DNA of 40,560 bases from Verrucomicrobiota bacterium (GTDB lineage Bacteria > Verrucomicrobiota > Verrucomicrobiia > Chthoniobacterales > UBA10450): contig VBQC01000003.1 in assembly GCA_005887825.1 (NCBI GenBank), positions 1 to 40,560 of the forward strand, written 5' to 3'. Positions 1-40,560 of this stretch are shown piece after piece. Numbering within the stretch: the stretch's first letter is position 1; each line of letters opens with the position of its first letter. The position numbers were made by a program, and so were the translations under genes. The notes below the pieces were generated by a model. The model did no database searches. It was given only the letters and a program-made list of their open reading frames with translations, and was not told where the DNA came from.

Positions 1-2
1 AT

Positions 3-89
3 GCCGTTTTTGTCGGACTGGGAATTGTTCTGCTCGTATTTCTTGGCAGCATGATCGCAGTGCTCATGATGCACGCGCCGGTGCTGTAA
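3..89 (+). CDS. C-terminal end of a membrane protein (partial)
   Basis: An open frame enters from the left edge and stops with TAA at 87-89. The 28 visible residues are almost entirely hydrophobic (pattern GLGIVLLVFLGSMIAVLMM) and end in HAPVL, so they look like the last transmembrane helix of an integral membrane protein. The family cannot be told from so short a piece. The next 90 bases hold no gene and lead into the dispersed repeat in front of the HAD gene. Confidence 0.45.
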   Translation, partial: AVFVGLGIVLLVFLGSMIAVLMMHAPVL

Positions 90-180
90 GGCCTTATTCC
101 TAGAGCAGCGAAGCGGGGTCGAGGAATCGCATCGCTAAAAGAACCCTCGCACTCTATTGCACGTTCCTTGAAGAGCAGTA

Positions 181-210
181 AGAGATGTCTCGACTTCGTT
201 CGACATGACA
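181..210 (+). repeat. Dispersed repeat (family A) that carries the start codon of the next gene
   Basis: The segment GAGATGTCTCGACTTCG..CGACATGACA recurs, slightly diverged, at 2535-2562 (minus), 12770-12802 (minus), 12818-12849 and 13771-13802. The ATG at 205 of the HAD phosphatase is the ATG inside the repeat. No Shine-Dalgarno sequence lies directly in front of it. Confidence 0.75.
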
Positions 211-897
211 AAAGTGCAAAAGCGCCTGCTCCTTTTCGATATCGATGGCACGCTCATCTATTCGGGAGGCGCCGGCGTACACGCGTTGAAATCCGCGTTT
301 AGAGAGCGCTTCGGTATCGCCGATGATCTGCGCGATATCGAAATCGCGGGGATGACCGATTCGGGAATCGTGATCAGCATTCTAAACAAGCATAAAATTC
401 CCGCGACGAACGAAAACGTCAGCGCATTTCTGGACAGCTATGTGCATTTTCTTTCACTGGAATTGCCGCGTCGCAAAGGCAAACTGCTTCCCGGTGTGCT
501 CGAGTTGCTACAGAGTCTAAAGTCGAGAAAACATCTGGTGCTCGCGCTTCTCACTGGAAATGTCTCGCGCGGAGCGCAACTCAAGCTTGAACACTATGGA
601 GTCTGGCACTTTTTTGAGTTCGGCGCCTTTGCCGATGATCATCGGGACCGGAATCGGCTCGGGCCGTTCGCACGCGCACGCGCAAAGGAAAAGCATGGCC
701 GCGAATTCTCCGCAGTCGAGATCGATGTGATCGGAGATACGCCGCGCGATATTGCCTGCGGCAAGGCATTCGGCGCACGCACGATTGCCGTTGCAACCGG
801 CACATGGAGTCGCGATCAGCTCGCGAAATATCAACCGGATTTCCTGATCGATGATCTTTCCAACGTAGAAGGCATAATCGATACGCTCGGATGGTGA
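205..897 (+). CDS. HAD-superfamily hydrolase (phosphoglycolate phosphatase-like)
   Basis: A 230-residue cytoplasmic phosphatase of the haloacid dehalogenase superfamily. Motif I is FDIDGT at residues 11-16 (nucleophile D12, acid D14). Motif II is LLTGN with T117. Motif IV is IGDTPRD with D178 and D182, the Mg2+ ligands. Between motifs I and II lies an alpha-helical cap like that of Gph-type phosphatases, so a small phosphorylated metabolite such as phosphoglycolate is the likely substrate, but this is not fixed by the sequence. The start at 205 is chosen because the conserved domain begins at residue 8. That ATG lies inside dispersed repeat family A. It is followed after 23 nt by the STAS gene on the same strand. 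Confidence 0.85.
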   Translation: MTKVQKRLLLFDIDGTLIYSGGAGVHALKSAFRERFGIADDLRDIEIAGMTDSGIVISILNKHKIPATNENVSAFLDSYVHFLSLELPRRKGKLLPGVLELLQSLKSRKHLVLALLTGNVSRGAQLKLEHYGVWHFFEFGAFADDHRDRNRLGPFARARAKEKHGREFSAVEIDVIGDTPRDIACGKAFGARTIAVATGTWSRDQLAKYQPDFLIDDLSNVEGIIDTLGW

Positions 898-920
898 TTC
901 ATCGACGATTGAAGGGTTGA

Positions 921-1268
921 ATGAAAAAATTCGCCTCTCCCGGCACCCCAATGCCGCGCAAAGACCGTCCCAATGTGTTGCCGCTCGAAGGCGAGATCGA
1001 TCTTCACGTTTCGCCCACCGTCACGGCGTCCCTTAACGCAATGATCGAGAAAAAGCCGAAACGACTCGTGGTCGATCTTTCCCATGTCACTTACATCGAC
1101 AGCGCTGGACTGGCGGCATTTATCGAAGCAATGCAAAAGGTTGAAGCCTACGGCGGTAAATTCGCGCTGGCTGGTTTGCAGGAAACGGTGCGCTCAATTT
1201 TCGAAATCTCGCGGCTCGACCAGGTATTTCAGATTTTCCCGGACGTGGACACAGCAATGTCTGGGTAG
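921..1268 (+). CDS. STAS-domain protein (anti-sigma factor antagonist-like)
   Basis: A 115-residue single-domain STAS protein. Residues 19-110 show the usual order: a first strand (LPLEGEIDL), a helix, the strand LVVDLSHVTYID, then the DSAGLAAF loop at 60-67. Serine 61 is the residue phosphorylated by anti-sigma kinases in the SpoIIAA/RsbV family. No kinase or sigma factor gene is in the window, so the partner is unknown. ATG 921 and ATG 951 are both possible starts, since the first ten residues are outside the domain. The stop TAG (1266-1268) is the first three bases of a 15-bp inverted repeat shared with the convergent glycosyltransferase gene. Confidence 0.8.
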   Translation: MKKFASPGTPMPRKDRPNVLPLEGEIDLHVSPTVTASLNAMIEKKPKRLVVDLSHVTYIDSAGLAAFIEAMQKVEAYGGKFALAGLQETVRSIFEISRLDQVFQIFPDVDTAMSG

Positions 1269-1441
1269 CGCACAGCTTGCGCGCGTGGGTGTCCCGCGTG
1301 TTCGTGAGCGCCTTCTCGCGATCGCGAACTTTCCTTTGAATTCCACAGCGGGCGACCTTTGAAATACAGGCAAAGTCCGTTTTGGCGAGACACCAAAACC
1401 AGCGCGCGAGACGCTCGCCACGGCGGGCAAGCTGTGCGCTA
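1266..1441. repeat. Small element bounded by 15-bp inverted repeats, filling the gap between convergent genes
   Basis: TAGCGCACAGCTTGC (1266-1280) is perfectly repeated in inverted orientation at 1427-1441. The outermost TAG of each arm is the stop codon of the gene reading into it: STAS from the left, glycosyltransferase from the right. The 146-bp interior has no coding capacity. The layout resembles a MITE or REP-type element and may also act as a two-way terminator. Confidence 0.7.
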
Positions 1442-2539
1442 GCCTGATCCGATCTGGAACAAAATCGCGAGCGTTTGCTCAACGTTTTTTGAAATGTCGA
1501 ATTGCGCCGCGCACTCGCTATTTGTCGATCGGGCGGCGGCACGCCGCGCTGCATCCGACCAGAAGCGGATCGCATCGCGCAAGGCCGCCACGTTGTTCGC
1601 GGAATCAACGATTGATCCGTGCAGCCCATCGGCAATAATTTCACTAAAGCCATTGCTGTGAGTTGTGATTACCGGAATTCCGCAAGCGAGTGCTTCCAGA
1701 CAGGCGTTGGAAAACGGATCGTAAATCGTCGGCAGAATGAAAATGTCCGCCGCCGCGTAAATGCGCACAAGATCCGGCATCTCGCCAAGAAACTGGATGC
1801 GTTTGGATTTGTAATAGCGCTGGTTTCCACGACCGGCGACGAGCAAACGCATTTTTCGATTGTGACACAGCGCCATCGCTGCGATTGCGAACCGCAAACC
1901 TTTTCGTTCCCAACCGGAGCCAGCGAAAAGCAACGCGATTTCGTCCGGCTTCACGTTCAATTCATCACGAGATTTTTCCCGAAGCTCTGGATCGAAGCGA
2001 AATTGCTCGAGCGGGATTCCGTTTCGAACGAGGGTGATATTGTCGGCGGGATAGCGGTAAAGATCGATAATTTCGCTTTTAACCATTTGCGAATTAACGA
2101 TTACGCGGCCGGCGCCACGATTTGCGAAGAGAGCTCCCTCGAGTTGCAAAATGTCGCGATGCTTGCGGTTCAGCCCTCGAATAAAACGTTCCAGTGGTAT
2201 TTCAAATTTTCTTCTGCGAGCCAACCAGGCGCGATGGACGCCATCACCAGCACGGTAAACGTCGCAATTCCAGACACGCTCAAGACTCATCAAGACATTG
2301 CAGCGAATCTGCGGTCGTACTTGTTTTAAGCCGTTGGCGAACCCCAGTACCGATCCGGACTGCAAGCGGCGGCGTGCGCCGAATGGCCACTCGGTCTTCG
2401 GCCAATCATGTGTCGTAATGAGTTGCGCATCATGTCCGGCCCCGACTACACCTCGCGCAAGCCGTTTCAAATACGCTTCCGCTCCGCCGGTCTGTGAATA
2501 GCCGCGGCGGACAAAACCGATGCTTAGCTTTCTTGTCAT
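1439..2539 (-). CDS. GT4-family glycosyltransferase, WaaG-like
   Basis: A 366-residue glycosyltransferase with two Rossmann-like halves (GT-B fold). The N-terminal half has a glycine-rich loop after strand 1 (YSQTGGAEAYLKRL), the acceptor-side region of GT4 enzymes, and the motif CDVYRAGDGVHRAWL resembles LPS core glucosyltransferase WaaG. The C-terminal donor half has LLFAGSGWERKG and the EX7E-like stretch PFSNACLEALACGIPVI. It probably adds a sugar to the LPS core at the cytoplasmic face. Its neighbours (GT4, heptosyltransferase, msbA) support this. The ATG at 2539 is preferred because the domain starts at once (MTRKLSIGF). An in-frame ATG at 2566 adds nine residues encoded by repeat sequence. 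The ATG itself belongs to repeat family A. Confidence 0.82.
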   Translation of the reverse strand: MTRKLSIGFVRRGYSQTGGAEAYLKRLARGVVGAGHDAQLITTHDWPKTEWPFGARRRLQSGSVLGFANGLKQVRPQIRCNVLMSLERVWNCDVYRAGDGVHRAWLARRRKFEIPLERFIRGLNRKHRDILQLEGALFANRGAGRVIVNSQMVKSEIIDLYRYPADNITLVRNGIPLEQFRFDPELREKSRDELNVKPDEIALLFAGSGWERKGLRFAIAAMALCHNRKMRLLVAGRGNQRYYKSKRIQFLGEMPDLVRIYAAADIFILPTIYDPFSNACLEALACGIPVITTHSNGFSEIIADGLHGSIVDSANNVAALRDAIRFWSDAARRAAARSTNSECAAQFDISKNVEQTLAILFQIGSG

Positions 2540-2562
2540 ATCGAGAGTAGAGACATTCCTTC
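2535..2562 (-). repeat. Dispersed repeat family A, diverged copy, at the start of the glycosyltransferase
   Basis: On the minus strand this reads AATGTCTCTACTCTCGATATG followed by ACAAG, a diverged form of the segment at 181-210 and 13771-13802. Its ATG is the preferred start of the minus-strand GT4 gene. It lies in the short divergent gap to the plus-strand glycosyltransferase at 2623. Confidence 0.55.
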
Positions 2563-2622
2563 CCATCTCCTTTCAAGACGACACTTTACTTGCTCCACGT
2601 TCACCAGAATAGTTGTAACCCG

Positions 2623-3846
2623 ATGCCGGGTGAAACTTTAAACGCTCCTGTGCATGTGCGTTCCGCCTCGACTGTGGCACGTGCGTTACCCAGGCATTTG
2701 CTCTATTCGATCTTTGCGCGGATCGGCGGATCGGGTCTGGACACGGATGCGTTTGAAACCTTGCGAGCGTCCTATCGCGGTGGATTTCTGGGAAAAGCCA
2801 TCGCCTACGACAACCGGCAGAAGGAAATTCCCGCTCCGCTGATCCACTCTCTGCGCTGGCATCCTGTGCGCCTGATCTCATTTTTCGATCGACCTTATTA
2901 TTACGGTGCGAAAAAAAAATATCTTGATTGGATCGCATCTCGGCATCTGGCAACTGGACGTTACGATCTGTTTCATAGCTGGTCGGGCGACTGTTTGCGC
3001 TCGCTGCAAGTCGCGAAACAACGCCGCATCCCTTCGATCGTCGAAATCCCGACTTGGCATCGCGATGGCGGGAAAGTGAATGTTAACCGCCCCGAAATTG
3101 CTGAATCAGCAAGCAATACTTCGGGATTTCGAAACTGGAAAGCAGGATTGTTGCTAGAGCGCAAGCGGTTCGTCGAAGAATACGGACTCGCCGATCTGCT
3201 CCTCGTTTTATCGGAAACAGCAGCCAACACCTTTCGCGCGCGCGGTTTCCCGGAGGAAAAGCTATTTTACCTGCCGCGTGGGGTAGATGTAGAACGCTTC
3301 AAGCCGGGGCAGCGCCCGGGGAAGTTCCGTGCGGTTTTTTCCGGCGCATTGATTAAGCGCAAGGGTATCCACCATGTGCTCGAGGCGTGGCATCGCCTGA
3401 ATCTGCCACATGCCGAGTTATGGCTGGTCGGTTCCGTGCATGACGAGGCGAAGCCCTTTCTCAAGCAATTCTGGCGCGATAATATTCGTGTTGTGGGATT
3501 TGTGCGCGATCCGGAAACTTATCTCAACCAAAGCACGGTTCATGTTTTCCCGTCACAATGGGAGGGCAGCGCCAAAGTCACGTATGAAGCAGCTGCCTGC
3601 GCGTTGCCGCAGGTCACCACGCGCGAGGCAGGGGACGTCGTGCGCGATGGCGTGGAGGGAATTATCGTGCGACCGCGAGACATTGACGCGATCGCGGCGG
3701 CGCTCGAACATCTGCATCGGCATCCCGAGATTGTCGAGCAGATGGGAAACGCAGCGAGGCGACGGGTAGTTGAAAATTTTACCTGGGATCATTTTCGAAC
3801 GCGATTGCTGGACGCTTACGAAATCGCCATGCGAATGGCGCGATAA
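2623..3846 (+). CDS. GT4-family glycosyltransferase
   Basis: About 407 residues with a GT-B layout. The C-terminal half shows the standard GT4 features: a PRGVDVERFKPG hinge, the donor-site start FSGALIKRKGIHHVLEAW, and VHVFPSQWEGSAKVTYEAAACALP, which holds the conserved Glu residues that bind the nucleotide-sugar. The N-terminal half is less conserved. The ATG at 2623 is preferred over an in-frame TTG at 2590, which would leave no room for signals from the divergent neighbour. It stands 14 nt upstream of the heptosyltransferase gene on the same strand, so a role in LPS core or another surface glycan is likely. The exact sugar is unknown. Confidence 0.8.
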   Translation: MPGETLNAPVHVRSASTVARALPRHLLYSIFARIGGSGLDTDAFETLRASYRGGFLGKAIAYDNRQKEIPAPLIHSLRWHPVRLISFFDRPYYYGAKKKYLDWIASRHLATGRYDLFHSWSGDCLRSLQVAKQRRIPSIVEIPTWHRDGGKVNVNRPEIAESASNTSGFRNWKAGLLLERKRFVEEYGLADLLLVLSETAANTFRARGFPEEKLFYLPRGVDVERFKPGQRPGKFRAVFSGALIKRKGIHHVLEAWHRLNLPHAELWLVGSVHDEAKPFLKQFWRDNIRVVGFVRDPETYLNQSTVHVFPSQWEGSAKVTYEAAACALPQVTTREAGDVVRDGVEGIIVRPRDIDAIAAALEHLHRHPEIVEQMGNAARRRVVENFTWDHFRTRLLDAYEIAMRMAR

Positions 3847-3860
3847 TTTCCAACCAAAGA

Positions 3861-4946
3861 ATGGCGATTCCTGATTCGCCCTTCCCCCGGCCCGTTAGGA
3901 AACCGCCGCTTCCCTGTGAGTCCGTGAATATTCTGCTCCTTCAACTCAAACGGATCGGCGATCTAATCCTGACGACTCCCGCCATCGCGACTTTGCGCAG
4001 AAATTTTCCTGATGCGCGAATAACGCTCGTCGTTTCCCGTGAATGTGCCGACCTGCTGCCAGGCATCTCAAATGTCGACCGAATCCTGCTGGCGCGGCGT
4101 AATTTGTCTGACCTTGCCCTGTTCCTTGCCGTCGCCCGTGAGAAATTTGATTACTGCATTGACTTCACACGGAATGATCGCTCCGCGTTTCTTTCGTTCT
4201 TATCCGGCGCGCGAAAACGCATTACGTCTCGCCGGACGCGCGCTCGCTCCAGCGTCCGGGCTCGCGTTTATAGCGACGTTATAAAGCTCAGCATGCGGGA
4301 CATGCACACAATAGACTACAATCTCGCTTTACTTGGGCCGGTCGGAATCAGGGATGCTTCCCGCGCACTTCGTCTGGAATTGCCACAAACAGCAGGCGAA
4401 AAATTGACCGCGCTTCTGCGGGATTCGAAGATCAGCAAACCTTATGTCATTTTTCATCCGGGATCCGCGCGTCTGGAGAAATTCTGGGAACCGCAACGTT
4501 GGGCCGATATAATCGATCACGCTCGATCCAACTCGCGTATTAGTGCCGTGCTTACAGGAGGGGCTTCGAAGCCTGAAAAGGAACATCTTCGTCAAATCAA
4601 GAGTAAATTGCAGCAATCGGCCGTCGATCTTTCCGGAAAAACAGATTTGCTCACTCTGGCTGCGCTGATCGATCAGGCGTGCCTCCTTGTTACGGTCGAT
4701 TCGGCTCCGATGCATCTCGCGGCCGCGACACACACCCCACAGGTGATCCTTTTCGGTCCAACGAATCCCTTTCACTGGCGACCGCTGGAAAGTCCTGCAC
4801 TGATTTTGCACGGGGAGTCGGCCAGTCCGTTGACCGAGTTTTCGGACATTCGGCCACGCTTGCCGATGCGCCAAGTCTCGACTGAAGCGGTGATCGGTGC
4901 TATGGATTCGCTGCTGTCGCCCCAAGCGACGACACGAACTTCATGA
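3861..4946 (+). CDS. ADP-heptose:LPS heptosyltransferase (GT9)
   Basis: 361 residues of the GT9 family, which transfers L-glycero-D-manno-heptose from ADP-heptose to the inner LPS core. Residues 22 onward give the family start (VNILLLQLKRIGDLILTTPA). The donor half carries PYVIFHPGSARLEKFWEPQRWA and LVTVDSAPMHLAAATHTP, the conserved ADP-heptose site near the C-terminus. The first 21 residues are Pro-rich and outside the domain, so GTG 3924 is a serious alternative start. The last bases overlap msbA by 4 nt (ATGA), indicating translational coupling of core assembly with lipid A-core export. Confidence 0.87.
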   Translation: MAIPDSPFPRPVRKPPLPCESVNILLLQLKRIGDLILTTPAIATLRRNFPDARITLVVSRECADLLPGISNVDRILLARRNLSDLALFLAVAREKFDYCIDFTRNDRSAFLSFLSGARKRITSRRTRARSSVRARVYSDVIKLSMRDMHTIDYNLALLGPVGIRDASRALRLELPQTAGEKLTALLRDSKISKPYVIFHPGSARLEKFWEPQRWADIIDHARSNSRISAVLTGGASKPEKEHLRQIKSKLQQSAVDLSGKTDLLTLAALIDQACLLVTVDSAPMHLAAATHTPQVILFGPTNPFHWRPLESPALILHGESASPLTEFSDIRPRLPMRQVSTEAVIGAMDSLLSPQATTRTS

Positions 4947-6820
4947 AGAACGGAAAAACCGGCAAGAAAAAGCCCTCGTTTTGGCAAACTCTTCGGACGG
5001 CATCGGGCCCGTACCGGCGGCTCTACAGCTACGTCAAGCCCTACAAGTGGCGGTTTGTGCTTGGCCTGTCGTTTGGTTTTGCCTTCGGCATGGTCAATTC
5101 GTTGGTTCCCCTGGCCGTCCTGCAAGTATCGACCTTCATTTTCCACGGCGCGGCGCCCAACCCACGCGCTCTCCTGACCAATCATGAGATGTTGAATGTG
5201 GGTCCAAAGATCGACTCGATCGTTTGGATTTGCCTCGCCATCCCGCTTATCATGACGGTGCGCAGTCTTTGCAACTACGGGAATGCTTACTACATGAACT
5301 GGGTAAGCAATAAAGTAGTTACTGACATCCGGAACCAGCTCTTCGGCAAGATTGTGCGCCACTCCATGGATTTCTTTAACAAAATGCGGGCTGGGTTTCT
5401 CATGTCACGCATTACTAACGACACCCGCGGCATGCAGATGGCGCTGACCACCGTGAGCAGCGATCTTTTTAAACAGCCGATCGCCATCATTGGCGGAATT
5501 ATTGTTCTCCTCCTGATGGATTGGAAGTTTACCGTTGTAACTCTGATTCTCTTTCCGATTTGCCTGCTACCGATTCGCATTTATGGCCGGCGCGCCCGCA
5601 AAGCAGTGCAAAATGAGCAGGAAGACATGGGCCAAATGGTCGTGACAATGCAGGAAACGTTCGCAGGCATTCGCGTCATTAAATCCTTCGGCCGGGAAGA
5701 GCATCAGGAGAAATCGTTCCGCCGGAGCAATCAGCTTCAATTCTCGAACATGATGAGAATGATCAAATCCATGGAAGCGGTCGGGCCGTTGGTGGAAACG
5801 ATCGCGGCGGCAGGAGTCGGTCTGGCGTTGCTCTACGTTTACACCGTCAATCTGAGCGCTGGACGTTTTTTTGGATTGATTTCGGGGATTTTTGTCCTCT
5901 ACGAGCCAATCAAAACACTCAGCAGAATCCACGTCGTGATGCAGAGATCGCTCCAAGCCACCACTGAGGTTTTTAGAATTTTGGATTTGGAGCCGACTGT
6001 GAAGGACGCCCCGAACGCAATTGAATTGCCTTTCTCTAAAGGTCGGCTCGATTTTGAAAATGTCGTCTTTCGCTATGCAAACACCGTCACCGACGCGGTC
6101 AAAGATCTGAATTTGCAGATCGAACCAGGCAAGACTTACGCGCTCGTCGGCGCAAGCGGCGCTGGGAAAAGCACGATTCTCTCCCTCATCCTGCGCTTAT
6201 ACGATCCGACTTCGGGGCGCGTGAAAATCGACGGCCGCGATTTGCGCACAATCACCCAAAAATCCTTGCGCCAACAAATTGGTCTCGTAACCCAGGAGAC
6301 ATTTTTATTTCACGACACCATTTTCAAAAATATTCAGTTCGGACGACTCGACGCCACGCCGGAAGAAGTTTATGAAGCGGCGCACACCGCTTTCGCTCAC
6401 GATTTCATCATGGCGCAGCCAAAGGGTTACGATACGGTCATTGGCGACAAAGGCTGTCTTCTCTCTGGCGGTCAGCAGCAGCGGCTCGCGATTGCGCGGG
6501 CCGTCCTGAAAAACGCGCCGATCCTGCTTCTCGATGAGGCGACGTCGTCGCTCGACTCCGAATCGGAAAAGCAGATTCAACAGGCGCTTGAAAAGCTCAC
6601 TGCCGGACGAACCGTAATCGCAATTGCTCATCGGCTCTCCACAGTTTTATCGGCCGATCAAATCGTAGTGATGGATTGCGGCCGAATCAAAGAGATCGGC
6701 ACACACTCCGAGCTCCTGGAGAAATCGGGCTATTATCGCCGGCTCTACGACCACCAATTCAATCGTATTGAGGACGAAACAGTTGCCGAGCCGAGCATTC
6801 TCGTAGAGGAGCTTGTTTAG
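4943..6820 (+). CDS. msbA: MsbA-type lipid A/LPS flippase, ABC transporter (fused TMD-NBD)
   Basis: A 625-residue half-transporter. About six membrane helices lie in residues 38-325, followed by the nucleotide-binding domain: Walker A GASGAGKST (403-411), Q-loop at Q451, signature LSGGQQQ (507-513), Walker B ILLLDEATS (527-535) with Glu532, and the H-loop in IAIAHRLST. This is the ABCB/MsbA architecture, acting as a homodimer in the inner membrane to flip lipid A-core to the periplasmic face. The start overlaps the heptosyltransferase stop (ATGA), so the two are probably co-translated. The loop between the first two helices is long. Other type-IV exporters look similar; the LPS context favours MsbA. 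Confidence 0.88.
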   Translation: MKNGKTGKKKPSFWQTLRTASGPYRRLYSYVKPYKWRFVLGLSFGFAFGMVNSLVPLAVLQVSTFIFHGAAPNPRALLTNHEMLNVGPKIDSIVWICLAIPLIMTVRSLCNYGNAYYMNWVSNKVVTDIRNQLFGKIVRHSMDFFNKMRAGFLMSRITNDTRGMQMALTTVSSDLFKQPIAIIGGIIVLLLMDWKFTVVTLILFPICLLPIRIYGRRARKAVQNEQEDMGQMVVTMQETFAGIRVIKSFGREEHQEKSFRRSNQLQFSNMMRMIKSMEAVGPLVETIAAAGVGLALLYVYTVNLSAGRFFGLISGIFVLYEPIKTLSRIHVVMQRSLQATTEVFRILDLEPTVKDAPNAIELPFSKGRLDFENVVFRYANTVTDAVKDLNLQIEPGKTYALVGASGAGKSTILSLILRLYDPTSGRVKIDGRDLRTITQKSLRQQIGLVTQETFLFHDTIFKNIQFGRLDATPEEVYEAAHTAFAHDFIMAQPKGYDTVIGDKGCLLSGGQQQRLAIARAVLKNAPILLLDEATSSLDSESEKQIQQALEKLTAGRTVIAIAHRLSTVLSADQIVVMDCGRIKEIGTHSELLEKSGYYRRLYDHQFNRIEDETVAEPSILVEELV

Positions 6821-6857
6821 CTAGTTGTTCCTGTGACAACCGGCTTGTGGCCCGTTC

Positions 6858-6882
6858 AATGGCGCTCAGCGCCATTGCTACA
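6858..6882 (-). repeat. TGTAGC-tagged hairpin (family B, copy 1)
   Basis: On the minus strand TGTAGC is followed by AATGGCGCT-G-AGCGCCATT, a perfect 9-bp stem. It lies 38 nt after the msbA stop. It could help terminate msbA transcription, although no T-run follows on the plus strand. Confidence 0.65.
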
Positions 6883-6932
6883 AATAAAACCAACGCTTTC
6901 CATTTCGCGCGTTCCAAACTAGCCTCGGGCCA

Positions 6933-7661
6933 ATGCCGTTCAATATCGACCTGCATACGCATTCCTTCTTTTCCGGAGACGGTATTTCCAGCCCGGAAGA
7001 TTTAATCGCCGGTGCGCGCGGCAAAGGTCTGCACGGTATCGCCATTACCGATCACAATACGTGTGACGCCATTAATTACCTCCTCGAGAAAGGCTTGATG
7101 CGACTGGATGGTTTGTCCGTCGATGGTTTCCTGGTTCTGCCCGGCGTCGAGGTGACAACCGCCGACGGTCACCTCCTTTGCATCGGCGCAGAGCTTCCCT
7201 ATCTAAAGGGAAAACCGGCGCGCGAGGTGTGCGACATCATTCATCAACGCGGTGGCCTCGCCATTCCTCCGCACCCCTATGATTTGTTTCGCGCGGGAAT
7301 CCGTTTTTCCACGCTGGAAACTTTGCCGGTTGACGCAATCGAGGTGTTTAATGCCGCGACCACGCTGCGTCGCTACAATCGTTACGCCTTTAAGTACGCG
7401 CAGATTCGCGGTCTGCCAATGACCGCGGCGAGCGACGCGCATCATGCCGCTGCCGTCGGAACCGCTTACACCATTCTCAACACCGACGATTTTTCGGTGA
7501 AAGGAATTCTCGCCCAGATCCTGAAGAGCAACGAACTGAACCAGCGATACCAGACACCGCGCGACAGCCTTCGCAAAACATGGAATAACTGGCTCAGGCT
7601 CCGACGCCGAAAAAAAATCCCCGAGCTGGCCGCGAAAGACAGCAACCAGAACGGCCGCTGA
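6933..7661 (+). CDS. PHP-domain metal-dependent phosphoesterase
   Basis: 242 residues. The PHP signature opens the protein: DLHTHSFFSGDG (residues 6-17), then AITDHN, the HPYD-containing strand (IPPHPYDLFR), and SDAHHA near residue 168. These His and Asp residues form the trinuclear metal centre of PHP phosphoesterases. Stand-alone PHP proteins of this size hydrolyse small phosphate esters or nucleotides such as 3',5'-nucleoside bisphosphates; the substrate cannot be read here. The basic tail (RLRRRKKIP) is outside the domain. It is 112 nt after msbA and 43 nt before the DUF1330 gene. Confidence 0.82.
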   Translation: MPFNIDLHTHSFFSGDGISSPEDLIAGARGKGLHGIAITDHNTCDAINYLLEKGLMRLDGLSVDGFLVLPGVEVTTADGHLLCIGAELPYLKGKPAREVCDIIHQRGGLAIPPHPYDLFRAGIRFSTLETLPVDAIEVFNAATTLRRYNRYAFKYAQIRGLPMTAASDAHHAAAVGTAYTILNTDDFSVKGILAQILKSNELNQRYQTPRDSLRKTWNNWLRLRRRKKIPELAAKDSNQNGR

Positions 7662-7704
7662 AACTCTCAACTCTCACCTCCTAACCCTCAACTTTCTTCG
7701 CGAA

Positions 7705-7992
7705 ATGTCCGCCTACGTGATTGTGGAAATCGACATTGTCGATCCCGCCGGCTATGAGGAATATAAGAAGCTCGCCGGCGCGACCGTAGAAAAATACGGC
7801 GGCAAGTACATCGTGCGTGGTGGAGAAACAAAAGTGCTCGAAGGCGATTGGCAACCGAAGCGCATTGTTGTGCTTCAATTCGACTCGATGCAACGCGCAA
7901 AAGATTGGCTCCACTGCGAGGAGTATCGCGAACCGCGCAAAATGCGCCATCGCACTGCTAGGACAAACATGATTCTGGTCGAAGGCGTTTAG
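7705..7992 (+). CDS. DUF1330-family small protein
   Basis: 95 residues with the full DUF1330 pattern: AYVIVEIDIVDPAGYEEYKKLAGATVEKYGGKYIVRGG in pieces, then LEGDWQPKRIVVLQFDSMQRAKDWLHCEEY. The family has a dimeric alpha/beta-barrel (ferredoxin-like) fold and no settled reaction. The ATG at 7705 directly precedes the conserved domain. Length is typical. Confidence 0.8.
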   Translation: MSAYVIVEIDIVDPAGYEEYKKLAGATVEKYGGKYIVRGGETKVLEGDWQPKRIVVLQFDSMQRAKDWLHCEEYREPRKMRHRTARTNMILVEGV

Positions 7993-8000
7993 CGATACCC

Positions 8001-8017
8001 GCGTCGCTGCGCGACGC
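8001..8017. repeat. Perfect hairpin after the DUF1330 gene
   Basis: GCGTCGC-TGC-GCGACGC forms a 7-bp stem with a 3-nt loop, 9 nt past the DUF1330 stop codon. The gap 7993-8218 holds no gene, only three hairpins and a candidate sdh promoter. Confidence 0.5.
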
Positions 8018-8064
8018 GCGCACAACGAGGTAGCGGCAATCTCCGTCCAGTTTAAATAATCACG

Positions 8065-8089
8065 TGTAGCGACGGCTGTCTCAGCCGGC
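8065..8089 (+). repeat. TGTAGC-tagged hairpin (family B, copy 2)
   Basis: TGTAGC (8065-8070) is followed by a stem CGGCTG-TCT-CAGCCG (8073-8087). It belongs to the same dispersed family as the elements at 6858, 8127, 14198, 17722, 21603 and 38068, with a different stem sequence. Confidence 0.6.
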
Positions 8090-8126
8090 GGGAGATTTCG
8101 CTCGCAATGACTGCTGGGGTTCGGAC

Positions 8127-8152
8127 GGCCGTGATAAACGATCACGGCTATA
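8127..8152 (-). repeat. TGTAGC-like hairpin (family B, copy 3)
   Basis: The minus strand reads TATAGC, then CGTGAT-CGTTT-ATCACG. It differs from the copy inside the lipoate ligase gene (14198-14223) at four positions. It lies just upstream of the candidate sdh promoter. Confidence 0.6.
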
Positions 8153-8154
8153 GC

Positions 8155-8182
8155 TTGACGCTCCAAGCGGCGTCCATAATCT
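8155..8182 (+). promoter_or_regulatory. Candidate promoter for sdhCAB
   Basis: TTGACG (8155-8160) and TAATCT (8177-8182) are separated by 16 bp and lie 37 nt before the sdhC GTG. This fits a sigma-70-type promoter but the -10 is weak. CATAAT at 8175 is an alternative with a spacer that is too short. Confidence 0.35.
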
Positions 8183-8218
8183 CAAACGCGTGCGCCGTTC
8201 GTTAGGTGCGCGAATCTA

Positions 8219-8914
8219 GTGAATATTTTAGCGGCTTTTTATCGCTCCTCGGTTGGGAAGAAAATGATCGTCGCGGTCACTGGCATCATTCTCATCCTTT
8301 TTGTCGTCGGACATCTGCTCGGTAATCTGCAAATTTTCATCGGACCAGACTGGATCAATGGTTACTCGCAGCATTTGCACGATCTCGGCCCGCTGTTGTG
8401 GCTGATCCGTATTTTTTTGCTCCTGACCGTAGCCATTCACATTTACGTAACTATTCAGCTGGCGATCGAAAATCGCCGCGCCCGGCCTGAACCGTACATA
8501 GACAGGCAATATGTGAAAGCCACGTTCGCCTCACGCCACATGCTCATGAGCGGGCTCATTGTGGTCGCCTTCATCATTTACCATCTGGCGCATTTCACCG
8601 TTCGCATAACGGACCCGCGGTTTGCTTTGCTAAAACTCGATCCGCTTCACCGTTACGACGTTTACTCGATGATGGTTTACGGCTTTCAATGTTATCTTGT
8701 ATCGGGTTTCTATGTTCTCGGATTGTTTTTGCTCGCACTGCATTTAAGCCACGGATCATCCAGCTTTTTTCAATCGCTCGGATTGAATGACAAGAAACTC
8801 GCGCCGCGTCTCGCACTGGGCGGTCGAATTTTTGCCTGGCTTCTTTTTGCCGGCTACACGTCGATCCCGGTCGCCGTCCTGCTCGGCTTGGTCAAGCCGG
8901 CACAACAGTTATGA
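8219..8914 (+). CDS. sdhC: Succinate dehydrogenase cytochrome b subunit (membrane anchor)
   Basis: 231 residues with five hydrophobic helices, the pattern of the single-anchor (Bacillus b558-type) succinate:quinone reductase. His residues suited to bind two b haems sit in the helices (VVGHLLGN near 31, TVAIHIYV near 78, FIIYHLAHF near 121, LALHLSHG near 173). It anchors SdhA and SdhB and passes electrons to quinone. The start is GTG 8219, giving [16 protein letters not shown], a typical family start. The stop overlaps sdhA by 4 nt (ATGA), so the operon is translationally coupled. Confidence 0.88.
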
Positions 8915-10842
8915 TCGGGACGCTGGACGCCAGGATTCCACACGGACCGCTCGATCAAAAATGGCGCAGCCATCGGGATCACTCGCGATTGGTTAGCCCA
9001 AATAATCGGCGAAAGTTCGAGGTCATCATTGTGGGAAGCGGTCTCGCCGGCGGATCGGCGGCGGCGACCCTGGGCGAACTCGGCTACCGGGTAAAATGCT
9101 TTTGCTTTCAAGATTCGCCACGGCGCGCGCACTCGATTGCAGCGCAAGGCGGGATCAATGCCGCAAAGAATTATCAGAACGATGGCGATAGCGTCTACCG
9201 ACTGTTCCATGACACGATCAAGGGCGGAGATTTTCGCTCGCGCGAAGCGAACGTTTATCGTCTCGCCGAAGTCGCCAATCTGATCATCGATCAGTGCGTC
9301 GAACAAGGTGTGCCCTTCGCACGTGAATACGGCGGACTGCTCGCTAATCGCTCTTTCGGCGGCGCGCAGGTGTCACGAACGTTTTACGCACGGGGACAGA
9401 CCGGTCAGCAGCTTTTGCTCGGTTGTTATCAGGCGCTGTGCCGTCAAATTGACGCGGGCACCGTGCAAATGTTTCCGTACACGGAGATGCTCGACCTGGT
9501 GATTGCCGACGGACACGCCAAGGGGATCATCACGCGGTGCCTGCGCTCGGGAAAGATCGAAAAGCACGCAGGCGACGCCGTTGTGCTCGCGACCGGCGGG
9601 TATGGAAATGTTTTTTATCTTTCGACAAACGCGCGCGGCAGCAATGTCACCGCCACATATCGCGCTTACAAAAAAGGCGCGCTCTTTGCCAATCCTTCCT
9701 TCACGCAGATTCATCCCACTTGCATCCCGGTCAGCGGCGAACACCAATCGAAGTTGACCCTGATGTCCGAGTCGCTGCGCAACGACGGACGCGTCTGGGT
9801 CCCAAAGCGCAAAGAAGATTGCAAGAAACCGCCAGCCGAAATTCCGGAAGCCGACCGCGATTATTATCTCGAACGAAAATATCCAAGCTACGGCAACCTT
9901 GCGCCCCGGGATATTTCATCGCGCGCAGCCAAGGAAGTCTGCGACGAAGGTCGCGGCGTCGGCCCCGGCGGGCGCGGTGTTTATCTCGATTTTGCCGACG
10001 CAATCAAGCGGATCGGTGAAGATACAATTCGCGAGCGCTACGGCAATTTGTTCGAAGTTTACGAAAAGATCACCGGCGAAGATGGCTACAAAATGCCGAT
10101 GCGGATTTATCCGGCAGTCCACTACACCATGGGTGGGCTCTGGGTGGATTACAATTTGATGAGCAACGTGCCCGGTTTGTTTGTGATCGGTGAAGCGAAT
10201 TTTTCCGATCACGGCGCGAACCGGCTCGGAGCCAGCGCCCTCATGCAAGGTTTGGCGGACGGTTATTTCATTTTGCCCTATACACTGCCGAATTATCTCG
10301 CCGGTCAGATGGGCAGGCGGCCGTCAGCCGATTCGCCAGAATTTCAAGAAGCAGAGAGCGAAGTGCGCGGGCGGATCAAGAAAATGCTCGATGTCGATGG
10401 AAATCGTTCACTCGATTCCATCCATCGCGAACTTGGCCTTCTTCTCTGGGACAAATGTGGAATGTCCCGACACGCCAAAGGACTGCACGAAGCGCTCGTG
10501 AAAATTGCGGAGTTGCGCGAGCAATTTTGGAACAATGTCCGCGTGCTGGGCAAGGACGAGGATTTCAACCAGTCGTTGGAGCGCGCAGGGCGCGTTGCCG
10601 ATTTTCTGGAGTTCGCCGAGTTGATGTGCACTGACGCGCTTGAGCGCAACGAATCATGCGGCGCGCATTTTCGCGAAGAATATCAGACGCCAGACGGCGA
10701 AGCGCTGCGTGACGACGAAAACTACGCCGCGGTGTTCGCGTGGGAATTCCAAGGTAGGAACGGCCAAATCGTTCCGCCGAAATTACATCACGAACCGCTT
10801 CATTTCGAAACCGTGCACTTAACCCAACGAAGCTATAAATGA
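8911..10842 (+). CDS. sdhA: Succinate dehydrogenase flavoprotein subunit
   Basis: 643 residues. The FAD-binding Rossmann motif [14 protein letters not shown] is near residue 40, and [18 protein letters not shown] near 70 holds the His that covalently binds FAD. Later come the active-site region ([12 protein letters not shown]), the His/Arg segment [12 protein letters not shown] and the C-terminal FAD contact [19 protein letters not shown]. It oxidises succinate to fumarate in the cytoplasm-facing part of complex II. The first 30 residues are an unusual extension; the family domain begins near NRRKFEV, so an internal start is possible. The reverse fumarate reductase reaction cannot be excluded. 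Confidence 0.92.
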
Positions 10843-10853
10843 ACAATTCCCCC

Positions 10854-10917
10854 GGTAGGGCGCGACCGCAGGGCACACCGACTAATTCGACGGCCGGCTT
10901 GGAGATCCGTCCCTACC
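10854..10917. repeat. Inverted-repeat element in the sdhA-sdhB gap
   Basis: GGTAGGG (10854-10860) and CCCTACC (10911-10917) face each other across about 50 bp with no coding potential. The gap between sdhA and sdhB (138 nt) is much wider than the overlapping sdhC-sdhA junction, so this looks like an element inserted into the operon. Confidence 0.5.
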
Positions 10918-10980
10918 CTTTGTCATTCCAAGCGAAACTGCCTGTCCGGCTCGGACGAGGAATCTGTCGCTGTTTTGGCC

Positions 10981-11736
10981 ATGAATTTTAAGCTGAAAAT
11001 TTGGCGACAACCCAACGCGAAGACGCGCGGTAAACTGGCCGATTACGAAGCGCGTGACATTTCGCCGAATACCTCCTTTCTCGAAATGCTCGACATTCTG
11101 AACGAGAATTTGCTCGCCCGCGGCGAGGAGCCAATTGCGTTTGATTCCGATTGTCGCGAGGGCATTTGCGGCACCTGTTCGCTCACGATTGACGGCGAAG
11201 CGCACGGTCCCGATCATCCCGGTGCGGTCTGCGAGCTTTACATGAGAAAGTTTCGCGACGGAGCAACAATCACCGTCGAGCCTTTTCGCGTCAGACCCTT
11301 TCCAATCATCAAGGACCTGGTGATCGATCGACGCGCGCTGGATCGGATCGTACAAGCTGGGGGATTCATCTCGGCCCGCGCCGGCTCCGCACCGGAAGCG
11401 AACTCGATTCCGATTCCGAAGCACGATGCCGACCTCGCAATGGAAGCGGCGGCCTGCATCGGATGCGGCGCGTGCGCAGCGGCTTGTCCAAACGGCTCGG
11501 CCATGCTCTTCGCCGCGGCGAAAATCTCGCATCTGTCCCTGTTGCCTCAGGGAAATCCCGAACGGGTTAGGCGCGTTTTGAAAATGGTGCATGTGATGGA
11601 TGCGGAAGGATTTGGAAATTGCACAAACACGTACGAATGCGAAGCGGTTTGTCCTGCTGAGATCAGCGCCAGCTTTATTGCGAAACTCAATCGCGAACAC
11701 GCGCGCGCGGCGATACAACGCGGCGCGGGCGAATAA
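10981..11736 (+). CDS. sdhB: Succinate dehydrogenase iron-sulfur subunit
   Basis: 251 residues from ATG 10981 (a TTG six bases earlier is possible). It carries all three clusters' ligands: C58, C63, C66 and C84 for [2Fe-2S] (CREGICGTC then C), C159, C162, C165 and C169 ([11 protein letters not shown]), and C214, C220 and C224 ([11 protein letters not shown]), which share the [4Fe-4S] and [3Fe-4S] centres. It carries electrons from FAD to the quinone site. It follows sdhA after a repeat-filled gap and ends before a strong bidirectional terminator. Confidence 0.92.
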
Positions 11737-11921
11737 TTCTGGGGAGCGCACCTCGCTAACATGCGCGTCTCGGGAGCTGGCAGAGACGCCTCACAGGATT
11801 GATTCGTCCATTGGATGTGTTTGTTCCGCGCAGACATTCCGGCTTCAAAAAACTCGACTGCTTTAAGCAGTCGAGTTTTACGGCAGTCGCCAGGCTCTCC
11901 AGCGATGGGCGCTACCCAGAA
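11737..11921. terminator. Palindromic bidirectional terminator between sdhB and ispE
   Basis: At 11849-11863 and 11865-11879 a near-perfect palindrome (AAAACTCGACTGCTT / AAGCAGTCGAGTTTT) gives a stem of about 12-15 bp, with an A-run on the left and a T-run on the right. It therefore works in both directions, for sdhB from the left and ispE from the right. The rest of this gap holds nothing recognisable. Confidence 0.8.
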
Positions 11922-12761
11922 TCAGATCGTTTGGCACGCGCACGTCCACAATTCCGGATCGAGCTCGCCCTTCGCACGTTCCACGATAAGAAGTGCGTCG
12001 ACATTGGAGCGCAGGATGGCAAACACCGTTGAACCAGAACCGGACATCAGCGTTGCAGCGACCTCCGGCTGATCCAATAACCACATCTTCAGCTGCGCAA
12101 GAAAAACAAATTTCTCGAAAACGGGACGCTCCAGGTTGTTTATAAAAGTTTGACCAGCGAATTGTTGAGCTGCGTAAGAGACACCGGGAATTTCTCGCGA
12201 GTCCTGCCAGCGCGAGTATGCCCATGCGGTTGGGACTGCGAAATCAGGCTTGAACAGCAAGATCGACAATCGTTCCTGTAATTTTAGCGGAGTGACCACT
12301 TCGCCGCGTGCCTTGCATATCGCAGCTGATTGAAAAACGAAAAATGGAACATCCGACCCGATTGCCTCCGCCATTTTCGCCAGCGCTTCACGCGGCAATT
12401 TCGTCTCGAACAGTTCGTTGAGCGCCAGCAGTACCGAAGCGGCGTCGCTGCTTCCGCCGCCTAATCCCGCCCCATGTGGAATTTTCTTTTTGAGCTTGAT
12501 CGAAACCGCGGGGTCGATCTTCGTCGCGGCAAAGAAAGCTTTCGCCGCGCGAACGGCGAGATTCTCGTCGCCCTTCGGCACGGATGGGTCATCGCAGCGA
12601 AACTCGATTCCCTCTTTGGCATCGCCCTTGTCGATCCTAATCTCGTCGTAAAGCGAAATCGGCGCGATGAACGTCTCGATTTCGTGGAAGCCATCGTCGC
12701 GGCGTCCCAAAATTTTCAGACAAAGATTGATCTTCGCAGGTGCGAAAACTTGCATCGGCAT
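11922..12761 (-). CDS. ispE: 4-diphosphocytidyl-2-C-methyl-D-erythritol kinase
   Basis: 279 residues of the GHMP kinase superfamily, the fourth step of the MEP route to IPP/DMAPP. The N-terminus VFAPAKINLCLKILGRRDDGFHEI is diagnostic, with substrate-binding Lys and His. The ATP loop PHGAGLGGGSSDAA is near residue 95, and the C-terminal GHMP motif LMSGSGSTVFA is near 245. The ATG at 12761 is chosen over upstream in-frame starts because residues encoded farther upstream come from repeat sequence and length then matches the family (about 280). It diverges from pyrF across an inverted repeat. The polyprenyl synthase at 14.6 kb uses its end products. Confidence 0.9.
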   Translation of the reverse strand: MPMQVFAPAKINLCLKILGRRDDGFHEIETFIAPISLYDEIRIDKGDAKEGIEFRCDDPSVPKGDENLAVRAAKAFFAATKIDPAVSIKLKKKIPHGAGLGGGSSDAASVLLALNELFETKLPREALAKMAEAIGSDVPFFVFQSAAICKARGEVVTPLKLQERLSILLFKPDFAVPTAWAYSRWQDSREIPGVSYAAQQFAGQTFINNLERPVFEKFVFLAQLKMWLLDQPEVAATLMSGSGSTVFAILRSNVDALLIVERAKGELDPELWTCACQTI

Positions 12762-12769
12762 AATTTTTC

Positions 12770-12849
12770 TGTCATCCCGAGCGAAGTCGAGCAATCTCTC
12801 ACTGTTCAAAGAGTAAATGAGAGGTATCTCGACTTCGCTCGACATGGCA
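12770..12849. repeat. Inverted pair of family A repeats between divergent ispE and pyrF
   Basis: Left arm 12770-12802 and right arm 12818-12849 are inverted copies sharing the core CGAGCGAAGTCGAG and the outer CTCTCA. The 15-nt spacer contains TGTTCAAAGAG. The right arm supplies the pyrF ATG (12844). The left arm ends 8 nt from the ispE ATG. The whole divergent regulatory region is therefore made of repeat DNA. Confidence 0.75.
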
Positions 12850-13530
12850 AAAAACAAAATCATCGTCGCCATCGACGTGGCGACGAAAAAGGAGGCGCTT
12901 GATCTGGTCGAGCAACTCCGAGGCGACATTTCGTGCTTCAAGGTCGGCCTGCAACTTTACACGGCAGAAGGTCCGGAAATCGTGCGCGCGATTCGTGCGA
13001 CCGGCGCAAACGTTTTTCTCGATCTTAAATTGCACGACATCCCAAACACGGTCGCGAAGGCGGTAGAATCCGCCGCCAAACTGGGCGCCCAAATGTTAAC
13101 GATTCATTTGTGCGGCGGTTCAGAAATGATTCGAGCCGCTGTTTCTGCAAAGCCGAGAGAACTTTCGTTGCTTGGCGTCACTGTGTTGACCAGCGCGGAC
13201 GAGCAAACGCTTCGGCAAGTCGGAATCCCCGACAAGATCGAGAATCACGCTTTACGGTTAGCGAAATTAGGTGTCGAAGGAGGAATTGACGGACTGGTCG
13301 CGAGCCCGCACGAACTGAAAATGCTGCGTCAGCAATTCGGCACGAAAATAAAGCTGGCGGTCCCAGGAATTCGTCCGTCGTGGTCTGAAGCTGGCGATCA
13401 AAAACGTGTGATGACGCCGCACGAAGCGCTCGATGCAGGGGCAGATTATCTGGTCATTGGCCGGCCGATTATCGCAGATCCGCGTCCGAGCGAAGCCGTC
13501 AACAAGATTCTGAGCGGGCTAGAAGGCTGA
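12844..13530 (+). CDS. pyrF: Orotidine 5'-phosphate decarboxylase
   Basis: 228 residues, a TIM barrel that converts OMP to UMP in the last step of de novo pyrimidine synthesis. The active site DLKLHDIP (residues 60-67) holds the catalytic Asp-Lys-Asp set (D60, K62, D65). The phosphate loop VPGIRP and the C-terminal ADYLVIGRPI segment are also present. ATG 12844 (MAKNKIIVAIDV) is preferred over ATG 12817, because the barrel starts right after it and the upstream codons are repeat sequence. The start codon belongs to a family A repeat. Confidence 0.93.
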   Translation: MAKNKIIVAIDVATKKEALDLVEQLRGDISCFKVGLQLYTAEGPEIVRAIRATGANVFLDLKLHDIPNTVAKAVESAAKLGAQMLTIHLCGGSEMIRAAVSAKPRELSLLGVTVLTSADEQTLRQVGIPDKIENHALRLAKLGVEGGIDGLVASPHELKMLRQQFGTKIKLAVPGIRPSWSEAGDQKRVMTPHEALDAGADYLVIGRPIIADPRPSEAVNKILSGLEG

Positions 13531-13549
13531 CGACTTTGGATGCGGCGGA

Positions 13550-13732
13550 ATGGTGATAGGGGCGATTGACTCAATTGCTTATTTCTGGTGGGGCGAGACT
13601 CAGCTTGCCCTTGGTCTGCCGCCATCAACTCGGCATCGCCTCGAGCGCGGCGATCAGAGCATCACACTTCGCGGACTTCGACAAATTATGAAGCGGCTGA
13701 AGTGCGGCCTATCGGATATTTTTGGGGATTGA
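13550..13732 (+). CDS. Very small Xre-type helix-turn-helix protein
   Basis: 60 residues. Residues 17-60 match the second half of an Xre/Cro HTH domain: LGLPPSTRHRLERGDQSITL (recognition helix and turn), then LRGLRQIMKRLKCGLSDIFG. The usual first helix is replaced by a Trp-rich stretch (IAYFWWGETQLA), so it may be a divergent or 5'-truncated regulator. It sits 19 nt after pyrF and ends 64 nt before the lipoate ligase start. The target is unknown. Confidence 0.55.
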   Translation: MVIGAIDSIAYFWWGETQLALGLPPSTRHRLERGDQSITLRGLRQIMKRLKCGLSDIFGD

Positions 13733-13770
13733 ATTGTCCCAGAGCCGAAAGCAGAGTTCGCGTTCTGCAA

Positions 13771-13802
13771 TGAGAGATGTCTGGACTTCGCTCGACATGA
13801 CA
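13771..13802 (+). repeat. Dispersed repeat family A at the start of the lipoate ligase
   Basis: TGAGAGATGTCTGGACTTCG followed by CTCGACATGACA matches the copies at 181-210 and 12818-12849. The ATG at 13797 inside it is the apparent start codon of the lipoate ligase gene. Confidence 0.75.
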
Positions 13803-14486
13803 AGAAGACCCTTCAATGCGCTGCACGTTTATCACGATTTCGCGTCACGCTCAGGGGCGATGAATATGGCGATCGACGAAGCTTTGCTCGAAGCTGCAAC
13901 CGTTCCGTTGATTCGCTTTTATCGATGGAACTCCCCTGCTCTTTCGTTTGGATATTTTGGAAAATTTGCCGATGTCGCCAATCATGCAGTCGAGCGCGAT
14001 TTGGTCCGGCGCTGGACGGGCGGTGGCGTTGTCTTTCACGGTGACGATCTGACATATGCGATTGTTATTCCCCAAAACGATCCGGTTTTCAGTGAATCGT
14101 CGAGGTCGATTTACGGTGCGATCCATGCGGCTTTACGCAATGCGCTCGTTGCAGATGGCGAGCCCGCAGAATTAGCCCCTGGCGTGGTTGACCCCGGGGC
14201 CGTGATTATCGATCGCGGCTACAGCTGTTTCGCAAATCCTGTGCGCGCAGACGTGATGTTAAATGGGCGCAAGATCGCGGGAGCAGCACAGCGACGCACC
14301 CGGCGCGGTTTGCTTCAGCAAGGCAGCATCCAATATAGCGATCTTAGGAATGGTCTATCGGAACGGTTTGCGCAGGCGTTATCAGCGAGTTGCAGCGAGC
14401 GAGAGATCAATCGCGAGACTTTAGATCGGGCGCGAGAACTGGCGGAGCAAAAGTACCGAGCCGACGCATGGTTGCGCAAGCGTTGA
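13797..14486 (+). CDS. Lipoate-protein ligase A / octanoyltransferase family protein
   Basis: 229 residues of the BPL/LplA/LipB fold. It has the family segments MNMAIDEALLE (residues 22-32), the substrate-loop region RFYRWNSPALSFGYF, RRWTGGGVVFHGDDLTYAIV with the RRxTGGG motif, and the lysine-bearing LNGRKIAGAAQRR. It attaches lipoate or octanoate to E2 or GcvH proteins. LipM/LplA-type is likeliest; the small C-terminal LplA domain is absent. Residues about 133-144 (DPGAVIIDRGYS) are encoded by a dispersed hairpin repeat inserted in frame at 14198-14223. The start lies in a family A repeat; a longer frame from 13722 is judged non-coding. Confidence 0.8.
   Translation: MTRRPFNALHVYHDFASRSGAMNMAIDEALLEAATVPLIRFYRWNSPALSFGYFGKFADVANHAVERDLVRRWTGGGVVFHGDDLTYAIVIPQNDPVFSESSRSIYGAIHAALRNALVADGEPAELAPGVVDPGAVIIDRGYSCFANPVRADVMLNGRKIAGAAQRRTRRGLLQQGSIQYSDLRNGLSERFAQALSASCSEREINRETLDRARELAEQKYRADAWLRKR
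14198..14223 (-). repeat. TGTAGC-tagged hairpin (family B, copy 4) inside a coding sequence
   Basis: On the minus strand TGTAGC is followed by CGCGAT-CGATA-ATCACG (one wobble or mismatch). It differs from the intergenic copy at 8127-8152 at only about four positions. It lies in frame in the lipoate ligase gene between the conserved N-terminal half and the CFANPVRADV segment. Confidence 0.65.
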
Positions 14487-14567
14487 GCGGTCTTGGGCAA
14501 GCTGCCGAAGATTACAGGCTGAATCGCCGCGGCGACTGCTCCCCGGAAAATTTACGCGCGTGATGCT

Positions 14568-15647
14568 TTGACAACACACAAGCCGCCCCTCTATTCTCGG
14601 CTCGTGGAAGCATTTGCACGCTCGGGTGTCATTCGGGCTCACGTTACGCCAACCGCGCTTCCGTTCGGCCCGCTGGCTCGAGTGGCACAGTTGGTTCAAC
14701 CGCATCTCCAGGAAGTTGAAACGCGAATTATTCAGCAAGCGGCGGCCTTTGATCCCGACATCGAAGGCTATGTGACCTATGCTGTCGGTGGCCGCGGTAA
14801 ACGGCTGCGACCGCTTCTTGCGCTTCTGGCCGGCGGCGCAACTGGCGAAATCAACTCGGGACACGTCGATCTTGCCGTGATCGTCGAACTCATCCACATC
14901 GCCACGCTCGTGCACGACGACATCATGGACGAGGCCGAGCGCCGCCGGGCACAGCCCACTGTGAACGCGCGCTGGGGCAATTCGCTCAGCGTTCTTTTGG
15001 GCGATTGTCTTTTCGCGCATGCGCTAAATCTCTCCACAAATTTTGACAACGCAGACATCAGTCGCGCAATTGCCCGGGCGGCGCGCGAAATTTGTTCGGG
15101 CGAAATGATCCAAACGCAGCGCCGGTTTGATCTTCAGCTGCAGGTCGAAGATTACTTGCGAATCGTAGAGAAGAAGACCGGATCGCTTTTTGCCGCGGCG
15201 GCGGAGTTGGCCGCGCTCATCAGTGAGGCCGATTCAAACGTGATCGAAACGTTCAAGAATTTCGGATTTCAAATCGGCACGGCCTATCAAATTTATGACG
15301 ATTGCCTCGATCTCGCCGGCAGCGAGAGAGCGACCGGCAAAACACTCGGCACAGATCTGCGCAAAGGTAAGTTCACCCTTCCCGTGTTGATCTTTTTGCG
15401 GTCCGCTTCTGATTTTGAACGGGAACGTTGTTGCCGACTCGTGCTTGAGGAAAGAATCGAAGAGATGACCGAGCTTCTGAGGATCGGCGCGACCAACGGC
15501 GCGCTCAACGAATCAATCGCAGCCGGCAGCGACTTGATTCGCGAAGCGCAAACCGTGCTGGATGGAATCGCGGCAAATCCGTACGCAGACGCGCTCTTCG
15601 CGCTAGGCGATGCGCTGCGCGACATGTTCGATCAACTTCGCGTCTGA
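14568..15647 (+). CDS. Polyprenyl diphosphate synthase (trans, long-chain)
   Basis: 359 residues of the trans-isoprenyl diphosphate synthase family. The first Asp-rich motif is VHDDIMDEAERRR (D117, D118, D121) and the second is IYDDCLDLAG (D244, D245, D248). The upstream GGRGKRLRP motif binds IPP and the LGTDLRKGKFTLP segment is typical. It extends allylic diphosphates with IPP to give the side chain of a quinone such as menaquinone; chain length cannot be read with certainty. TTG 14568 gives the longest frame; GTG 14604 is an alternative, and the domain starts near residue 40 either way. Confidence 0.88.
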   Translation: MTTHKPPLYSRLVEAFARSGVIRAHVTPTALPFGPLARVAQLVQPHLQEVETRIIQQAAAFDPDIEGYVTYAVGGRGKRLRPLLALLAGGATGEINSGHVDLAVIVELIHIATLVHDDIMDEAERRRAQPTVNARWGNSLSVLLGDCLFAHALNLSTNFDNADISRAIARAAREICSGEMIQTQRRFDLQLQVEDYLRIVEKKTGSLFAAAAELAALISEADSNVIETFKNFGFQIGTAYQIYDDCLDLAGSERATGKTLGTDLRKGKFTLPVLIFLRSASDFERERCCRLVLEERIEEMTELLRIGATNGALNESIAAGSDLIREAQTVLDGIAANPYADALFALGDALRDMFDQLRV

Positions 15648-15697
15648 TTTGCGATCATTTTTTGCCGCCGGATGTCGATCTAACGCGCGTTTCTGGA

Positions 15698-16393
15698 ATG
15701 TCGCAGCTTAAAATCCGCGAGATGCCGCGGGACGAGCGGCCACGCGAAAAACTCGCCGCCCACGGTGCATCCGCTCTTAGCGATCCGGAGCTGATCGCGA
15801 TTTTGTTGCGCACCGGAATCCGCGGCGCAAATGCAATTGAAGTTGGACGCAAATTGCTAAGCGATTACGGCTCGCTCCGCGGATTGAGCCGATGCACCGT
15901 CGATGAGCTTGCAAAAATCGACGGCGTTGGGTTCGCCAAAGCAGTGCAGCTGGCGGCCGCTTTTGATCTTGGCCGGCGCCTCGCGCGCGAGACATTGTCG
16001 AAGCAAAAGATCGATTCGCCCGAAATTGTAAATGAGCTGATTGGCGCAGAAATGCGCATGCTGCGCAAGGAATCGCTGCGCGTGATCCTGCTCGACACTC
16101 GTTATCATCTCATCCGCATCGAACAAGTGTCGTTGGGAAGTGGAAACGAAAGCATCGCGCATCCGCGTGAGATTTTTCATCCAGCGGTAGTGTCTTCGGC
16201 CTACGCAGTGATTGTCGTGCACAATCATCCCTCCGGCGATTCGTCGCCGAGTCAGGCCGACCACAGCCTGACGCGGCGTCTGGCCGAAGCCGCCGAGCTT
16301 CTGCAAATTAAGCTGCTCGATCACATCATCATTGGCGCGCCTGCCGAAGGAAGCCCCGGCTACTTCAGCTTCAAGGAAGCAGGCGTCCTGTGA
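15698..16393 (+). CDS. radC: RadC-family JAB/MPN-domain protein
   Basis: 231 residues. The N-terminal half is a helix-hairpin-helix region (LSDPELIAILLRTG, then VDELAKIDGVGFAKAVQLAAAFDLGRR). The C-terminal JAB metalloprotease-like domain carries VVHNHPSGDSSPSQAD with metal ligands H175, H177 and D188. The family is named for DNA repair but its real role is unsettled. ATG 15698 (MSQLKIREMPRDERPREKL) matches the family start better than TTG 15662. It overlaps lpxA by 4 nt (GTGA), so the two are translated together. Confidence 0.9.
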   Translation: MSQLKIREMPRDERPREKLAAHGASALSDPELIAILLRTGIRGANAIEVGRKLLSDYGSLRGLSRCTVDELAKIDGVGFAKAVQLAAAFDLGRRLARETLSKQKIDSPEIVNELIGAEMRMLRKESLRVILLDTRYHLIRIEQVSLGSGNESIAHPREIFHPAVVSSAYAVIVVHNHPSGDSSPSQADHSLTRRLAEAAELLQIKLLDHIIIGAPAEGSPGYFSFKEAGVL

Positions 16394-17193
16394 AAATTCA
16401 TCCGACGGCGATTGTCGATCAAGGGGCGCGAATCGGCGCCGATATCGAGATCGGCCCATTCTCGGTGATCGGGCCGCAAGCGGTGATCAGTGATCGGACA
16501 ATCGTGCAGTCGCACGTTGTTATCGAGGGAGGTGTCGCGATCGGAACGGGCAATTTTATCGGGCATGGCGCGATTATTGGCGCGCCCCCGCAGGATCTTT
16601 CGTTCTCATCGGAACGAAGAACGAAGGTCGAGATCGGCAACGACAACGTTATTCGCGAATATTGCACGATCCATCGCGGCAGCCCCGACGGAAGCGCGAC
16701 AAAGATCGGCGACAACAATTTCCTGATGACGGGGGCGCATGTCGGCCATAACTGTGAGATTGGAAACAACGTCATCATTGCTAACAATTGTCTGTTAGCC
16801 GGGCACGTTCGCGTGGACGACGGGGCGTTTCTGGGCGGTGGATCGACGTTTCACCAGTTCATGCGTGTCGGACGACTAGTGATGGTACAAGGCAGCTCCG
16901 CTTTCGGAAAAGATCTGCCGCCGTTTACGATTGCGGCGGAACGCAATTCTGTTTTTGGAATCAACGCCATCGGTTTGAAGCGGGCTGGCTTCAGCGCGAA
17001 AGACCGGGAGGAAATTAAAAACGCGTTCAAGCTACTTTATGCCAGCGGACTGAACATTTCACAGACGCTGGAGAAAGCGGCGACGCTTGATCTCGGCGCG
17101 CCCGCCCGGGAGTTTTTCGATTTCGTCGCCCACGCAAAGAAACGCGGGATTTGCCCCTATAAGCGCGGTACCGACGAAGAGAAGTCGATCTAG
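16390..17193 (+). CDS. lpxA: UDP-N-acetylglucosamine acyltransferase
   Basis: 267 residues. About the first 190 form a left-handed beta-helix of hexapeptide repeats (IHPTAIVDQGARIGADIEIGP and so on), followed by a helical C-terminal domain. The catalytic histidine lies in TGAHVGHNCEIGN (H120 by comparison with the known family). LpxA adds 3-hydroxyacyl from acyl-ACP to UDP-GlcNAc, the first step of lipid A synthesis in the cytoplasm. GTG start overlapping the radC stop. It is not next to lpxD, fabZ or lpxB here, unlike many proteobacteria. Confidence 0.92.
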   Translation: MKIHPTAIVDQGARIGADIEIGPFSVIGPQAVISDRTIVQSHVVIEGGVAIGTGNFIGHGAIIGAPPQDLSFSSERRTKVEIGNDNVIREYCTIHRGSPDGSATKIGDNNFLMTGAHVGHNCEIGNNVIIANNCLLAGHVRVDDGAFLGGGSTFHQFMRVGRLVMVQGSSAFGKDLPPFTIAAERNSVFGINAIGLKRAGFSAKDREEIKNAFKLLYASGLNISQTLEKAATLDLGAPAREFFDFVAHAKKRGICPYKRGTDEEKSI

Positions 17194-17198
17194 AGTGA

Positions 17199-17217
17199 CA
17201 CAGGCTTCCAGCCTGTG
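17199..17217. terminator. Hairpin between convergent lpxA and pgeF, possible terminator or REP
   Basis: CACAGGCT-TCC-AGCCTGTG forms an 8-bp stem with a 3-nt loop, 6 nt after the lpxA stop. A further inverted match (GGGCGTC near 17226, GACGCCC near 17262) follows. There is no T-run, so it may be a dispersed repeat that doubles as a terminator. The remainder of 17194-17298 has no gene. Confidence 0.45.
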
Positions 17218-17298
17218 GGGCAAGCGGGCGTCTCGCCAACAAGTGGACACGGCAGGCCGGACGCCCATCGGCCCCGTAGACAAGATGTTTGTGCTACC

Positions 17299-17976
17299 TC
17301 ACAGGAGCCCAAGCAACGCCAGCATGCGACCTGTTTTTCCTTTTTCGGCGCGATAAGAGTAGTAACGATCCAGGTCACAGGCGGTGCATACGCCGGAGTC
17401 GTGGATTTCTTTCACGCCCAGCGCGCGACATTGCTGGACAATTTCGGCCACAAAATCGACTTCGTAGTGCGGCGGACGAATACAAGGGCTCAGTTGCACG
17501 ACCATGTTCGCGGGATCCGATCCGAAGCGCTCAATCATTTGCGTAATTGCATTCGGGACGATGTCGAGCTTGGTGCCTGTGCGTCCGGAATGCACTAGAC
17601 CGATAGCCGGCGTTTTCGGATCGACAATGTAAACAGCACAACAGTCGGCAACGTAAATACCCAGCGCGACAGCGCGTTGATTTGTGATGATTGCATCGCA
17701 GCCGGGAAAATGTTTATCTTCGCAGCCGACACGGCTGCCGCTACAGTCTGCAAGATCGACAACTGCGATTCTGTTTCCGTGAATTTGTTCGGCGGTAATC
17801 GGCGGCCAATTGGCCACGCCGATTGCGCGGCGGATTTCGCGATGGGCGGCATCGAGCCGCTTTAACGCCTCGGCTTTATTATGCGAAACGTCGATACCCG
17901 GAATTCTTTGCGTGAAAACGTGACGGCAGATTCCGATCGCGTTCAGCGCGGGAAATTGCTCGAACGGAAGATCCAT
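17299..17976 (-). CDS. pgeF: Peptidoglycan editing factor / YfiH-type laccase-domain protein
   Basis: 225 residues of the multicopper-oxidase-like YfiH/PgeF family, known as a purine nucleoside phosphorylase-like fold that clears wrong UDP-MurNAc-peptides. The metal-site residues are visible in order: His in EQIHGNR, Cys in YVADCCAVYIVDP, and His in GLVHSGRTGT. In the last the more usual HAGWRG is changed. The end DRYYSYRAEKGKTGRM is typical. A stretch of about ten residues (CSGSRVGCED) between QIHGNR and FPGCDAIITN is encoded by a family B hairpin repeat (17722-17745) and has no obvious counterpart in the family. It is the last gene of a minus-strand run. Confidence 0.83.
   Translation of the reverse strand: MDLPFEQFPALNAIGICRHVFTQRIPGIDVSHNKAEALKRLDAAHREIRRAIGVANWPPITAEQIHGNRIAVVDLADCSGSRVGCEDKHFPGCDAIITNQRAVALGIYVADCCAVYIVDPKTPAIGLVHSGRTGTKLDIVPNAITQMIERFGSDPANMVVQLSPCIRPPHYEVDFVAEIVQQCRALGVKEIHDSGVCTACDLDRYYSYRAEKGKTGRMLALLGLL
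17722..17745 (-). repeat. TGTAGC-tagged hairpin (family B, copy 5) inside pgeF
   Basis: The coding (minus) strand reads TGTAGC, G, then GCAGCCG-TGT-CGGCTGC, a perfect 7-bp stem with the same TGT triloop as the copies at 21603 and 38068. It is read in frame within pgeF. Confidence 0.65.
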
Positions 17977-18004
17977 TTGTTGATATCCGCATTATACAAT
18001 GATC

Positions 18005-18100
18005 GTGGGCAAAGCGATGCGAAGACGCATCGCACTCCCACAGCACTTCGTGCAAAATCCGCAGGAGAGCCTGTTCCGTTTCGTCCCGCAGTCGCGGGAC
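18005..18100. repeat. Two stem-loops in the pgeF-tolC gap
   Basis: First, GCGATGCG-AAGA-CGCATCGC (18014-18033) inside an outer pair GTGGG (18005-18009) and CCCAC (18037-18041). Second, GTCCCGC-AGTC-GCGGGAC (18083-18100). The gap 17977-18161 has no gene. These stems could end tolC transcription or be dispersed repeats. Confidence 0.5.
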
Positions 18101-18161
18101 TTTCGGAGTGCGGACGCGTCCTCGCGTCGCTTTGATTTGGAATTCGGGATTTCGCAGCGCG

Positions 18162-19751
18162 CTATTCCGACCGCTTTTTCCGTTTTCCTTCAGCGTCCAC
18201 GCCACTGCTGGTATCGTAGGTTCTCGATCGCGTCGCGCGCGGCGCCAGGTTGGCGAACGATTCGGTGTAGGTACTCTGCGCGCCAGTGGCCCGGTCGAAC
18301 TCCGCGAGGGACGAATTGTATCCGAAAAACGCTTGCAAACGCGTCGTTTGCGCCGTGAGCAACTGGACTTGGGCGTTGAGGACATCCAACTGCACCCCTG
18401 CGCCAGCGTCGAGCCGAGCTTTGGCCAGGCGTAGCGCTTCGTCGGCTAGCTCCACGTTTTTCTCCTGGCTCTTAATAAGTTCGCGGTTCTGCTGCAAATT
18501 TGAATACGCGGTCTGTATTTCCAGTTCAACCTGGCGCACATCATCGTCGTAAGTCAGTTTGGCTTCCGAAAGAAGGGCGCGCTGTTGCTTGACCTGGCCA
18601 TATATCGCGCCGCTGTCCCAAATGGGCACGCTCCCCTGCACCTGCGCGATCCAACCTTTTGAAATATCGTGCCAGCTCGAATTGGTTGACGAGCTGACCC
18701 ATTCGCCGCCCCCGGTTGTGGTGATGGTTGGAAGAAGCTGACCCGCTGCCGCATGAACTTGCTCCTTCTGGTTCAAGACGTTTGCCCGCGCCTGTTTAAG
18801 AAATGGGCGCCGCTGTTTTCCAAGCTCAATCGCATCGGCAAGCCCGATGCTGCGCGGAAAGTATGGCATTTCGCCTACGACTTCCAACGGCGGGTTTTCA
18901 CCGCGTCGTGGTTGAAAATCGAGGCCCAGGGTCTTGGCCAGAGTAATCTTCGATATTCGATAGTTGTTTTGCGCGGTGATCAGTAGCGGAAGCTGATTGT
19001 AGAGAGCGACTTCCGCCTGCAGCACGTTGAAACGTGGAACTGTTCCCGCTTCAAAGCGGTTCTGCTGATCCTTCAACTGAGTTTCCAGCAAGTGCACCGA
19101 TTGCTCCTGCACTTTGATGAGCTCTCGATTGACCACTACTTGGTAGAACTGCGTTTTCACGGTCGCGAGGAGTAGGTCCAGCGTATTGCGGAACGCGAAG
19201 TAGGCGCTGTCTCGCTGAAAGAAGGTCCCGCGAATCGACGGCCAGGTTGTTCCGTTAAAAACCAGCTGCGTTCCGGTCACGCGGATGTTGTAAGTTACAT
19301 CGCTCAGCTGAGTATTCGTGGCAGTTGGTATCGGCGTTGGGCTGGCCAGTGCTTGAACAGCCCCGACCTGCGACGGGGGTGAGTCAACAATGGATGCAGC
19401 CCCGCCCGTAGCCGAAGTCCCAGTCGTCGTCGAACTTTGAAATATGTTCGCACGCAGGTTCGGATCAATCCATTCAAAACTCCCGCTGGGGGTGATGTTC
19501 GGCAGTGCCTGCGCCCGGATCTGAATGATCACGCCCAGCGTCCGTTTGATCTCTTGTTCCGCGATGAGGAGAGTCGGATTGCGTTGCAGCGCCGTCAGGA
19601 TCGCTTGATCAAGAGTAAACGTGGGAACTTTGCGTGAAGAGGATGTACCACTGCCTGTCGATGTCGATCCTTCGCCTGTGCCGGCGCGCGCCACCGAGCT
19701 TGCGGCAATGACCGCCGCCGCGAACCCGGAGATTACAAAATATTTTCGCAT
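18162..19751 (-). CDS. TolC-family outer membrane efflux channel protein
   Basis: 529 residues from ATG 19751. A signal peptide (MRKYFVISGFAAAVIAASSVARA) is followed by a Ser/Thr/Gly-rich linker. Two OEP repeats then follow (TFTLDQAILTALQRNPTLLIAEQEI near 45 and IGLADAIELGKQRRPFLKQARAN near 305), each with long amphipathic helices such as ALRLAKARLDAGAGVQLDVLNAQVQLL. This is the trimeric outer membrane channel of tripartite efflux or secretion systems. No membrane fusion protein or pump is next to it. The tail is Arg/Lys-rich (GKRKKRSE). A longer frame to 19805 is rejected since the signal peptide starts at 19751. It sits 106 nt downstream of a MarR regulator. Confidence 0.87.
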   Translation of the reverse strand: MRKYFVISGFAAAVIAASSVARAGTGEGSTSTGSGTSSSRKVPTFTLDQAILTALQRNPTLLIAEQEIKRTLGVIIQIRAQALPNITPSGSFEWIDPNLRANIFQSSTTTGTSATGGAASIVDSPPSQVGAVQALASPTPIPTATNTQLSDVTYNIRVTGTQLVFNGTTWPSIRGTFFQRDSAYFAFRNTLDLLLATVKTQFYQVVVNRELIKVQEQSVHLLETQLKDQQNRFEAGTVPRFNVLQAEVALYNQLPLLITAQNNYRISKITLAKTLGLDFQPRRGENPPLEVVGEMPYFPRSIGLADAIELGKQRRPFLKQARANVLNQKEQVHAAAGQLLPTITTTGGGEWVSSSTNSSWHDISKGWIAQVQGSVPIWDSGAIYGQVKQQRALLSEAKLTYDDDVRQVELEIQTAYSNLQQNRELIKSQEKNVELADEALRLAKARLDAGAGVQLDVLNAQVQLLTAQTTRLQAFFGYNSSLAEFDRATGAQSTYTESFANLAPRATRSRTYDTSSGVDAEGKRKKRSE

Positions 19752-19857
19752 GAAGAAGATGTAGCCCGAGAGATTAGACGCGTAATCGTAGGCGCGTAGA
19801 TTCAAACTGCGCGCTTTTTACCGTGGTTTGATAACATTGCCGGCCAATAGATGAAAA

Positions 19858-20370
19858 TCATTTCGATTGGCAGTAATCATAAATTTTACTGTAAATGTGC
19901 AGCCACGCCTTTTGTTCATCCGGCGTGAGGTGATTCAGGACTTTCACAAGATTGCCAACCATTTCCTCGCGAATCCGTCGGACCAGAGCGGAACCTTTCG
20001 GAGTGATACAGACCATCACCTTGCGGCGATCATCTCGCGCGACCGAGCGCATCACGTAAGAAAGATTCTCCAGTCGCGCCACCAAACCGCTCGCCGCCGC
20101 GGTGGTGTGCCCCATTTTCTGCGCAATTGCCGACATGGTGAGCACTTCTTTTTGATCGAGATAAGCGAGAAGAAAAAATTGCGAGAACGAAACGTTGCCC
20201 GGTGCAAGCTGCTTGCAAAGACGCAGCACGAAGCAGCGTTGCATCTCCAAAATGATGTGGGAAAGCCGTTCCGCATCCGCACGAATTTGATCGGTCGGAC
20301 TTCGTGCAAACGCGGTGAGCGCTCCCGTATTCAAGGCGACTAAGCTAGAAATGCGCACGTAGCCTGTCAA
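19858..20370 (-). CDS. MarR-family transcriptional regulator
   Basis: 170 residues with a winged-helix MarR domain. FSQFFLLAYLDQKEVLTMSAIAQKMGHTTAAASGLVARLENLSYVMRS (read in pieces) contains the recognition helix, and VARDDRRKVMVCITPKGSALV forms the wing. It likely binds DNA as a dimer and is released by a small ligand. Its place directly before tolC on the same strand suggests that it controls the efflux channel. The frame opens with TTG 20370, with GTG 20358 as an alternative. The domain begins about 30 residues in, so the start is unsure. Confidence 0.85.
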   Translation of the reverse strand: MTGYVRISSLVALNTGALTAFARSPTDQIRADAERLSHIILEMQRCFVLRLCKQLAPGNVSFSQFFLLAYLDQKEVLTMSAIAQKMGHTTAAASGLVARLENLSYVMRSVARDDRRKVMVCITPKGSALVRRIREEMVGNLVKVLNHLTPDEQKAWLHIYSKIYDYCQSK

Positions 20371-20391
20371 ACCACGCTCAGGCGAAAAAAA

Positions 20392-21585
20392 TTAGCCATC
20401 CCAGATTTGAAGATCGACAATTTCGCCGGGTTTCAACGACTCGCCGACGGCGACGCGCAACAATGCATTCGATTGGCTCAAACCGAAAAGCGCATGCGAT
20501 TCCTGCCGGCCGACTGGCGTAAATTTTCCGTCTTCGAGTTTTCCGCGTACGTAATGCGGCCGATCGCCATCGTTGGTTAGATCGACAACCAACCTCGCCG
20601 GCGCTGCCGGCAGATGGAGATTAATTGCGCCCATCATTTTCAGAATCGCCGGCTGCACAAATTGCAGAAACGTGATGAAAGCGGAAACTGGATTCCCGGG
20701 CAAGCCAAAGACGGCGCAATTGTCAACGCGGCCAAAGAGAAATGGTTTACCCGGTTTGATCGCTACTCGCCAAATGTCGATCTTGGCACCGAGGGATCGC
20801 AATGTTGATTGGACCAGGTCGTGTTCGCCTACCGACACGCCTCCGTTAATAATGAGAACGTCGTGTTGAATGCCGCGCTTAAGGCTCTCGGTTAAAGAAT
20901 CGCGATCATCCGGACAATACTCCACCGATCGCACAGAGGCGCCGCAGCGTTGCGCCAACCCCTGCAATAGCACCGAATTGCTCTCGTAAATCTGCCCCTG
21001 TTTAATTTTTTCTCCGGGCTTCACAAGTTCGTCGCCGGTCGAAATGATCGCCATATCCACTTCGCCGCCAATGGTCACCTCGGCGAAACCTTGTGACGCA
21101 AGCAGCGCGGCTGTCGCTGCACGAATTCGCTCGCCCTTGTGCAAGATTTTTTGACCTTCAGCCAAATCGCAACCGCGCTTTCGGACGAATTCGCCATGAT
21201 CGACATCCACATTCAAAACGATCTCAGCTCCATCGCGTGTTACATCCTCCTGCATGATGATCGCGTCCGCTCCAGCAGGCACTGGCGCGCCAGTGAAAAT
21301 GCGGATGGCGGCGCCGGGAGAAACGCGGAGTTGCCTGTCAAGGCCGGCCGGCTGTTCGCCGATGACGCGCAATCGTTCACCGGATCGACAATCGCTCGCG
21401 ATGACCGCGTAACCGTCCATCGCTGAGTTGTCGAACACCGGGAGCGGCAATCGCGCGAGGTAATCTTGCGCAGCGAAACAATCGAGCGCGTGCAAGGTCG
21501 ACAACAATCGTGCCGGCAATTGGCTAATTGTTTCGAGAATTTTCTCGCGCGCTTCTTCTTCACTGACCATTGCATCGCTTTTCAT
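20392..21585 (-). CDS. moeA: Molybdopterin molybdotransferase
   Basis: 397 residues. MoeA inserts molybdate into adenylylated molybdopterin. Family marks in order: PLPVFDNSAMDGYAV near 50, FTGAPVPAGADAIIMQEDV near 100, IISTGDELVKPG near 185, INGGVSVGEHDLV near 245, KPGKPFLFGRV, and GLPGNPVSAFITF near 300, then the C-terminal domain IV (GKFTPVGRQESHALFGLSQSNALL). No other Moco gene is in the window except a distant MOSC protein. The next gene on the strand, marR, starts 21 nt downstream, so read-through is likely. ATG 21585 is followed by a second possible ATG at 21570. Confidence 0.92.
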   Translation of the reverse strand: MKSDAMVSEEEAREKILETISQLPARLLSTLHALDCFAAQDYLARLPLPVFDNSAMDGYAVIASDCRSGERLRVIGEQPAGLDRQLRVSPGAAIRIFTGAPVPAGADAIIMQEDVTRDGAEIVLNVDVDHGEFVRKRGCDLAEGQKILHKGERIRAATAALLASQGFAEVTIGGEVDMAIISTGDELVKPGEKIKQGQIYESNSVLLQGLAQRCGASVRSVEYCPDDRDSLTESLKRGIQHDVLIINGGVSVGEHDLVQSTLRSLGAKIDIWRVAIKPGKPFLFGRVDNCAVFGLPGNPVSAFITFLQFVQPAILKMMGAINLHLPAAPARLVVDLTNDGDRPHYVRGKLEDGKFTPVGRQESHALFGLSQSNALLRVAVGESLKPGEIVDLQIWDG

Positions 21586-21602
21586 CGCAGTACCGCTGTA
21601 AC

Positions 21603-21627
21603 TGTAGCGGCGCTCTGTGAGCGTCGC
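21603..21627 (+). repeat. TGTAGC-tagged hairpin (family B, copy 6)
   Basis: TGTAGC followed by GGCGCTC-TGT-GAGCGTC (one G-T pair) then ATTTTTTT. Nearly the same as the copy at 38068-38092 but with compensating changes in the stem. It lies 18 nt upstream of the moeA start. Confidence 0.65.
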
Positions 21628-21713
21628 ATTTTTTTAAGTTTGAACGTGTTCCGATTCTTTCATATGAAGCCGGGGTCACCCACCCGGGCCACAACGATCT
21701 GCAACGAGGATGT

Positions 21714-21741
21714 TTGACGATCATCCTATCCATCTCATATT
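21714..21741 (+). promoter_or_regulatory. Promoter of tRNA-Ser
   Basis: TTGACG (21714-21719) and CATATT (21736-21741) are spaced by 16 bp, 16 nt before the mature tRNA 5' end. TATTCT at 21738 with an 18-bp spacer is an alternative -10. Confidence 0.5.
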
Positions 21742-21757
21742 CTCGCAGCCGCTTTTT

Positions 21758-21845
21758 GGTGAGGTGGCTGAGTGGTCGAAAGCAGCGCTTTGCTAAAGCG
21801 CCGTACCCCAAAAGGGTACCGAGGGTTCGAATCCCTCCCTCACCG
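21758..21845 (+). tRNA. tRNA-Ser (anticodon GCT)
   Basis: An 88-nt class II tRNA without encoded CCA. Acceptor GGTGAGG (21758-21764) pairs with CCTCACC (21838-21844), discriminator G. The anticodon arm is GCGCT-TTGCTAA-AGCGC with anticodon GCT. The long variable arm GTACCCCAAAAGGGTAC folds on itself. The T arm is GAGGG-TTCGAAT-CCCTC. It reads AGC/AGT codons. Its 3' end is the attachment site of the island that follows. Confidence 0.95.
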
Positions 21846-21854
21846 TTTTCCCTA
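21819..21854 (+). other. attL-like site: 3' end of tRNA-Ser
   Basis: From CCGAGGGTTC through the acceptor end to CCGTTTTCCC this segment is repeated at 28308-28341 with one substitution (G to A in the T loop) and one deleted T. Such duplication of a tRNA 3' end is typical of integration by tyrosine recombinases. Confidence 0.8.
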
Positions 21855-21921
21855 TGAAACACAGGGGCCCATGCGCCAAAATAAAAGTAAAACTAAAAGT
21901 GTTTGAAAGCGTCGAGTCGCG

Positions 21922-23362
21922 GTGAGTAAGAGCCCGAAGAAAAAATCGCGACATCAAACTCGCACGCCGATTTCATGGCACCAGAAAAAGGGCAAAGTCC
22001 TTCAGCCACCTTTCGCTCGATTGGGCTTACGAAAAGTGTCCTGGATGAATGACAGGTTGCCGGAGATGATCTGGTCCGCCCTCTTGATTTCGGCACTCGG
22101 TCGCAAAGTTGCAAGGAACTTCGAGATTTTCTGCGATTTGTCTGGGAAAATCCCGATCGAGAATCACTGCACGATTGCACACTCACCGGCTTTGCGAATC
22201 TTGAAGACTCTCTTCGAAGCACAGTGATTGCGTACCTATGCCATCAGATCTCGCAAAGCAAGCTCTGGCTCCACTCCTTTTATTTGAAACGCTACCAGCG
22301 CGCCGTACTTGGCAAGAGAAGCTGCAAGTCGAAACGCCCGATTCGTCTGCGCCGATGGTTCTAGCGGAGGCCCTTCGCCCTATTCTCTTTCACCAGTCGC
22401 AGGAAGCGACCGATTGTCGATGGGTGAGGGTAATGTGCGCTGTGTTCGGACGGCGCACCAGCATTCCTGCTAAGGAACTGAAATTGTTTAACGGCTATCC
22501 GCATCTTGGTGATCAAAGCCAGGTCCGACCGGCCATTCGTGCCTTGGAAGGAGCTATGAGCATGGGCCAAGAGCAAGGCCTCACTTGGCCAAAGGCATTC
22601 TGGACCGAATGTTGGGAAAAAACGCCGTGTATGGGTCTTACTCCAAACGCGAAACCCGATTGGGCTCCCGATGCCGGCACCATTTCTTCGGGACCGCTCT
22701 CAAAAATTCGTGAAAAACTTGAAGTGCACTGGGAAAATACCCATTCGACTACAGGGATTGGTGCGAAACATGATGCCGTTTTTGGCATGGCATTCTTTGC
22801 CCTCCGGTTAGCAGAGGAAACATTTTCCGGCGATAACAGCCGCGGCATTCTTGGTCGACTCGCGTTACGAACTTTCTTGGAAATTCATATTACGCTGCGG
22901 CATCTTGTAACTGAAGATAATCCAGAACTATGGCGGTCGTGGCGGGCTTACGGCGCAGGTCAGGCGAAATTGGTATCCCTATTGCCTGACTCACCGCATT
23001 ACGCCGATGCTGATTTATTGAGGAGGATCGCAAACGAAGATTTCCAGGAAGAATTCGTTTCTATCGATTTGGGTCATTGGGCCGGCGCCGATCTGCGGAA
23101 GTTGAGTGATAACCTTGATCTAAAAAGCATCTATGATCGCTATTATGGCTGGACATCTGGCTTCAGCCACGCGCATTGGGGATCAATTCGCGAGTCTGTA
23201 TTTTCAACTTGCCTCAATCCGCTTCACCGAGGTCATAGGTATCCGCGCACTGGAAAGCCTGCGTCATTGCCAAGCGTCCATGACGATATTAATGATCTTC
23301 TGAACGCGATTCTTTCCGACCTCGACCGTGTTTATCCGAGTTTCAGATCGCGGTTGGCGTGA
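21922..23362 (+). pseudogene. Hypothetical protein (DUF5677-like) broken across three frames
   Basis: Three overlapping frames join into one protein of about 480 residues. Frame 1 (GTG 21922 to about 22110) gives ISWHQKKGKVLQPPF and SWMNDRLPEMIWSALLISAL. Frame 3 (about 22110-22240) gives LRDFLRFVWENPDRESLHD and TLTGFANLEDSLRSTVIAYL. Frame 2 (about 22240 to TGA 23362) gives DLAKQALAPLLLFETLPAR and onward to the C-terminal helical domain with LALRTFLEIHITLRHLVTED and YYGWTSGFSHAHWGSIRESV. The C-terminal part resembles DUF5677-type proteins; function is unknown. The 374-residue frame from ATG 22238 starts by chance in the middle of the protein. Two indels near 22110-22150 and 22235-22245 explain the pattern. 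Either the gene is decayed or the assembly has errors. Confidence 0.65.
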
Positions 23363-23367
23363 TTGGG

Positions 23368-23718
23368 ATGGGAAGAATATTCCGTTATTACAAGGCTGAG
23401 CACGGCTTGATAGTTCTAAACGATTTGGAAATTCGGGCTTCGATCCCTGAGTAGATTACTTTTACCTCTCGCCATCGCGATGCGGTATCGCGCGATGTTG
23501 CGCGCCGCAGACAGAATGCTTACGCGGATTCGAGATTGCTATATTTTTCGGGATCCTTCCCATGGGTGACGCTCACGGCGGGCCTCGTAAACAGCACAGT
23601 GCGTCGATTCGCCAAGGTTCAGCTTGCGCTCGATTCGACGCGCGAGCACTTTCATATCGATCCGCAATGGGTTCGGGCCAAACGATGTTGGTCAGGCCGC
23701 ACCATTTCTGTCAGCTAA
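23368..23718 (+). pseudogene. DUF2971-like remnant
   Basis: A frame from ATG 23368 gives MGRIFRYYKAEHGLIVLNDL, then EIRASIPE and TAG (23452-23454). This resembles the N-terminus of DUF2971 proteins (FRY..., a conserved leucine-rich strand, then a PPxxFND site). The same frame stays open after the stop to TAA 23716-23718 and contains LLYFSGSFPW and LALDSTREHFHIDPQ, which recall later DUF2971 segments (CFS..., FDST). The middle and C-terminal parts are missing. Likely a decayed, internally deleted gene. Assignment is tentative. Confidence 0.4.
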
Positions 23719-24008
23719 TCTGACCGTGCTTTGCTCGCAATTACCACTTTAACGGCTGACTGCGGTGAATCGACTGGCGGGATTTGGAGTACAACCACTG
23801 TCTTGTTTTCATCGCCGTCGCGGTGCGTCCACGCGTAAGCGCGTTTCGCTTCGGGATGACCGACAAGATCGAAAACTTCAACGGTCCCTTCCCATGCAGT
23901 TTGACCCTCGGAAACTTCTTTCACAGGAATGGATTCGACGTGAAGCGATTCACGACCATGCGTTGCTCGGATGGCATCTTTAAGCTCCGTAATCTCTTTA
24001 GGCGGCAT
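23715..24008 (-). CDS. Small conserved hypothetical protein
   Basis: 97 residues from ATG 24008 (MPPKEITELKDAIRATHG). The core reads SLHVESIPVKEVSEGQTAWE, GTVEVFDLVGHPEAKRAYAW, then VVVLQIPPVDSPQSAVKVVI, an alternating alpha/beta pattern with a strongly hydrophobic C-terminal strand, which looks like a true folded small protein. No function is known to me. The frame extends upstream to 24275, but that part is rich in Pro/Arg/Lys, without a clear fold, and I do not include it. It converges with the DUF2971-like remnant with 4 nt overlap. Confidence 0.55.
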   Translation of the reverse strand: MPPKEITELKDAIRATHGRESLHVESIPVKEVSEGQTAWEGTVEVFDLVGHPEAKRAYAWTHRDGDENKTVVVLQIPPVDSPQSAVKVVIASKARSD

Positions 24009-24433
24009 TTTCCGACAAGGTTGCTGTCGCTTCGGCTTCGCCTTTAGCCGGAACCAAAAGGGCTCATTGAGCAGCGCAAGCGACGCGGAGGGCTGCGTCA
24101 TATAGTCAACTACGGGATTTGGGAATCCCAAGTTCCGAAAAATCGTCAAAATACTTATAATTTTTCCGTCGACTTGGTGCCGTTTTGCGTCGTTTAAAAT
24201 CGCCCAATAATTGCGATTTCCGGGCCAAGCCTTGCTACGCAGCACACAGTCAGTTGAGGCCGTACTCGCCGCCAATAGGAATGCTTTACTCGGAGTCGAG
24301 TGCCATGTTTTTTTTCGCGGGTCCTAGGTAAAGGGAGGGTGGTCGGCGGTTGATCCAACTGTCGTCGTTTTTCAGATGAATTGTTGGCTCTAGTGGCAGC
24401 GTCACTCCGTTGACTTCATAGGTGAATTACGCA
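24009..24433. other. Non-coding stretch within the island
   Basis: This 425-bp stretch carries no gene I can support. It contains an AT-rich minus-strand patch with TATAAG near 24155 that could be a -10 box for the small hypothetical gene, and a GC-rich patch near 24320-24350. The upstream part of the open frame of the small hypothetical protein lies here too. Confidence 0.4.
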
Positions 24434-24823
24434 ATGAAGCTGCCCATTTTAAAAATCGCGGAACTGATCGGCGGCCACCGCGATACTATTTCGAAGCGTC
24501 TTGCAGATCTGCCATTCGAAGCCGGTAAGAAGGGCGCGAAATTGTACAGCTCCGAGCATGCGCTGGCAGCGATTTACAAAACTGACTCACTCGAAGCTGC
24601 GCGCGCCGAGCAAGCGCGCACCGCGGCGCAGCTAAATGCAATACGAGCTGAGGATCTTCGCAAGACACGAATTCCGATCGCAACCGTGCTTCAGGCCCAT
24701 GATGAAATCTTGCAAGCCATTGCTGCGACCTTAAAACCCGCAAAGGGCAAACTTCTTACTCAAGACCTGATCAATGATATTTTCGATAAGTTCCGATCGA
24801 TACCGGCGAAATTGAAATGGTGA
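24434..24823 (+). CDS. Phage terminase small subunit-like (Nu1/DUF1441-type) DNA-binding protein
   Basis: 129 residues from ATG 24434; GTG 24422 gives four more. An N-terminal winged HTH (LPILKIAELIGGHRDTISKR, residues 3-22, with LADLPFEAGKKGAKLYSSEHAL as the wing) is followed by a long helix (LEAARAEQARTAAQLNAIRAEDLRKTRIPIA, in pieces). That is the layout of lambda Nu1-type terminase small subunits, which recognise packaging sites. No large terminase subunit or portal gene follows, so it is an orphan of a former prophage or satellite, or has been taken up as a regulator. Confidence 0.6.
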   Translation: MKLPILKIAELIGGHRDTISKRLADLPFEAGKKGAKLYSSEHALAAIYKTDSLEAARAEQARTAAQLNAIRAEDLRKTRIPIATVLQAHDEILQAIAATLKPAKGKLLTQDLINDIFDKFRSIPAKLKW

Positions 24824-24852
24824 AGCTGAGCTTCCAACTTCGCAACGGTTAA

Positions 24853-24905
24853 CGGATTGGTTTGGTTGACACGCCCGTCTGTGGTGTGAACAGCAAACCA
24901 ATCCG
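24853..24905. promoter_or_regulatory. Perfect 12-bp inverted repeat around a TTGACA box
   Basis: CGGATTGGTTTG (24853-24864) and CAAACCAATCCG (24894-24905) are exact inverted copies with a 29-nt spacer. TTGACA (24866-24871) follows the left arm at once. It lies between the Nu1-like gene and two tiny ORFs and could be an operator or a terminator stem. No good -10 box is seen at 17 bp. Confidence 0.45.
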
Positions 24906-24981
24906 GATCCTCGCCGCGTCAAACGTTGCCCGCCGTCTAGGCGTGTCGCGACCGACGATAGCGAAATATCTGCGCCGGTGA
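24886..24981 (+). pseudogene. HTH fragment, 31 residues
   Basis: GTG 24886 to TGA 24981 encodes a short peptide containing ASNVARRLGVSRPTIAKYLR, a clear helix-turn-helix of the excisionase/resolvase kind. It ends right after the recognition helix. The +1 frame continues (AGDFTKMRF) into the next small ORF, so it may be the first half of a gene split by an indel near 24975. Confidence 0.4.
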
Positions 24982-24991
24982 TTTCACAAAA

Positions 24992-25156
24992 ATGCGTTTT
25001 GCCATAGGGGGAGAAGGCAGTCCGGTCGCAGTGATAATCGATCCGTTCACGGTCAAGAAAGAAAGCAAGACTGAGATACTCGTGAGCCTCCTCGGTGACG
25101 GGAGCGTGCTCCGCGAAGAGGTCTTTTGCGTGAATACGGACAGCGCAATTCAATAA
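24992..25156 (+). CDS. Small ORF, 54 residues, unknown
   Basis: ATG 24992 to TAA 25156. The peptide opens MRFAIGGEGSPVAVIIDPF and continues with TEILVSLLGDGSVLREEVF. The alternation of hydrophobic strands with charged turns looks protein-like. It may be the C-terminal half of the HTH gene just upstream. No family recognised. Confidence 0.35.
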   Translation: MRFAIGGEGSPVAVIIDPFTVKKESKTEILVSLLGDGSVLREEVFCVNTDSAIQ

Positions 25157-25185
25157 AACAGCCAACCCAGAAAAGGAAAAACCAA

Positions 25186-25350
25186 ATGAAAATTAACGCC
25201 GCCGGAGTTGCCGCCTCGTCTGTAATCGGCGCAGGCCATACCAAAAATCACGGCCAAATAAAACCCGCCGAAGGAAAGCGCCATCGTGAACCGCCGGCAT
25301 TGCACTTACTTCGCAAAAATGGAATTCAGTGCAACCTTACGGCCGAGTAG
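25186..25350 (+). CDS. Possible small ORF with a Shine-Dalgarno-like leader
   Basis: ATG 25186 is preceded by AAAAGGAAAAACCAA, a fair ribosome-binding site. The 54-residue product (MKINAAGVAASSVIGAGHTK and a basic tail) has no recognised domain. Included with low confidence because of the leader. Confidence 0.2.
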   Translation: MKINAAGVAASSVIGAGHTKNHGQIKPAEGKRHREPPALHLLRKNGIQCNLTAE

Positions 25351-25760
25351 CGGTAACCCTCCTGGTAGATGACTTTTACCCAGACCCCCCTGGGGCGCCG
25401 TTGTTATGTTTTCGGGATTGTTAGGCGATAGTTTTTCGGAAGGAACAATCTTTCGTTGCTGACGCGCACTCTTCTTTTCTCCGGGATCCGGTCTCACAGA
25501 CTGCGCCAAATATGGTACGCTTGGGCGGAAAAAGTTGTCTCGAATTTGTCGAGAAATCGTTCTTTTCTGCGCACCTAAAAGGGAGCGGGCAACGGATTCG
25601 AAACCGATTACGACATTTCATAAATTCGCGCGATTTGGACGGAACCTTACGGCAATCAGCGCGTTAATGGTAATTGGGGAGAATCGGCACTTGGCACAAT
25701 TCGCGCAGAATTACAGTTCGAGTGTCTCCGATTTTGTCCGAACAAGCGCGGGCCGCCTAC
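25351..25760. other. Non-coding stretch within the island, with one arm of a direct repeat
   Basis: No supported gene. It holds a GC-rich palindromic patch (ACCCCCCTGGGGCG near 25384) and, at 25680-25745, a diverged copy of a sequence also found at 28097-28160. The two copies bracket the J-domain/TonB gene. Confidence 0.4.
25680..25745 (+). repeat. Direct repeat arm (3' side of the J-domain/TonB gene)
   Basis: Shares CGCGCAGAATTA exactly, and AATCG..C, TTG.CAC, AGTGT, CCGA.TTTGTCCG-like pieces in the same order, with 28097-28160. About 65 bp, diverged, same orientation. Confidence 0.45.
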
Positions 25761-28043
25761 TTATCGGGTGTTCCCCGTCATTGTGAAGTCAACAGGAATG
25801 CTGGCCCTCGAAACTGTTCTAGGTTTGAATTTCCACGTGCGGACCGTACTGAGGACTGATTTATCCAGCAGCGGACTTCCCGTGCTCTGCGCCATTGAAG
25901 CGTTGGTTACGCTCCCGCTCGCAGGATCAACCGAAACGACGCAAACTCCACTGCCTGCAATGCGGTGCGAACGGGCTTCCTGCGGATACTCGGGGCGCGG
26001 CGCGTAAGTCGTAACAGCTTTCGCGGCGGAAGGCGAGATCACGCTCCCGCGCGGGGCGGGAGCGCCTTCTGGTTTCGTCCCAGCTGGATTGGCGGACCTT
26101 TTCTGCGCGGCGAAGCCCTTCTCTAGTTTCGCCGAAGAGGGCGAGATCACGCTCTCGTCCGGAGCCGGAGCGCCTTGCGCTGGTTTCGTCCCAGCTGGAT
26201 TAACAAACTGTTTCTGTTCGGCGAAGCTCTGCTCTAGTTTCGCCGCGGGAGGCGAGATCACGCTCTCGTGCGGGGCCAGAGCGCCTTGCGCTGGTTTCGT
26301 CCCAGCTGGATTAACAAACTGTTTCTGTTCGGCGAAGCTCTGCTCTAGTTTCGCCGCGGGAGGCGAGATCGCGCTCTCGTCTGGCGAGGGAGCGCCTTGT
26401 GCTGGTTTCGTCACAGCTGGATTAACAAACTCTTTCTGCTCGGCGAAGCTCTGCTCTAGTTTCGCCGCGGGAGGCGAGATCACGCTCTCGTCCGGGGCGG
26501 GAGCGCCTTGCGCTGGTCTCGCCGCAGCTGGATTGGCAGACTCTTTCTGCTCGGCCAAGCCCTGCTCTAGTTGGCGTCGCGCAATGACGAAGTGATTGTT
26601 TTCGCCGTAATTGCGCCAGGGGCCGGGAGGGACATCGCTTACTTCGACGAGTCGCCAATCCGCCACGTCGGTTGATGCGAGGCCGAGATGATCGCGGACG
26701 GCTGGAGAAACACTCAGGCCTGCACCATGACTTGCGTTCGGCGTTGGACGGTCATTCTGAAAAACGTACTGGAAATGATCGGTGCGAAACGGGCCACAAT
26801 CTTCCCATTGCGCGTAGCAGATGCGATCCCCTCTTCGAATGGCTATCCAGCGATCCTTGCACACGGACTGACCCGGCTCTGTATGCACCTGCTTGAACCA
26901 AGGGATGACAATCGGCGCCTCCGGCTTGAACTGCCCCCGCTCAACATCGTTGTATGGCAGCGCACAGTAGAAAGGATTTTGACGCGGCACGAACGAGATC
27001 GGGATGTAATCATGGCGGGCTGACGGCTCAGGGTCGTCCACTCCGCCAAAGTTCTTCAGCCAATACTTGTCCCAAACGCTTTGGTGCTGTGGCGACGTTT
27101 TTCCCGCTCCCTGTTTTTCACCGACCCAAAAAACTGTCGTGACGACGTTCGTTTTCCAGGGAAAAACGTCTCCTGATGGGCGAACTGTAGGCGCGCTTGA
27201 GGTCGTGGTTACAGCATCCGCCATCGGCGACATCGGCACTCCCAACTTGAAGCGCTGATCGGCCAACTCATATGCCGCGCCAGCGGACGGATCCATCTCT
27301 GGCAACTTGCGCCACACTTCGTTCGACCGGTCGAAGGGCTGAATGGATTCGTAGGTCTTGGCCATTTCCGGAGGAGGGGTCGCGACCGCCGTCTCCGCCG
27401 AAGACGCAGTGACTCGCCCCCTTTGAGAGAACACGGTTGGTGCAGGAGGCGATGGTTTGGCTACTGCCACTTGTGCCATCCAACGTGCCCTTTCGATTAT
27501 CTTCTGGCGCAGATTGTTAATTTTAGCCCAAGTTTCGGACTGGCGTGGTAACAGTCCAACGCCTAAAGCAAGGCCGAGAAGAAACGCTATCGTAGCAGTG
27601 GCTAGCGATCTCCTCTGGCGAAGGCACCATTGGAAGACCTTGTTGCTTACTTTGACTGTTTTTGCCATCAAGAACGCGAAGGGGTTTGTGATAGCGATCA
27701 CGCTGTTCCTAAGCATCCGATGGAGAGCAACAATGCCTTTCTGTAAGCTGCGGGCACAACTGCTCACAAAGACAGCAATCCAACGCGGCGAAGGCTCTGG
27801 AGGTGGATCTGTGGAGCGACTCCGTATCAGGAACTCATACGTTCCGCGCCGCCCACAAAGTCGCTGATACGCCATATTGATTTGCTTGAGCTTCTCCTCC
27901 GCTTTCTTCTGAAGCCTGATGTCATTCGGGAATCGATCGGGATGCCATACTTTCGTCTGATCACGGTATGCCTGTCTTATCTCTTCGAGAGACGCCTCCG
28001 GCTCAACCTCAAGGATCCGACAATCGCTGTCGTAATCGCTCAC
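25761..28043 (-). CDS. Fusion protein: DnaJ J-domain, membrane helix, secreted domain, 37-aa repeats, TonB C-terminal domain
   Basis: About 760 residues from GTG 28043 (MSDYDSDCRILEVEP). Residues 3-66 are a J-domain with the HPD triad (34-36, KVWHPDRF). Residues 147-165 are a single membrane helix (LATATIAFLLGLALGVGLL). Residues about 294-485 form a secreted domain with FVPRQNPFYCALPYND, CYAQWEDCGPFRTDHFQYVF and AGLSVSPAVRDHLGL, which recalls a double-psi beta-barrel fold (inference). Residues 491-674 are five Pro/Ala-rich 37-residue repeats. The end is a TonB C-terminal domain (APRPEYPQEARSHRIAGSG to VRTWKFKPR). The topology would put the J-domain in the cytoplasm and TonB in the periplasm. 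An ATG at 28172 extends the frame, but those codons are repeat sequence. It lies in a tRNA-borne island. No partner TonB-dependent receptor or ExbBD gene is in the window. Confidence 0.75.
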   Translation of the reverse strand: MSDYDSDCRILEVEPEASLEEIRQAYRDQTKVWHPDRFPNDIRLQKKAEEKLKQINMAYQRLCGRRGTYEFLIRSRSTDPPPEPSPRWIAVFVSSCARSLQKGIVALHRMLRNSVIAITNPFAFLMAKTVKVSNKVFQWCLRQRRSLATATIAFLLGLALGVGLLPRQSETWAKINNLRQKIIERARWMAQVAVAKPSPPAPTVFSQRGRVTASSAETAVATPPPEMAKTYESIQPFDRSNEVWRKLPEMDPSAGAAYELADQRFKLGVPMSPMADAVTTTSSAPTVRPSGDVFPWKTNVVTTVFWVGEKQGAGKTSPQHQSVWDKYWLKNFGGVDDPEPSARHDYIPISFVPRQNPFYCALPYNDVERGQFKPEAPIVIPWFKQVHTEPGQSVCKDRWIAIRRGDRICYAQWEDCGPFRTDHFQYVFQNDRPTPNASHGAGLSVSPAVRDHLGLASTDVADWRLVEVSDVPPGPWRNYGENNHFVIARRQLEQGLAEQKESANPAAARPAQGAPAPDESVISPPAAKLEQSFAEQKEFVNPAVTKPAQGAPSPDESAISPPAAKLEQSFAEQKQFVNPAGTKPAQGALAPHESVISPPAAKLEQSFAEQKQFVNPAGTKPAQGAPAPDESVISPSSAKLEKGFAAQKRSANPAGTKPEGAPAPRGSVISPSAAKAVTTYAPRPEYPQEARSHRIAGSGVCVVSVDPASGSVTNASMAQSTGSPLLDKSVLSTVRTWKFKPRTVSRASIPVDFTMTGNTR
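26022..26573 (-). repeat. Five tandem 111-bp repeats inside the fusion gene
   Basis: Anchor sequence GCGAGATC recurs at 26033, 26141, 26252, 26363 and 26474, giving spacings of 108, 111, 111 and 111 bp. Each unit encodes about 37 residues of the type KLEQSFAEQKQFVNPAG plus TKPAQGAPAPDESVISPPAA. The last unit in the protein is one codon shorter and most diverged; the middle ones are nearly identical, as expected from recent slippage or unequal crossing-over. Confidence 0.9.
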
Positions 28044-28096
28044 AGGCGCAAGACTAAAAACGGGATGCAACTCTGTCGAATCTTTTCCGTTGATCG

Positions 28097-28160
28097 GGAA
28101 TCGCGCTTTGCACGAATCGCGCAGAATTATGCCGTTGCAGTGTCCGAATTGTCCGGAAAA
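28097..28160 (+). repeat. Direct repeat arm (5' side of the J-domain/TonB gene)
   Basis: Partner of 25680-25745 in the same orientation. Together they enclose the whole fusion gene with little else, like a cassette. Confidence 0.45.
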
Positions 28161-28307
28161 AACCGCTCGCACGTCTGCACTGCCTAGAGTTCAGGGCAAT
28201 GAAAATCTAGAAAAGTGATTCTGCCATGCCAGCCGTACGTAAAAGGTGACGAGCCGGAAACATGCCAGAGCATGCAAAAAAGACAACTTTTGTACTATCT
28301 TTGTCTC

Positions 28308-28341
28308 CCGAGGGTTCAAATCCCTCCCTCACCGTTTCCCT
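28308..28341 (+). other. attR-like site: partial tRNA-Ser 3' end
   Basis: CCGAGGGTTCAAATCCCTCC, then CTCACCGTTTCCCT. It matches the T arm, acceptor 3' strand and flanking bases of tRNA-Ser at 21819-21854. The 5' part of the tRNA is absent, so this is not a second gene. Confidence 0.8.
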
Positions 28342-29464
28342 CATATGTCGGCGGCGCAGAGGTAATGCATAACGCTTCTGCATAACAACGCTGTCCATGT
28401 TTGGGCATGTCCACGCGCGTTCGCACAAGTCAGGTGGATTCCACCGGCTCCGTGACGCCCCGCCGATGGAGCTCCGATAAGCGGCGCGTCCGTTGTCGCC
28501 GGAATCGCTGCGAGCACACTGGGAGGGTGGGGCGTCACAACGAACTCGAACAACGGATTGCCGAATGACGTCAGACGGTACGTCAGGAAGCTTTGCGAGC
28601 AATCAAAGCGACGGGAGAGACGGGACTGGCGAGCGCACGCCGAATGTCTTTTGCTTTCGCAGGGCGTGGCTCTTTTTCGCTTTGGGTGGTTGGGCGGACA
28701 GAGCATCCGCCGTCCCGGATCGTGTGCGGGTCGGAGCCGTTAAGAACACATGGAGTGAGCAACCGTCGGAAATTCATACGGTCCCTTTGTGCGTTGTAAT
28801 CCTCGTGGCCCGTGGTGTTTATGCTCTCTTCCTTTTGGGTTGCTGGCGAATTGTCGGACTACTTTACGATTCGATGCCAAAGGCACCGCAAATTCGAGGG
28901 ATTGCATCGTCCTGTTAACTCATTGGTAGTAGACCCTTAGGAAATTTCTTGAACAACGCTTTGCCCTTTGGCACGGGTGCTGCTTTTTCTTACTGCACCT
29001 AGCCTTTGGTGGTGTGATGAAAAGAATTTGAGCGGCGACGATGACGCGCATCGGGCATTGCCAGATTAAGACTCACAACTTACTGGCAATGCTTCCTCCC
29101 GGCGAGACAATCTCGCCCGCTCAAAATTTCCAGACCAAACTGCGTCTATGCTAACGAAGGCGTTTGTGTCAAACACCAAACTCAAAATAAATAAGCGCTT
29201 GATACAAGCATCTCTACACTTCCGCGTTGGATGTTGAGTGTTGGACCTTGAACGTGAAACTCTCCCGTGCGCACTAAGGCATTCCCGATCCGAAACGTTA
29301 TCTACGGCAAATTCATCTTGGCCGTTTGCCCATGTCGATCGTTTGAGTGCTCTCGCAATCGACGAGGACCGCCACACAAGCGATCAAACCAACGAACCGA
29401 ACCTGCTTCATACAAGACGGATTGGGCAAAGCATGTTCCCAGAAACCATCGGAATGAGTCGTGC
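28342..29464. other. 1.1-kb stretch without a recognisable gene
   Basis: Several open frames cross this region on both strands, but all have skewed composition and none shows a fold or family motif. Two structures stand out: an inverted repeat GTGACGCCCC (28452-28461) with GGGGCGTCAC (28529-28538), and a hairpin GGCGAGA-CAA-TCTCGCC (29101-29117). A further repeat-like patch (GGATGTTGAGTGTTGGA) is at 29227. It may be decayed sequence at the island edge. Confidence 0.45.
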
Positions 29465-30985
29465 TCAAGGTGTAAAGGCGTGTTCGAAAACGTAGTCTGC
29501 CACGCGCCGCCCCAGCGCAATTGCTTCCCTCTTGTCGAAAGTCCAGTGGATGCCAAGATAGATTCGGCTTTGGCCGTTTTCTTCCTCGGCTTGCGACAGG
29601 TTTGAGAAGCTGCGCGGTCGATACGGGCGGACGGTGCCATCGTTGTCGCGCGTCTGGCCGTTAAATTCATCGGAGACAAACGTAAACGCGATCTGATCCG
29701 TCCCGTAGAAGCGGCACATGGTCCGAAAAAGCGCGCCCCCAAATCCGGCATGGCCCGACGGATAGGCTGGAAAGGGCGGTGTAAAATCAGGACCAGAGAG
29801 ATTGCTGGCAGGCGCGCCTAACGGCGTAAAGCTGGGATCGCCTGCAGTGTCGGGATTGCCGTCGCCGAGACCGGTGGGCCCTGTGCCCGGATCGGATTCA
29901 CGAATGCCAGTTATTGGACGCCAGAAATCGTAATAGTATTTCGATTCCCAAATGGTCATGGCCGCGTCGGCCATCGCGACGTTAACGAGGGCAAGCAAGC
30001 GTGCGAATTCAATTCCACGCACTCTTCGCTGGTCGGCAATATTCACCGTGATCTGATTGTAGAGCCGCGGCGGCGCACACAGGCTGGGCGTTCCATCGTA
30101 AGCCCAAAAAATGCCGATGAATGTTTGTTCGCTCGTGCGCTGGGTCGGGGTGATCACCCCATCGCCACCTAAGTTTTTCACCTCGTTGTATGCAGCCGTG
30201 TAAGCAGCGCTCGTCATGTCGGGCGGAGGCGGCGCGCGGAATTGAGTCGTTGAGTTGATCACGAATGGAATGCACTCGCCCCAGTGCGCACCCAAAGCGA
30301 GCGGGATCAAGCTCACTGGATCCTGCCGCCAATGCCCCGGTTGGTCGCTCGGAAAATAATCGTCGCCGACGCTCGGCTCGGGAATTTGTGAGCCATCATT
30401 GACCCGCATGGCGAGGATTGCGGACGCCGCTTGTTGGCCCAGACGGATCCCGTTGGCCTTTTTGCCGGCGTTTGTGATGCCAGCCAAGTCCTCCGCCAGC
30501 AGCGTGTCGAAGTTTGCGATTTGCGACGGAAAAAGTGCGACCAATGTATCGTGCGCAGCTTGGGCGACAGCGGCGTCGTCGGATATCGGGCCGCGCCTCG
30601 CGCACACACCGGTGTAACTTCTGTAACCACCGTGTATCGCGTTCATGGCGTCGAACATCGCAATGTGCACAATGGCCATCGCGCGACTGGAACGGCCCGG
30701 CCCAAGTTGTTCGCCGAAAACTCGGGGGTCGCCGGGCGGGACCGGAGTGTGATCGAGACCGGTGGCATTAATCGCGATTTCATTCCAACGATGCAGTACG
30801 TCGAGCGATCGGCTCGGCGCGATGATCGGCACAATCGGCGTCGGAGCGCCTTGAAAACGCGGCCCGAATTTCTGATTGAAGCCATTGTCCGACCCAGCGG
30901 CAAGCGACGGGTGGGCAAGCGCGAGCAGAAGAAGGAATACGGCGGATTCTTTTATGCGGTTTTTGAGTAGAGATGAGACTGGCAT
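29465..30985 (-). CDS. Vanadium-dependent haloperoxidase-like / PAP2-superfamily secreted protein
   Basis: 506 residues. An N-terminal signal peptide (AVFLLLLALAHPSLAAG, residues 15-31) is followed by the all-helical haloperoxidase fold. The vanadate/phosphate-binding motifs appear in order: KYYYDFWRPITGIR near 350 (Lys and Arg), PPFPAYPSGHAGFGGA near 415 (Ser-Gly-His), and SRIYLGIHWTFDKREAIALG near 475 (Arg and His). Secreted bacterial members oxidise halides with H2O2 or act as acid phosphatases; which one applies here is not shown by the sequence. It ends at the gene-free stretch and is divergent from the aldehyde dehydrogenase gene (112-nt gap). Confidence 0.85.
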   Translation of the reverse strand: MPVSSLLKNRIKESAVFLLLLALAHPSLAAGSDNGFNQKFGPRFQGAPTPIVPIIAPSRSLDVLHRWNEIAINATGLDHTPVPPGDPRVFGEQLGPGRSSRAMAIVHIAMFDAMNAIHGGYRSYTGVCARRGPISDDAAVAQAAHDTLVALFPSQIANFDTLLAEDLAGITNAGKKANGIRLGQQAASAILAMRVNDGSQIPEPSVGDDYFPSDQPGHWRQDPVSLIPLALGAHWGECIPFVINSTTQFRAPPPPDMTSAAYTAAYNEVKNLGGDGVITPTQRTSEQTFIGIFWAYDGTPSLCAPPRLYNQITVNIADQRRVRGIEFARLLALVNVAMADAAMTIWESKYYYDFWRPITGIRESDPGTGPTGLGDGNPDTAGDPSFTPLGAPASNLSGPDFTPPFPAYPSGHAGFGGALFRTMCRFYGTDQIAFTFVSDEFNGQTRDNDGTVRPYRPRSFSNLSQAEEENGQSRIYLGIHWTFDKREAIALGRRVADYVFEHAFTP

Positions 30986-31097
30986 TCGCGAGCTACATTG
31001 GAAACATTCGTTTCCGCAAGAAGAATTTTCAGGCTTGAAGGAGCCTTGCTAATGCCAGCCTGCCATTGCACCTTGACTTCGATTTACAGCAATCTTT

Positions 31098-32525
31098 GTG
31101 CGCGCTGAACCTTTCCAGATTCACAACTTCATCGACGGCGAATTTGTTGAACCGGTCGGTGGAAACTATCTCGATAACATCGAGCCGGCGACGGGCAAAC
31201 CGTATTCACAAGTCCCCGATAGCGATGCTGCCGATGTCGATCTTGCTGTGGCCGCAGCAGAGAAAGCATTCGCGGATTGGTCGCGGAAGCCGGCAGCGGA
31301 GCGCTCGAAAATTCTTTTGCGCATCGCCGACCTGATCGAGCGCGATCTCGAGAAACTTGCGCGCGCCGAGTCGATTGACACTGGCAAACCGCTCTCGCTC
31401 GCGCGATCTTTGGATATTCCACGCGCGGCTAGCAATTTTCGCTTCTTCGCTACCGCGATCCTTCACACCGAGACTGAAGCGCACATCACGGACAACATCG
31501 CTTTCAACTACACTCTGCGCCAGCCGCGTGTGCCGCTCTACTTATTAAGCTGGAAAATCGCGCCCGCCATCGCCGTCGGCAACACCGCCATTGCCAAGCC
31601 GAGCGAGCTAACACCGATGACGGCTTACATGCTTTGCGAAATCGCACGCGAGGCCGGTCTTCCAAACGGTGTCCTCAACGTCGTACATGGCACCGGACCA
31701 AATGTCGGCGCTGCGATCACCGCGCATCCGAAGATCAACACAATTTCCTTCACCGGTGGCACTGTCACGGGGCGCAAGGTCGCCGAGGCATGCGCGCCGT
31801 TGTTCAAGAAAGTTTCGCTGGAACTGGGTGGGAAGAACCCGAACATCATCTTCGCCGATGCCGACCCGGACGCTGCAATTGCTGGAAGCGTGCGCTCGTC
31901 GTTCGCGAATCAGGGTCAGGTTTGCCTTTGCGGTTCGCGCCTGTTCGTCGAACGCTCGGCTTATAAAGATTTCGTCGACCGCTTCATCGAGAAAACATCG
32001 AATTTGAAAGTCGGCGACCCACTCGACGACAAAACTGAGCAAGGCGCGATCGTGAACAAAGCGCAGCTCGAAAAAGTAAAATTCTATGTCGATCTTGCGC
32101 AGAAGGAAGGCGGCCAGATCGCGGTCGGCGGTTCCGCGCCGGAAGCGATCAACGAACGATGCCGCGATGGTTACTTTTTCCAGCCGACTGTTATTACTGG
32201 TTTGCCAGTGTCATGTCGCACAAACCGCGAAGAAATCTTCGGTCCTGTCGTCACGATCACGCCGTTCGACAACGAAGAGGAAGTGATCGGCTACGCCAAC
32301 GACTGCGACTACGGCCTCGCCTCAAGCGTCTGGACTCAAAACCTGAATCGCGCGCATCGCGTCGCGGAACAGATTCACACTGGAACAGTGTGGGTGAACT
32401 GCTGGTTGGTGCGCGACCTGCGTGTGCCGTTCGGCGGCATGAAGGCAAGCGGCGTCGGCCGCGAAGGCGGCGAAGAAGCGTTACGCTTCTTCACCGAGCC
32501 GAAAAACGTGTGCATCGCAAAGTAG
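31098..32525 (+). CDS. NAD(P)-dependent aldehyde dehydrogenase (aminomuconate/hydroxymuconic semialdehyde type) lacking the conserved Asn segment
   Basis: 475 residues of the ALDH superfamily. The catalytic Cys276 is in FANQGQVCLCGSR, general base Glu242 in VSLELGGKNPN, the coenzyme loop SFTGGTVTGRKVAE is at 217-230, and EIFGPVVTITPF lies near the end. Overall pattern recalls 2-hydroxymuconic or 2-aminomuconic semialdehyde dehydrogenases. At residues 141-150 the sequence reads RQPRVPLYLL. Related enzymes have about ten more residues there, including the PWN motif whose Asn stabilises the reaction intermediate. This looks like an in-frame deletion of about 30 bp, so activity is doubtful. The start is GTG 31098. 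The kynureninase cluster 4-5 kb away may be functionally linked. Confidence 0.88.
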   Translation: MRAEPFQIHNFIDGEFVEPVGGNYLDNIEPATGKPYSQVPDSDAADVDLAVAAAEKAFADWSRKPAAERSKILLRIADLIERDLEKLARAESIDTGKPLSLARSLDIPRAASNFRFFATAILHTETEAHITDNIAFNYTLRQPRVPLYLLSWKIAPAIAVGNTAIAKPSELTPMTAYMLCEIAREAGLPNGVLNVVHGTGPNVGAAITAHPKINTISFTGGTVTGRKVAEACAPLFKKVSLELGGKNPNIIFADADPDAAIAGSVRSSFANQGQVCLCGSRLFVERSAYKDFVDRFIEKTSNLKVGDPLDDKTEQGAIVNKAQLEKVKFYVDLAQKEGGQIAVGGSAPEAINERCRDGYFFQPTVITGLPVSCRTNREEIFGPVVTITPFDNEEEVIGYANDCDYGLASSVWTQNLNRAHRVAEQIHTGTVWVNCWLVRDLRVPFGGMKASGVGREGGEEALRFFTEPKNVCIAK

Positions 32526-32554
32526 ATCGGCGTTTTAGCCGTAAGAGTTACTTG

Positions 32555-33994
32555 CTAGTAATCTTGCTGCGGCGCTAATGCGCTGATTCGTGTAGAAATC
32601 TCTTCGCGCGAAATATCGAGTGGAATATCAGATGCAATTCCGTGCTGTCGCTGCAGTGCTTGTAGATAGTCGATCTGCTTGATCGTTGCTTTTCGGCGCA
32701 TCCAATCGTTAAGAAATTCAGATAATTCAGCCCACTCTGCGTCCTGTCGGTAACGAACCAACGTTTCCGGCGAAATTAGGCCATCCCGAATTTTCGGCTT
32801 GAGCTCGCGAATTGTAACAGTGCCGATGTCCTTAACTTCTATCGGCATATCCTTATGCGGAAAATTTGTGAGATTGTTTCGTGTTTCGATTAGTGGTCGG
32901 CGTGATTCGCGCTGGAGTAGTGCCTCTTTTTCTTTCTCTCTCTTGCGTTTCTTCTCGACCTCAGTTCGAATCAATTCGGGATGACGTTTGCGAAGTTCGT
33001 CTGCAAAACGCTTTTCGCCATCGGTCGAATCCCACGTCGCATCAGCGTCATCGAGCGACAAGAGTAAATCTTTGGCCGCAGCTTTTGTCAGTCGCTTAAA
33101 GTCTTTGTCGCGCGCAGCAATGTACCGGTAGTAATTATCACAGCGCGCATACAGCTTTTTCAGGTCAGAATACTGTGCCTTAGATGTGACCTCGTACTCT
33201 GGAAAGCTGAACTCATGAATCATTCGCGACACGTCTTGCTTATCGAAATTGTCTAAAGGGGCGGACTCCCAAGCTGCAACAACACTTCCTACCGTTCCCT
33301 CCCCGCAGTAATAGGTTGTTTCACATCTGTACGTCGTGACAAGCACAGGCAATTCAGCAGGCAATAAACCGGCGCGATGCTGGTCGCGCACAGCATCTAT
33401 CGAAAGTTTGAGTTGGTCATCGCCCCGGCTGACGATCATGTCTCGTCGCTCGAGTTTCTCTCCTCTGATCTCAGCTTCGTATACCGGGAGGCCGCGCTTT
33501 ACCTCCAGCGGCGTCGATGAAAAAGAGAATGTAAAAGTTGGTAGTGGAACGCTACCGACATTTGGGCTTTCGGGAGCTGCGTTTCCTTTTTCGGACCGAA
33601 CTTGTTTCCGATTCAAACACTTCTTGCACGGCGCAACGGAATCGGGAAGGCTCTCGATCAGTTCTGAATCAAGCATTGTGGTGACGTCGCCGCAAAGTGA
33701 CGCTAAATAGAAATTCGCGGTTACATAATAGTGCGCCCCTATATCGCGATTGGGCACATGCCAGCCCTCCCGATTCGGAGACCAAACAACTTGAAAGAGT
33801 CTTTGCTCGGTTACTGCGTCGCGGATGAAGCAGCCAGCTGTTCCGGTCTCAATTGCCACTGGCCGATTTTTATCAGACTCGCTCAATCCATCTACCAAAT
33901 CGGTTGCGCTATATTTGTTGCCGCCAACATCTAGTTGAACATCCGATGATGGGTATCTGGTTCCCAGGTCGTTCAAGTAATCGGCGACTGTCAT
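32555..33994 (-). CDS. Hypothetical protein with a GYF_2-like C-terminal segment
   Basis: 479 residues from ATG 33994 (MTVADYLNDLGTRYPSSDVQ); a longer frame to 34186 overlaps the DUF2277 gene and is rejected. The N-terminal part is mixed alpha/beta with a CKKC pair near residue 130. The middle is helical with a highly charged stretch (RTEVEKKRKREKEKEALLQR), probably a coiled coil. A segment VTIRELKPKIRDGLISPETL followed by VRYRQDAEWAELSEF resembles the GYF_2 (DUF4339) fold. The end ATIKQIDYLQALQRQHGI resembles a short motif seen at the C-termini of other proteins of unknown role. No signal peptide. Codon use is more AT-rich than the neighbours, suggesting transfer. Function unknown. Confidence 0.65.
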   Translation of the reverse strand: MTVADYLNDLGTRYPSSDVQLDVGGNKYSATDLVDGLSESDKNRPVAIETGTAGCFIRDAVTEQRLFQVVWSPNREGWHVPNRDIGAHYYVTANFYLASLCGDVTTMLDSELIESLPDSVAPCKKCLNRKQVRSEKGNAAPESPNVGSVPLPTFTFSFSSTPLEVKRGLPVYEAEIRGEKLERRDMIVSRGDDQLKLSIDAVRDQHRAGLLPAELPVLVTTYRCETTYYCGEGTVGSVVAAWESAPLDNFDKQDVSRMIHEFSFPEYEVTSKAQYSDLKKLYARCDNYYRYIAARDKDFKRLTKAAAKDLLLSLDDADATWDSTDGEKRFADELRKRHPELIRTEVEKKRKREKEKEALLQRESRRPLIETRNNLTNFPHKDMPIEVKDIGTVTIRELKPKIRDGLISPETLVRYRQDAEWAELSEFLNDWMRRKATIKQIDYLQALQRQHGIASDIPLDISREEISTRISALAPQQDY

Positions 33995-34216
33995 CGCACA
34001 AAGAAAACAAAATGATTGGACGGCTACAATCTTCAACTCAACATCGAGGCGAGCGTGCCACTCACTTCGTGATCGCGGGCGCCGTAAAAAATTGGAACTT
34101 GTGACACGCCTACTTGCAGAACGGCTCAAATTCTTCAACGCGGCTGAAACGAGCTCATCGCTTACAGCTGGTTCAGATTGCACCAAGATGAACGGGAACT
34201 ATTCAAACAAAAACTT

Positions 34217-34522
34217 ATGTGTCGAAACATCAAAACTCTGCATAACTTCAAACCGCCGGCCACGGACGAAGAAATTCGCGCATCTTCGCTCCAGTTTGTC
34301 AGAAAACTGAGCGGTTTCACCAGACCTTCCAAAGTGAACGAACACGCGTTCACCCGGGCGGTAGATGGCGTGACGCAGGTCGCGCGGGAACTGCTCAATT
34401 CCCTGGTGACGAATACTCCGCCGCGAGATCGCGAAGTGGAAGCGCTGAAAGCTCGCGCGCGATCCGCAAAAAGGTTCAGCTCGCTTTCTGCCCCGGCTAA
34501 TCCCGTGCATAATCACAGTTGA
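34217..34522 (+). CDS. DUF2277-family protein
   Basis: 101 residues from ATG 34217 (MCRNIKTLHNFKPPATDEEI), the exact family start; an upstream ATG at 34178 is rejected. SSLQFVRKLSGFTRPSKVNE and PPRDREVEALKARARSAKRF complete the family pattern. The protein is small, helical and of unknown role. Length is typical. Confidence 0.85.
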   Translation: MCRNIKTLHNFKPPATDEEIRASSLQFVRKLSGFTRPSKVNEHAFTRAVDGVTQVARELLNSLVTNTPPRDREVEALKARARSAKRFSSLSAPANPVHNHS

Positions 34523-34646
34523 GCTGCAATCTCAAACCCCATTTTCCTGCGTAACTCTTCAAAGTTATCGTGGACGTTTAGAGGTTGGCGCTCCCGTGGT
34601 CCGGATGTTGTTCCGGTTACTCACCGACTAGTGTAATACTTTACGA

Positions 34647-35771
34647 ATGGAGCCAGCGGACGTTGGCGGGAGAAGATTTCGCACCGCCTTTGTTGTCATT
34701 TTGGTAGTCGCGGTCTCCGCGCTTTTTCTGGCCGTAACCTGGCCTTTCCTGAAACCTCTCCTGCTCGGCGCATTGCTGGCCGGATTATGCCACCCACTTT
34801 ATCGGTGGATTACGCGGCTGCTCCGAGGCCGGCGATCGCTCGGCGCGATCGTCACGCTCCTGATTCTTTTCATCGTCGTGGCTGGGCCATTGAGCGCATT
34901 TCTTGGAGTGGTCGTGCAACAGGCGCTGGCCGTCAGTAATCAAGCGATTCCGTGGGTGCAACAACATTTCGGTGCCGCCAGCACTTTCAACGCACACGAT
35001 TGGCTCGTGCAAAGGTTTCCGGCCCTGGCCGATCACGTGCCAAGCCAGGAACAACTAGTCGAGAGTGTCGGCGCGGCGGCAAAATCTATCGGAAGCTTCC
35101 TGGTCACGGTAGCATCGCGAATGACGGCCAGCACGGCTGTTTTTCTTTTGAATCTGTTCGTCATGGTCTATGCGATGTTTTTCTTTCTCAAAGACGGCGA
35201 GAGAATTCTGGAGAAAATTTTCTATTATCTGCCGCTGAGTGACGAGGACGAGGCGCTGATGCTGCAACGATTTATCTCGATCACGCGGGCCACCGTGAAG
35301 GGCACACTCGTAATCGGCATTATCCAGGGCGCTCTCGCGGGTTTCGCGTTCTGGTTAGCGGGCATCGATGGCGCAGCGTTCTGGGGCACGATCATGGCGA
35401 TCCTTTCGATTGTACCGGGAATTGGCGCGGCCCTCATCTGGGTGCCGGCCGTGATCTATTTGATCGTGACCGGTCAGCTTCTAGCAGGACTGCTCTTGTT
35501 CGCCTGGTGCGCCGCGGTGGTGGGAACGATTGATAACATTCTGCGTCCGATCCTCGTCGGGAAAGATGCCAAGATGCCGGATCTTCTAATTCTAGTCGGC
35601 ACACTCGGCGGGTTATTTCTTTTTGGACCGATCGGGTTCATTGTCGGACCTATAGTGTGCGGACTATTCCTGACCGTGTGGGAAATTTATGGCGCGACCT
35701 TCAAAGATCTCCTGCCGCCGGTGAAAAGATTACGATCTGAGATCGTCAACGAATCGGATTCTGAAGCTTAA
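34647..35771 (+). CDS. AI-2E family transporter (TqsA/PerM-like membrane protein)
   Basis: 374 residues with about seven or eight membrane helices in the usual layout: two near the N-terminus (residues 13-60), one at 65-90, a periplasmic helical insert (about 95-150), and the rest from 165 on. The LLNLFVMVYAMFFFLKDGER segment and the final GPIGFIVGPIVCGLFLTVWE are characteristic. The family (PF01594) is linked to autoinducer-2 export in some cases, sodium/proton antiport in others; substrate here is unknown. It is 33 nt ahead of the RidA gene. Confidence 0.87.
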   Translation: MEPADVGGRRFRTAFVVILVVAVSALFLAVTWPFLKPLLLGALLAGLCHPLYRWITRLLRGRRSLGAIVTLLILFIVVAGPLSAFLGVVVQQALAVSNQAIPWVQQHFGAASTFNAHDWLVQRFPALADHVPSQEQLVESVGAAAKSIGSFLVTVASRMTASTAVFLLNLFVMVYAMFFFLKDGERILEKIFYYLPLSDEDEALMLQRFISITRATVKGTLVIGIIQGALAGFAFWLAGIDGAAFWGTIMAILSIVPGIGAALIWVPAVIYLIVTGQLLAGLLLFAWCAAVVGTIDNILRPILVGKDAKMPDLLILVGTLGGLFLFGPIGFIVGPIVCGLFLTVWEIYGATFKDLLPPVKRLRSEIVNESDSEA

Positions 35772-35804
35772 ACTCAAACCTTGAAGCGAACCAATCATTG
35801 ATAA

Positions 35805-36230
35805 ATGAGCAAATCTTTCGAAAGCCCGCGCGCGCCCGAACCGGTGGGCGCGTTCCCGCACGCGAAGCGCGTCGGCAATTTATTGTTCCTTTCCGGCATC
35901 GGACCGCGCATTCGCGGCAGCAAAGAAATTCCCGGCGTCACGCTCGATTCAGCTGGCGAAATCGCCAGCTACGACATCGAAACGCAGTGTCGCGCGGTGT
36001 TCGAAAATGTTCGGCTCGTTCTGGAAGACGCCGGCGCGTCGTGGCAAGACATCATCGACGTCACGGTGTTCCTTACAGACATGAAGAAAGATTTCCCTAT
36101 CTACAACCGCCTCTACGCGGAGCACTTTGCCGGGCCCGGCAAACCAAATCCGACCCGCACGACGATTGAGGTCAACGCGCTGCCCACACCGATTGCGATT
36201 GAGCTCAAGGTGATCGCGGCGGTGGGATAA
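35805..36230 (+). CDS. RidA/YjgF-family protein, 2-aminomuconate deaminase-like
   Basis: 141 residues. Typical RidA marks: VGNLLFLSGIGPRIRGSKEI near residue 30, ETQCRAVFENVRLVLEDAGA, and the C-terminal NPTRTTIEVNALPTPIAIEL with the catalytic Arg. The SGIGPR variant with a following insert is seen in the 2-aminomuconate deaminase branch. With kynureninase 0.5 kb downstream, a step that removes ammonia from an enamine or imine intermediate of tryptophan/kynurenine breakdown is likely. It starts an apparent operon: RidA, VOC (9-nt gap), kynU (25-nt gap). Confidence 0.85.
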   Translation: MSKSFESPRAPEPVGAFPHAKRVGNLLFLSGIGPRIRGSKEIPGVTLDSAGEIASYDIETQCRAVFENVRLVLEDAGASWQDIIDVTVFLTDMKKDFPIYNRLYAEHFAGPGKPNPTRTTIEVNALPTPIAIELKVIAAVG

Positions 36231-36239
36231 GCGAATCAC

Positions 36240-36719
36240 GTGAGCACTGGGCCATTTCGGATCATCGCAACGGATCACACTGGCATCACCGTCACGAACC
36301 TCGAACGGTCTGTGGCGTTTTGGCGGGATGTTCTCGGCTTCGAGCTTTCCCATCGGGCGCATCATACCGGTGATCTCGCCAGTGAAGTCACGGGAGTGCC
36401 GGGCGCCGATATCTGGATCGCCGTTCTCAAGGCTCCCGGGCACAAGATCGAGTTGCTCGAATACCGCGCCCCATCGGATCGAAAGCGTGCCGAGCTCATA
36501 CCTTGCGATGTCGGATCGGTGCACGTTGCCCTCACCGTAGATAATCTTGACGCTGTGCTGAGCGCGATTGCAGCGTCTGGCTGGAAAGCGGCCGGTAAAC
36601 CGCAAATCCTCAAAACAGGCCCGAACGCCGGGAAACGTGTCGTCTACGTTCGCGACCCCGACGGAACAACCATCGAGTTCATGCAACCGCCACCTGACAA
36701 AGGAAGAAGTAAGAATTAA
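36240..36719 (+). CDS. VOC-superfamily protein (glyoxalase-like)
   Basis: 159 residues from GTG 36240. Two beta-alpha-beta-beta-beta modules. Metal ligands sit at the usual places: His in ATDHTGITV, Glu in HKIELLEY, His in GSVHVALTV and Glu in GTTIEFMQPP. These proteins act as glyoxalase I, epimerase or dioxygenase; the four intact ligands suggest a metal enzyme. Its place between RidA and kynureninase suggests a role in the same pathway, but no substrate can be named. Confidence 0.82.
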   Translation: MSTGPFRIIATDHTGITVTNLERSVAFWRDVLGFELSHRAHHTGDLASEVTGVPGADIWIAVLKAPGHKIELLEYRAPSDRKRAELIPCDVGSVHVALTVDNLDAVLSAIAASGWKAAGKPQILKTGPNAGKRVVYVRDPDGTTIEFMQPPPDKGRSKN

Positions 36720-36744
36720 GAAGTAAGACTGGGGCTTTTCTCTT

Positions 36745-38016
36745 ATGAACTTTTCTGCCGACGAAGATTTCGCACATCAACTCGATGCGGAGGATCCGCT
36801 CAATCATTTCCGAGAGAAATTTCATCTGCCTGCCGGTGCGGACGGCAAGCCGTTCATCTATTTCGCTGGAAATTCGCTGGGCCTGATGCCGAAATCGGCG
36901 AGACAAATCGTCGAACAAGAATTAGACGATTGGGCGAAGCGCGGGGTTGATGCCCATCACGGCGCCGGTACCCCGTGGTATTCGTATCATGAGTCACTCC
37001 GTGAGCCGACGGCGCGGCTCGCCGGCGCGCAACCGAACGAAGTCGTCTGCATGAACAGCCTGACGGTGAACATTCACCTGATGATGGCGACGTTTTACCG
37101 GCCAACGAAATCGCGCTTCAAGATCCTGATGGAAGAGCCGGCTTTCCCTTCCGACACGTACGCGATCAAATCGCAGATCGTTCATCACGAATTGGATCCG
37201 AAGGAGGTGCTTATTCTGGCGCGACCGCGCAAAGGCGAGTTCGCGATTCGACAAGAGGACATCGAGGCTGCGCTCGACAAGCACGGCGAGCAAATCGCGG
37301 TCGCGATGATGGGCGGGCTGAACTTTTTCACAGGTCAGCTGTTTGACATCGAGAAAATCACAGCGTTGGCGCGAAAGCGTGGATGCGCGGTCGGTTTCGA
37401 TCTGGCGCACTCGATCGGCAATGTGCCGCTGGCGCTGCATAATTGGAACGTCGATTTCGCGGTCTGGTGTTCATATAAATACCTCAACGCCGGTCCCGGC
37501 GCGGTCGCTGGCGCATTCGTGCACGAGCATCACGCGACCAACACCAAGTTGCCGCGTCTTGCCGGCTGGTTCGGCAACGATCCAAACACACGTTTCCGTT
37601 TGCATCTCGAGCCAGAATTTATTCCGGTTCCATCAGCCGACGGCTGGCAGATCAGCAACCCGCCAATTTTCTCGATGGCGCCGCTGCGCGCTTCGCTTGC
37701 GATCTTCGATGAAGCCGGCGGAATTGAACCGCTTCGCGCGAAATCGATCAAGCTGACCGGCTACCTTCAGTTTCTATTACAACAAAATTCATCGAAGCGA
37801 TTCACGGTGATTACACCGCGCGAAACAAATGCGCGCGGCTGTCAGTTGTCGATCTTAGCGAACGAACATCCGAAGGAATTGTTCAAAAAACTCGAAACCG
37901 GCGGCGTGAAATGCGATTTCCGCGAACCGAATATCATCCGCGCCGCGCCGACACCGCTGTATAACACCTTTCATGACGTCTGGCGCTTCGCGAAAATTCT
38001 GACCGAGCATCGATGA
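36745..38016 (+). CDS. kynU: Kynureninase
   Basis: 423 residues, PLP-dependent aspartate aminotransferase fold. PLP-binding Lys245 is in WCSYKYLNAGPG, preceded by the FDLAHSIGNVPL strand with the PLP-contacting Asp219. YFAGNSLGLMPKSA near 39 and the C-terminal RAAPTPLYNTFHDVWRFA are kynureninase marks. It cleaves kynurenine or 3-hydroxykynurenine to anthranilate or 3-hydroxyanthranilate plus alanine. No TDO, kynurenine formamidase or 3-HAA dioxygenase gene is in the window, so the full route cannot be seen. ATG 36745 lies 25 nt after the VOC gene. Confidence 0.93.
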   Translation: MNFSADEDFAHQLDAEDPLNHFREKFHLPAGADGKPFIYFAGNSLGLMPKSARQIVEQELDDWAKRGVDAHHGAGTPWYSYHESLREPTARLAGAQPNEVVCMNSLTVNIHLMMATFYRPTKSRFKILMEEPAFPSDTYAIKSQIVHHELDPKEVLILARPRKGEFAIRQEDIEAALDKHGEQIAVAMMGGLNFFTGQLFDIEKITALARKRGCAVGFDLAHSIGNVPLALHNWNVDFAVWCSYKYLNAGPGAVAGAFVHEHHATNTKLPRLAGWFGNDPNTRFRLHLEPEFIPVPSADGWQISNPPIFSMAPLRASLAIFDEAGGIEPLRAKSIKLTGYLQFLLQQNSSKRFTVITPRETNARGCQLSILANEHPKELFKKLETGGVKCDFREPNIIRAAPTPLYNTFHDVWRFAKILTEHR

Positions 38017-38032
38017 AGTTGCGCTTAACCGC

Positions 38033-38059
38033 GGATGTCACGGATGAAACGGATGAACT
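38033..38059. repeat. Short tandem repeat (9 bp, three copies)
   Basis: GGATGTCAC, GGATGAAAC and GGATGAACT follow one another 16 nt after the kynU stop. It adjoins a TGTAGC hairpin nine bases downstream. The 38017-38152 gap has no gene. Confidence 0.55.
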
Positions 38060-38067
38060 TCTGTTTC

Positions 38068-38092
38068 TGTAGCGGCGGTCTGTGACCGCCGC
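38068..38092 (+). repeat. TGTAGC-tagged hairpin (family B, copy 7)
   Basis: TGTAGC then GGCGGTC-TGT-GACCGCC; counted from the GC of the tag the stem is a perfect 9 bp (GCGGCGGTC / GACCGCCGC). Compare the copy at 21603-21627, where changes on the two sides of the stem mostly compensate. Confidence 0.7.
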
Positions 38093-38152
38093 ATTTATGT
38101 TGCAATGCCATGTCGGGATGCGACATGCTTAACGAGTAAAGGGAACGTTAAA

Positions 38153-38752
38153 ATGATTCGCTGTATTATTTTTATCTTCGGATTCCTGCTTGTGCTCGAC
38201 CCGGCATCGGCGCGAGACGAGAGATCGATCAAGGACTTGAGCAAGGCGCTGGCAGCGCTGGCGTCTGACGTGGATCCGGGCGAGGCCGAGCTCTTGTCCG
38301 TGACCGCTCACACGACGGCGCGCAGTCTCCCTCGGCAATATCACCTCGTTCTAAACCCAGAGTTTCAATGCTTCCTGGTCAACATCGGCGCGCGGAAACG
38401 TGGCTGGTGCGGTCATTGGACGCAGGATATCGGCGCGCGTCTGAAAGAACTTAAGCCCAAGACGCTGGTGCTACACTGGGGTGTTGCTTATGAAAGAACA
38501 TCGAGTGAGAACAATTGCCTGGTGGTGACTGCACGTAACCAGCCTTTTCAGGACGGAATCACCATCGACGGGTGGCGCAGGGCGGGCCGATTATTTTGGT
38601 GCACCGTTAAAAAAGACGACGAGTACGAACTGGAACAGCATTACGGCCATTCCGGGATCACGGCATGGAAAGAGAACCTGCAATGGACCGCCTGGCTGCA
38701 GGATTACGGGCCGGCCAACCAAAAGGCGAAAACGACCACCGCGCAGCGCTGA
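38153..38752 (+). CDS. Secreted hypothetical protein
   Basis: 199 residues from ATG 38153, preceded by AGGGAACGTTAAA as a fair ribosome-binding site. Residues 1-20 (MIRCIIFIFGFLLVLDPASA) form a signal peptide, then RDERSIKDLSKALAALASDV. The mature protein has conserved-looking segments QYHLVLNPEFQCFLVNIGAR, KRGWCGHWTQDIGARLKELK, and LFWCTVKKDDEYELEQH. Three Cys residues could form a periplasmic disulfide. I do not know its function. The possible upstream start at 38105 is not used because the signal peptide begins at 38153. Confidence 0.65.
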   Translation: MIRCIIFIFGFLLVLDPASARDERSIKDLSKALAALASDVDPGEAELLSVTAHTTARSLPRQYHLVLNPEFQCFLVNIGARKRGWCGHWTQDIGARLKELKPKTLVLHWGVAYERTSSENNCLVVTARNQPFQDGITIDGWRRAGRLFWCTVKKDDEYELEQHYGHSGITAWKENLQWTAWLQDYGPANQKAKTTTAQR

Positions 38753-38784
38753 CGTCACTCCCATGACATGCGCGGGCGATCAAC

Positions 38785-38967
38785 ATGTTTCGGAGGTCTA
38801 GCGCTTCGCTCGTTAAGTTTGAACTCAAAGAGCAGGGTTCAAAAACAATGGTCGTTCTTGATCACACCAGCTTCAGCGAAGGCGATTTTAGGCACCTCAA
38901 CCCGGGTTGGAAATCGCGCTGTTGGGATCCTCTACAGAAGTTTCTTGCCGCAGGCACTAACCATTAA
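38785..38967 (+). pseudogene. C-terminal fragment of an SRPBCC/AHSA1-type gene
   Basis: 60 codons. VKFELKEQGSKTMVVLDHTS followed by FSEGDFRHLNPGWKSRCWDPLQKFLA (in pieces) is the last third of an AHSA1/SRPBCC protein: the final strand, the acidic turn, and the GW...W..L C-terminal helix. The N-terminal two thirds (about 100 residues) are absent upstream, where the frame runs straight into unrelated sequence. Probably a truncated, non-functional remnant. Confidence 0.55.
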
Positions 38968-39026
38968 CCGCTCAAGCGATCCGCCGAGGCTCGCTCCGGA
39001 CTGAACCATCTAATGTAATTCCGTAG

Positions 39027-39115
39027 TTATGACATTTGCTTCTCGAGCCGATGTTGAAAATAGCCTTTCCAACTTTCCGGCAGGACCTCGACTCCGATGG
39101 CTCGGCGCAGCCCTT
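39027..39115 (-). pseudogene. Out-of-frame C-terminal tail of the MOSC gene
   Basis: Minus strand, stop TAA 39027-39029. Encodes LKGLRRAIGVEVLPESWKGY and FQHRLEKQMS, matching the expected end of MOSC/YiiM-like proteins, but in a frame different from the upstream body. Confidence 0.5.
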
Positions 39116-39649
39116 TCAGATCGTCTTTCCGGCCACGCTGATCTCTTGCTGTGCTCGGGCGATTAATTCCATCGGATCTCCGGCACCAACCATCCCGCCG
39201 CGGACCACGGCAAAATAGAAACCGGTGCGACGACTGGCCAGAAACCGCTTAATAATGTCAGCGCGACCAAACTTAATGCCCAACTTGTAGCAGGGCATTC
39301 GTGGTTCCGTGGCCATGACTTCCGTCTCGCCGATTCGAAATCTGTCCCCGATATAGACGGCCTCCTCAAGCAATCCCTCGGTCGTGAAATTTTCTCCGAA
39401 CATTCCCCAGGGCAGATCCACTCCCGGCAACTCAGCTCGCCAATAGCCGTAGTGCTCGGAGGGGTAAATATAAACCGCCTTATTCACGCCGCCGTGGACA
39501 GTCAGATCGGCTTGCTGATCGCCGTCCAGGTTTAACCTGCGCAACGTCACCGGCGCGTTCACCGGCTCCTTGAAAATTCCCGTCGTGACAGCCTTGCCTT
39601 GCCAGATTACCTCCTTCGGCAACCCGACGTTGACTGATAAAATCTTCAT
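39116..39649 (-). CDS. MOSC-domain protein with frameshifted C-terminus
   Basis: 177 residues of the MOSC family (YiiM-like), a fold that binds a Moco-type sulfur via a conserved Cys. LTVHGGVNKAVYIYPSEHYG near 50 and ATEPRMPCYKLGIKFGR near 115 (Cys in MPCYKLG) are the core. The frame ends after QQEISVAGKTI. A different frame on the same strand then gives KDDLKGLRRAIGVEVLPESW and KGYFQHRLEKQM up to TAA 39027-39029, which is the usual MOSC C-terminal helix pair. A small deletion near 39116-39125 therefore appears to have shifted the frame; the original gene would run 39027-39649. The core domain may still fold. Confidence 0.8.
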   Translation of the reverse strand: MKILSVNVGLPKEVIWQGKAVTTGIFKEPVNAPVTLRRLNLDGDQQADLTVHGGVNKAVYIYPSEHYGYWRAELPGVDLPWGMFGENFTTEGLLEEAVYIGDRFRIGETEVMATEPRMPCYKLGIKFGRADIIKRFLASRRTGFYFAVVRGGMVGAGDPMELIARAQQEISVAGKTI

Positions 39650-39737
39650 AACGCTGCAGCCATTCTATTATGCAGACGAGCACCGACGCTGATAAGCGCA
39701 GATTCGAGCCGACGCGAGTTTTGTTTTATACTTTCCC

Positions 39738-40145
39738 ATGAGAAAGCCGATTCGTGGCAGCTGCCTGTGTGGCGGCGTGCGTTTTGAAGTCGACCCTCCT
39801 TTTCTGCAGGCCAATCATTGTCATTGCGATCGCTGCCGAAAGCATTCTGGGACGGCCGTGTGCACGCAAACGCGGGTATTGAAGGAACAGTTCCGTCTCG
39901 TCCACGGCGAAGAATTGATCAAAGTTTACGGAAGGGGCGAAGGCGCTGTGAAGGCATTCTGTACGAACTGCGGTTCTAGTCTATTTGGCGGCGATTGGCC
40001 GGATGGTCCTCAGGTATCGATTCGTATGGGAGCTTTCGACGATGACCCAGGGATTCGGCCACAATTTCATACCTTTGTCGATTCTCGCGCTCCGTGGGAC
40101 ACGATCACAGACGATCTTCCGCAATATTCCGAAAGGCGGACCTAA
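39738..40145 (+). CDS. GFA-family zinc protein (glutathione-dependent formaldehyde-activating/CENP-V type)
   Basis: 135 residues. Zinc-binding Cys sets in order: GSCLCGGVRFEV (residues 8-19), NHCHCDRCRKHSG (31-43) and FCTNCGSSLFGG (74-85). This is the full GFA/CENP-V pattern. The family name refers to formaldehyde-glutathione adduct formation, which is disputed; the true reaction is uncertain. ATG 39738 is close to the domain start. It diverges from the MOSC gene across 88 nt. Confidence 0.85.
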   Translation: MRKPIRGSCLCGGVRFEVDPPFLQANHCHCDRCRKHSGTAVCTQTRVLKEQFRLVHGEELIKVYGRGEGAVKAFCTNCGSSLFGGDWPDGPQVSIRMGAFDDDPGIRPQFHTFVDSRAPWDTITDDLPQYSERRT

Positions 40146-40158
40146 AACTGCACGGACG

Positions 40159-40560
40159 CTATTTCTTGGAAACCATCGACTCAAGGAGCTGTTGAAAACG
40201 TGGGTGATTCCGTAGTGGCTGCCAAGCGGGATCTGTTTTCAAGTAGCCATACGAAATGTAGCCCGGCATGCCGAGCAAAGTCTGCAGTTCATCCAATGCG
40301 CGGTCATGGTCGCCGGTCCAGGTGTAAACTTGTGCAAGTCCCTGCAAAATCAGCGGGCCGTCGTAAGCGTCCTTTGACACTGGCACAAGGGCAGCAGCTT
40401 TTTGCGCTTCCTGCAGCGCGAGTTCCTTATTGCCGAGATTGGCATCAACTTGCGCCAGCACCGCCAGGGTCCGCGGATCGTTTGGCTTGTTCTTTAATCG
40501 AGATTCGAGAACTAGATGCGCTGCTGTGAACGCAGCAGCGGCTTTCGTTTTGTCGCCCTC
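40159..40560 (-). CDS. C-terminal part of a TPR protein (partial)
   Basis: A minus-strand frame open from the right window edge (40560) to the stop at 40159, 133 residues visible. It has TPR-like helix pairs (AAAFTAAHLVLESRLKNKPN, then LAVLAQVDANLGNKELALQE, then LQGLAQVYTWTGDHDRALDE) and ends with DPAWQPLRNHPRFQQLLESM. This ending is common in large bacterial proteins that combine a kinase, cyclase or DNA-binding N-terminus with TPRs. The N-terminal part lies outside the window, so its type is unknown. A GTG at 40461 is internal, not the start. Confidence 0.75.
   Translation of the reverse strand, partial: EGDKTKAAAAFTAAHLVLESRLKNKPNDPRTLAVLAQVDANLGNKELALQEAQKAAALVPVSKDAYDGPLILQGLAQVYTWTGDHDRALDELQTLLGMPGYISYGYLKTDPAWQPLRNHPRFQQLLESMVSKK

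Follow-up and report, generated by a model that had tools for sequence, protein, structure and literature searches.

The ends of GTAG-type REPs 'often provide' a TAG stop codon to flanking ORFs (Di Nocera, De Gregorio and Rocco 2013, PMC3733652). In the excerpts of that paper used here, the verrucomicrobium O. terrae is described as rich in GTAG repeats (families GTAG-17, -19 and -20 are named), and intragenic REPs are mentioned, many of them in DNA-repair genes. RAYTs have been proposed as the movers of REPINs (PMC3116915 and PMC3733652, both in excerpt). The element described here belongs to this known kind, since the supply of TAG stops by GTAG-REP ends is in print. It gives the printed remark a concrete form: a clear case of a REPIN that re-ends two genes in their overlapping 3' ends, with empty-site orthologues.

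Structure of the element between the STAS and glycosyltransferase genes

The window is the whole stretch of DNA that was analysed (40,560 nucleotides; contig VBQC01000003.1 of the Verrucomicrobiota assembly GCA_005887825.1). The element lies between two convergent genes, which encode a STAS-domain protein and a glycosyltransferase (GT). Coordinates are those of the window; the evidence is given in brackets.

921..1268, plus strand: STAS-domain protein, anti-sigma-factor-antagonist type, 115 aa (PF01740, E 3.1e-25; TIGR00377 above cut-off)
1263..1444, no strand assigned: REPIN, two inverted GTAG-type REP units and a spacer (inverted repeat, fold, covariance model built without the window copy, family comparison)
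1263..1331, plus strand: left REP unit, with GGGTAG head, hairpin A with an extra AGCTTGC stretch, hairpin B and GAACTTT
1266..1268, plus strand: TAG of the left REP head, stop codon of the STAS gene
1332..1372, no strand assigned: spacer (compared with the spacers of other copies, no clear match)
1373..1444, minus strand: right REP unit, with GGCTAG head, hairpin A with a similar extra AGCTTGC stretch, hairpin B and GGACTTT
1439..1441, minus strand: TAG of the right REP head, stop codon of the GT gene
1439..2566, minus strand: GT4-type glycosyltransferase (GT, group 1), 375 aa (PF13692, PF00534)

The sequence TAGCGCACAGCTTGC is found exactly at 1266-1280 (plus strand) and 1427-1441 (minus strand). 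The preliminary description was right in placing this 15-bp inverted repeat between the two genes and in reading its outer TAGs as their stop codons (STAS, 1266-1268; GT, 1441-1439), which 170 bp separate. It bounded the element at 1266 and 1441; the inverted repeat and the filling of the gap stand, and the family alignment moves the borders three bases further out on each side, from GGG at 1263 to GCC at 1444. When mismatches are allowed, the arms extend to 1260-1284 and 1423-1447 (25 nt, 88% complementary). The 13-mer GCGCACAGCTTGC, with up to two mismatches, has 4 matches in the window against a shuffle mean of 2.23, and is exact only in the two arms. Folded as single-stranded DNA, 1260-1447 reaches -57.4 kcal/mol (z -6.15; equalled by 0 of 200 shuffles); folded as RNA, it has a z of -5.48. 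The two REPs are inverted and form a hairpin, as in a REPIN. The covariance model matches both arms, at 1263-1331 (plus strand, E 9e-4) and at 1373-1419 (minus strand, E 7e-8); the head of the right unit at 1444 is set by reading. The sole Rfam match in the window at gathering thresholds is a tRNA at 21758-21845.

The copy is odd in two respects. The GTAG tag is intact on the left head only (GGGTAG), the right head being GGCTAG, i.e. CTAG; and both arms carry, relative to the family form, an extra AGCTTGC... stretch after TAGCGCAC, which is unique within the genome. The head pattern GGSTAGCGCACAGCTTG (17 bases) is found in 2 other genomes of 83, once each: in G077 within a REP of the same family that has a similar extra stretch, in G076 within a repeat with different flanks. 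Since the exact 15-mer TAGCGCACAGCTTGC has no copy in the genome beyond the two arms and the head pattern occurs once in each of these two genomes, the outside matches would not place the window subtype any further.

The repeat family and the stop codons at its borders

The genome searched comprises 3.06 Mb in 367 contigs. The element as query gives 26 matches in it, and a strict two-ended pattern gives 19 full elements (reversed control: 0). The common form of the family is GGGTAGCGCACGCGTCTCGCGTGCTGG, a second hairpin and a GAACTTT-like motif, repeated in inverted orientation past a variable spacer; a REP unit thus has two hairpins and about 53 nt. In L010, L029, L086, L011 and L012, the REP arms hold extra small palindromes (around CCAGTCCGGCTCGGACT or TCCGGCAGCYGCCGGA), like nested hairpins. 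A covariance model built from 44 units, window arms excluded, recovers both window arms and brings the REP units of the genome to at least 104; this is a lower bound, 150 of 4097 first-look candidates having been scored. These 104 units form 40 inverted pairs and 24 singles. With stricter filters, 57 of 61 genomes from its taxonomic family carry the repeat. Other copies, for which the preliminary description proposed a search, therefore exist as 104 family REP units, although the exact 15-mer has no second element.

Two genomes of two other genera (G010 and G019) were used for comparison. Their set consists of 46 inverted pairs (92 heads), drawn from 117 of 162 model matches, with weaker or unlisted matches and 25 singles left aside. 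Genes were called by a simple codon-score method of the authors rather than by a published gene finder. By these calls, 37 of the 40 own pairs and 37 of the 46 pairs in the relatives lie outside genes. By gene context, the own pairs are unidirectional (23), divergent (7), convergent (6), inside genes (3) or unclassified (1); those of the relatives are unidirectional (24), divergent (4), convergent (9), inside genes (8) or mixed (1). The TAG is kept in 91 of 104 own heads, a figure biased upward because the model was built from TAG-bearing units, and in 67 of the 92 heads of the relatives.

Among the 104 own heads, 48 face a gene 3' end and 49 a 5' end; called genes contain 6, and 1 is without a gene. 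The head TAG is the exact stop of the upstream gene for 10 of the 48 heads that face a 3' end. For 4 of them the gene supplies TA and the head's first G turns it into a stop; for 1 the stop lies inside the element; for 26 it lies elsewhere, at most 65 bases before the TAG; for 7 it is further away. In the relatives, 42 of 92 heads face a 3' end, 6 of the 42 give the exact stop and none has the stop inside. The gene stop thus precedes the head TAG in 37 of 48 own cases (including the 4 completed by the head's G) and in 36 of 42 cases in the relatives. The supply of stops, whose frequency the preliminary description proposed to check, is recurrent (10/48 and, in two other genera, 6/42); it is a by-product of tight packing rather than a rule, and recurs all the same. 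Double stops, supplied by both heads of a pair, are rare: 2 of 40 own pairs have them (the window copy and C25:32086), against 0 of 46 pairs in the relatives.

Some genes read through the whole element: 3 in the own genome and 9 in the relatives, 5 of the 9 at heads without an intact TAG. Genes that enter a head end at the TAG (10), inside (1) or not within the element (3 read through) in the own genome; the corresponding numbers in the relatives are 6, 0 and 9. Pooled, 29 genes enter a head; the border TAG ends 16 of them, 1 has its stop inside the element and 12 continue through it. Frame 0 is thereby used in 16 of 29 cases against an expected one third (p 0.013), and in 16 of 24 when only heads with an intact TAG are counted (p 0.0009); this test was devised after the data of the first genome and rests on the authors' own gene caller. 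The effect is carried by the own genome (10/14, p 0.004); in the relatives alone it is non-significant (6/15, p 0.38; intact TAG, 6/10, p 0.08). In the 91 TAG-bearing units, taken as 53 nt, the forward strand has 9 stops in addition to the head TAG, and the reverse strand has 16. In 300 dinucleotide-keeping shuffles, the mean is 30 forward stops (minimum 16) and 50 reverse stops (minimum 37); the copies are related, so the 91 units are not independent events. The scarcity of other stops fits a pattern in which a gene stops at the border or passes through.

Origin of the window element

GT matches are found in 61 of 61 genomes searched in the taxonomic family. The named relatives of the GT comprise two MAGs, on which the taxonomic assignment of the window rests, 'Verrucomicrobia bacterium isolate AV60' at 80% and 'Spartobacteria bacterium isolate Centralia_MAG_554' at 67%; a Gluconobacter follows at 25%. 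The junction was compared in the best 29 other GT loci; tblastn finds STAS in 27 of them and not in L106 and L125. In 16 of these 27, STAS and GT share 31-52 bp at their 3' ends, tail to tail, and both stop at TGA; a gap of 23-96 bp separates them in 5; in another 5 (L101, L110, L114, L115 and L126) the junction holds 431-622 bp of other inserted DNA. The remaining locus (L113, genome G049) holds a canonical REPIN of the window's family, whose two TAGs end both genes.

Several further features of these junctions were seen. The STAS-GT junction is a variable site, other DNA being present there in five genomes. The inserts of about 620 bp in L101, L110, L114 and L115 were suspected from their length to be REP-RAYT elements, a reading that was rejected: their ORFs (141-213 codons), judged by reading, do not resemble RAYT. 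Two tandem STAS matches replace the single one of the window in L116, L117, L119, L120 and L121. Near the GT end of L106 lies a minimal palindrome, GGGTAGCGCGCGCGTCACGCGTGCGCTACCC, like two heads fused without a spacer.

The GT extends beyond its last aligned residue by 7-15 residues in the 16 overlapping loci, and by 15 in the clade members L102, L104 and L108. After position 371, there are 4 residues in the window, 3 in L113 and 15 in L102, L104 and L108; the window GT is without the antisense tail of about 11 residues. The STAS protein ends in ..AALAAA in L102, L104 and L108 and in ..TAMSG in the window. These C-termini agree with the preliminary suggestion that the element had inserted into, or trimmed, both 3' ends, which the 31-52 bp overlap in 16 of 27 loci and the GT shorter by about 11 residues would also indicate. 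Against the case of a lone element beside genes with unaltered C-termini, copies of the family are many and the C-termini differ; the exception is the exact 15-mer, found in this element only.

A candidate mover is present. The genome has six PF01797 genes: five are RAYT-like (NF047646, 64-94 bits) and one is IS200-like (L042); the NF047646 cut-off of 80 bits is passed by two of the proteins (L045 and L046). The RAYT on contig C320 (77.5 bits) lies between inverted REPs of the window's family and is the only one of the six with such REPs on both sides; the association of a REPIN with a RAYT in the same genome is given by this gene. Matches to its protein with E up to 0.001, distant RAYTs included, are found in 80 of 83 genomes of the taxonomic family. 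In all 30 of the best RAYT loci of the family, inverted REPs of the window's family flank both sides (in L150 and L161, the contig end truncates one flanking REP). Beside the REPINs there are also REP-RAYT-REP elements, which hold little besides the RAYT between their REPs.

The window element is very probably a non-autonomous REPIN of a GTAG-type family, most likely moved as single-stranded DNA by a RAYT, which inserted into overlapping 3' ends and whose TAG heads ended both genes. The family is spread through a Verrucomicrobia clade (Spartobacteria-like). The mover would be a RAYT like the one that lies between REPs of this family in the genome, acting through a single-stranded DNA intermediate. 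The insertion would have hit both convergent genes where their 3' ends overlap. With the TAG heads in frame with both genes, each would have been stopped immediately at its element border. The loss would be confined to the last codons of STAS and to the antisense tail of about 11 residues of GT, probably with a near-neutral effect. Because the REP arms have few stops on either strand besides the head, such an insertion would tend to have one of two outcomes, a gene end at the border (frame 0) or read-through (frames 1 and 2). The hairpin may later have acquired a role at mRNA 3' ends. No exactly excised allele was found; presence and absence are seen between species only.

A selected hairpin, acting as a bidirectional terminator or as a stabiliser of mRNA 3' ends, with or without a parasitic origin, is a possible but rather doubtful explanation. 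The very stable RNA fold, the heads that face a gene 3' end (48 of 104 own, 42 of 92 in the two relatives) and the filling of the junction in two clades speak for it. As a terminator, however, the main stem is not followed by a T-run, and the element does not show the stem with a T-run on each side that a bidirectional intrinsic terminator has; the 3 terminator-like sites in 1000-1700 (shuffle mean 0.8 sites) have 5 pairs each, are weak and lie all on the minus strand. Selection for a hairpin at this place also agrees poorly with the 16 of 27 orthologous junctions where the genes overlap without an element, and with the window element being one among many copies dispersed in the genome. A unique IS- or MITE-like element had been considered and was dropped after the repeat family was found. 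A classical MITE, moved by a DDE transposase and having terminal inverted repeats and a target-site duplication, would share inverted ends and a variable middle in outline; it is very improbable, since the ends consist of a TAG head and a hairpin, are accompanied by a Y1/HUH transposase gene in 30 of 30 tested loci, and are flanked at the window copy by no direct repeat visible by eye. A chance inverted repeat in ordinary intergenic DNA has next to no probability, given the 0 of 200 shuffles that fold as well and the many copies of the family.

Whether the REPINs of the window and of L113 go back to one insertion was also weighed. A single old insertion, lost in the lineages between, would account for the same STAS position and for the similar GT ends (4 and 3 residues past 371). 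It is improbable: in the tree of GT and the neighbouring hydrolase, the window groups with L101, L102, L104 and L108 (97/96) and L113 falls in a separate clade (100/97), and overlapping-gene loci lie inside the window's own clade. The spacers of the two elements are similar only at the level of unrelated copies, i.e. at background, and their REPs are of different subtypes. An ancestral overlap followed by two separate and probably independent REPIN insertions, in the window and in L113, is the simplest reading.

RAYTs within housekeeping genes and comparison with described systems

In 25 of the 30 best RAYT loci, the RAYT occupies only part of the open frame, which spans 600-1052 codons and in some loci is truncated where the fetched sequence stops; in the other 5, the frame has 220-271 codons. 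The host parts of 66 loci, which include later additions and at least three that repeat one place, cluster into groups of 37, 13, 5, 3 and 2, with 6 single short ones. NCBIfam, run on one to three members of each group, names the hosts RecG, MetH, AlaS, CarB and ThrS, i.e. the DNA helicase RecG, methionine synthase, alanyl- and threonyl-tRNA synthetase and carbamoyl-phosphate synthase. Each named host is split in two, with an NF047646 match between the parts (64-85 bits, mostly just under the cut-off).

L138:238-3015, L143:514-3243, L175:528-3494 and others; own genome L177:2453-4732 (C109): RecG + RAYT (NCBIfam on L175 and L138; L177 is cut by the contig end and its RecG match is under the cut-off)
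L206:2-4393: MetH with in-frame RAYT domain
L215:315-4013: AlaS with in-frame RAYT domain
L162:508-2988: ThrS with in-frame RAYT domain
L220:734-4861, own genome (C269): CarB with in-frame RAYT domain

RecG with a RAYT in frame and without a stop is found in 36 of 83 distinct genomes, the own genome included (33 by comparison with uninterrupted RecG; L150, L161 and L172 by clustering only). An uninterrupted RecG above the cut-off is found in 30 of 83. G052 has both forms, with an embedded RAYT identical to the one in G004, and G068 carries an additional RecG fragment that is uninterrupted; contamination of these MAGs is therefore possible. The RecG matches break off at reference residues 372-407 and restart at 343-386, which is compatible with one loop in all 33, the breakpoints being fuzzy as linkers align by chance. 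The RAYTs in this loop belong to several lineages, also within the window's genus (tree in which 20 of 47 inner branches are weak). The 22 RecG-RAYT loci scanned for the window's REP family are flanked by it on both sides; the remaining ones mostly have a different repeat type. Another RAYT lineage in RecG (L165-L171, L175-L177) is preceded by a second repeat type, whose translation reads LGSAGCQPAVSGSLPD or similar.

The head is recognised in 12 of 14 RecG-RAYT fusions, its TAG being there in another frame. Differences per codon position between pairs of the 14 fusions are 0.196/0.133/0.528 in the RAYT and 0.198/0.132/0.514 in the following RecG part. Judged by this pattern, the embedded RAYT appears to vary like a constrained coding region. 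The authors' HuH pattern is found in 56 of 66 RAYTs and their tyrosine pattern in 61; pattern misses such as DHMH may still be functional, and others such as GHVH or DLMH look damaged.

On the sequence evidence, it is rather probable that the REP system is compatible with translation: with a border TAG in one frame and few other stops, it would end a gene cleanly or be read through. REP-RAYT-REP elements would then behave in an intein-like manner, without known splicing, as an in-frame domain of RecG, MetH, AlaS, CarB or ThrS. The RecG loop has apparently been reoccupied by different RAYT lineages, and the equal codon-position difference rates of RAYT and RecG suggest a transposase that would be maintained and expressed within a DNA-repair helicase. 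The system may have the transposase of its repeats read inside vital proteins. If this is true, REP/RAYT elements would have an intein-like way to persist, in genes whose loss is penalised, and the persistence of RAYTs in genomes could be put to a direct test. No report of a RAYT inside recG or another housekeeping gene was found in the excerpts of the open-access literature searched (PMC6006769 included), and the in-frame RAYT copies in vital genes of relatives look new.

The window family has in common with the GTAG REPs of PMC3733652, as excerpted, a GTAG tag with a stem-loop, inverted dimers and a position near gene 3' ends. GTAG REPs are given there as 20-40 bp, whereas the units here have two hairpins and about 53 nt; this comparison is one of size. 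The excerpts of PMC3733652 contain no description of a RAYT nested within a second gene, as is found here. With the REPINs of Bertels and Rainey (2011; PMC3116915, in excerpt), the element shares the inverted REP doublet with a spacer, the hairpin fold and the link to RAYTs; those REPINs come from another phylum and have shorter REP units, and REP-RAYT-REP elements exist here in addition. Five of the six own PF01797 proteins match the model of REP-associated tyrosine transposases (NF047646). Unlike that type, the own C109 and C269 RAYTs and many in relatives read as internal domains of RecG, CarB, MetH, AlaS or ThrS. REP ends that supply stops are already known; the window adds a double stop, an overlapping ancestral site and, with L113, a second case.
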